Position numbers and translations under genes: made by a program. Below, in pieces: positions 1 to 35,259 of a stretch of 35,259 nt of DNA. Below the pieces are notes generated by a model, which saw nothing but the letters and a program-made list of their open reading frames with translations, was not told where the DNA came from and searched no databases. The stretch is taken from NCBI GenBank assembly GCA_947491305.1, contig CANLIL010000031.1, forward strand, positions 1-35,259, read 5' to 3'. The stretch comes from Flavobacteriales bacterium. GTDB lineage: Bacteria; Bacteroidota; Bacteroidia; Flavobacteriales_D; Crocinitomicaceae. Every line of letters begins with the position of its first letter. Within the stretch, counting starts at the first letter, position 1.

Positions 1-4
1 GACG

Positions 5-12
5 CAACTTTG
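5..12 (+). promoter_or_regulatory. possible -7 element upstream of the ssb cluster
   Basis: CAACTTTG differs from the Bacteroidota -7 consensus TAnnTTTG only at the first base. A -33 TTG would lie outside the window. It is suitably placed to drive the three ssb genes that follow, but it is a short match and could be chance. Confidence 0.35.
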
Positions 13-85
13 CACTGTCGAAATCAACAAACGAATTGTGATGAGCGACAAAAACAATTTATTCAAACTTTTAATTATTTACATT

Positions 86-439
86 ATGAACACATTAAGA
101 AACAAAGTTAGTTTGATCGGACGATTAGGTGCCGCACCAGAAGTGACCACATTTGAAAAAGGTAGCACATTGGCTCGTTTTACGTTAGCAACTAATGAAT
201 CGTATAAAGACAAGTCAGGAAAATGGCAAGACAATACACAATGGCATACAATCAATGCCTGGGGTCCTCAAGCTGAACGTGCTAAAACTTTACTCGCTAA
301 AGGAACAGAAATCATTCTGGAAGGAAAATTAGTACACCAATCGTATGAATCCAAAAGTGGTGAAAAGAAATTTTCTACGATTATTGAAGCTAGCGCATTT
401 CTGGTAATAATGCCAAAACAAGAAACAAACGAAAAATAA
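86..439 (+). CDS. ssb: single-stranded DNA-binding protein, first of three tandem copies, no acidic tail
   Basis: This is a 117-residue OB-fold SSB that would coat single-stranded DNA in replication, repair or recombination. The family pattern is clear: an N-terminal NKVSLIGRLG strand, a central QWHTINAWG segment and EGKLVHQSYESKSGEKKF near the end. I place the start at ATG 86, because homology begins immediately after it. The frame stays open upstream to a GTG at 38 and an ATG at 41, but those 15 or so extra residues look unlike SSB. The protein ends in KQETNEK, so the acidic DDDIPF-type tip through which SSB normally recruits partner proteins is missing. The second ssb begins 23 bp downstream on the same strand, so the three genes are probably one transcript. 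Family is certain; the specific role is unknown. Confidence 0.88.
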   Translation: MNTLRNKVSLIGRLGAAPEVTTFEKGSTLARFTLATNESYKDKSGKWQDNTQWHTINAWGPQAERAKTLLAKGTEIILEGKLVHQSYESKSGEKKFSTIIEASAFLVIMPKQETNEK

Positions 440-462
440 TTTCAACCCATAAAAAAAACACT

Positions 463-774
463 ATGAATCACGTAAATTTAATTGGAAAAGTTTCATCAAC
501 GCCTCGAATCGTTGAAAGTGAAAATGGGCGAAAAATTGCTCAATTTACATTAACTACAAAAGAAATGTATTTAGATGCCGATGGTAAATCAAAATCGAAA
601 AGTCAATGGCATCGATTAACCGCTTGGGGGAAATGGGTTTCTATTCTTCAAGAATGCTGCACTGAAGGTATGAGTTTAGCTATTGAAGGTAGAATCAACA
701 ATAAATTCTACAACGTTTCAGGAACCAAAAAATTTGTCTCTGAAATTGAGATTAATGACTTAATTATCCTTTAA
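463..774 (+). CDS. ssb: single-stranded DNA-binding protein, second tandem copy, minimal OB fold
   Basis: A 103-residue SSB consisting of almost nothing but the OB fold. Visible features are the MNHVNLIGKV first strand, the SQWHRLTAWGKW core with the conserved W-H-x-x-x-x-W-G pattern, and the IEGRINNKFYNVSGTKKF hairpin. It ends at LIIL with no linker and no acidic tip. Its start is preceded by an A-rich stretch (ATAAAAAAAACACT) typical of Bacteroidota translation starts. It lies 23 bp after the first ssb and 19 bp before the third. The sequence is clearly diverged from both neighbours, so this is not a recent duplication. Whether it forms homo- or hetero-oligomers with them cannot be told from sequence. 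Confidence 0.86.
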   Translation: MNHVNLIGKVSSTPRIVESENGRKIAQFTLTTKEMYLDADGKSKSKSQWHRLTAWGKWVSILQECCTEGMSLAIEGRINNKFYNVSGTKKFVSEIEINDLIIL

Positions 775-793
775 ACCATAAAAACTTTCAATT

Positions 794-1120
794 ATGTTAT
801 CTCTTCAAAACCACGTTACATTAATCGGAAACATTGGATCTTCAACAAAGATTACAACATTTCAGAATGGCAATAAAGTAGCTCGCTTTAGTTTGGCTAG
901 CGATAAAGAATTTAGAGCCAACAATGGTAAAATGAAAATAAACACTGAATGGCATAAAATATTTGCTTGGGGAAATATGGCACAGTTCATTGAAATGTAT
1001 GCTGAAAAAGGCAAAAAAGTAGCCATTCATGGACGCTTAGTAACCAGAACATTCTTGTCGCAAACAGGTAAAAAACAAACCGTTACAGAAGTAGAATTAA
1101 GAAACATTATTGGCCTATAA
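794..1120 (+). CDS. ssb: single-stranded DNA-binding protein, third tandem copy, no acidic tail
   Basis: A 108-residue SSB-family OB-fold protein. It has the NHVTLIGNIG strand, the EWHKIFAWG core and a basic HGRLVTRTFLSQTGKKQ hairpin, and it stops at LRNIIGL directly after the last OB strand, so there is no flexible tail or acidic tip. The start ATG 794 follows the second ssb by 19 bp. The gene ends 19 bp before a strong hairpin at 1140, which closes the three-gene unit. The short antisense reading frame inside it is a shadow. The unit has no integrase, relaxase or phage gene on this side; the other side lies outside the window. Confidence 0.86.
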   Translation: MLSLQNHVTLIGNIGSSTKITTFQNGNKVARFSLASDKEFRANNGKMKINTEWHKIFAWGNMAQFIEMYAEKGKKVAIHGRLVTRTFLSQTGKKQTVTEVELRNIIGL

Positions 1121-1139
1121 CAAACCACGATGTGCAGTT

Positions 1140-1163
1140 AAAGAGCGGGCTAGCCCGCTCTTT
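1140..1163. terminator. bidirectional terminator between ssb cluster and RemB-like gene
   Basis: A perfect 24-bp inverted repeat (arms AAAGAGCGGG and CCCGCTCTTT around CTAG) is followed by a short T run on the + strand. Its last base overlaps the stop codon of the convergent minus-strand gene, so it probably serves both directions. Confidence 0.8.
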
Positions 1164-2572
1164 TAATAATTTCGATAATCATTCCACAACTGACTTCGTA
1201 TTCCAATAAGAATAGAATATTGAAACAGTGAAGGCTTGATAATGTAAGTTAACTGCTGTTCAATAAAAAACTGCAAATTTGTTTTTTTATGGACTAAATA
1301 GGAAAAGTGAAAAACACTTTTAAGTTGCTCTAAGCGCATACCTTGTCCAATCGTATTTCCATAATCAAACGGACGATTTGAATAAGAAGAATAAATATTT
1401 GAGCCATAATTAATCAAAGCTGAAGAATCTAATCCTCTAAGCGAATAATTTACAAATGCTTTAATAAGGAATTTATCTCTTTGAAATTTTAGTTCCCCCA
1501 AAAGCTCTTTGAAATTTGCTCCATACGGATGGGCTAATGCGAAACCTTGATTTCCATAATTTTGTCCAGAACCAATATGAGCATACGTATATGGTCGTAC
1601 ACTATTTAATTCAATTCTGTAAAAGTAGTTTCCTTTTCCAAAAGAAAACCTTCCTTTTAATCCTAATTGAAACCCATATTTATTGCCCCACCAACCTCGA
1701 TTTTCGGTTAATTCCTTAAATACAAATTCATCAATTAAAACTTGTCCGTAAATCATCAGCTTTTTTCTTTTTGCAGAAAAACTAAGTCCCATAATTACAT
1801 TATCTGAAGAACCCAAAGCGTATTCTTGTGGACGATAAAAAATGACGGGATTCAAATATTCTAGTTCATAACCTCTATTTAGTATGGTGTCTTTAGGTTG
1901 AAATAATACCGTTTCAAATAATCCAATATTCAACCATTTTGTAGCGTTAAAACTTAAATAATGTGTTGCTGCATTTTTTTGAAACCATTCATTATTGATA
2001 TTTTTCTCACGAAAAAACTGATATAAAACAAGGTATTCTAAACGCCAAAATTTTACACGAAGTTGCCCAAACGGATAAGGTTTTCCATAATCACTTAAAA
2101 ACAACGAACGACAGCCTTCTCCAATAAAATTATGATCCAGTCCAATTTGAAAATTAAAGAGTGAATTGGGAGAATAGGATATTCTTCCTCTGATGTCCGA
2201 AAAAACATGCGTGTTATTAACTTTACTTTCTAAAAATGAGTTAGGATGCAATTGTTCGATGGAATTTGTTGCCGAAAAAACAGTTCCAACATTTAAATGC
2301 CACTTTTTAGCTAAAAATCCATTCACAATAAAACCAGCGCCAAGACGATTGGAATACGATTCGTTAAATTTGTTTGCCACATCTAATAATCCTTCGAGTG
2401 AAACAGAATTTGTTTTTTGAAAGCTTGTTAAACGAGGTAAAATACTCGAATGAACAGAAATAGACAATGAGTCAATAGCGTCATTTGGCAAAGACTCATA
2501 AATGGGTTCAATTTGTCCTTGTCCAACTAATTTTGAACTACAAAAAAACAATATGAAAACTATTTTACGCAT
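1163..2572 (-). CDS. RemB/Wzi-like outer-membrane beta-barrel protein, second paralogue
   Basis: A 469-residue predicted outer-membrane barrel. Residues 1-17 look like a signal peptide. The diagnostic segment is FIGEGCRSLFLSDYGKPYPF (about 149-168), a version of the FIGxGyRSLlLSD motif seen in gliding-motility RemB and capsule-assembly Wzi-type proteins, followed by alternating aromatic strands running to the C-terminus. Its ATG shares one base with the upstream gene's stop (TAATG at 2574-2570), so the two are translationally coupled. The upstream gene encodes a paralogue with the same motif. In the family, Wzi anchors surface polysaccharide and RemB acts in motility; which applies here is open. 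Assignment to the barrel family is firm, the function is not. Confidence 0.7.
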   Translation of the reverse strand: MRKIVFILFFCSSKLVGQGQIEPIYESLPNDAIDSLSISVHSSILPRLTSFQKTNSVSLEGLLDVANKFNESYSNRLGAGFIVNGFLAKKWHLNVGTVFSATNSIEQLHPNSFLESKVNNTHVFSDIRGRISYSPNSLFNFQIGLDHNFIGEGCRSLFLSDYGKPYPFGQLRVKFWRLEYLVLYQFFREKNINNEWFQKNAATHYLSFNATKWLNIGLFETVLFQPKDTILNRGYELEYLNPVIFYRPQEYALGSSDNVIMGLSFSAKRKKLMIYGQVLIDEFVFKELTENRGWWGNKYGFQLGLKGRFSFGKGNYFYRIELNSVRPYTYAHIGSGQNYGNQGFALAHPYGANFKELLGELKFQRDKFLIKAFVNYSLRGLDSSALINYGSNIYSSYSNRPFDYGNTIGQGMRLEQLKSVFHFSYLVHKKTNLQFFIEQQLTYIIKPSLFQYSILIGIRSQLWNDYRNY

Positions 2573-4110
2573 TAAAATTCAGAATAATGATTGTCCAACG
2601 ATGTCTTAATCCCAACAAAAAATTGATTTGTTGGAAGTAGAAGATTTGATTGATCGCTCCTGTAATTCCAAGAAACAAAAGTTGAGAAATTTGTTTTCTT
2701 ATTAAACCGATAGCCCAATTCAATCGCTTGAAAAAGTAAATTGGTAGAAATGAGTGGTTTTATCTTTGTGACTGGTAATAAACTAATCGAAGAATAATTA
2801 TTCAAACGATAATAGGTTGTCTTTAAATCAAGATAGAACCTTTTATAGTCAACATTAAAACGAAAAATGAGTTCTTGAAATGCATTTCCCATCGTATGTG
2901 CAAGCGGTAAATTTCCATTGCTGTAACTTAACCTAGAATTGACCGATTGGAACATCTTTTCAGTAGCTTGATTGTATTCGAATTGCAACATACTATTTTT
3001 TAAACCAAAACTAGAATAAGAACGCCAACCAAGTTGAAAAGCATAGGCATTCTGTTGGTTTCCAAATGCTAATTGACCATAAAATTGTTGTGCTTTTATT
3101 CCTGAATAAGATAGATTTAACCCAATTATAGGGTTCAAATCTTGCTGCTTCATAGTTAGTTCAGCTAGGAATGGAATTGGACTGTAAAAAAGTGGATGAA
3201 CACCTTTTGTCTGAATTGAATCACCCATTGACCAAATCAAGCCCTCAAAAAAACTAAGGGAAAAATTAGGGTTGAAATTATAGGTAATATAATTAATAGA
3301 CAATGCTTTTGGATCGTAGTATGCTTCAGCAGATGATGCGGCAGATTTTCGAACTAAATTCATCAAGCGCATGCGCATATAATTGAATTCCCATTTTTTA
3401 TTGATGGTAAATTTTACACGAAGATGCGGAGCAGGTATACTATTATCAGATAATAAAAGCGAACGATACCCTACACCAATAAATTGTGGCGCATTTCCTG
3501 CTGAAATTGTTAAATTGTTAAACGGTTGATAGATAATTTGACCTGTAGCATAACTGAAATCAAAGCCATTTTCTTTAAAAGGTTTTGTCCGAGATGCGCC
3601 CGGAATAACAGCGTTTTGACTTTGATAAGTCCCGGAATCTAACGGAAACAATTCACCGTGTTCTAAAAAATATGCTGTTTCATACAAGGAATAACGCGCT
3701 TGATTTTCATAAAAAGTGGAAACAAAAGAAAGTTTATTTAACAAATTTCCAGCAAGATAATACCCTCTTGTATTTCTAAACAAGCGTTGATCAACCAAAT
3801 TTGTTTGATCCTGCCCGATTGAAAAATTAAAAATGGGAGATAAAAACAACTGATAATTTGAATCTTTTAATTCAAATAAATGCTCTTGTAACAATTTTCT
3901 TTTGCTATAACTTTTGATTTGAACAGACGCTTCAATTCCAACTTCTAATGAATTAAGAAGTAAAAATGAGCTTCCTATAGATGAAGTTTTACCTGAATTA
4001 TCAAACAGTTTATCTTTAAAAAATGAATTTAAAGGCAACGGTATTTGTTGACAAAACAAAAGCGAAGGAAACAAGAATATTAAAAGAAGAATGAGTGGTT
4101 TCTTAAACAT
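2572..4110 (-). CDS. RemB/Wzi-like outer-membrane beta-barrel protein, first paralogue
   Basis: A 512-residue predicted outer-membrane barrel with a signal peptide at 1-20 and the motif FIGVGYRSLLLSDNSIPAPH at about 210-229, the hallmark of the RemB/Wzi-like family. Repeated aromatic-terminated strands fill the rest, ending KTNFSTFVSW and a short final strand. Its ATG directly abuts the stop of cysQ (TAA then ATG with no gap), and its own stop overlaps the start of the paralogue downstream, so cysQ and both barrels form one minus-strand operon. It shares only the motif region closely with its neighbour, which suggests an old duplication. It may be involved in surface polysaccharide anchoring or motility; neither can be decided here. 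Confidence 0.7.
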   Translation of the reverse strand: MFKKPLILLLIFLFPSLLFCQQIPLPLNSFFKDKLFDNSGKTSSIGSSFLLLNSLEVGIEASVQIKSYSKRKLLQEHLFELKDSNYQLFLSPIFNFSIGQDQTNLVDQRLFRNTRGYYLAGNLLNKLSFVSTFYENQARYSLYETAYFLEHGELFPLDSGTYQSQNAVIPGASRTKPFKENGFDFSYATGQIIYQPFNNLTISAGNAPQFIGVGYRSLLLSDNSIPAPHLRVKFTINKKWEFNYMRMRLMNLVRKSAASSAEAYYDPKALSINYITYNFNPNFSLSFFEGLIWSMGDSIQTKGVHPLFYSPIPFLAELTMKQQDLNPIIGLNLSYSGIKAQQFYGQLAFGNQQNAYAFQLGWRSYSSFGLKNSMLQFEYNQATEKMFQSVNSRLSYSNGNLPLAHTMGNAFQELIFRFNVDYKRFYLDLKTTYYRLNNYSSISLLPVTKIKPLISTNLLFQAIELGYRFNKKTNFSTFVSWNYRSDQSNLLLPTNQFFVGIKTSLDNHYSEF

Positions 4111-4911
4111 TTACAAATCCATTAACGGTGCAATTTTAGCAATAAAATAGGGATTTGTTAAATTTTCTTTATTATAATTTAAAGGTTCGCCTGTAACTGC
4201 ATTTAAAACAGAACCGCCCAAAGCTTCTAAAATTGCTTGTCCTGCTGCAATATCCCATTCCATCGTTGGTGCAAATCGCGGGTAAATTGCTGCACGGCCA
4301 AATGCTAAATCAAAGAATTTCAAAGACGAGCCTTTTTTTATATATTCGATGGTTTCAAAAGTAGTGGCTAATTCATTTATCAAATTTAATACTGGTCCAG
4401 AATGATGGCTTCTAGAACACGTCAAAATAAATGGTAGTTGAATCTGTTCAGGTTGTTTTAATTGAACCCAGCTCGTGAGGATATCAATATCAGAAAATGA
4501 AGCATGAAATACACCTGTTTCTTTACCTCCAAATAGTATCGTTTCTTCGACTGGCGAAGCAATCACTCCAAATAATGGTTTCCCATTCCTTATAAAAGCA
4601 ATGTTTACTGCAAACTCACCATTTTTTTTTACAAATTCCTTTGTGCCATCTAAAGGGTCAACACACCAACATTCAGTCCAATGTTTGCGAACTTCAAAAT
4701 CTGATTTAAGTGTTTCTTCTCCCGTTATCGGAATATTTGTTGGTAAAAGATAGGAATCAATTATTTTTGAGGCCGCTAAATCTGCTTGCGTAACAGGCGA
4801 ACCATCTTGTTTAATTTCCGTTTCAAAGCCATCAGCATAAAAGCGCATAATTTCTTTTGAAGCAGCAATAGCAGCTTTCAATGCAATGTTATATTCTTTT
4901 CGGACAATCAA
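4111..4911 (-). CDS. cysQ: 3'(2'),5'-bisphosphate nucleotidase
   Basis: A 266-residue member of the inositol monophosphatase/FIG superfamily, most like CysQ, which hydrolyses 3'-phosphoadenosine 5'-phosphate (PAP) in sulfur assimilation. Metal-binding motifs are intact: GEE at 64-66, DPLDGT at 85-90 and WDIAAG at 219-224. No ATG is available: the frame is open upstream only to a stop near 4939, so the best start is TTG at 4911, giving MIVRKEYNIALKAAI. It is first in an operon with two outer-membrane barrels, and the next gene starts with no gap. The upstream gap of 59 bp contains a terminator hairpin, so its promoter must be very close, or some transcription must read through. Specificity for PAP rather than another sugar phosphate is inferred from family resemblance. 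Confidence 0.88.
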   Translation of the reverse strand: MIVRKEYNIALKAAIAASKEIMRFYADGFETEIKQDGSPVTQADLAASKIIDSYLLPTNIPITGEETLKSDFEVRKHWTECWCVDPLDGTKEFVKKNGEFAVNIAFIRNGKPLFGVIASPVEETILFGGKETGVFHASFSDIDILTSWVQLKQPEQIQLPFILTCSRSHHSGPVLNLINELATTFETIEYIKKGSSLKFFDLAFGRAAIYPRFAPTMEWDIAAGQAILEALGGSVLNAVTGEPLNYNKENLTNPYFIAKIAPLMDL

Positions 4912-4926
4912 ATTAATTTTATTACA

Positions 4927-4951
4927 TAAAAAAACCGCTTAAAAGCGGTTT
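4927..4951 (-). terminator. terminator of the T9SS-protein gene
   Basis: On the minus strand an AACCGCTT / AAGCGGTT stem with a 2-nt loop is followed by a run of seven Ts. It lies 20 bp after the stop of the gene ending at 4971 and just ahead of the TTG start of cysQ. Confidence 0.75.
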
Positions 4952-4970
4952 AAATATTAGTGTGAATCTA

Positions 4971-5753
4971 TCAGTGTTTAATGATCAACTTTCTGTTTGT
5001 TGGTTTCATTCCAACTGGATCGATTACGACGAAGTAAACGCCATTTTTAAAATCTGAAACATCAATTAATTTAGATCCGTTTGTAATAACATCTCTGTAA
5101 ATAATATTTCCTAAAACATCCATTATTTGAACCGTTGCATTATCAATTATTCCAGTTGAAACAGTGATGTTTTCTGTTGCAGGGTTTGGTGCTAAAGTAA
5201 TCACTGGAGCTTGTTTAATCGACTGAATTCCTAAAGTAAAATTGATGCTTAAATCGATTGAATCCAAAAAAGCACCATTTGTAGTTGTTACATAAAATCT
5301 ATATAATGCCGAAGTTGCGGTGCTTTGGTCAATTGTAATACGTGGTTTTAATTCAGCTGTTTCTCCATTTGTTGTTAATTGAGAACCATTTACAATAATT
5401 GGTGCTGGATTTCCAGCAGTATTTGGTGTAATGTAAGAAATACCTGAACCTGTAGGAAAACAAGAAGGCGGCCAACACAATTGATCTACCCAAGTTGTTG
5501 GAACATTTATTTTTTTACGCGTAATTCTTAATTGTTGGTCTTGTCCTGTATTATTCGTAACATCAAAATGAATTTCAAAAGGAATATTCCCAGCGATTTC
5601 AGGAGAATTAGTATTTAAAGCGACAGAATGTGTGGTTCCTGCTAAATCATTTCCAGTTCCATCTAATCGAATTTCAATGCCACTTGTTTGTGCACTAACA
5701 GAAGTCAATGTTAAAACTGACAAAAATGCAATTGTAAGTATATTTTTAATCAT
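4971..5753 (-). CDS. secreted protein with T9SS type A C-terminal sorting domain and a Cys pair
   Basis: A 260-residue exported protein of unknown activity. Residues 1-21 form a signal peptide ending SVSA-Q. Residues about 22-175 look like an all-beta, immunoglobulin-like region that includes LCWPPSCF with cysteines 93 and 98. Residues about 182-260 are a T9SS type A sorting domain, with the typical LAPNPATENITV start, VQIMDVLGN centre, FKNGVYFVVI and a KLIIKH end. It would cross the outer membrane by the type IX system and be released or anchored. The two cysteines, four residues apart, could form a disulfide. The gene is divergent from an operon encoding two CXXC thioredoxin-like proteins and a barrel, which suggests a functional link. 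The domain call is solid, the link is inference. Confidence 0.85.
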   Translation of the reverse strand: MIKNILTIAFLSVLTLTSVSAQTSGIEIRLDGTGNDLAGTTHSVALNTNSPEIAGNIPFEIHFDVTNNTGQDQQLRITRKKINVPTTWVDQLCWPPSCFPTGSGISYITPNTAGNPAPIIVNGSQLTTNGETAELKPRITIDQSTATSALYRFYVTTTNGAFLDSIDLSINFTLGIQSIKQAPVITLAPNPATENITVSTGIIDNATVQIMDVLGNIIYRDVITNGSKLIDVSDFKNGVYFVVIDPVGMKPTNRKLIIKH

Positions 5754-5794
5754 AATGTGAAGCTTTAAACAGCTAAAATAAGCATGTTAAAAAC

Positions 5795-5802
5795 CAAAGA
5801 TA
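5795..5802 (-). promoter_or_regulatory. -7 element for the T9SS-protein gene
   Basis: Read on the minus strand this is TATCTTTG, a perfect TAnnTTTG -7 box, about 42 bp before the ATG at 5753. I see no good TTG at the usual 17-23 bp spacing. Confidence 0.55.
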
Positions 5803-5862
5803 TAAAAATTTAGTTGAAAAATGATGTACTAACAAAATTTTAACTTTTCTAAAATTAATAAT

Positions 5863-5897
5863 TTGACTAAATCTGTCTAAGAAAAAATGTATCTTTG
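5863..5897 (+). promoter_or_regulatory. promoter for the thioredoxin/DUF6029/Omp28 operon
   Basis: A perfect -7 box TATCTTTG at 5890-5897 has a TTG at 5863-5865, 24 bp upstream, slightly longer than the usual 17-23. It predicts a leader of about 100 nt before the ATG at 6006. The leader contains a five-codon ATG...TGA frame at 5913-5930. Confidence 0.55.
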
Positions 5898-6005
5898 AAT
5901 TCAACAAGGTATATGAACACAACGAATTGAAACAATAAATTCAATAAAAACATCGTTTCAAATTATTGTGATTCAGTATTTTAATAATTTTTTTACGATA
6001 AAAAC

Positions 6006-6518
6006 ATGAAAAAAATCATCCTATTTTTAGTTGCTATTTTCAGTATTACCCTTTCATGGGCGCAAGAAACTTCTGATCATTCAACATCATTAAAAAAACT
6101 ACCTTCAGTAGAATTAAAAGATATGGAAGGAAAATCTGTTAATACGGGGAAATTAGGGTTTGATGGACCAGTTATCATTAGCTTCTGGGCAACTTGGTGT
6201 TCTCCTTGTAAACGTGAATTGAATACGATTCAAGATTTGTACGAAGATTGGCAAACAGAAACAGGTGTTCACTTAGTTGCTGTTTCTGTTGATGATGAAA
6301 AAACTAAAAATTCTGTTCCAGTTTATGTGAATGGAAAAAGTTGGGACTATCTAGTTTTGATGGATCCGAATGGTGATTTCAAACGCGCAATGGGTGTAAA
6401 TAATGTGCCACATACATTTTTAGTTGATAAAGAAGGAAATATCGTTTATTCTCACAATAATTACGCACCAGGTGACGAGCTAAAATTGTACGAAGAATTA
6501 AAAAAATTAGGAAAATAA
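6006..6518 (+). CDS. TlpA-like periplasmic thiol-disulfide oxidoreductase
   Basis: A 170-residue exported thioredoxin-fold protein. Residues 1-20 are a signal peptide (cleavage near SWAQ). The redox centre is FWATWCSPCKREL with cysteines 65 and 68. The conserved cis-proline region appears as GVNNVPHTFLVDKEGNI. Such proteins reduce or exchange disulfides in periplasmic clients. It is first in a three-gene operon; the DUF6029 barrel begins 16 bp downstream, then the Omp28-like lipoprotein 9 bp after that. The start ATG follows an A/T-rich leader without a Shine-Dalgarno site. The client is unknown; the divergent T9SS protein with a Cys pair is a candidate by position. Confidence 0.88.
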   Translation: MKKIILFLVAIFSITLSWAQETSDHSTSLKKLPSVELKDMEGKSVNTGKLGFDGPVIISFWATWCSPCKRELNTIQDLYEDWQTETGVHLVAVSVDDEKTKNSVPVYVNGKSWDYLVLMDPNGDFKRAMGVNNVPHTFLVDKEGNIVYSHNNYAPGDELKLYEELKKLGK

Positions 6519-6534
6519 CTAGTTTACTTTTTAA

Positions 6535-8217
6535 ATGAAAAAATTTACACTTTCAGCGCTGATAGCTTTTAGCGCTTTTCAATCATTTTCTCAGCTAGAT
6601 AAAGGTACTATCACTGGAAATTTAGAAACAACCTTTCAATATTTAAACGAAGATTCAATCATTGGCGCAACACAACCTGCATCAAAAGGCTTGTTAAATT
6701 CTTACATGAATGTGTTTTACACAAATGGTAAAATTAGAGCTGGTATCCGTTTTGAATCTTATTTGCCTAGAATCCAAGGTTATCCTTCTAATTTCGACGG
6801 AACTGGATTAGGGATGCGTTACATTGGATATAACAATGATTTTATTGACATTACTGTTGGTTCTATTTACGAGCAATTTGGATCAGGATTATCTTTAAGA
6901 GCATACGAAGACAGAGCATTAGGTTTTGATAACATGTTGGATGGGGTGCGTTTAATTGTTAAACCCAAAAAAGGAATTACTTTAAAAGGTGTTTACGGTT
7001 ATCAGCGTTTAGGTTTTATTGAGGGTTCTATTCAACATGGAACTGGAATCGTGCGAGGTTTTGACGGTGAAATACATGTCAACGAAGTCGTTAGCAAATT
7101 TAAAAATTCACCTTTAGACATTACGATTGGAGGTTCATTTGTTAGTAAATACCAACGTGACGATAATTCAGCGTTGATTTTACCTGAAAACGTAGGAGTT
7201 TATGGTGGGCGTTTAAAATTAAGGTACAAGAAATTTACTTTTGAAGGGGAATATGTAACGAAAGGACAAGATCCATCAGAAGATAACGCATACAATTACA
7301 ATGTTGGTCATGCTGCAGTTTTTAATTTAGGATTCAACCAAAAAGGACTTGGAATCTTACTTTCTGCTAAATCAGTTGATAACATGAGTTACCGTTCTGA
7401 CAGAACAAAACAATTGCAAAATGGATTGATTAATTTTTTACCTGCATTGACAAAAACACATACGTATAACTTGGTTTCTTCGTTGTATCCGTATGCCACT
7501 CAACCTGTTGGTGAAATTGCATTTCAAGCCGAAGTGATGTATACAATCAAAAAAGGAACGTTATTAGGCGGGAAATATGGAACATCCATCAATGCTAATT
7601 TTTCAACAGCTTATCGTCCTATGCGTCACACAAGTGGAATCAACCCAATGGATTCAACGGGTGTAACATACACAAGTGGATTATTTGATATGAGTGATAG
7701 TTTGTATTGGAGTGATTTTAATATCAGTATTACTAAAAAATTTGGCAAAAAGTTTAATTTAATTTTGAATTATTACAATCAAAAATTAAACAATGACGTT
7801 GCAACTGTAACGAAAGAAACTGGATTTTTAGAAACAAATGTTTTTATCATTGAAGCTGGTTATAAATTAACGAATTCACAATCTATACGAACAGAAATTC
7901 AAGGTTTGTTTATTAACAAGAAAATTAAAGATGGTGTTTCTGTTGCAGCAGATAAAGGAGATTGGGCAACATTTTTAGTAGAATATACATTCAATTCTAA
8001 TTGGTTTGTAAGCGTGATGGATCAATATAATTTCGGGAATCCTGTAGCAAGTAAACGCGAACATCACCCATACGTTTCAATTGGTTACATTCGTGAAGCA
8101 ACTCGAATCACCGTTTCATATGGCCGTCAACGAGCAGGTTTGTTTTGTGTTGGTGGAATCTGCCGACCTGTTCCTGCATCGAATGGTTTAACTTTTTCAT
8201 TAACACACAGTTTTTAA
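6535..8217 (+). CDS. DUF6029 family outer-membrane beta-barrel protein
   Basis: A 560-residue predicted outer-membrane barrel. The signal peptide is residues 1-19. The following sequence is rich in alternating aromatic strands, with the segment YEQFGSGLSLRAYEDRALGF (about residues 112-131) that I associate with the DUF6029 family. The C-terminus ends in a typical terminal strand (LTFSLTHSF). Two cysteines lie close together near the end (LFCVGGICRPV), possibly a disulfide in an external loop. It sits between a TlpA-like protein and an Omp28-like lipoprotein, with 16-bp and 9-bp gaps, so it is almost surely co-transcribed. No function is established to my knowledge; context suggests a role at the outer membrane tied to thiol chemistry or protein export. 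Confidence 0.78.
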   Translation: MKKFTLSALIAFSAFQSFSQLDKGTITGNLETTFQYLNEDSIIGATQPASKGLLNSYMNVFYTNGKIRAGIRFESYLPRIQGYPSNFDGTGLGMRYIGYNNDFIDITVGSIYEQFGSGLSLRAYEDRALGFDNMLDGVRLIVKPKKGITLKGVYGYQRLGFIEGSIQHGTGIVRGFDGEIHVNEVVSKFKNSPLDITIGGSFVSKYQRDDNSALILPENVGVYGGRLKLRYKKFTFEGEYVTKGQDPSEDNAYNYNVGHAAVFNLGFNQKGLGILLSAKSVDNMSYRSDRTKQLQNGLINFLPALTKTHTYNLVSSLYPYATQPVGEIAFQAEVMYTIKKGTLLGGKYGTSINANFSTAYRPMRHTSGINPMDSTGVTYTSGLFDMSDSLYWSDFNISITKKFGKKFNLILNYYNQKLNNDVATVTKETGFLETNVFIIEAGYKLTNSQSIRTEIQGLFINKKIKDGVSVAADKGDWATFLVEYTFNSNWFVSVMDQYNFGNPVASKREHHPYVSIGYIREATRITVSYGRQRAGLFCVGGICRPVPASNGLTFSLTHSF

Positions 8218-8226
8218 AATTTAGCG

Positions 8227-9195
8227 ATGAGAAAAATACTTTTATTTAGCCTTTTAAGTTTGCTCAGCTTGTTGAACCAATCGTGCGACAAAGTTGATAA
8301 TCCATATCCTCCAGCTGTAAATGTAGATTTAGATACGACAATTTATCCAGGTAATTGGAGCGATTATATCACGAACGAATGGCCAGACTTCTCTGCTTTA
8401 CCAAATGAGAATCCCAATCGGAACGTATTGATTGAAGATTTTACAGGTCACTATTGCACAAGTTGTCCTGCTGCAGCCACAGTTGCGCATTCATTGCATG
8501 AAGCAACTCCCAATCGCGTTTTTGTGGCAAGTATACATTCTGGTCCATCTGGAATGACAAGTTTTCAAGCTCTTTATATTTCAATAGGTTATAACATTGA
8601 TTTTACAAATCCAAATGGATTGGAATTGGGTAATTATTTTGGTACAACCTTAGCTGGATCCGGATTTTTTGGAAATCCAGCTGGTGCTGTAAATCGTATT
8701 AACGAATCCGGAGAATATTTTACTGGTTCTGGTGTTTGGGCATCAAAAACTGCTGCACAATTGTCAACATCCCCAAAAGTTGCAATCAAAGCAAAATTGA
8801 ATTATTATGAAACACCAAAGCATGGTTTCTTTTTACATACAGAAGTTGAAAAACTAGATAATACGCTTAGCAATGACTTAGCAATGGTTGTGTATGTCAT
8901 TGAAGACTCAATAATTGGACAACAAAGTGTTAACAGTGTTGATATACCAAATTATATTCACCGCGATATTTTTAGAGGAACATTAGACAATCAAGCTTGG
9001 GGACAAACCTTATCAAGCTCAATGCTAACGAATGGAAAATACTATTTAAATTACAGTTACATCCTTCCGAATCAATTGGCGCCACAAGGTCAAACATCTA
9101 CCCACAATGCTGAAAACATGCATGTCTTAATATATGTGTATGACAAAACAACGTTGGAAATTTATCAAGTGATTAAAAAGAAAATAATCCCTTAA
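8227..9195 (+). CDS. Omp28-like lipoprotein with CXXC thioredoxin-like centre
   Basis: A 322-residue lipoprotein. The signal ends in a lipobox-like LNQSC with the lipidated cysteine at 20. A thioredoxin-like domain starts near residue 67 with VLIEDFTGHYCTSCPAAA, giving a CXXC pair at 77 and 80, as in Omp28-related proteins of Bacteroidota. The C-terminal half is a beta-rich domain of the same family. It is the last gene of the operon, 9 bp after the DUF6029 gene, and is followed within 20 bp by a strong terminator. It probably sits in the outer membrane, facing the periplasm or the surface. A thiol-disulfide role is inferred from the CXXC; the partner is unknown. Confidence 0.83.
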   Translation: MRKILLFSLLSLLSLLNQSCDKVDNPYPPAVNVDLDTTIYPGNWSDYITNEWPDFSALPNENPNRNVLIEDFTGHYCTSCPAAATVAHSLHEATPNRVFVASIHSGPSGMTSFQALYISIGYNIDFTNPNGLELGNYFGTTLAGSGFFGNPAGAVNRINESGEYFTGSGVWASKTAAQLSTSPKVAIKAKLNYYETPKHGFFLHTEVEKLDNTLSNDLAMVVYVIEDSIIGQQSVNSVDIPNYIHRDIFRGTLDNQAWGQTLSSSMLTNGKYYLNYSYILPNQLAPQGQTSTHNAENMHVLIYVYDKTTLEIYQVIKKKIIP

Positions 9196-9211
9196 AGGAT
9201 TGAATAAAAAC

Positions 9212-9243
9212 AAAAAAGCCCCAAAAATTTGGGGCTTTTTTTA
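9212..9243. terminator. bidirectional terminator between Omp28 operon and biotin carrier gene
   Basis: A GCCCCAAA / TTTGGGGC stem with a 2-nt loop is flanked by an A run on the left and a T run on the right, so it can end transcription from both sides. The convergent gene stops at 9262. Confidence 0.88.
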
Positions 9244-9261
9244 TGAATTTTACTTTACTAA

Positions 9262-9729
9262 TTATTCAAACTCGATTAATACATCTCCTTTGTCTACCAC
9301 TTGATTGGCTGTAATTAAAATCGCTTTTACAGTTCCAATTCCATCTGCTTTCAACACATTTTCCATTTTCATTGCTTCCAAGGATAAAATTTCATCACCA
9401 ACGGCTAATTCTTGTCCAACTTCAACAGAAATTTGAACAATTCTTCCTGGCATTGGCGCATGCAATTCTTTCAATTTTTTAATTTTTGGAACATCTAATC
9501 CCATTGCAGCAATTAAATCATCCAACGGACCTTTCTTTTTGATCGTGAAAATACGCTGATTAATTTTAATGGTTAAGGCATTCGCTTCTGAATTATCATC
9601 CAATAATTCTCCAAAATATTTTTCTCCTTTGTGTGTGATTGTAAAATACGTATGATCGTCCCATTTTACAACTGCACCATCTGTTCCTACTGTATCGGAA
9701 CCATCAAAATTCCATGTACGATTTGTCAT
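9262..9729 (-). CDS. biotin carboxyl carrier protein of an acyl-CoA carboxylase
   Basis: A 155-residue biotin-carrier subunit. The C-terminal biotinyl domain (about 88-155) starts LHAPMPGRIVQI and carries EAMKMEN with the biotinylated lysine at 121. The N-terminal part resembles the extension found in stand-alone carriers of acetyl- or propionyl-CoA carboxylases. I chose the ATG at 9729; the frame is open to 9798, but the extra 23 residues are hydrophobic and unlike the family. No carboxylase or transcarboxylase gene lies nearby, so its partner enzymes must be elsewhere. It stands alone between a terminator and the divergent aminopeptidase. Substrate (acetyl-, propionyl- or methylcrotonyl-CoA) cannot be read from this subunit. 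Confidence 0.85.
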   Translation of the reverse strand: MTNRTWNFDGSDTVGTDGAVVKWDDHTYFTITHKGEKYFGELLDDNSEANALTIKINQRIFTIKKKGPLDDLIAAMGLDVPKIKKLKELHAPMPGRIVQISVEVGQELAVGDEILSLEAMKMENVLKADGIGTVKAILITANQVVDKGDVLIEFE

Positions 9730-9839
9730 TTCACTATTATTTCTTACAAAAATAACAGAAACTATAGCTCTAACTTCGATTTTTAGAAAAGAAATCAAAA
9801 AATAATCGACATTTTTGTTAAAAATTAAAGCAAATTACA

Positions 9840-12449
9840 ATGAGAATCAAAGCCATTCTTTTCATTTTTACAAGCATTTCTGTGCTATCGTGTCAAAATT
9901 CAAAACCGACAATCAACTTACCAATAGTAGAAAAAACTGCTCCGAGAAAAGTAGACGAAACAATCACTATTAAAACAGAAGAAAAAAATAGTAGAAAAGT
10001 ATACAATGCGAGTGAAACTGTTTTAACGGATATCATTCACACCAAACTAGAAGTGAACTTTAATTGGGATAAAGCACAAATGAATGGTATTGCTACAATC
10101 ACAGCTAAACCTTATTTTTATGCAACAGATAGCTTGATCTTAGATGCAAAAGGAATGGATATTCAATCTGTAGAATTAGACAAAAAAACGCTTATCTATT
10201 CCTATGATAGTTCCTATTTGAAAATCAAATTGGGCAGAAATTATACGAAGGATGAAAAATATACGGTAGTCATTCATTACACATCAAAACCAAATGACCG
10301 TTTATTAGGTGGAAGTTCAGCTATTACTTCTGATAAAGGCTTATACTTTATCAATCCAACAGGAAGTGATCCAAGTAAAATGCCTCAAATTTGGACACAA
10401 GGAGAAACAGAAGCCAGTTCAGTTTGGTTTCCAACGATTGATTCCCCTAATACCAAAACAACGCAAGAAACATACATTACCGTTGCTGATAAATATGTAA
10501 CACTTTCAAATGGTAAATTAGTTTCTAGTTCAAAAAATAACAATGGTACACGCACCGATTATTGGAAACAAGATTTACCCCACTCTCCCTATTTATTTAT
10601 GTTAGCTGTTGGTGAGTTCAAAATTGTAAAAGATACGTACACGCGAAAAGATGGTAGTAAAATGGATGTCAATTATTACGTTGAACCAGCTTATGAGAAA
10701 AACGCAAAAGCAATTTTTGGAGAAACACCTGCAATGATTGGATATTTCTCAAAACTATTGGGCGTTGAATATCCGTGGGATAAATACCATCAGATTGTGG
10801 TAAGAGAATATGTTTCAGGTGCGATGGAAAATACAGGCGCAGTAATTTTTGGTGATTATGTCTACAAAAATGAACGCGAATTATTGGATGAAAACGATCA
10901 ATCGACGATTGCACATGAATTATTCCACCATTGGTTTGGAGATTTAGTAACCTGCGAATCGTGGTCGAATTTACCCTTGAATGAATCGTTTGCTAATTAT
11001 TCTCAATATTTGTGGGATGAATACCGGTTTGGAAAAGACGAAGCCGATTATCAAGCTTCTATCGAAGCAGACGGTTATTATCAATCCGCACAATCATCTG
11101 GTTACCACAATTTAATTTGGTTTGATTTCGAGAACAGAGAACAAATGTTTGATGGACATTCGTACAACAAAGGCGGACGGATTTTACACATGCTTCGATC
11201 TTATGTTGGAGATGAAGCATTTTTCAAGGCGTTGAATCTATATTTAACTGCTAACAAATTTAAAGCAGCTGAATTCAATCAACTTCGTTTAGCATTTGAA
11301 GAAGTTTGTGGTGAAGACTTGAATTGGTTCTTTAACCAATGGTTTTTGGCAGCAGGACATCCTGTTTTAGATGTTAAACAAACGCAAACGAATAGTTCCG
11401 TAACACTTTCCATTCAACAAAATCAAAATTTAGAGCTTTCGCCCTTATTTAAATTACCAGTTGAGGTTGCCATTTATGACGATCTAGGTGAACACATTCA
11501 TAAAATTAGCATCGATAGCTTGAAACAAACTTTTTCATTTCCATTTTCTGGCACACTAAAAAATTGTGAATTTGACTACCAACATCAATTACTAGCAAAA
11601 ATTAGAGAAGAAAAAGCGATTCAACAGTATCACTATCAATATTACCATTCAAAACGCTACAATGCTCGTAAAAATGCCTTGATTTATGGTACAAAAGACA
11701 AAAGCGCGGTCGCACAACAACTTATTTTAGACGCATTAAATGATCCATTTTGGCACATACGCAGTATAGCAATCGATAAAGCAGGAAAGTTGACCAATGA
11801 AAATGCGGAAAAAGCACTAGTGAAAATAAAAGAATTAGCCTTGAATGACCCAAATTCATCTGTGCGATCAAGTGCGTTAACTTATATAGCTAATAATAGT
11901 AATGATAGTGAAGCACTTTTTATTCAATCATTAGAAAAGGATCAATCCTACAAAGTTTTAGGAACAAGCATGCGCGCTTTGGCAGAAATCAACCCTCAAT
12001 TGGCAGTAGGTAAAGTAAAACAATGGGAAAATGAAACAAGTTCAAAAACACTTGTTATCGTTGCTCAAGTTTATGCACAAAACGGCGATAAAAATTGCTA
12101 TTCATTTTTCAATAAAGTATTAAAGAGTAATTTCTTACAAGGCTACGATCAATTAATTGTGCTTAATTCTATGACGTACTATTTAACAAGACAAACATTG
12201 GTAGAATTAGAATCAGCATTTGAAATGTATACCTATTTACAAGTCAATGGAACAGCGATTACCAAACAATTCATCGGTCAAAATTGCACCTATATTAGCT
12301 CATTTATTGATGATAAAATTGGAAAATTAACAGATCAAGTTGCAGCATTTGAACAAAATAAAGATGCACTTTACGCGGATCAAACACGTCAAGAAATAAA
12401 AAAATACACTGCTTTAAAAGAAAAATATAATGGTTTGACAAAAAAATAA
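9840..12449 (+). CDS. M1 family zinc aminopeptidase, lipoprotein
   Basis: An 869-residue M1 (gluzincin) aminopeptidase that would trim peptides from the N-terminus. The signal ends VLSC with the lipidated cysteine at 18. Catalytic features are complete: exopeptidase motif GAMEN at 327-331, zinc-binding HELFH at 359-363 and the third ligand E382 in NESFANY. The C-terminal third is helical with HEAT-like units (for example LNDPNSSVRSSALTYIAN), as usual for M1 enzymes. Start ATG 9840 is divergent from the biotin carrier gene with a gap of 110 bp; CATTTTTG at 9810-9817 is a one-mismatch -7 box. A terminator follows at 12474. Peptide use as a nutrient is inferred from its envelope location. Confidence 0.93.
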   Translation: MRIKAILFIFTSISVLSCQNSKPTINLPIVEKTAPRKVDETITIKTEEKNSRKVYNASETVLTDIIHTKLEVNFNWDKAQMNGIATITAKPYFYATDSLILDAKGMDIQSVELDKKTLIYSYDSSYLKIKLGRNYTKDEKYTVVIHYTSKPNDRLLGGSSAITSDKGLYFINPTGSDPSKMPQIWTQGETEASSVWFPTIDSPNTKTTQETYITVADKYVTLSNGKLVSSSKNNNGTRTDYWKQDLPHSPYLFMLAVGEFKIVKDTYTRKDGSKMDVNYYVEPAYEKNAKAIFGETPAMIGYFSKLLGVEYPWDKYHQIVVREYVSGAMENTGAVIFGDYVYKNERELLDENDQSTIAHELFHHWFGDLVTCESWSNLPLNESFANYSQYLWDEYRFGKDEADYQASIEADGYYQSAQSSGYHNLIWFDFENREQMFDGHSYNKGGRILHMLRSYVGDEAFFKALNLYLTANKFKAAEFNQLRLAFEEVCGEDLNWFFNQWFLAAGHPVLDVKQTQTNSSVTLSIQQNQNLELSPLFKLPVEVAIYDDLGEHIHKISIDSLKQTFSFPFSGTLKNCEFDYQHQLLAKIREEKAIQQYHYQYYHSKRYNARKNALIYGTKDKSAVAQQLILDALNDPFWHIRSIAIDKAGKLTNENAEKALVKIKELALNDPNSSVRSSALTYIANNSNDSEALFIQSLEKDQSYKVLGTSMRALAEINPQLAVGKVKQWENETSSKTLVIVAQVYAQNGDKNCYSFFNKVLKSNFLQGYDQLIVLNSMTYYLTRQTLVELESAFEMYTYLQVNGTAITKQFIGQNCTYISSFIDDKIGKLTDQVAAFEQNKDALYADQTRQEIKKYTALKEKYNGLTKK

Positions 12450-12473
12450 TCATTTACTAAAACCCTTTGTTTT

Positions 12474-12509
12474 AATAGCCTTTAGAAGTTTTTTTAAAGG
12501 CTATTTTTA
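12474..12509 (+). terminator. terminator after the M1 aminopeptidase
   Basis: Perfect 10-bp arms AATAGCCTTT and AAAGGCTATT enclose a 12-nt loop and are followed by TTTAATTTTT. Confidence 0.75.
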
Positions 12510-12540
12510 ATTTTTAGAAACATTTTTTTTTCTATTGTTG

Positions 12541-12570
12541 TTGTTTATATGAAATTTCAATTTATATTTG
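12541..12570 (+). promoter_or_regulatory. promoter of bcp
   Basis: TTG at 12541-12543, a 19-bp spacer and a perfect -7 box TATATTTG at 12563-12570. This predicts a leader of about 35 nt to the ATG at 12614. Confidence 0.65.
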
Positions 12571-12613
12571 ATTAATATTTCGTCAAAACAATGTTTAATT
12601 AATGGTCAAAATT

Positions 12614-13072
12614 ATGCAATTAAAAATAGGAGACAAAGCACCCGACTTTTCAGGGAAAGATCAGAATGGAAATACGATTCAACGTTCAGATTACAAAGGA
12701 AAAAAAATAGCCATCTATTTTTACCCGAAAGATAACACACCAGGTTGCACTGTTCAAGCTTGCAATCTGAGAGATAATGATGCTGCATTAACGAAAGCAG
12801 GTATTCAAATTATTGGTGTTAGTGCAGATTCAAGTGCATCACATACAAAATTCATTGATAAATTTTCGTTACCGTTTCCACTCATTGCAGATGAAGACAA
12901 GACGATTATCCAACAATTTGGGGTTTGGGGACCTAAAAAATTTATGGGAAAAGAATACGATGGAATTCATCGCACAACATTTGTAATGGATGAAAATCAT
13001 ACGATCGTTGGCATCATTGAAAAACCAAAAACAAAAGAACACGCTGAAGAAATTTTAGCGCTAATAAAATAA
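12614..13072 (+). CDS. bcp: thioredoxin-dependent peroxiredoxin
   Basis: A 152-residue atypical 2-Cys peroxiredoxin of the Bcp/PrxQ group, which reduces hydrogen and organic peroxides with electrons from thioredoxin. From this start the peroxidatic and resolving cysteines in NTPGCTVQACNLRDN fall at 45 and 50, the same numbers as in E. coli Bcp, which supports ATG 12614 over the in-frame ATG at 12602. Other family signs are GDKAPDF at the N-terminus and the FGVWGPKKFMGKEYDGIHRTTF segment near the end. It has its own promoter and is followed by recA on the same strand, 103 bp away. It is a cytoplasmic single-gene unit. Confidence 0.95.
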   Translation: MQLKIGDKAPDFSGKDQNGNTIQRSDYKGKKIAIYFYPKDNTPGCTVQACNLRDNDAALTKAGIQIIGVSADSSASHTKFIDKFSLPFPLIADEDKTIIQQFGVWGPKKFMGKEYDGIHRTTFVMDENHTIVGIIEKPKTKEHAEEILALIK

Positions 13073-13078
13073 TTTTTT

Positions 13079-13101
13079 AGATCGTAAATAGTTTACGATC
13101 T
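13079..13101. promoter_or_regulatory. perfect inverted repeat upstream of recA, possible operator
   Basis: Arms AGATCGTAAA and TTTACGATCT are perfect complements around a TAG centre. The element ends 7 bp before the recA -7 box and covers where a -33 element would be. Neither strand shows a T run after the hairpin, so it is a poor intrinsic terminator for bcp. A dimeric-regulator operator is the better guess, unproven. Confidence 0.5.
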
Positions 13102-13108
13102 ACCAGTA

Positions 13109-13116
13109 TAAATTTG
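13109..13116 (+). promoter_or_regulatory. recA: -7 element of recA
   Basis: TAAATTTG matches TAnnTTTG exactly and lies 59 bp before the recA ATG at 13176. The expected -33 TTG is absent; that region is occupied by the inverted repeat at 13079-13101. Confidence 0.55.
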
Positions 13117-13175
13117 TACCATCATTAAAAACAATGTGAACGTGTTACGAGCCTTCACACTTAAAACAAAACGAT

Positions 13176-14207
13176 ATGGCAGTTAAAGAAGTAAATGCAG
13201 AAAAATTAAAAGCGCTCCAATTAACAATGGAGAAATTAGACAAAGCATACGGAAAAGGTTCCGTTATGAAATTAGGAGATTCTCCCGTTGAAAAAGTGGA
13301 AGTAATTCCAACAGGTTCAATTACCTTAGATTTGGCATTGGGAATCAATGGATATCCTAAAGGTAGAGTAGTTGAAATCTACGGGCCAGAATCATCCGGT
13401 AAAACAACCTTGGCAATTCATGCGATTGCTGAAGTTCAAAAACAAGGTGGAATTGCAGCATTCATTGATGCAGAGCATGCATTTGATCAATTTTACGCGA
13501 AAAAATTAGGCGTAGATGTAGACAATCTATTGATTTCTCAGCCTGATAACGGAGAACAAGCTTTGGAAATAACGGATAATTTGATTCGATCTGGAGCAAT
13601 TGATTTAATCGTAATTGATTCTGTTGCCGCATTGACTCCAAAAGCTGAAATTGAAGGTGAAATGGGTGATTCACAAATGGGATTACAAGCGCGTTTAATG
13701 TCAAAAGCATTACGTAAATTAACAGGATCTATAAACAAAGCAGGATGTTGTTGTATTTTCATCAATCAATTACGTGATAAAATTGGTGTTATGTTTGGTA
13801 ACCCAGAAACGACAACTGGTGGAAATGCCTTGAAATTTTATTCTTCTATCCGAATTGATATCCGAAGAGCCGCACAAATCAAAGATGGCGAAGAAGTAAT
13901 GGGAAATCGCGTGAAAGTAAAAGTTGTAAAAAACAAAGTTGCACCACCATTTAGAAGAGCTGAATTTGACATCATGTATGGAGAAGGAATTTCTAAATTA
14001 GGCGAAATCATTGATTTAGGTGTTGACTTAAATATCATAAAAAAAAGTGGTTCTTGGTTCTCTTACGGAGAAACAAAATTAGGACAAGGTCGAGATGCTG
14101 TTAAAGCAATTTTGAAAGATAATCCAGAATTAATGGATGAATTAGAAGCAAAAATCAAAGATGCTCTTGGAACACCAGGGATTGAAGTCCCAATGTTGCA
14201 AGACTAA
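13176..14207 (+). CDS. recA: recombinase RecA
   Basis: A 343-residue RecA, the usual bacterial length, forming ATP-dependent filaments on single-stranded DNA for homologous recombination and the damage response. The Walker A motif GPESSGKT is at 70-77, the Walker B strand reads [10 protein letters not shown], and both DNA-binding loops are intact ([20 protein letters not shown] and [16 protein letters not shown]). A run of three cysteines ([10 protein letters not shown]) precedes loop L2. The start ATG has [20 protein letters not shown], typical for the family. It is transcribed alone: a terminator follows at 14224, and upstream lie its own -7 box and a perfect inverted repeat that may regulate it. 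Confidence 0.98.
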
Positions 14208-14223
14208 CTGCATATCGTAACTT

Positions 14224-14249
14224 AAAGACATCCAATTGGGTGTCTTTTT
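14224..14249 (+). terminator. terminator of recA
   Basis: AAAGACATCC and GGGTGTCTTT pair over ten positions with one G:T wobble around an AATT loop, followed by TTTTGTTTT. Confidence 0.75.
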
Positions 14250-14265
14250 GTTTTATAACAAATTG

Positions 14266-14273
14266 TATCTTTG
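14266..14273 (+). promoter_or_regulatory. -7 element of the lipid kinase gene
   Basis: TATCTTTG is a perfect -7 box, 18 bp before the ATG at 14292. It overlaps the TTG at 14271, so that TTG cannot be the start codon of a transcript made here. Predicted leader is only about 10-15 nt. TTG at 14248-14250 gives a short 15-bp spacer. Confidence 0.55.
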
Positions 14274-14291
14274 GAAGTAGAACTTAAAGAT

Positions 14292-15185
14292 ATGGTAAAA
14301 GTTACTTTCATCGTAAATGGAAATCGAACGCTAAAAAAAAGGAACATCGAACTCATTCAAAAGGTGTTACAACATCCAGCGTTAGATGTTACACTTTTAA
14401 GAACCACCTACGCGAAAGAAGCTTTACAATTAGCCCAAGAAACGTGCAATCTAAAGACTGAAATTATCATTGCAGTTGGTGGTGATGGAACCATCAATGA
14501 GGTTGTTAATGGCATACAAGCATCTAATAAATCAGTGATTTTTGGATATCTGCCGAATGGTACTGGAAATGATTTTTCAAGAAATTTCAAACCAATACAA
14601 TCAGAAGCATTTATTCAAGCATTGGTTTCTAAAAAATATACTAAAATTGATACCATTAAAACAACATTCGACCAAGAAATAAAACAGTGTGTTAACATTG
14701 CAGATGTTGGACTTGGTGGAAAAGTAATAGAAATTTTAGAACGGCAACGTTCAATCATTGGAGGAAAAATAAGTTACAATTTAGCTATTGTTAGAGGGTT
14801 TTTAGCGTTCAAAAAACCTGAAATAGTTATAGAATCGGATGCTTATAAAAACAAAAAAAGAATGCTAATGGTAGCAATATGCAATGGAAAGTACTTTGCA
14901 CACGGATTAACTGTTAATCCATTTGCACAATTAAATGATGGCTTTTTACACATAACAACATTCGAAAAAGTAAGTTTATTAGATTACATCCGTGAATTGC
15001 CAAAGTTGAAAAAAGGGCTAAAAATTACACATCCTGAAGTCAACTATTTTAAAACAAAAAAAGTAACAATTGTTGGAGATAGATTGTACGGTGAACTTGA
15101 CGGAGAGGGATTTAAAGCAAATACAATTGAATTTGAAATTCAGGAAAAATCGTTGTCAATTTTAGATTTAGAAAACACTGAATAG
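14292..15185 (+). CDS. diacylglycerol kinase-family lipid kinase (YegS/DagK type)
   Basis: A 297-residue lipid kinase of the DAGK catalytic superfamily, likely phosphorylating diacylglycerol or a related lipid at the inner membrane face. Nucleotide-binding motifs are clear: GGDGTINEVVNG from residue 63 and PNGTGNDFSRN from residue 88. The C-terminal lobe ends VTIVGDRLYGELDGEGF, the usual final motif. I use ATG 14292; the open frame reaches a TTG at 14271, but that lies inside the -7 box. No partner genes are adjacent; recA is upstream behind a terminator and an OmpA-family lipoprotein gene follows 95 bp later. The exact lipid substrate is not visible. Confidence 0.9.
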   Translation: MVKVTFIVNGNRTLKKRNIELIQKVLQHPALDVTLLRTTYAKEALQLAQETCNLKTEIIIAVGGDGTINEVVNGIQASNKSVIFGYLPNGTGNDFSRNFKPIQSEAFIQALVSKKYTKIDTIKTTFDQEIKQCVNIADVGLGGKVIEILERQRSIIGGKISYNLAIVRGFLAFKKPEIVIESDAYKNKKRMLMVAICNGKYFAHGLTVNPFAQLNDGFLHITTFEKVSLLDYIRELPKLKKGLKITHPEVNYFKTKKVTIVGDRLYGELDGEGFKANTIEFEIQEKSLSILDLENTE

Positions 15186-15280
15186 GTTATTCAATACGTA
15201 TTGTTTATAAATCTTATTGTATCGCAACTTTTACGCTTAAAATTAAATCATCTTTGTAGTATAAATTATAAACAAGCTGT

Positions 15281-16243
15281 ATGAAATTAATCGTTTCCTT
15301 ATTGAGTTTAGCCCTTTTAGTAGCATGTGTTCCTGCTAAAAAATACAATGAATTAGTAGAAAAAGAAAAAAAATGCAGTGAAGATTTAGCGATGTACAAA
15401 AATAGTTCATTGGATTTTGAAGGAAAATCAAAAGAACTACAAGAACAATATACGCTTTTGACAAATGAAGTAAAAAAATTAAAAGCAGATACGAACCAGT
15501 TAGGAAACACATTCAGAGTGTTGCAAACGCAATACGATAAAATGGCACAACAAAACGAATCGTTGGAAAAAGCTTTTGACAAATTACGCTTAGCTGGTGC
15601 GAAAGAGACCGCAAATTTACAAGCTGAATTAGAATCTAAAAACATAGAATTACAACGTAAAGAAGATGTTTTGACCGTTTTAGAAAACGACTTAAAAACA
15701 AAACAACAATTATTAGCTGACAGAGAACAACGTGTCAATGAGCTAGAAGAAATGATTCAACGTAAAGATGAAGCGACTAAATTATTGCGTCAAAAAGTAG
15801 CGAATGCATTGAAAGGTTTCATCAATCAAGGATTAAGTGTTCAACAAAAAAATGGTAAAATTTATGTCAGTTTAGAAGCAAAATTATTATTTGCATCAGG
15901 TAGTACAACAGTTGAACCAAACGGAAAAAAAGCCTTAATTGATTTAGCGAAAGTATTAGAACGCGAAAAAGAAGTTGAAATCATTGTTGAAGGCCACACA
16001 GATACGGATAAATTAGTGAGCCCAACACATCCAAAATCAAACTGGGAATTATCTGTTTTAAGAGCGACATCTGTTGTCAATATCATGATAAGTGAATCAG
16101 AGTTAAATCCTGCACAATTGATGGCTGCTGGACGATCAGAATTTCATCCTTTGGATCCAGCAGATAAAGCGAAAAACCGAAGAATTGAAATTATAATTTC
16201 TCCTAATTTGAGTGAATTGTTTGAAATTATAACCAACAAATAA
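15281..16243 (+). CDS. OmpA-family lipoprotein with long coiled coil
   Basis: A 320-residue envelope protein. The signal ends LLVAC with the lipidated cysteine at 16. Residues about 20-175 are a charged heptad-rich coiled coil (Glu, Lys, Gln and Leu dominate). Residues about 195-305 form an OmpA C-terminal peptidoglycan-binding domain, with LFASGSTTVEPNGKKAL, the VEGHTDTD motif and the closing AKNRRIEIII. It should tether the outer membrane to peptidoglycan, with the coil bridging part of the periplasm. It stands alone. CATCTTTG at 15249-15256 is a one-mismatch -7 box, and a 12-bp palindrome (CAATACGTATTG, 15192-15203) lies further upstream. The 174-codon antisense frame over the coil is a shadow. 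Confidence 0.9.
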   Translation: MKLIVSLLSLALLVACVPAKKYNELVEKEKKCSEDLAMYKNSSLDFEGKSKELQEQYTLLTNEVKKLKADTNQLGNTFRVLQTQYDKMAQQNESLEKAFDKLRLAGAKETANLQAELESKNIELQRKEDVLTVLENDLKTKQQLLADREQRVNELEEMIQRKDEATKLLRQKVANALKGFINQGLSVQQKNGKIYVSLEAKLLFASGSTTVEPNGKKALIDLAKVLEREKEVEIIVEGHTDTDKLVSPTHPKSNWELSVLRATSVVNIMISESELNPAQLMAAGRSEFHPLDPADKAKNRRIEIIISPNLSELFEIITNK

Positions 16244-16267
16244 ACGGTTAATTACTCTGCTAATTCG

Positions 16268-16275
16268 TATTTTTG
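16268..16275 (+). promoter_or_regulatory. uvrC: -7 element immediately before uvrC
   Basis: TATTTTTG matches TAnnTTTG and ends only 4 bp before the ATG at 16280, so a transcript from it would be leaderless or nearly so. No TTG is found at -33. It could be chance in AT-rich DNA. Confidence 0.35.
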
Positions 16276-16279
16276 TTGA

Positions 16280-18085
16280 ATGCCTTCAGTAAAAGAAGAA
16301 ATTCAATTAAAACTTAAAACGCTCCCTGAGCTTCCAGGTATTTATCAATATTTTGATGGAAAGGGTAAGATTTTATATGTTGGCAAAGCAAAAAATCTTA
16401 AAAAAAGAGTTTCTTCCTATTTTACAAAAACACACGACAACGGCAAAACGATAGTTTTAGTCAAACAAATTGTCGATATCCAATACATGGTGGTTGATTC
16501 AGAAATTGATGCCTTTTTATTGGAAAACAACCTTATCAAAAAATACCGCCCTAAATACAACATTCAATTAAAAGACGATAAAACCTATCCTTGGATTTGT
16601 GTTAAAAAAGAACCATTTCCTCGAATTTTTTCTACAAGAAACTGTATCAAAGATGGTTCCAACTATTACGGGCCCTACCCTAGCGGAAAGGTCATGCACA
16701 CGATACTTGGATTGATTAAAGAAGTATATCCAATACGAACATGTGCATTAGATTTATCTGCTAAAAAAATAGCTGAACAAAAACACAAAGTTTGTTTGGA
16801 ATACCATTTAGGTAATTGTTTAGCACCGTGCGTTGGACTTCAAGCATCAGACAATTACGACGAGCAAATCCAACAAATTGAACATTTACTCAAAGGAAAT
16901 ATTAGCGCTGCAATTCAACGTTTAAAAGCAAGAATGTTGGATTTATCGAATCAACTAGACTTTGAAGCAGCACAATCTTTAAAAATTAAAATTGACACCT
17001 TACAAAATTATCAAGCTAAATCTACCATCGTGTCTCCTACCATTCATGAAGTGGAAGTATGCACTTTGATTGACGACAACGACGCTTGTTTTGTGAATTA
17101 CTTGAGCATTAACAACGGAGCAATCATTCATACGTATACACTTGAAATCAAGAAAAAATTAGATGAAAGTCGCGAAGAACTTCTCATCTTCGCCTTACTA
17201 GATTTCAGAGAACGGTTTAACAGTCAATGCAAAGAAGTGTTAACAGACGAAGCAATAAAACAATCCATTCCAGGAGTTACGTTTACTGTTCCCCAAAAAG
17301 GCGATAAAAAACACTTAGTTGACTTATCCGTTCGAAATGCAAAGTATTATAAACTTGAAAAACTGAAACAAGTTAAAATTGTAGATCCGGAACGCCATTC
17401 ACAACGCATTTTAGAGCAATTGAAAGCAGATTTTCGTTTAAAAGAATTGCCCGTTCACATTGAGTGTTTTGACAACTCAAACATTCAAGGAACGAATCCT
17501 GTTTCTGCATGTGTAGTATTTAAAAATGCAAAGCCAAGTAAAAAAGATTACCGCCATTTTAATATCAAAACGGTTGTGGGACCTGATGATTTTGCGTCAA
17601 TGGAAGAAGTTGTTTACCGCCGTTACAAGCGCTTAAAAGAAGAAAACGAATCCTTGCCTCAATTAATCATTATAGATGGTGGGAAAGGTCAATTAGGTGC
17701 TGCGTTGAAATCATTGGAGCGATTAGAGTTACGCGGACAAGTTGCCATTGTTGGAATTGCAAAACGATTAGAAGAAATTTTCTTTCCAGGAGATTCGCTT
17801 CCCTTGTATTTAGATAAGCGATCTGAAAGTTTGAAAGTGGTGCAATTTTTAAGAAATGAAGCGCATCGATTTGGGATAACGCACCACCGCAACCAACGCA
17901 GTAAAAGTGCGATTACATCAGAACTAGATACTATCGAAGGAATTGGTCCCAAGACAAAAGAACAATTGATGCTGCAATTCAAAACAATTTCAAGTATTAA
18001 AAAAGCCACTAAAGAATCACTCATTAGTTGCATTGGCAAAGCAAAAGGTGAATTGATTTTTCAATTTTTCGACGGAAAAGCTTAG
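16280..18085 (+). CDS. uvrC: excinuclease ABC subunit C
   Basis: A 601-residue UvrC, the nuclease that makes both incisions in nucleotide excision repair with UvrA and UvrB. The N-terminal GIY-YIG domain begins LPELPGIYQYFDGKGKILYVGKAKNL (read as two parts: GIYQYF at 20-25 and YVG at 33-35). Cysteines 155, 172, 180 and 184 match the four Fe-S ligands known in UvrC. A UvrB-binding UVR motif follows near 202-237, then the RNase H-like endonuclease domain (HIECFDNSNIQG and IIDGGKGQLGAA) and a C-terminal helix-hairpin-helix (LDTIEGIGPKTKEQL). Length and domains are normal. A fourth ssb gene follows 85 bp downstream in the same direction. Confidence 0.97.
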   Translation: MPSVKEEIQLKLKTLPELPGIYQYFDGKGKILYVGKAKNLKKRVSSYFTKTHDNGKTIVLVKQIVDIQYMVVDSEIDAFLLENNLIKKYRPKYNIQLKDDKTYPWICVKKEPFPRIFSTRNCIKDGSNYYGPYPSGKVMHTILGLIKEVYPIRTCALDLSAKKIAEQKHKVCLEYHLGNCLAPCVGLQASDNYDEQIQQIEHLLKGNISAAIQRLKARMLDLSNQLDFEAAQSLKIKIDTLQNYQAKSTIVSPTIHEVEVCTLIDDNDACFVNYLSINNGAIIHTYTLEIKKKLDESREELLIFALLDFRERFNSQCKEVLTDEAIKQSIPGVTFTVPQKGDKKHLVDLSVRNAKYYKLEKLKQVKIVDPERHSQRILEQLKADFRLKELPVHIECFDNSNIQGTNPVSACVVFKNAKPSKKDYRHFNIKTVVGPDDFASMEEVVYRRYKRLKEENESLPQLIIIDGGKGQLGAALKSLERLELRGQVAIVGIAKRLEEIFFPGDSLPLYLDKRSESLKVVQFLRNEAHRFGITHHRNQRSKSAITSELDTIEGIGPKTKEQLMLQFKTISSIKKATKESLISCIGKAKGELIFQFFDGKA

Positions 18086-18170
18086 AAATAAACCTTCTGT
18101 CAAAAAATCGTTCTTAAATTTTAGTAAAATTCCATTTGTTTTTTTACTTTCACATTATAAATCAAACAAA

Positions 18171-18614
18171 ATGGCTACTGTATTCGAAACAAGATTAATT
18201 GGAAACATAGGAAAAGACGCTGTCGTGAAAAATATGGAGCGCGGTGTAATTGCAATCAATTTCCCTGTTGCACATAATAAAAATTGGAAAGACAAACGCA
18301 ACGGTGAAACGAAAACAAAAACGACCTGGGTCAATTGCACGATTTGGAAAAAAGAAGGCGCCAATTTACGCATCTTAGATTTCTTAAAGAAAGGCGCATT
18401 GGTTGATTTGGAAGGCACGCCCTTTGCAAAAGCTTATGCACAAGAAGATGGCTTTATTCGCACTGAAATTCGTTTAAACATATCAAAAACAAATATCTTA
18501 CGACCAGCCAAATGTGAGGATGAAAATTGTGAAGATTTAATCGACCGTGAAGATTGCGAAGACACATTTGACGCGAGTATCGAGGATTTCACCTTGGATG
18601 AAGATGATTTTTAA
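18171..18614 (+). CDS. ssb: single-stranded DNA-binding protein with acidic C-terminal tail
   Basis: A 147-residue SSB-family protein. The OB fold covers about 1-110, with ETRLIGNIGKDAVV at the start and TTWVNCTIWKKEG as the core. The tail after residue 112 is strongly acidic and ends LDEDDF, resembling the partner-binding DDDIPF tip of canonical SSB although not identical. A CEDENCEDLIDREDCED stretch adds three cysteines in a repeated C-E-D context. In contrast to the three short ssb genes at 86-1120, this one could recruit repair and replication proteins and may be the housekeeping SSB. It lies 85 bp after uvrC, possibly co-transcribed, and 96 bp before tRNA-Asn. Confidence 0.88.
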   Translation: MATVFETRLIGNIGKDAVVKNMERGVIAINFPVAHNKNWKDKRNGETKTKTTWVNCTIWKKEGANLRILDFLKKGALVDLEGTPFAKAYAQEDGFIRTEIRLNISKTNILRPAKCEDENCEDLIDREDCEDTFDASIEDFTLDEDDF

Positions 18615-18675
18615 GGACTTACAAAAAAGTTTTGAAAAAAAATCCCTTTTCGCTTTCTAAAATAAATTCTTTCTT

Positions 18676-18683
18676 TATATTTG
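18676..18683 (+). promoter_or_regulatory. -7 element of tRNA-Asn
   Basis: TATATTTG is a perfect -7 box 26 bp before the tRNA. No TTG is present at the normal -33 distance. Confidence 0.5.
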
Positions 18684-18709
18684 CATTCGCTTTTCAGCAA
18701 TGAAAACAT

Positions 18710-18783
18710 TCTTCCTTAGCTCAGTTGGTTAGAGCATCTGACTGTTAATCAGAGGGTCCTTGGTTCGAGCCCAAGAGGAAGAG
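18710..18783 (+). tRNA. tRNA-Asn (GTT)
   Basis: A 74-nt cloverleaf. The acceptor stem is TCTTCCT paired with AGGAAGA, the D arm GCTC...GAGC, the anticodon arm TCTGA-CTGTTAA-TCAGA with anticodon GTT, and the T arm CTTGG-TTCGAGC-CCAAG. The discriminator base is G, as expected for Asn. CCA is not encoded. A terminator follows 7 bp later. Confidence 0.96.
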
Positions 18784-18790
18784 CAAAATA

Positions 18791-18818
18791 AAGCCTTACA
18801 GAAATGTGAGGCTTTTTT
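18791..18818 (+). terminator. terminator of tRNA-Asn
   Basis: AAGCCTTACA and TGTGAGGCTT pair with one wobble around a GAAA tetraloop, followed by a T run. Confidence 0.8.
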
Positions 18819-19334
18819 GTTTTTGAACCAATCTCAAGCAGCTTTGACCTATTCCCACTTGTTATTTTGAACTTCATCACATTGCAAGAAAAACACTTAT
18901 TTCTGAGGAACTTATTTCTAGTAATAAATGCTTAAAAAAATTCTATAGGCCAAGTAGACACCCATTACTGACCATATCCACCATCTGTTTTTTGTGTACC
19001 ATTCCATCGTCAATACTTTTAGATTATTGCTAAAGTTAAGATTTAATTTGTTGAATTCAAGCCAAAAATGAAACTTCTGTTCTATTGAAAGCGATTACTT
19101 CTCGCAACTCAGAATCAGGCATAGAATTATAGCATTCAAGAAAACGTTTATCATAGTCAAATGAGATTGTATCTAGCAAAAAAACCTTTTAATAAGTAGA
19201 TTTACCAGAACCATTACATCCAGCAAAAATTCATGCAAACACTTGCTGACTTTAAACAATGGGATGAAAGTAAACAAGAAGAATTAAATCGTTTGAATAC
19301 AATTTGAAGTTGGCGTTTTTAATAAAAATAATTT
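18819..19334. other. 516 bp without an intact gene, between tRNA-Asn and a small membrane-protein gene
   Basis: No full gene is visible. It contains the broken P-loop NTPase at 19057-19230 (-), a 24-codon + strand frame at 19233-19307 (starts MQTLADFKQWDESK) that may be a gene fragment, and a 29-codon minus-strand frame at 18918-19007 encoding a Trp/Tyr-rich hydrophobic peptide (starts MEWYTKNRWWIW). The last two are too short to call as genes. A tRNA followed by decayed accessory sequence is typical of a former insertion site, but I found no integrase and no repeat of the tRNA 3' end. Confidence 0.5.
19057..19230 (-). pseudogene. broken P-loop NTPase resembling zeta-toxin-type kinase
   Basis: Read on the minus strand, one frame gives IFAGCNGSGKSTY, an in-frame stop (TAA at 19191-19189), then KVFLLDTISFDYDKRF and LECYNSMPDSELREVIAFNR, ending at a second stop. 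The first part is a Walker A motif in the setting usual for zeta-toxin-like kinases (AGxNGSGKST), and the second resembles the following FDxD and SELREK segments of such proteins. Residues expected between the two parts are missing, there is no plausible start codon in frame, and the sequence ends after about 55 residues where the family has about 200. It is therefore a remnant with an internal deletion and stops. The zeta-toxin assignment is from motif memory. Confidence 0.6.
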
Positions 19335-19577
19335 TTACTTATCATTGAATCCTATTCCAAAGCCTAACAAAGTAGCTGCAATTGCAAGGTGAAGGATTAA
19401 AACAGCCTTTTGCCAAATAGGTCTTTCGTTCCATTTTTGATTAGGATTGAATGGGTCAAATACCAAACCAATTCCAAAAGAGGCTGCAGCTTGTGCAAAT
19501 TCTTTATTAATAAACGCTTGATAAATTCCTAAAATAAGGAATGCAACGTAGAGAATTTTGTTAATTGGAGTTTTCAT
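19335..19577 (-). CDS. small two-helix membrane protein of unknown function
   Basis: An 80-residue protein. Two hydrophobic segments (about 8-40, with an Ala-rich part, and 57-76) flank a polar loop DPFNPNQKWNERPIWQ. I recall similar small proteins annotated only as hypothetical in Bacteroidota; the WNERP loop looks like the conserved part. It starts 17 bp after the stop of the GH127-like gene, so it may be the last gene of the sugar operon, but nothing in it suggests a link with sugars. Start ATG 19577 follows an AT-rich stretch. Function unknown. Confidence 0.65.
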   Translation of the reverse strand: MKTPINKILYVAFLILGIYQAFINKEFAQAAASFGIGLVFDPFNPNQKWNERPIWQKAVLILHLAIAATLLGFGIGFNDK

Positions 19578-19593
19578 TTTTTAATTTTTAATA

Positions 19594-21513
19594 TCAAAAA
19601 CTTACTTGACGTAAAATTGTTTTTCCAAATGGAATTAAGGTAATTGTTTCTATTTGATTGGTGTTTTTGTTTTTTGCATGGACCATTATTTTTCCTGCGT
19701 TGAATCGTGCGTTATGTTCCTCAATATATTGAAAACGAGTATTTTCTATTGGCTTGTATGAAATATCAGTGAATTGTTTGTAATACGTTTTTCCAGTTAA
19801 CTCTAGTGCATCAATCGATTTAGCATAGAACATTGCACCATAACTGAAATACTTTTCTTTGTTAACGTCTTCTTTGATTTCAACGTTGGCTTTAAATTCT
19901 AGTTCAATAGTTGTACTATTGTTTGCATTCACTTCAAAAACTAAGCAATCATTTTCTACAAAATATCTCTGATTACAAACGATTTCTATCGCCCAAGTAG
20001 GTTTTCTAATCTTTATTTTGAACTGACTTCTTTGTGGGTTTTTAATGACATAAGTAAACGTATTAGCATAAGGGAAATCTGTAATTGTCTCTATTGTTAC
20101 TTTCTGATTTTGAAGTGTAGTTTGAATGACGTTTGGCATTAACAGTAGATTTACCAATGCCGAATCATTTTCTTTCATCCATGCTTTTTCAATGAAATAT
20201 GGTGTGATTCTTCCTGCATTAGGATTACAACAAACGGCAACATCTTGGTGTGCTGGCGAATATTTATAGCGTATTTGTTTTCTGTCTGGTTCAATTTCTC
20301 CATTTTTTGTACCTTCCATTTCATAAGAATTGTCGGTTTTTAGATACGCAATACAAGAATGATTTGGATTTCGAGATCCTTGCGCTGCATTGTAAAAAAT
20401 CGTTTCAATTTTTTCAGCTGTTTTTGCATCTCCTTGTTTTTGTAACAAAACCGAATAGCTATCAACTAATTCCTGCAACGAACAATACTCATAACCTGTA
20501 GTTGTTGCATTGGCCATTCTTTCAGCAATCCATTCATCACCAATTGCGCCACCAGTGAGCGTTGTGGCATGCTCAATACGATGGATGTAAACGTCAAGCG
20601 CTTGTTGGATTTCACGATTGTTGGACGCATATGCCGCAACAATTAATGGTCTCAAATGCTCATATGTGTGAACACCATGGGATTGTAACTTAAACGCAGG
20701 ATTTAAAATGTTTTGCAATTGAACATCTTTTTCAGACTGATAGGTTTTACAAAAATCCTGGTACAAAAAAAGTGCATAATCAGTATACTTAGTATCGCTT
20801 GTTAGTTGATACATTTTATCCAATACATCGGTAAAGGTTAAACCGTGAGAAACGCCGCCATTGAATGCAGTTCCAGAAGAAAATGGACTTGATTGTCCTA
20901 TCGGATAATTGAGCATTACATTATCTACAGCTCTCAAAAGCGCAGACCAAACTTTTGTATCTTTTGAGAATTCGTAATACGCTAATAAACCACGAAATAG
21001 TGTTGCTTTTGACCAAAGTTCTCCATTTTCTGAATTAAAATGATAACGTAAATCTTGATCGTAAATCCCAATATAACCATCTTTATCCTGTGAATTCAAA
21101 ACTTCTCGGATGTGCTTTTGGACTTTTTTAAGTCCTGCTTTATCATTTAATAGCAGAACATTTCTGATGTAACCATCCCACCAATTGGATTGGGTTTCGC
21201 TGTTCCACCATTTGTACTGTTCGTCGCCTGCTGCATCACCTTCTTTCTGATTTCCTAAATCTTTCGCTTTTGAATTTTTGTGCAAACGACCAGCACTATA
21301 AATTGGATCATTGATTAAACTCGGCACAATTTTATCCAAATTCCCAACAAACCCATCAATGTCTTTTTGCATCTGTTTTTTTATCCAGCCCGATGGTTTT
21401 ATACTTCCAAAAGGAAGCGTTTTAAATTTTTCTTCTACTTTGTTGGGGTTTTGAGCGTAAAAATTCAATGTGTTGATCGCCAGTAGCAGAAAGAATAAGT
21501 GTTTTCTTTTCAT
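19594..21513 (-). CDS. GH127-like glycoside hydrolase (beta-L-arabinofuranosidase family, DUF1680)
   Basis: A 639-residue exported enzyme with a signal peptide at 1-20. The body resembles the GH127/DUF1680 (alpha/alpha)6 barrel, whose known members cleave beta-L-arabinofuranosides with a zinc-bound cysteine nucleophile. Visible counterparts are GYEYCSLQELV, with E342 and C344, and VAVCCNPNAGRI, with C428 and C429. The characterised enzyme HypBA1 has a further cysteine two residues before its CC pair; here that position is alanine (426), so metal binding may differ. It starts 9 bp after the GH92 stop and is part of the operon led by the gene at 26692. Substrate is uncertain: related families cover several sugars. 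Confidence 0.8.
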   Translation of the reverse strand: MKRKHLFFLLLAINTLNFYAQNPNKVEEKFKTLPFGSIKPSGWIKKQMQKDIDGFVGNLDKIVPSLINDPIYSAGRLHKNSKAKDLGNQKEGDAAGDEQYKWWNSETQSNWWDGYIRNVLLLNDKAGLKKVQKHIREVLNSQDKDGYIGIYDQDLRYHFNSENGELWSKATLFRGLLAYYEFSKDTKVWSALLRAVDNVMLNYPIGQSSPFSSGTAFNGGVSHGLTFTDVLDKMYQLTSDTKYTDYALFLYQDFCKTYQSEKDVQLQNILNPAFKLQSHGVHTYEHLRPLIVAAYASNNREIQQALDVYIHRIEHATTLTGGAIGDEWIAERMANATTTGYEYCSLQELVDSYSVLLQKQGDAKTAEKIETIFYNAAQGSRNPNHSCIAYLKTDNSYEMEGTKNGEIEPDRKQIRYKYSPAHQDVAVCCNPNAGRITPYFIEKAWMKENDSALVNLLLMPNVIQTTLQNQKVTIETITDFPYANTFTYVIKNPQRSQFKIKIRKPTWAIEIVCNQRYFVENDCLVFEVNANNSTTIELEFKANVEIKEDVNKEKYFSYGAMFYAKSIDALELTGKTYYKQFTDISYKPIENTRFQYIEEHNARFNAGKIMVHAKNKNTNQIETITLIPFGKTILRQVSF

Positions 21514-21522
21514 CTTATATAA

Positions 21523-23676
21523 TTATTTATTGGTCATCTGGAATTTTAACGAACCCCCATTCATAAGTTCATCATACATTACAAAAGGCCTTTTCAGTTG
21601 AATGCCATTCAATGTTGGAGATTCTTGGAATATGTGTTCTTTTGAAAAATTAGCCGCTTTTATATTGAACGTTTTATTGTTTTGTAAATGCAGGGTTGCT
21701 TTTTTAACTTGGGGCGCTCCAATCACAAATTCACCACTTGCAGGATTTACTGGATAAAATCCCAAGGTTGATAAGATGTACCAAGCCGACATTTGTCCAC
21801 AATCATCGTTGCCAATCATCCCATTTGGCGTATTATTATGAAAATCATTGATGATTTTATGAATGTATTGTTGACCAAGTTTTGGTGAATCTGAAAAAGC
21901 ATAGAGGTAAACAATGTGATGACTCGGTTCGTTTCCGTGGGCGTATTGTCCAATCATCGCTTCTTGTCCTAAAAATTTATTCGGATTTTTACTTTCAATG
22001 GTGAAAAAATCAGTTAGTTTTTTGGTGAAAGCCGATGTTCCTCCCAATAGATTTTTCATACCCTCTGCATCATATTGCGCTGGAGTCCAAAAGTATTGCC
22101 AAGCATTCGCTTCGGTATAATCGCCTGGATTGTTCATGGGCGAAGTAGCTGTCAAAGGGTCAAACGGACTTCGCCAATTGCCTTTACTGTCTTTCCCTCG
22201 AAATAATTGCGATTCTTTATCAAATAGATGTTGGTAATAATTGGCTCTTTTTTGAAATTGAAGCAGGATTTGTTGCTCGTTCAAATTAGATGCCATTTGA
22301 GCAACACACCAATCATCATAACCTGATTCCAAGGTTCTTGAAACTGCTTCATTATCTAATTTATCAAAGGGATAATACCCAAATTGATTGTACAGTTCCC
22401 AATCAGAATTGATGTGACTTTTGGTGGATGTTTCAAGCATTGCTTTGAAGGCTTCAGTAGCATCAAAACCTCTAAACCCATTTTTATACGCAGCTAAAAT
22501 CATTGGAATTGCATGATTGCCAATCATACAGTAATTATCCTGGCCCCATGCTGTCCAAATTGGTAAAAATCCTGCTGTTTTGTGATGAATCAGTAGCGTA
22601 TTAATGATGCCATTTATTTTTTCAGGTGCAACAATTTGTAGTAAAGGAAATGCGCCACGGTAAACGTCCCAATTGGAAAGTGTTGAATAATATTCGTTGT
22701 TGGGGGCCTTTGCAATTTGATCATCAGCGCCACGGTAGTAGCCATCAACATCTGCGAGGTTAGAGGGTTGCAAAAACAAATGATACATAGATGTATAAAA
22801 AATTTCTTTTTGTTTTGCCGGTGCTTCTATTTCAATTCGATTGAGGTATTCGTTCCAAACAGATTCTGCATGGTGAGTAACTTTTTCAAAATTCCAATGT
22901 GGGATTTCCGTTTGTAAATTTAATTTTGCCCCAGCTACACTAACTGTTGAGAGTGCAATTTTCACTTGTAATACCTTGCTTTTTTTTAATTTAAAGTCCA
23001 ATATAAATTTTGGCGCATTTTGCTTTTTCCCTTTTGGAAGTTCTTCCATTTTATGGAAAGGCGTATTAAAAGCAATTGTAAAAAAATATTTTTTAGTAAC
23101 CCACCCTTTTGTTTTACAATACCCTGAAATAGTGGAATCGTTTTCAATAGTTAAATCACTTTCTAACACCAAACTATCGTTTAAAAATTGAATACCGTGT
23201 TGAAAATCGAGTAATAATTTTGCCCACTGATTGGGATACGTGTACTTGTGAAAAGCGACACGTTCCGAACAACTCAATTCAACATTAACACCATCCTTTT
23301 TAATTAACGCATAATACCCAACATGGGATTTTTCAGAATTTTTATAATAACTATTCTTTAACGCTGCATTTTGTTCGTTATAAGGTAGTAAAAGTATGTT
23401 CCCCATTTCACCAATTCCTGTTCCGCTTAGCCTCATTTGAGAAAATCCTAAAAGTAACGTATCGTTGTATTGGTAACCACTTGTATGATTCCACCCTTCT
23501 GTCGAATTGTCTGGGCCGGGTTGCACCATTCCAAATGGCAAAGAAGGCCCAGGAAACGTATGACCCGTTCCATCTGTTCCAATAAACGTATTTACAAAGT
23601 TGGAATTATTTTGAGCGCTTACATTCAAAACACAAAACGAAAACAACAAACGATATAAAGAGGTTCTTAGTTCCAT
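21523..23676 (-). CDS. GH92 family glycoside hydrolase (alpha-mannosidase type)
   Basis: A 717-residue exported enzyme with a signal peptide at 1-21. GH92 enzymes are calcium-dependent exo-alpha-mannosidases. Family landmarks are all here: NFVNTFIGTDGTGHTFPGPS and PFGMVQPGPD at the N-terminus, a middle region with WDVYRGAFPLLQI, then HGNEPSHHIVYLY, GMIGNDDCGQMSAWY and GFYPVNPASGEFVIG. The paired aspartates in GNDD fit the expected catalytic base region. Its start overlaps the end of the MFS porter gene by 10 bp, showing tight operon packing, and the GH127-like gene follows 9 bp downstream. A periplasmic role trimming mannose-type oligosaccharides is inferred. Confidence 0.93.
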   Translation of the reverse strand: MELRTSLYRLLFSFCVLNVSAQNNSNFVNTFIGTDGTGHTFPGPSLPFGMVQPGPDNSTEGWNHTSGYQYNDTLLLGFSQMRLSGTGIGEMGNILLLPYNEQNAALKNSYYKNSEKSHVGYYALIKKDGVNVELSCSERVAFHKYTYPNQWAKLLLDFQHGIQFLNDSLVLESDLTIENDSTISGYCKTKGWVTKKYFFTIAFNTPFHKMEELPKGKKQNAPKFILDFKLKKSKVLQVKIALSTVSVAGAKLNLQTEIPHWNFEKVTHHAESVWNEYLNRIEIEAPAKQKEIFYTSMYHLFLQPSNLADVDGYYRGADDQIAKAPNNEYYSTLSNWDVYRGAFPLLQIVAPEKINGIINTLLIHHKTAGFLPIWTAWGQDNYCMIGNHAIPMILAAYKNGFRGFDATEAFKAMLETSTKSHINSDWELYNQFGYYPFDKLDNEAVSRTLESGYDDWCVAQMASNLNEQQILLQFQKRANYYQHLFDKESQLFRGKDSKGNWRSPFDPLTATSPMNNPGDYTEANAWQYFWTPAQYDAEGMKNLLGGTSAFTKKLTDFFTIESKNPNKFLGQEAMIGQYAHGNEPSHHIVYLYAFSDSPKLGQQYIHKIINDFHNNTPNGMIGNDDCGQMSAWYILSTLGFYPVNPASGEFVIGAPQVKKATLHLQNNKTFNIKAANFSKEHIFQESPTLNGIQLKRPFVMYDELMNGGSLKFQMTNK

Positions 23677-25031
23677 AAATCTTCCATTTGTTCTAGGCTT
23701 TTGTTTTTAGTTTCTGGTACATTTTTCCAAACAAACAATAAAGATACTAGGCAAATTAATGCAAATAGATAAAATGGAAATGCGCCATTAAAATGTGTTT
23801 TCAACCACTCATTCTCAACTAAACTTGGAAAAACTTGTGTTACAACAAAATTGGCAACCCATTGGATAAATACGCTTATTGCCAACGCCAAACTTCTTAT
23901 TTTACTTGGAAAGATTTCCGACAACAATACCCAAACAATAGGTCCCCAAGAAATACTAAATGATGCCATAAACAGCAATAAAAAAGGCAAAACCCAATTT
24001 CCAAGTGCGTTAAAGTGAATAAATAATCCAACGGCCAACAATGCAGTGGTCATTCCAAAAGACCCAATAAAAAGCAATGGTTTTCTTCCCATTTTATCCA
24101 CCCAACGAATTGCTAATAAGGTAAAAATTAAATTTACTACACCAAGAATACTGGTCTCCAATAATGAAACATCGGTTGAACTTCCTAAGCTTTTAAAAAT
24201 TTCTGGTGCATAATATAAAATTGCATTAATTCCTGTTAACTGTTGCAAAACAGACAGCCCAATTCCAACAAAAAGAGCTTTTTTAAAAATTGGATTTACC
24301 AATAATTTCCATTGTTTTTTGTCTTCTTGTTGAAATGATTCTTGAATTTCGGCTTGTACCTGAGACACATCTTCCTCCCTATTTATTTTATGTAAAACAG
24401 CAAGTGCTTTGTTTGTATGTCCTTTTTGAATTAACCAGCGAGGACTTTCTGGAATGAAAAATATAAAAAGTAAAAAAAGCAAAGAAGGCACTAATTCTGA
24501 GCCAAACATCCAGCGCCAACCTATCGTTAAATTCCAATTAGCATCTCCTTGTAATGCTATTAAATAATTCACAAAATATACAACTACAATACCGATTACA
24601 ATTGCTAATTGATAGTTGCCAACTAATGCACCTCGTCTTTTAGGAGGCGCGATTTCAGCGATGTACATTGGAACAACCATTGAGGCAATTCCCACACCAA
24701 TTCCACCAACTATTCTAAAAAACACAAACATTGAAAATGAAGTTGGCAAAGCCGTTCCAATGGAATTTAAAATAAAAAGAATTGCAGTAATAAACATCGT
24801 TGCCCTTCTGCCAAATTTATTGCTGAGAAAATCAGAGAAAAAAGCACCAATCAAACACCCAACTAATGCACTTGAAATTGCCCATCCTGTTTCAATTGGA
24901 TTTAAATGAAAATAGGCTGTTAAATTTCCAATGGCTCCTGAAATTACAGCTGTGTCGTATCCAAATAACAAACCGCCAAGTGCAGCACTTAACGCAATAA
25001 ATAGAATGTAGTTTTTATTGGTATTATCCAT
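23667..25031 (-). CDS. MFS sugar:proton symporter (XylE-like sugar porter)
   Basis: A 454-residue major facilitator with 12 predicted helices. Sugar-porter motifs are intact: GGLLFGYDTAVISGA in helix 1, NKFGRRATM after helix 2, PESPRWL in the central region, QQLTGINAILYYAPEIF in helix 7 and PETKNKSLEQME at the C-terminus. It should import a monosaccharide across the inner membrane. It overlaps the isomerase gene upstream by 8 bp and the GH92 gene downstream by 10 bp. In this operon it probably brings in the sugar freed by the two glycosidases. The sugar cannot be named from sequence. Confidence 0.93.
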   Translation of the reverse strand: MDNTNKNYILFIALSAALGGLLFGYDTAVISGAIGNLTAYFHLNPIETGWAISSALVGCLIGAFFSDFLSNKFGRRATMFITAILFILNSIGTALPTSFSMFVFFRIVGGIGVGIASMVVPMYIAEIAPPKRRGALVGNYQLAIVIGIVVVYFVNYLIALQGDANWNLTIGWRWMFGSELVPSLLFLLFIFFIPESPRWLIQKGHTNKALAVLHKINREEDVSQVQAEIQESFQQEDKKQWKLLVNPIFKKALFVGIGLSVLQQLTGINAILYYAPEIFKSLGSSTDVSLLETSILGVVNLIFTLLAIRWVDKMGRKPLLFIGSFGMTTALLAVGLFIHFNALGNWVLPFLLLFMASFSISWGPIVWVLLSEIFPSKIRSLALAISVFIQWVANFVVTQVFPSLVENEWLKTHFNGAFPFYLFALICLVSLLFVWKNVPETKNKSLEQMEDLWN

Positions 25032-25872
25032 TTTTAAAAAGATTTTGTTGTAAATAGTGTTTCATCTGAAGGTTAATTTCCCATTGATTGGAAAGCGGTT
25101 CTTTTGTGAATGGCGCTTCAGGCATATACGGAAATGGCCCAAATTCTGGTGTGATTGTTAGTGGCAAATGCAATGCAGTTTGAACTTTCATCACCTCCTC
25201 CCACCAACCAAGATAGCGATCAAGATAGCTTTTCCACTCAGGCGCAAAAGGATTGTTAACTTGTGGACTTTGCTCAAAACCAATTCGAGCATGAATGTGG
25301 TGGATATTGGGATATAATTTAACTAATAATTCTTGTTGATCTTCTAAATTGCTTTCAGAAACGACACAAAAATGTGATAAATCAGCAACAAGTTTTAATG
25401 TTGGATAACGATCGAGATACGATAAGAGCGTTTTTAAATGGAACGTAAATCGCCCACGGTGGATTTCGTGAACAATTGGAATACCCGATTTACTGGCTAT
25501 TTCCGCTGTACAATCAATTATTCTACAATTATCATTAAAATCATAATAGTCTTTTCCTGTATGCGAATTAATGAAAGTTGGTTTTAAGTCAACTAAAAAT
25601 TCTAATCGGCTTTTAATTCTTTTGAGGTAGTCTTCAACTGATTCGTTTTGGTTAGACAAAACTTGTTGCGCTATAAAAATGAAATCACGATCTATTGTTT
25701 TTCTGATTCGTTCTAATTCTGTCATAAATTCAGCAACAAAATGCGCATCATCAGGTAAATTTATTTCAACACCACGATAACCATTATTTACAACGTTTGC
25801 TAAAAATTCTTTAGCCGTTTGCTGTTCACAACCCCAGTAAGTACAAGTGTAATTTACGTTCATATTATTCAC
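25024..25872 (-). CDS. sugar phosphate isomerase/epimerase-like TIM-barrel protein
   Basis: A 282-residue protein of the xylose isomerase-like TIM-barrel (AP endonuclease family 2) superfamily. Candidate metal ligands appear in order: VHEIHRGRF, LVADLSHFCVV, HIHARIGFEQ and ITPEFGPFPYM. Such proteins isomerise or epimerise sugars and inositols, or act as sugar lyases. There is no signal peptide, so it is cytoplasmic. It overlaps the dioxygenase gene upstream by 8 bp and the MFS porter downstream by 8 bp, so it likely processes what that porter imports. A second ATG three codons in is an alternative start. Reaction not identifiable. Confidence 0.82.
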   Translation of the reverse strand: MNNMNVNYTCTYWGCEQQTAKEFLANVVNNGYRGVEINLPDDAHFVAEFMTELERIRKTIDRDFIFIAQQVLSNQNESVEDYLKRIKSRLEFLVDLKPTFINSHTGKDYYDFNDNCRIIDCTAEIASKSGIPIVHEIHRGRFTFHLKTLLSYLDRYPTLKLVADLSHFCVVSESNLEDQQELLVKLYPNIHHIHARIGFEQSPQVNNPFAPEWKSYLDRYLGWWEEVMKVQTALHLPLTITPEFGPFPYMPEAPFTKEPLSNQWEINLQMKHYLQQNLFKNG

Positions 25873-26692
25873 TGAATAAAACTGGATTTATGGGAGAGTT
25901 AATCACTTCACCAACTTTTGCTCCTGGACACCAAGTATTCCAATCATGAATTTGATTGCTGTTTTCAGGTGATTTTAAAAGCATGTCTTTTTCCATGTAA
26001 ATGATGGTCATCACTTTTCTCATTTCGTTGGTATTGTTTGCCCCTGCTCGGTGAAAAACCCACCCTGAATGAAAACTAATTTCACCAATATCAAATGGTT
26101 CTATCACATGCTTGAAATCAGTTACACGTAATTTTTTTTGTATGAATGCTTCGCTCTCATCGCCAATTTCTAACTCACGACCTTCAACAATGGTATGACT
26201 CCCAGCACTAAATTCAAGCGGACCCATTTCGAGAGGTGTTGCTTGAAGCGGCATCCATGCTGTAACAGTTTTATCTGTTTCGAGTGGCCAATAATATTGG
26301 TCAGCATGCCATGGTGTTATACCTCCTCCTGCTTCTTTGTACAATGCTTGATCGTGGTACAAACGAACACCATTTACTTCCATCAAATCTGCAGCTATTT
26401 TTGCGAGTCTTTTACTAAAAATTAATTCTTTAACGATCGAATTTTCGAGCCATAAGTTGAACAATTGTAAAAAAGCTTTTCCATAAGTTGACCGTTCTTC
26501 TAAAGTCGTTTCTTCTTGATTCATTTCATCAACTTGTTGTGAAATAACTGCATTAAAATATTCAACCGTTTCTGAGTTTAAAACACTTTTCAATTTAATG
26601 AAGCGATTTTTTTGATAAAATTCAATTTGATCATTCGATAATGAATAAGGGGTCGCCAAGAATTCCTTAATTGATGCAGGTACTATTTTCAT
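25865..26692 (-). CDS. phytanoyl-CoA dioxygenase (PhyH) family Fe(II)/2-oxoglutarate oxygenase
   Basis: A 275-residue PhyH-family oxygenase, which would hydroxylate a small molecule using Fe(II), oxygen and 2-oxoglutarate. The metal-binding HxD is WHADQYYWPL (H129, D131), the distal histidine is likely H214 in WVFHRAGANN, and R225 fits the 2-oxoglutarate-binding arginine. No signal peptide. It leads the minus-strand operon, with its own -7 box at 26714-26721, and overlaps the TIM-barrel gene by 8 bp. An oxygenase heading a sugar-use operon suggests a modified sugar or sugar acid as substrate. This is inference; PhyH proteins have very diverse substrates. Confidence 0.85.
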   Translation of the reverse strand: MKIVPASIKEFLATPYSLSNDQIEFYQKNRFIKLKSVLNSETVEYFNAVISQQVDEMNQEETTLEERSTYGKAFLQLFNLWLENSIVKELIFSKRLAKIAADLMEVNGVRLYHDQALYKEAGGGITPWHADQYYWPLETDKTVTAWMPLQATPLEMGPLEFSAGSHTIVEGRELEIGDESEAFIQKKLRVTDFKHVIEPFDIGEISFHSGWVFHRAGANNTNEMRKVMTIIYMEKDMLLKSPENSNQIHDWNTWCPGAKVGEVINSPINPVLFSE

Positions 26693-26713
26693 TTTTTACG
26701 CTTTTATGAAATC

Positions 26714-26721
26714 CAAAACTA
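26714..26721 (-). promoter_or_regulatory. -7 element of the PhyH/sugar operon
   Basis: On the minus strand TAGTTTTG fits TAnnTTTG, 21 bp before the ATG at 26692. No TTG lies at -33, as might be expected for an activator-dependent promoter. Confidence 0.45.
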
Positions 26722-26726
26722 TTCAA

Positions 26727-26755
26727 TTGAAAATAAAAAAATTAAGCTAAATTTG
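26727..26755 (+). promoter_or_regulatory. promoter of the AraC-family regulator
   Basis: TTG at 26727-26729, an 18-bp spacer and a perfect -7 box TAAATTTG at 26748-26755. It overlaps the expected upstream part of the divergent operon promoter, which favours joint regulation. Leader is about 60 nt. Confidence 0.6.
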
Positions 26756-26820
26756 TTTATTTATAACACTATATTGAATATTTATTTAAAATAAAGTCTC
26801 TATTTAGGAAATAAAAACCC

Positions 26821-27657
26821 ATGAAAGCAATACTTGAAGACATACAATTAGAAAAAGGAACAGCTAGCTTTCATGCTTATTTAGTTGAAGTACCTTTTTT
26901 TGAGTTCAAATGGCATTACCATCCAGAATATGAATTAACCTATATCATTAAAGGAAACGGATTCAGGATTTTAGGAAATACCTATGAAAATTACACAAAT
27001 GGAGATTTCGTTTTACTGGGCTCAAATCTTCCCCACACATGGTCTGGAAATTCAAATCAATCTGAAAATTCGCAAGCAATTGTTATTCAATTTTCTCATG
27101 AATTAATTCAATCTTTTTTAAATTTTGAAGAAAGTGAACATTTAAAAATCATGCTTGAACAAGCAAAAAGAGGAATTCAATTTACTCCCGAAAAAGAAAT
27201 TGCGACTCAATTAAAAGAACTATTAACTGCGAAAGGGATGGATCGAATATTACAGTTAATATCCATTTTAGATGTCTTAGCTAAAAAAACGAATCGAATC
27301 ATAAATCCAAATACTTTTCACAACATCCTTTCCACTAAAAATGAGCTTCGAATAAATAAAGTTTGCCACTACATTCAAAACAATTACAACAGCGCAATTC
27401 AGTTAAAACAGGTTGCTGACCTCATCTTTTTAACAGAAAGTAACTTCTGTAAATTCTTCAAAAAAGCAACTGGAAAAACTTTTTCTGATTATGTCAATGA
27501 AATTCGAATCAATGAAGCTTGCAGGTTATTAATCCAATCTGAAAAAACAATCAACCAAATTTCATTTGAATGCGGTTTTGAAACCTTAAGCTACTTTAAT
27601 CGCGTATTCTTAAAAAAGAAAAATAGTACTCCATCAAATTATCGAAAAATAGCATAA
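26821..27657 (+). CDS. AraC-family transcriptional regulator with cupin sensor domain
   Basis: A 278-residue regulator. The N-terminal cupin-like ligand domain carries FKWHYHPEYELTYIIKG and GDFVLLGSNLPHTW. The C-terminal double helix-turn-helix (about 178-277) has IQLKQVADLIFLTESNFCKF as first and INQISFECGFETLSYFNRVF as second recognition unit, ending TPSNYRK. It lies divergent from the sugar operon with a 128-bp shared region containing promoters for both sides. It most likely senses the imported sugar and activates that operon; AraC members commonly do so for adjacent genes. The ligand is unknown. Confidence 0.9.
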   Translation: MKAILEDIQLEKGTASFHAYLVEVPFFEFKWHYHPEYELTYIIKGNGFRILGNTYENYTNGDFVLLGSNLPHTWSGNSNQSENSQAIVIQFSHELIQSFLNFEESEHLKIMLEQAKRGIQFTPEKEIATQLKELLTAKGMDRILQLISILDVLAKKTNRIINPNTFHNILSTKNELRINKVCHYIQNNYNSAIQLKQVADLIFLTESNFCKFFKKATGKTFSDYVNEIRINEACRLLIQSEKTINQISFECGFETLSYFNRVFLKKKNSTPSNYRKIA

Positions 27658-27712
27658 ATATAAACTTAAAAAAAATATACATAATTTTCTTAGGTATATA
27701 AAATAAAAAGTA

Positions 27713-27720
27713 TATATTTG
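27713..27720 (+). promoter_or_regulatory. -7 element of the padR operon
   Basis: TATATTTG, a perfect -7 box, 4 bp before the ATG at 27725, so the transcript would have nearly no leader. Upstream, ATATAC (27675-27680) and GTATAT (27694-27699) form an inverted repeat with a 13-bp spacer, and GTATAT recurs at 27710-27715, overlapping the box. These may be PadR sites. Confidence 0.45.
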
Positions 27721-27724
27721 CGTT

Positions 27725-28063
27725 ATGTATTCATCAGAACTAATAAAAGGAACTTTAAAAACGATTATATTAAAGTTATTGTCGGACAACGACAAAATGT
27801 ATGGGTATGAGATTACTCATAAAGTAAAAGAACTTACGGGTGGAAAAATTCAATTGACAGAAGGTGCGTTGTATCCTACATTACATGCATTGGAAGCACA
27901 AGGAATTTTATCCACAGATGTGGTTAATGTAGGAAACCGCATTCGTAAGTATTATTCGGTCACTCCAAACGGGAAGAAAGTTGCAACAGAAAAAGTCAAT
28001 GAATTTTCTGAATTTTTGGATACCATGATTTTCTTGTTAGACTTGCAACCTAAACTGGGATAG
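27725..28063 (+). CDS. PadR-family transcriptional regulator
   Basis: A 112-residue winged-helix regulator. The PadR pattern is complete: IILKLLSDNDKMYGYEITHK, then LTEGALYPTLHALEAQGIL, and the wing VGNRIRKYYSVTPNGKK. Its C-terminal helix is short, as in the PadR-s2 type. The next gene, a membrane protein, begins one base after the stop (TAG-T-ATG), so the two are co-expressed. PadR regulators often repress the membrane-protein gene beside them, and the inverted repeat over the -7 region would allow autorepression. No other target is apparent. Confidence 0.93.
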   Translation: MYSSELIKGTLKTIILKLLSDNDKMYGYEITHKVKELTGGKIQLTEGALYPTLHALEAQGILSTDVVNVGNRIRKYYSVTPNGKKVATEKVNEFSEFLDTMIFLLDLQPKLG

Positions 28064-28064
28064 T

Positions 28065-29195
28065 ATGTACGTTTTAACGGACGAACAAATTGCATTCATT
28101 CGCAATGACATTAGACGTAATGGAATTGAGCTAGAAGAGCTGCAGCTCGATCTATTGGATCATATTTGTTGTGTTATTGAAACAGAATATACTGCCGAAA
28201 ACAACTTCGAAGCGTTTTACCGAAGCATTTTACCCCGTTTTTATAAGCGATCGCTTCGGGAAATTGAAGAAGAAACACACTTATTATTAACCTTTAAAAA
28301 TTATTACGCTATGAAAAAAATAATGATCATCAGTGGAACATTTTCAGCTTTTACAGTGTTAATTGGTTCCTTGTTTAAAGTAATGCATTGGCCAGGGGCT
28401 GCAATGCTTTTTGTGTTGGCAATCGCGCTATTTAGTTTTGTTTTTCTTCCAATACTTTCTGTTATTCGGATAAAAGAACAAACGAAAACGAAGGATAAAA
28501 TTGTTATCATCGCTGCTGCAATATTTGGAAGTGCAATCAGTTTAGCCATCTTATTCAAAGTGATGCACTGGCCGTTTGCAAACATCCTTTGGACGATCTC
28601 ACTTGGAATCTTGTTTTTCTTGTTTTTACCCATTTACTTTTTTGGAGGTATTCGAAATCCTGAAACCAAAACGAATACAATCGTTTCTTCCATTTTGATT
28701 TTAATTGCTGGTGGCTTGTTGTTTTTAATCACTAACTTAAGAGGAAGTCATGCATTTGATGAAGCGATTGTAAATGCTGACCAACAAATCGTAGAGAATT
28801 ATCAGCTATTGAGTCAAAAAAATCCAAGCGATACCGTTGCAATTCATCCTACTATTAATGAAAAAGCAACGGAACTTTGCGCTTTAATTGAAACATTAAA
28901 AGTCAAACTCACCTCATCGGTTTCGAATGATGGTAAAGACATGAAAGAAGCAACTGCGGTTCTTTTGAAAGGTCATTTGACTGAGCCAATTCAAACGCAA
29001 TTATTTGATAAAAATGGAATAGCTTCAGCTAGATTGAAAACAATTCAATTGAATGTGAAAGCGTTTGAAAAATTAGCAAACACAAAAATTAATTGGAATG
29101 CTCAACAAGTAAAGGACCTTCCATTGAGCTATGTACTGCGCAATTTAAACTTGTTGTTGTTGCGCATTAGAATTTTACAACACACAAATCACTAA
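28065..29195 (+). CDS. PadR-associated membrane protein with two GldL-like FKVMHWP motifs
   Basis: A 376-residue inner-membrane protein. Residues 1-75 form a soluble charged segment with LQLDLLDHICCVIE, reminiscent of the small cytoplasmic domains that head PadR-linked membrane proteins. Four or five hydrophobic segments follow between about 84 and 223. LFKVMHWPGA (from 103) and LFKVMHWPFA (from 163) are nearly identical and resemble the KxxHWPGA signature next to the first helix of the gliding/T9SS motor protein GldL. The rest (about 224-376) is a soluble region, probably helical and extracytoplasmic. The repeat implies an internal duplication of a two-helix unit. Function unknown; a link to GldL is motif-level only. 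Confidence 0.75.
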   Translation: MYVLTDEQIAFIRNDIRRNGIELEELQLDLLDHICCVIETEYTAENNFEAFYRSILPRFYKRSLREIEEETHLLLTFKNYYAMKKIMIISGTFSAFTVLIGSLFKVMHWPGAAMLFVLAIALFSFVFLPILSVIRIKEQTKTKDKIVIIAAAIFGSAISLAILFKVMHWPFANILWTISLGILFFLFLPIYFFGGIRNPETKTNTIVSSILILIAGGLLFLITNLRGSHAFDEAIVNADQQIVENYQLLSQKNPSDTVAIHPTINEKATELCALIETLKVKLTSSVSNDGKDMKEATAVLLKGHLTEPIQTQLFDKNGIASARLKTIQLNVKAFEKLANTKINWNAQQVKDLPLSYVLRNLNLLLLRIRILQHTNH

Positions 29196-29213
29196 ATCTT
29201 TTAGAGATTAATT

Positions 29214-29250
29214 AAACGGGTAGAAAATAATTTTTTACCCGTTTTTGTTT
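29214..29250 (+). terminator. terminator of the padR operon
   Basis: AAACGGGTA and TACCCGTTT form a 9-bp stem whose 13-nt loop can extend it with A/T pairs, followed by TTGTTTTTG. Confidence 0.78.
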
Positions 29251-29282
29251 TTGCATGCTAATTAATCGTAATATTGCAATAT
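29245..29282 (+). promoter_or_regulatory. ars operon promoter with overlapping ArsR-type operator
   Basis: TTG at 29245-29247, a 21-bp spacer and TAATATTG (29269-29276, one mismatch to TAnnTTTG) form a promoter. The perfect 12-bp palindrome ATATTGCAATAT (29271-29282) overlaps the -7 box, so a bound ArsR dimer would block it. Confidence 0.55.
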
Positions 29283-29295
29283 ACAAATATAGAAA

Positions 29296-29628
29296 ATGGG
29301 AATTACAAAAACAGCCTTATTCACTTCGGAAGAAAATGAATTGGCAATTGTTTTAAAAGCATTGGGTCACCCAGCGCGTATTGCAATCATGAATTATTTA
29401 ACCAAAATGAATGAATGTATTTGTGGCGATTTAGTCAATGAATTACCTTTGGCGCAACCGACCATCTCACAACATTTAAAAGAATTAAAAAATGCTGGCT
29501 TGATTCAAGGAACGATTGAAGGAACATCGATTTGTTATTGCATCAATCCTGACGGTTTCGAAAAGGTAAAATCATTTTTTGACGTACTTACTATTTCGAT
29601 CCAAACAAAACATAAATCGTGTTGCTAA
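29296..29628 (+). CDS. arsR: ArsR-family arsenic-responsive repressor
   Basis: A 110-residue winged-helix repressor. The core is KALGHPARIAIMNYL followed by PTISQHLKELKNAGLI, the DNA-recognition helix. Cysteines 41 and 43 in NECICGDLV fit the alpha-3 metalloid site (ELCVC type) that binds As(III) and releases DNA. Two more cysteines end the protein (KSCC, 109-110) and could be a third ligand or second site. It is first in an operon with a DUF6428 protein, an ArsC-like phosphatase and an Acr3 pump, which supports the arsenic role. A palindrome overlapping its promoter is the likely operator. The next gene starts 13 bp downstream. Confidence 0.92.
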   Translation: MGITKTALFTSEENELAIVLKALGHPARIAIMNYLTKMNECICGDLVNELPLAQPTISQHLKELKNAGLIQGTIEGTSICYCINPDGFEKVKSFFDVLTISIQTKHKSCC

Positions 29629-29641
29629 AAAATAAAAAATT

Positions 29642-30112
29642 ATGAAATTATCTCAAATTAAAGCGCTCTTAAAAACAGTTGCTACTGTTTCGTTTAAATT
29701 ACCAAATGGGGAATTAGTTCCTGCACATTTCCATGTAACAGAAGTTGGAAAAATTACAAAAAACTTCATTGATTGTGGTGGAACTATTCGAAATGAAGCA
29801 TTGGTTGGTTTTCAATTATGGACCGCAAATGATACAGAACATAGTCTTAAACCGCAAAAATTAATTGATATAATCGAATTATCTGAAAAAAAGTTGCAAA
29901 TTGAAGATCATGAAGTGGAGGTAGAATTCCAAGACACTACGATAGGAAAATATGCAATCGGCTTTGACGGAACGCATTTTTTATTGCTTAACAAATTATC
30001 GGATTGTTTAGCAAAGGACAAATGTGGCATTCCTGAAGAGAAGCAAAAAATTCAATTAGTTGACTTATCACAAACTGGAAATACGTGTACGCCAGGAGGT
30101 GGATGTTGTTAA
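29642..30112 (+). CDS. DUF6428 family protein of the ars operon
   Basis: A 156-residue soluble protein of the DUF6428 family, which I recall from arsenic operons of Bacteroidota. Conserved-looking parts are PNGELVPAHFHVTEVGKI, FIDCGGTIRNE and DCLAKDKCGIPEEK. The C-terminus is TCTPGGGCC, with two vicinal cysteines and a third six residues before, a plausible As(III) site; two further cysteines sit in DCLAKDKC. No signal peptide or helix spans are seen, so it is cytoplasmic. It lies 13 bp after arsR and 16 bp before the phosphatase gene. A role as metallochaperone or sensor for arsenite is my inference; no function is established to my knowledge. Confidence 0.8.
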   Translation: MKLSQIKALLKTVATVSFKLPNGELVPAHFHVTEVGKITKNFIDCGGTIRNEALVGFQLWTANDTEHSLKPQKLIDIIELSEKKLQIEDHEVEVEFQDTTIGKYAIGFDGTHFLLLNKLSDCLAKDKCGIPEEKQKIQLVDLSQTGNTCTPGGGCC

Positions 30113-30128
30113 ATTAATTGTAGAAAAA

Positions 30129-30743
30129 ATGTATCCAAACATCACACAATATTGCAACAATTTGGTGCAACAATTTGACACGCTTTCTTCAGAACGAATA
30201 GAAGTTTTAGCTAAAATCTCGACGTATATTCAATCCAAAATAGCGCAAAAAGAACCCATTCAATTAATGTATGTTTGTACCCACAATTCGCGCAGAAGTC
30301 ATTTTGGACAAATTTGGGCAGCAGTTGCAGCGAACTATTATTCCATTCCAAACCTTAGCACATTTTCTGGCGGAACAGAAGCAACAGCATTTAATGAAAA
30401 TGCGATTCATGCCTTGGAAGAAACCGGGTTTGAAATCTCTGAACTTTCAACAGGTAATAATCCTCATTACCGCGTAAATTTTGGTGAAAACCTATATACG
30501 ACGTGTTTCTCAAAAGTGTACGATGATGCTGTCAATCCAACTTCCAACTTTGCTGCTATTATGACTTGTTCAGATGCGGAAGAAAATTGTCCGTTTATTC
30601 CAGGAGTTGAATTGCGTATAGCAACAACTTATGACGACCCAAAAGCTTTTGACAACACACCCGTTCAAGGTGCAAAATATTTAGAACGCTCCAACCAAAT
30701 TGCCTTGGAGTGTTTGTATGTTTTTTCACGTTTAAAAAAATAA
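30129..30743 (+). CDS. ArsC-like low-molecular-weight phosphatase (arsenate reductase candidate)
   Basis: A 204-residue protein of the LMW protein-tyrosine-phosphatase fold, used in many ars operons as arsenate reductase. The P-loop CX5R is YVCTHNSRRSHFGQ with C50 and R56, and the later general-acid DP motif is TTYDDPKAF. Compared with the 130-140-residue arsenate reductases it carries an N-terminal helical extension of about 40 residues and an insertion with extra cysteines (YTTCFSKVY, MTCSDAEENCPF), which could supply the resolving thiols. I chose ATG 30129; the frame is open to a TTG at 30060 inside the preceding gene. The acr3 ATG follows 3 bp after its stop. Arsenate reduction is inferred from operon context. 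Confidence 0.82.
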   Translation: MYPNITQYCNNLVQQFDTLSSERIEVLAKISTYIQSKIAQKEPIQLMYVCTHNSRRSHFGQIWAAVAANYYSIPNLSTFSGGTEATAFNENAIHALEETGFEISELSTGNNPHYRVNFGENLYTTCFSKVYDDAVNPTSNFAAIMTCSDAEENCPFIPGVELRIATTYDDPKAFDNTPVQGAKYLERSNQIALECLYVFSRLKK

Positions 30744-30746
30744 AAA

Positions 30747-31781
30747 ATGCCTTCAAAAAAACGATTATCCTTTCTCGACAGCTATTTAACATTATGGATA
30801 TTTCTTGCCATGTTATTAGGTATTGGAATTGGTTATTTTATTCCATCGAGTAGTCAATTTATTAACTCCTTTTCTTCAGGATCTACGAATATTCCATTAG
30901 CCATTGGATTGATTTTAATGCTTTATCCGCCATTAACAAAAATCGACTTTAAGAAAATGAATGTCGTTTTTAAAAGTGGGAAATTAGTAACTGCTTCCTT
31001 TTTCATCACCTGGATTTTTGGTCCATTCTTAATGTTTAGTTTGGCTGTATTCTTCTTAAAAGATTACCCTGAATATATGACAGGATTGATCATCATTGGT
31101 TTGGCACCGTGCATTGCCATGGTCATTGTTTGGAATGAATTAGCGGAAGGAAACCGAGAATTAACTGCTGGATTGGTTGGGATTAACAGTATCCTTCAAG
31201 TACTCTTTTTTAGTTCCTACGCCTACTTTTACCTTGAGATTATGTTGCCTTTATTTGGAATTCAAAAACTAAGTATTGACATTACAATTGGTGAAATTGC
31301 GCAAACAGTTGGCATCTATCTGGGCATTCCGTTTTTTTTGGCTATTAGCAGCCGAGTCCTGTTATTAAAACTAAAAGGTGAAACGTGGTTTAATCACCAA
31401 TTCATCCCCTTTGTTTCGCCAATCACATTACTAGCCTTGTTGTTTACAATTGTCGTGATGTTCAGTTTAAAAGGAGAAATGATTGTTGATTTACCACTAG
31501 ATGTTTTAAGAATTGCAATTCCATTAGTTATCTTTTTCGCTTGTATGTTTTTTATCATGTTTATCGTTGCAAAAAAATTAGGTGCAAATTATAAAGATAC
31601 AGTAGCGTTATCATTTACTGCATCGGGGAATAATTTTGAACTAGCCATTGCTGTCTCAATCGGTGTTTTTGGAATCAACAGTGGTCAAGCCTTTGCGGGC
31701 GTTATTGGGCCATTAGTAGAAGTTCCAGCACTGATTCTATTAGTCAATGTTGCTTTTTGGTTGCGAAAAAAATGGTTTTAA
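30747..31781 (+). CDS. acr3: arsenite efflux transporter, Acr3 family
   Basis: A 344-residue membrane protein with about ten helices, matching Acr3 in length. The family motif LAPCIAMVIVWNELA contains the essential cysteine, C122, and NIPLAIGLILMLYPPLTKI and SFTASGNNFELAIAVSIGVF are further signatures. Acr3 exports arsenite using the proton gradient. It is last in the arsR-DUF6428-phosphatase-acr3 operon and starts 3 bp after the preceding stop. Its stop overlaps that of the convergent reductase gene by 4 bp, with no terminator hairpin evident between them. Confidence 0.95.
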   Translation: MPSKKRLSFLDSYLTLWIFLAMLLGIGIGYFIPSSSQFINSFSSGSTNIPLAIGLILMLYPPLTKIDFKKMNVVFKSGKLVTASFFITWIFGPFLMFSLAVFFLKDYPEYMTGLIIIGLAPCIAMVIVWNELAEGNRELTAGLVGINSILQVLFFSSYAYFYLEIMLPLFGIQKLSIDITIGEIAQTVGIYLGIPFFLAISSRVLLLKLKGETWFNHQFIPFVSPITLLALLFTIVVMFSLKGEMIVDLPLDVLRIAIPLVIFFACMFFIMFIVAKKLGANYKDTVALSFTASGNNFELAIAVSIGVFGINSGQAFAGVIGPLVEVPALILLVNVAFWLRKKWF

Positions 31782-32815
31782 TTTTTTGGATAGTGCTTCA
31801 ATAATTTCAAATCAATTAATGATTGTGCACATGCAATAACAGCATCTTCAGCAGAAATTGGATGAATTCCTAAGTCTTCCTCAATTTTTTTAGTTGAAAA
31901 ATGAGCACAAAAGCCTAATTCAGGAACAATCATTCGCGTTGAATTTTCAAAAATCGCGTAAATTTTAATAAACCAATTTGGCAATTCACGAGCTTTTACA
32001 TACTTTTTATACCCTGGATAAGCTTTCAAAATGATTACTGCAATATCTTTGAACCAAATGGAAGAAGAAGTAGCTGCATAGCGTTGACCAATGGCTTTTT
32101 CAGAAGTAAGTGCCGCAAAATGAATAGCAACCACATCGCGCACATCAACCGTAGGAAAGCCTAATTTTGGAACGCCAGGATAATCACCATTCATCATTTT
32201 TTGAACAATGTATGGACTTGTTCCAACATCAGAACCTAAAACTGGACCTAGAACAAAACCAGGGTTAACACAGGTAACCTGTAATGTTGGATTATCTTTC
32301 ACATATTGCCAAACATCCATTTCAGCTAATGTTTTGCTTTTAATATAGGGAGAAATCATTGGCCCTTTTAAATTAGTCCAATCCGTTTCATCAAAATTGA
32401 CGCGCCCTGCTTCGTGTCCATACATCATCGCAACAGAAGAGGATGTTTGAATGATGCGTGTGATTCCGTTTGCTAATGCTGCTTCAAAAACATGTTTCAC
32501 TCCAAATCTTGCTGGATTGATTATGTCCATTTCATCTTTCGGTAATTCTCTTAAAAAGGGTGAAGCTACGTGCAAAATGGCATCACATCCTTTCATCGCT
32601 TCTTCCCATTTCTCAGGTTTTAAAAGATCACACTGTTGAATGGTTAACTTTTCTAACACTTCAGCGGCAACATATTTTTTTAATGTGTTGATCGTTTCAT
32701 CTTCTTTTTCTTGTGAACGAACGGTCCCAACTACTTCATATCCTTTTTTCAAACCTTCCAAAGCCATGTGCAAGCCTATGAACCCTGAAACACCTGTAAT
32801 AAAAATCTTTTGCAT
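31778..32815 (-). CDS. NAD(P)-dependent reductase, dihydroflavonol-4-reductase-like extended SDR
   Basis: A 345-residue extended short-chain dehydrogenase/reductase. The nucleotide-binding GxxGxxG is ITGVSGFIGLH at 7-16, and the catalytic pair is Y157/K161 in SPYIKSKTLAE, with the supporting serine in QTSSSVAMMYG. The pattern VNPGFVLGP and the fold resemble dihydroflavonol-4-reductase and methylglyoxal/aldehyde reductases of this group. Bacterial members often reduce aldehydes or ketones. It is transcribed towards the ars operon, overlapping acr3's stop by 4 bp, so antisense transcription is likely. No linked pathway genes; substrate unknown. Confidence 0.88.
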   Translation of the reverse strand: MQKIFITGVSGFIGLHMALEGLKKGYEVVGTVRSQEKEDETINTLKKYVAAEVLEKLTIQQCDLLKPEKWEEAMKGCDAILHVASPFLRELPKDEMDIINPARFGVKHVFEAALANGITRIIQTSSSVAMMYGHEAGRVNFDETDWTNLKGPMISPYIKSKTLAEMDVWQYVKDNPTLQVTCVNPGFVLGPVLGSDVGTSPYIVQKMMNGDYPGVPKLGFPTVDVRDVVAIHFAALTSEKAIGQRYAATSSSIWFKDIAVIILKAYPGYKKYVKARELPNWFIKIYAIFENSTRMIVPELGFCAHFSTKKIEEDLGIHPISAEDAVIACAQSLIDLKLLKHYPKN

Positions 32816-32847
32816 ATCGATGAATTTAGTCTGTAAAAATAAGGAAA

Positions 32848-32855
32848 TAATTTTG
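32848..32855 (+). promoter_or_regulatory. -7 element of the LamG/T9SS protein gene
   Basis: TAATTTTG fits TAnnTTTG and lies 68 bp before the ATG at 32924. No clear TTG is found at -33 (TTT at 32825-32827 is the nearest). Confidence 0.4.
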
Positions 32856-32923
32856 AGGTTTAATTTTATATAAAAGTGGTTTTTTTTTTATACATTCGTC
32901 TAAGAAACTTATTACTATTTTTT

Positions 32924-34648
32924 ATGAAAAAACAACTACTTTTTATTATTCTTTTGAGTTCTTTCCAGTTGGTGGCTCAATTACCTACAAATGTTTCTCC
33001 TATTGGGCTCGTCGCTTGGTATGGCTTAAATGGAAATGTCAATGATGCCTCGATTAATGGAAATCATTGTACAAACTATGGTGCAATCCCAACCACCGAT
33101 CGCAATGGGAATGCAAATTCAGCCTATGCCTTTGATGGAGTAAGTAATTATTTAGAAAGAACAACTCCTTCGTATACATTTACACAATCAGGAAATTTTT
33201 CGTTTTCTATCTGGGTAAAAAAAGCATCTGCAAATACTGGAATAATGTTGATGAGCGGAACAGGAACGACAGGTGTCTTTATTTGGTTGTTACAAGGAAA
33301 TAATACTGGGACATCTTATTTTGGAACGAATATGCAACAATCTGCATGGATTTGGGCAACTTGTCCTTATTCTCTTTCACAGTGGGAACATTATGTGGGT
33401 GTTTACACAGGTTCAAATGGTCAAATGAAATTCTACAAAAACGGAGTTTTTCAATCTTCGGCAACCTACACCTACACTTCAGCAACTGCTTCATCAATTC
33501 CACTTTACATTGGAAAAGGTATTTCAAGCGGAAATTTTCACGGTGATATAGATGATATTGGAATCTGGAACCGTGCCTTGACACAATGTGAAATTACAGA
33601 TTTGTATGCTGGTACAACTACTATTTTACCTGTTAATGCTGGTCTTGATCAAACAGTTTGTGCCGGACAATCGGTTACTTTGACAGCAACAGGAGCTACA
33701 ACCTACACGTGGAACAACTGGGTGGTGAATAATGTCGCTTTTACACCAAACATTACTAAAACGTATACAGTAAATGGAACAGATGCGAATGGTTGTAAAG
33801 GAACTGACCAAGTTGTTGTAACGGTAAATCAGCCGTTGATCAATGCTGGTTCAGATCAAACAATTTGTTCGGGCCAACAAGCTACATTAACAGCAACAGG
33901 CGCTACTTCATACACGTGGACGTCAGGTATTACCAACTCAACTCCATTTACACCAACTGCTACACAAACGTATACTGTTTCAGGTACAGATGTAAATGGT
34001 TGTTCGGGAAGTGATGCTGTGACCGTTACTTTGGTTGCGCAACCAACTGTAAATGCGGGTCAAAACTTAACCATTTGCGCAGGTGATTCCGTTCAATTGA
34101 CTGCAACAGGCGCATCAACATATACATGGAGTTCTGGCACACAAAATGGTGGTTACTTCACGCCTACTTCAACTCAAACCTTGCAGGTAATTGGTTCTGC
34201 TGGTGGAGCATGTACAGATACAGATGATTTACAAATTACAGTGAATCAAGGAAGTGCTAGTACACAAACTATTTCAGGATTGAATTCACTTACTTTAAAC
34301 GGACAAACGTATACTACATCAGGAACCTACACGCAAGTCATTCCAAACCAAGCGGGTTGCGACAGTACAATTACCTTGAATTTAACCATGAATTATACAG
34401 GAATTGAAGAAAATAATAGCAATTACATTTCTATTTTCCCAAATCCTACGACAACGAATGTTGTTGTAACGATTCCAAAAGAAATGATTGGTCAGCGCTA
34501 TACACTTGTTTCAGCAACTGGTAAAGTATTGGCTGATGAAATTGTTAAACAAACTACAACAACATTAAACTTTGAACAGTTAGCACAAGGAACATACTTC
34601 TTACAAATTGGAACATTAAAAAATCCTTCTAAAATTGTTAAGTTGTAA
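32924..34648 (+). CDS. secreted LamG/PKD-like repeat protein with T9SS sorting domain
   Basis: A 574-residue surface or secreted protein. Signal peptide 1-19 ends QLVAQ; I place the start at ATG 32924, since the 16 preceding residues of the open frame lack signal features. Residues about 26-230 are a LamG/concanavalin A-like domain (LVAWYGLNGNVNDASINGNH; later WVKKASANTG and DIDDIGIWNRALTQCEI). Three Ig/PKD-like repeats follow (about 236-302, 303-371, 372-440), each with NAG-x-D/N-Q/L-T-x-C, LTATGA-x-x-YTW and FTP-x-x-T. Residues about 495-574 are a T9SS type A sorting domain (FPNPTTTNVVV to PSKIVKL). It probably binds glycans or mediates adhesion; this is inference. Confidence 0.88.
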   Translation: MKKQLLFIILLSSFQLVAQLPTNVSPIGLVAWYGLNGNVNDASINGNHCTNYGAIPTTDRNGNANSAYAFDGVSNYLERTTPSYTFTQSGNFSFSIWVKKASANTGIMLMSGTGTTGVFIWLLQGNNTGTSYFGTNMQQSAWIWATCPYSLSQWEHYVGVYTGSNGQMKFYKNGVFQSSATYTYTSATASSIPLYIGKGISSGNFHGDIDDIGIWNRALTQCEITDLYAGTTTILPVNAGLDQTVCAGQSVTLTATGATTYTWNNWVVNNVAFTPNITKTYTVNGTDANGCKGTDQVVVTVNQPLINAGSDQTICSGQQATLTATGATSYTWTSGITNSTPFTPTATQTYTVSGTDVNGCSGSDAVTVTLVAQPTVNAGQNLTICAGDSVQLTATGASTYTWSSGTQNGGYFTPTSTQTLQVIGSAGGACTDTDDLQITVNQGSASTQTISGLNSLTLNGQTYTTSGTYTQVIPNQAGCDSTITLNLTMNYTGIEENNSNYISIFPNPTTTNVVVTIPKEMIGQRYTLVSATGKVLADEIVKQTTTTLNFEQLAQGTYFLQIGTLKNPSKIVKL

Positions 34649-34667
34649 ACTTCACTAACCCAACATT

Positions 34668-34693
34668 AAAAGCATCTTCGGATGCTTTTTTTA
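34668..34693 (+). terminator. terminator of the LamG/T9SS protein gene
   Basis: AAAAGCATC and GATGCTTTT form a 9-bp stem capped by a stable TTCG tetraloop, followed by a T run. Confidence 0.9.
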
Positions 34694-34713
34694 TGTCGAA
34701 ATAATTTTTTAAG

Positions 34714-34744
34714 TTGATTTATTGCAAAGAATAAACAACCTTTG
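34714..34744 (+). promoter_or_regulatory. promoter of the DUF3109 gene
   Basis: TTG at 34714-34716, a 20-bp spacer and AACCTTTG at 34737-34744 (first base differs from TAnnTTTG), 9 bp before the ATG at 34754. Confidence 0.45.
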
Positions 34745-34753
34745 CAGAAAAAA

Positions 34754-35259
34754 ATGTTAGTCGAAGTAAAAGACAAAGTCGTTTCAACGCAAATTTTTGA
34801 AAAGAAGTTTGTGTGTGATTTAAACGCTTGCAAAGGAGCTTGTTGTATCGAAGGAGATGCAGGCGCGCCCTTAACTTTTGAAGAAGTTGACCAATTGGAA
34901 GACCAGCTAGAAGACATCAAGCCTTTTATGCAACAATCAGGAATTGAGGCAGTTGAAGCAAAAGGTGTTTTTTACATGGACGATGAAAACGAGCCTGTTA
35001 CCACATTAATTGATGGAGCAGCATGTGCCTTTGTGTTTTTTGATGAAAAAGGAATTACCAAATGTGCCATTGAAAAAGCACATTCCGAAGGAGCTATTTC
35101 GTTTAACAAACCAATATCGTGTCATTTGTATCCCATTCGTGTGAAGCAGTTCAACGATTTTAAGGCATTAACTTATGATACGTGGGATATCTGCAAACCA
35201 GCATGTGCTTGTGGTGAATCTTTAGATGTTCCTGTTTATCGTTTCTTAAAAGAACCCCT
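34754..35259 (+). CDS. DUF3109 family cysteine-rich protein, 3' end cut by the window
   Basis: The first 168 residues of a protein open to the window edge. It starts MLVEVKDKVVSTQIFEKKFV and carries a series of cysteines: VCDLNACKGACCIEGDAG, DGAACAFVFFDEKGITKCAI, ISCHLYPIRV and DICKPACACGE. This spacing matches the DUF3109 family, related to the YkgJ/Fe-S zinc-ribbon-like CxxxCxxCC proteins, thought to bind a metal or Fe-S cluster. Very few residues should be missing, since the family is under 200 residues. It is cytoplasmic with its own promoter, downstream of a terminator. Function unknown; the fold assignment is from motif memory. Confidence 0.85.
   Translation, partial: MLVEVKDKVVSTQIFEKKFVCDLNACKGACCIEGDAGAPLTFEEVDQLEDQLEDIKPFMQQSGIEAVEAKGVFYMDDENEPVTTLIDGAACAFVFFDEKGITKCAIEKAHSEGAISFNKPISCHLYPIRVKQFNDFKALTYDTWDICKPACACGESLDVPVYRFLKEP

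Follow-up and report, generated by a model that had tools for sequence, protein, structure and literature searches.

A conserved Bacteroidota operon combining a PhyH-family oxygenase with a predicted sugar isomerase: a candidate pathway for modified monosaccharides

A five-gene operon headed by a PhyH-family oxygenase and faced by a divergent AraC-family regulator is conserved in gene content across related loci, its proteins keep intact putative active sites, and a conserved operator lies between regulator and oxygenase. A modified monosaccharide may be the target of the operon, with removal of the O-methyl group from a methylated hexose or pentose as the likeliest reaction, a reading that is put forward tentatively.

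Organization of the operon

The window, the whole 35,259-nucleotide stretch of Flavobacteriales DNA that was analysed (contig CANLIL010000031.1, assembly GCA_947491305.1), carries five ORFs on the minus strand at the coordinates given in an earlier note on this DNA, and their PhyH, TIM-barrel, MFS, GH92 and GH127-like assignments are borne out by Pfam. The operon is real and conserved; its arrangement is seen again in dozens of genomes, which is more than chance. The features are as follows.

26821..27657, plus strand: AraC-family regulator with cupin-like sensor domain, divergent (Pfam HTH_18 and AraC_binding)
26764..26778, minus strand: predicted conserved operator TTCAATATAGTGTTA, between AraC and PhyH
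26713..26721, minus strand: predicted -7-like promoter element TAGTTTTGG, 55 bp downstream of the operator core
25865..26692, minus strand: PhyH-family Fe(II)/2-oxoglutarate (2OG) oxygenase, first gene of the operon (Pfam PF05721, E 3.9e-20)
25024..25863, minus strand: xylose-isomerase-like TIM-barrel protein (TIM), predicted sugar isomerase/epimerase (Pfam PF01261, AP_endonuc_2, E 5.3e-9)
23667..25031, minus strand: MFS sugar porter, XylE type (Pfam Sugar_tr, E 7.7e-125)
21523..23676, minus strand: GH92 alpha-mannosidase, apparently exported (Pfam GH92, E 1.2e-154)
19594..21513, minus strand: divergent GH127-like glycosidase, apparently exported (Pfam GH127 catalytic domain, E 1.8e-15)

The spacing previously described, overlaps of 8, 8 and 10 bp followed by a 9-bp gap, is correct for ORFs called from their first start, but the 8-bp overlap between PhyH and TIM depends on a GTG start at 25872 (TIM ORF 25024-25872). 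This overlap is probably not real, since the majority of orthologous TIM proteins begin at a later ATG (residue 4, corresponding to the window ATG at 25863). From that ATG a 1-bp gap separates TIM from PhyH, the same gap as in L008 and L009, and the tight coupling of the operon genes holds even without the overlap. The divergent AraC gene and the AraC/PhyH operator are absent from the earlier note.

No SusD match occurs within the window, no TonB receptor was found among ten further window ORFs scanned, and among these matches and ORFs there is no sign of the SusC/SusD pair that defines a polysaccharide utilisation locus. This lack, which had been regarded as a special mark of the operon, is real but not diagnostic, because the whole genome contains a single SusD match, on another contig, and a distant PhyH/TIM pair (L191) lies inside a SusC/SusD locus; absence of SusC/SusD was therefore rejected as a signature. 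Outer-membrane proteins of TonB type next to L182, L186 and L189 were also set aside as operon parts: they are only 33% alike, and their membership is not clear (the L186 protein was covered by the comparison, the other two by a domain scan as well).

Conservation across genomes

Co-conservation with sugar genes, a check set in advance for the PhyH/TIM pair, was assessed in a set of 47 PhyH ortholog loci, window included, with rates given per assessable loci. TIM is next to PhyH in 43/45 and a glycosidase is present in 38/40, and AraC diverges from PhyH in 46/47 loci; in all 46, the operon genes that follow the operator begin with PhyH. The pair is co-conserved but not obligatory, as two Flavobacterium genomes (99% complete as listed) carry PhyH with no TIM homolog at E <= 1e-15. 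One of them (L189) has neither AraC nor a glycosidase near PhyH, and L007 combines PhyH, TIM and porter with no glycosidase. The porter is an optional operon member, present in 22/47 loci (some contigs end too soon to judge), so that import in the others is unexplained.

Relative to the window, identity in orthologous loci is 63-85% for PhyH, against 46-72% for TIM and 36-70% for AraC. The porter (71-88%, 21 loci) is conserved as well as PhyH, and the idea that PhyH is the slowest-evolving gene of the operon was accordingly rejected.

A scan of the phylum's other genomes located distant TIM homologs at 22 sites (E <= 1e-15), 20 of which were fetched. PhyH adjoins TIM by blastp in 3/20 (L059, L060 and L071), and a PhyH-like gene is nearby in L073. 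The L059 pair is accompanied by a glucosamine-6-phosphate-isomerase-like gene and a SIS-domain gene. Among the other 16 loci, neighbours were scanned in L061 (DUF1501, PSCyt1) and L062 (2-keto-3-deoxygalactonokinase, alpha-amylase), and the greedy ORF call returned no TIM ORF in L069.

Operator and promoter

The operator pattern CAATATAG is present in 35/38 AraC/PhyH spacers examined and has a single exact match in the window's genome. Exact copies are located at the operon in 32/39 PhyH-bearing genomes, 31 of which have it at the operon only; the one extra copy (G983) lies within an ORF. Control genomes yield five matches in 4/20, four within ORFs and the fifth (L228) touching an ORF 3' end, and the reversed pattern has zero matches in all 59 genomes. 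As the pattern was derived from the same spacers, its rarity elsewhere is the informative part. A wider AraC regulon was rejected, exact-pattern copies off the operon, the only kind scanned for, being rare and in or touching ORFs. The -7-like element, which we take to be the TAnnTTTG-type -7 element of Bacteroidota, stands 52-55 bp from the operator in 33/36 anchored spacers. A second, weaker half-site is visible by eye about 21 bp downstream of the operator.

Putative active sites of the operon proteins

PhyH scores 73.5 bits against a Pfam cut-off of 22, placing it in the superfamily. Its closest solved sequences are SnoK, SnoN and MysH, then EctD and EvdO2, with profile E-values from 3e-15 (SnoK) to 2e-4 (EvdO2). 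H129 and D131 are invariant in 48/48 covering rows and H214 and R225 in 46/46, the window and the distant L191 among them in both cases; H129, D131 and H214 presumably form the HxD...H iron triad, with R225 as the 2OG-binding Arg. Because these residues are intact, we infer Fe/2OG-dependent catalysis and hence a need for O2. The structure model of PhyH is poor (pLDDT 60.7).

TIM belongs to AP_endonuc_2 (36.6 bits, Pfam cut-off 31.1), and its AlphaFold model (pLDDT 87.6) resembles D-tagatose and L-ribulose 3-epimerases, IolE and IolI (Z 18-20, up to 20.3), with the C-glycoside enzymes CarB and DgpB also among its structural neighbours. Identity to these neighbours is 6-16% among the matches listed, and the match to D-tagatose 3-epimerase is one of fold. 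No NCBIfam model matches TIM at E <= 0.001, and solved-structure sequences give no usable match. Residues E136, D164, H167, H194, R196 and E243 do not vary in any of the 43-44 rows that include them; all but R196 are presumed metal-site residues, as in D-tagatose 3-epimerase.

The best solved match of the porter is E. coli XylE (E 4.9e-127). At 423.5 bits against TIGR00879 (cut-off 237.8) it falls in the XylE-type sugar:H+ symporter family, and at 540.7 bits it stays below the cut-off of 608 for the NCBIfam equivalog of the D-xylose transporter XylE. D26, Q141, Q263, Q264 and N269 are invariant in the rows covering them and presumably represent the proton Asp (D26) and the sugar-contact Gln/Asn residues.

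The GH92 protein has both GH92 domains and the conserved catalytic-domain acids: E450, E583, D624 and D625 are the same in all of the 24-27 rows that reach them. Its nearest solved relative is 7zgm, a plant-N-glycan alpha-1,3-mannosidase, followed by 6f8z. The GH127-like protein reaches 57.3 bits (catalytic-domain cut-off 24.9), and its E342, C344, C428 and C429, which we take to be a Glu/Cys3 zinc site, are invariant in 20/20 covering rows, window included. It matches solved GH127 weakly and is very divergent from characterised members; by family it is a candidate beta-L-arabinofuranosidase. Both glycosidases are apparently exported, as judged by eye from the sequence. The glycosidase type is interchangeable between genomes (GH92, GH127-like or GH13), GH13 joining GH92/GH127 or taking their place in some loci; GH13 motifs are retained there, and a GH13 with a signal-like start is seen. 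The earlier emphasis on mannose and arabinose thus fits one version of the locus only.

Proposed pathway and alternatives

The operon is interpreted as an inducible catabolic operon, probably laterally moving, whose target is a modified monosaccharide in terminal position on small glycans; we infer where its proteins reside, which way the flow runs, that it is induced, and each of the chemical steps. Exported exo-glycosidases (GH92 and GH127-like; GH13 elsewhere) would trim small glycans in the periplasm, the XylE-type proton symporter, where present, would bring in the released sugar, and this sugar, as such or converted, would activate AraC at the operator. Cytoplasmic PhyH, with Fe(II), O2 and 2-oxoglutarate, would most likely hydroxylate the O-methyl group of the sugar, after which formaldehyde would leave and plain sugar remain, to be isomerised or epimerised by the TIM-barrel enzyme towards ordinary metabolism. 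Release, import and intracellular processing, as the earlier note proposed, is the natural reading, since the glycosidases look exported and the porter is of sugar-symporter type; its order of isomerisation followed by oxidation is not supported. Neither a kinase nor a dehydrogenase is encoded in the window's operon, as would suit a product acceptable to housekeeping enzymes, and no formaldehyde-handling gene was found within it.

Candidate substrates are O-methyl sugars of green-algal N-glycans (3-O-methyl mannose, methyl-arabinose). Parts of three papers describe Chlorella N-glycans with terminal 3-O-methyl mannose, arabinofuranose and methyl-arabinose, the D/L form of the arabinose being unsettled there (PMC6344472, PMC7383745, PMC8107433). 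The presence of GH13 does not fit this candidate and is not obviously explained by N-glycans. Against the proposed pathway stand PhyH without TIM in two genomes, L189 and L007 with their missing genes, the porter being seen in 22/47 loci, an operon with no formaldehyde-handling gene, and the distance of the GH127-like protein from characterised GH127.

PhyH could instead oxidise a ring carbon of the imported (or amino/methoxy) sugar to a keto sugar, with TIM epimerising or isomerising beside the ketone, like 3-keto-glycoside enzymes. This is consistent with the reactions next to ketones of D-tagatose 3-epimerase, IolE, CarB and DgpB, with the sugar-ring chemistry of SnoK and SnoN in biosynthesis, and with the genes accompanying the L059 pair; against it, a reductase that could finish off the keto sugar is missing from the window's operon, and two genomes lack TIM. 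It is rather unlikely. A different role for PhyH, on the non-sugar part of an aglycone or glycoconjugate fragment freed by the glycosidases, would reduce the sugar to inducer and by-product. MysH and EctD do act on small non-sugar metabolites, and it is the glycosidase that changes between loci and not PhyH, but PhyH is usually partnered by a TIM barrel of sugar-isomerase type, and any porter present is of XylE type; such a role seems distinctly unlikely.

Mannose might need no more than GH92, the porter and the isomerase-like protein, and PhyH would then be a bystander, or have an unrelated role, in an ordinary mannose/arabinose scavenging operon. We consider this improbable: no other part is as constant as the combination of PhyH and AraC (46/47), PhyH stands first behind the operator, and it varies less than TIM or AraC. 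O-demethylation of a modified monosaccharide is retained as the working interpretation. Its fullest form, an undescribed aerobic Bacteroidota pathway in which PhyH replaces P450 as methyl-sugar O-demethylase, as part of an AraC/PhyH/usually-TIM module with swappable exo-glycosidases, and targets methylated N-glycans by which green algae may shield glycoproteins from foreign mannosidases, is speculative and, taken whole, unlikely.

Relation to known systems

To our knowledge, oxygenases are unusual in sugar catabolism. Among open-licence papers, a set outside which most subscription journals lie, none was found describing the PhyH/TIM pair or PhyH/2OG oxygenases with sugar loci. The best solved relatives of PhyH (SnoK/SnoN, MysH, EvdO2) are biosynthetic enzymes, in contrast to the catabolic setting proposed here. 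TIM has its fold and presumed metal-site residues in common with the D-tagatose/L-ribulose 3-epimerase, IolE and IolI superfamily, and is set apart by its low identity and lack of an NCBIfam model.

With SusC/SusD polysaccharide utilisation loci the operon shares the layout of a glycosidase operon with its own regulator, and it differs in having no SusC/SusD, no recognised endo-acting enzyme, and import by an MFS porter. The plant N-glycan enzymes of gut Bacteroides supply its closest solved GH92 (B035DRAFT_03340, 7zgm), but no PNGase or SusC/D is recognised here and an oxygenase is present. Oxidative demethylation of a methyl sugar by P450 has a precedent in Flavobacteriia, as part of one paper describes (PMC10033563): in the demethylation of 6-O-methyl-D-galactose from porphyran, marine Flavobacteriia likewise perform an O2-dependent monosaccharide step before central metabolism within a Bacteroidota catabolic locus. 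That system, so far as this part of the source covers it, employs P450, ferredoxin and ferredoxin reductase, whereas a single PhyH 2OG oxygenase would carry out the reaction here. Should PhyH prove active on a monosaccharide, one protein would do for algal methyl sugars what takes three in the P450 system, some members of the large PhyH and AP_endonuc_2 families would gain an assigned function, and aquatic flavobacteria could be tied to algal glycoprotein turnover. Module, regulator and operator together form a directly testable system.

Distribution and probable lateral movement

The operon is patchy in distribution and has probably moved laterally. A PhyH+TIM+AraC tree built from 36 selected rows places the window together with 16 Flavobacterium-labelled rows, a group to which L007 and L008 had been added, in a set of 17 rows (97/95); holding the window with the 13 g22 rows of its own family is not rejected (AU p 0.063). 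In a PhyH+TIM tree of 42 rows, the fork joining the window to the Flavobacterium rows stays open (92/89), and a constraint that unites the 15 family rows, among them long-branched L092, is rejected (p 0.0014). A lateral origin of the window's operon is likely, short of proof, since the 13-row grouping is not rejected and the 15-row grouping is. At a candidate insertion at tRNA-Asn, the two flanks are on different contigs in G025, G016, G008 and G002, so that no empty site is visible. The records of 16 genomes, 10 of them uninformative, give a hint of habitat: four name 'pond' and two name Erken, which we take to be a lake.

Gene content and neighbourhood of the operon

The five genes described in the earlier note are present on the minus strand of the window at the positions and in the order it gave: PhyH (an Fe/2-oxoglutarate oxygenase), TIM (a xylose-isomerase-like TIM barrel), an MFS porter, GH92 and a GH127-like gene. 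Their Pfam matches are PhyH, AP_endonuc_2, Sugar_tr, GH92 (both domains) and GH127. ATG 25863 is the probable start of the TIM gene, in place of GTG 25872: most TIM orthologs begin at this ATG, and the PhyH/TIM junction would then be a 1-bp gap. Read by eye, the N-termini appear hydrophobic and signal-like in GH92, in GH127-like and, elsewhere than in the window, in the ~510-aa GH13; no such start is seen in PhyH, TIM or the 562-aa GH13 of locus L092. SusD has no match in the window and one in the whole genome, on a different contig. Upstream of PhyH lie:

26821-27657, divergent from the operon: AraC regulator
26713-26778: a conserved operator for AraC, and a -7-like promoter element at an almost constant distance from it

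The neighbourhood survey comprises 47 loci, the window included, whose PhyH is at least 60% identical to that of the window; L191 (PhyH 31% identical) and L022 (contig without a PhyH) lie outside its counts. It bears out the proposal that the PhyH/TIM pair is co-conserved with sugar genes. Of 45 assessable loci, 43 have a same-strand TIM next after PhyH (the contigs of L136 and L190 stop within PhyH), with 176 bp between the two in L180, a stop interrupting TIM in L093 and only the TIM start on the contig of L177. At the two exceptions, L188 and L189, TIM is absent, and no homolog occurs anywhere in those genomes (E <= 1e-15). The cluster includes a glycosidase in 38 of 40 assessable loci, all but L007 and L189, after setting aside seven short-ended contigs (L093, L136, L169, L170, L177, L183, L190). 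AraC is divergent in 46/47 loci, again except L189, and the porter is seen in 22/47. L189 (9732-11965) carries a PhyH ortholog (64%) without AraC, TIM or glycosidase, immediately after a gene for serine hydroxymethyltransferase, a position that may reflect a link to one-carbon metabolism or be coincidence.

The glycosidases vary between groups of loci (table). Elsewhere, L019 and L020 carry GH127-like only, and L092 carries two GH13. Catalytic motifs are retained in the ~510-aa GH13.

Glycosidases in the Flavobacterium loci (n=26) and in the g22 loci from the window's own family (n=13)
GH92 + GH127-like: Flavobacterium 12
GH92, then contig end: Flavobacterium 3; g22 3
GH127-like + GH13: Flavobacterium 3
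GH127-like alone: Flavobacterium 1
GH13 alone: Flavobacterium 1
None seen: Flavobacterium 6
GH92 + GH13: g22 10

Distribution and origin

Searches of the other 25 genomes in the window's genus gave no PhyH and no TIM at E <= 1e-20. TIM occurs in 15/240 genomes of the family, the window's own counted (E <= 1e-40), and PhyH in 16/399 genomes of the order (E <= 1e-30) and 27/398 of the genus around genome G344, taken to be Flavobacterium, 26 of the 27 being close orthologs. A TIM protein scan of 84,980 species, at one genome per species and sensitive to close relatives only, returned 16 loci, all Bacteroidota by record title; the titles name 'pond' in 4/16 and Erken in 2/16, the remainder being uninformative about habitat.

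In trees, the window genes are placed among Flavobacterium-group rows (17-row set, 97/95). The porter and GH127-like gene are common to the window and many Flavobacterium loci, and neither is seen in g22 loci. From these sequences the operon was likely acquired laterally, and likely only, because the AU test against the window grouped with g22 is borderline (p 0.063). In L008, a phage-type integrase gene adjoins the AraC gene.

Operator and promoter

Among the 38 of 46 AraC/PhyH spacers examined, 35 contain CAATATAG; L188 carries CAATATGG, L171 has one mismatch and L093 has no clear core. A TAnnTTTG-type element lies 52-55 bp beyond the operator in 33 of 36 pattern-anchored spacers, the anchor in L187 having fallen on an earlier pattern match. 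A second, weaker half-site is visible by eye ~21 bp downstream, for example in L020.

The exact pattern TTCAATATAGTRTYA occurs at the operon in 32/39 PhyH-bearing genomes and is missing from G880, G1014, G1045, G1090, G1122, G1155 and G1162, most of which have a near match in the spacer. As the pattern was derived from these same spacers, it is informative in its rarity elsewhere: one PhyH-bearing genome has an extra copy, inside a gene, and 20 operon-free genomes hold five copies in four genomes, four within ORFs and one touching an ORF 3' end. Given this rarity of exact matches, the AraC regulator appears dedicated to the operon.

Enzymes, porter and proposed function

Residues H129, D131, H214 and R225 of PhyH and E136, D164, H167, H194, R196 and E243 of TIM are kept in all rows covering them; E342, C344, C428 and C429 of GH127-like and E450, E583, D624 and D625 of GH92 are likewise kept. 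Their roles are putative. The predicted TIM structure (pLDDT 87.6) resembles D-tagatose/L-ribulose 3-epimerases, IolE, IolI and C-glycoside-cleaving complexes (Z 18-20, 6-16% identity). The porter's nearest match is E. coli XylE, whose Gln175 is replaced by Ile in 21/21 rows covering the position, the window and L022 among them; this Ile is GLUT-like, a weak hint of a hexose.

Exported exo-glycosidases would release a sugar, after which the symporter, oxygenase and isomerase-type enzyme would take part, stripping a decoration before housekeeping enzymes accept the sugar. This need for removal is suggested by the presence of these components and by the lack of a kinase or dehydrogenase in the operon. 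The simplest decoration removable by a 2OG oxygenase would be O-methyl. According to PMC6344472, Chlorella N-glycans bear terminal 3-O-methyl and 3,6-di-O-methyl mannose, and methylation confers resistance to jack bean mannosidase; PMC7383745 and PMC8107433 describe others with arabinose and methyl-arabinose, and alpha- plus beta-arabinofuranose within one structure. These sugars suggestively fit the GH92, GH127-like and oxygenase set, short of proof, and GH13 is at odds with this candidate. The known counterpart described in PMC10033563, demethylation of 6-O-methyl galactose, is P450-driven, whereas the operon here has PhyH. The operon is probably sugar-processing; O-demethylation as the specific PhyH reaction is a candidate of fairly low confidence, and the reading that combines the two is tentative.

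Distant pairs support a sugar role. In L191 (1-14722), distant PhyH (31%) and TIM (32%) lie between SusC/SusD and GH106, two GH28, a ROK kinase and a GH92-like gene, a locus perhaps targeting something pectin-like. In L073, a PhyH-like gene adjoins a porter (49% identical), with TIM and a rhamnosidase-like gene a few genes away. These pairs also show that PhyH/TIM is no substitute for SusC/SusD, that of L191 lying within a SusC/SusD locus. The pairing is not a general rule, since 16 of the 20 distant TIM places fetched have no PhyH nearby. A recurrent cluster in L061, L066, L070, L074, L075, L076 and L077 combines proteins of ~900, ~500 and ~460 aa with a distant TIM homolog; in L061, the sole locus scanned, the ~500-aa protein carries DUF1501 and the ~460-aa protein PSCyt1/DUF2231.

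Flanks of the operon

A tRNA-Asn (18710-18784) separates the UvrC/SSB genes from the operon 3' end and may mark where a transferred block was inserted. At 27725-29195, a PadR regulator precedes a membrane protein with GldL_N, matched in 17/26 genomes of the genus and adjoined by PadR in 6/6 loci read. At 29296-31781 follow an ArsR-type regulator, DUF6428, an arsenate-reductase-like ORF (identified by eye, without a Pfam match) and an SBF-type transporter, which together look like an arsenic resistance cluster; counterparts of these genes come after PadR in genomes G025 and G016.
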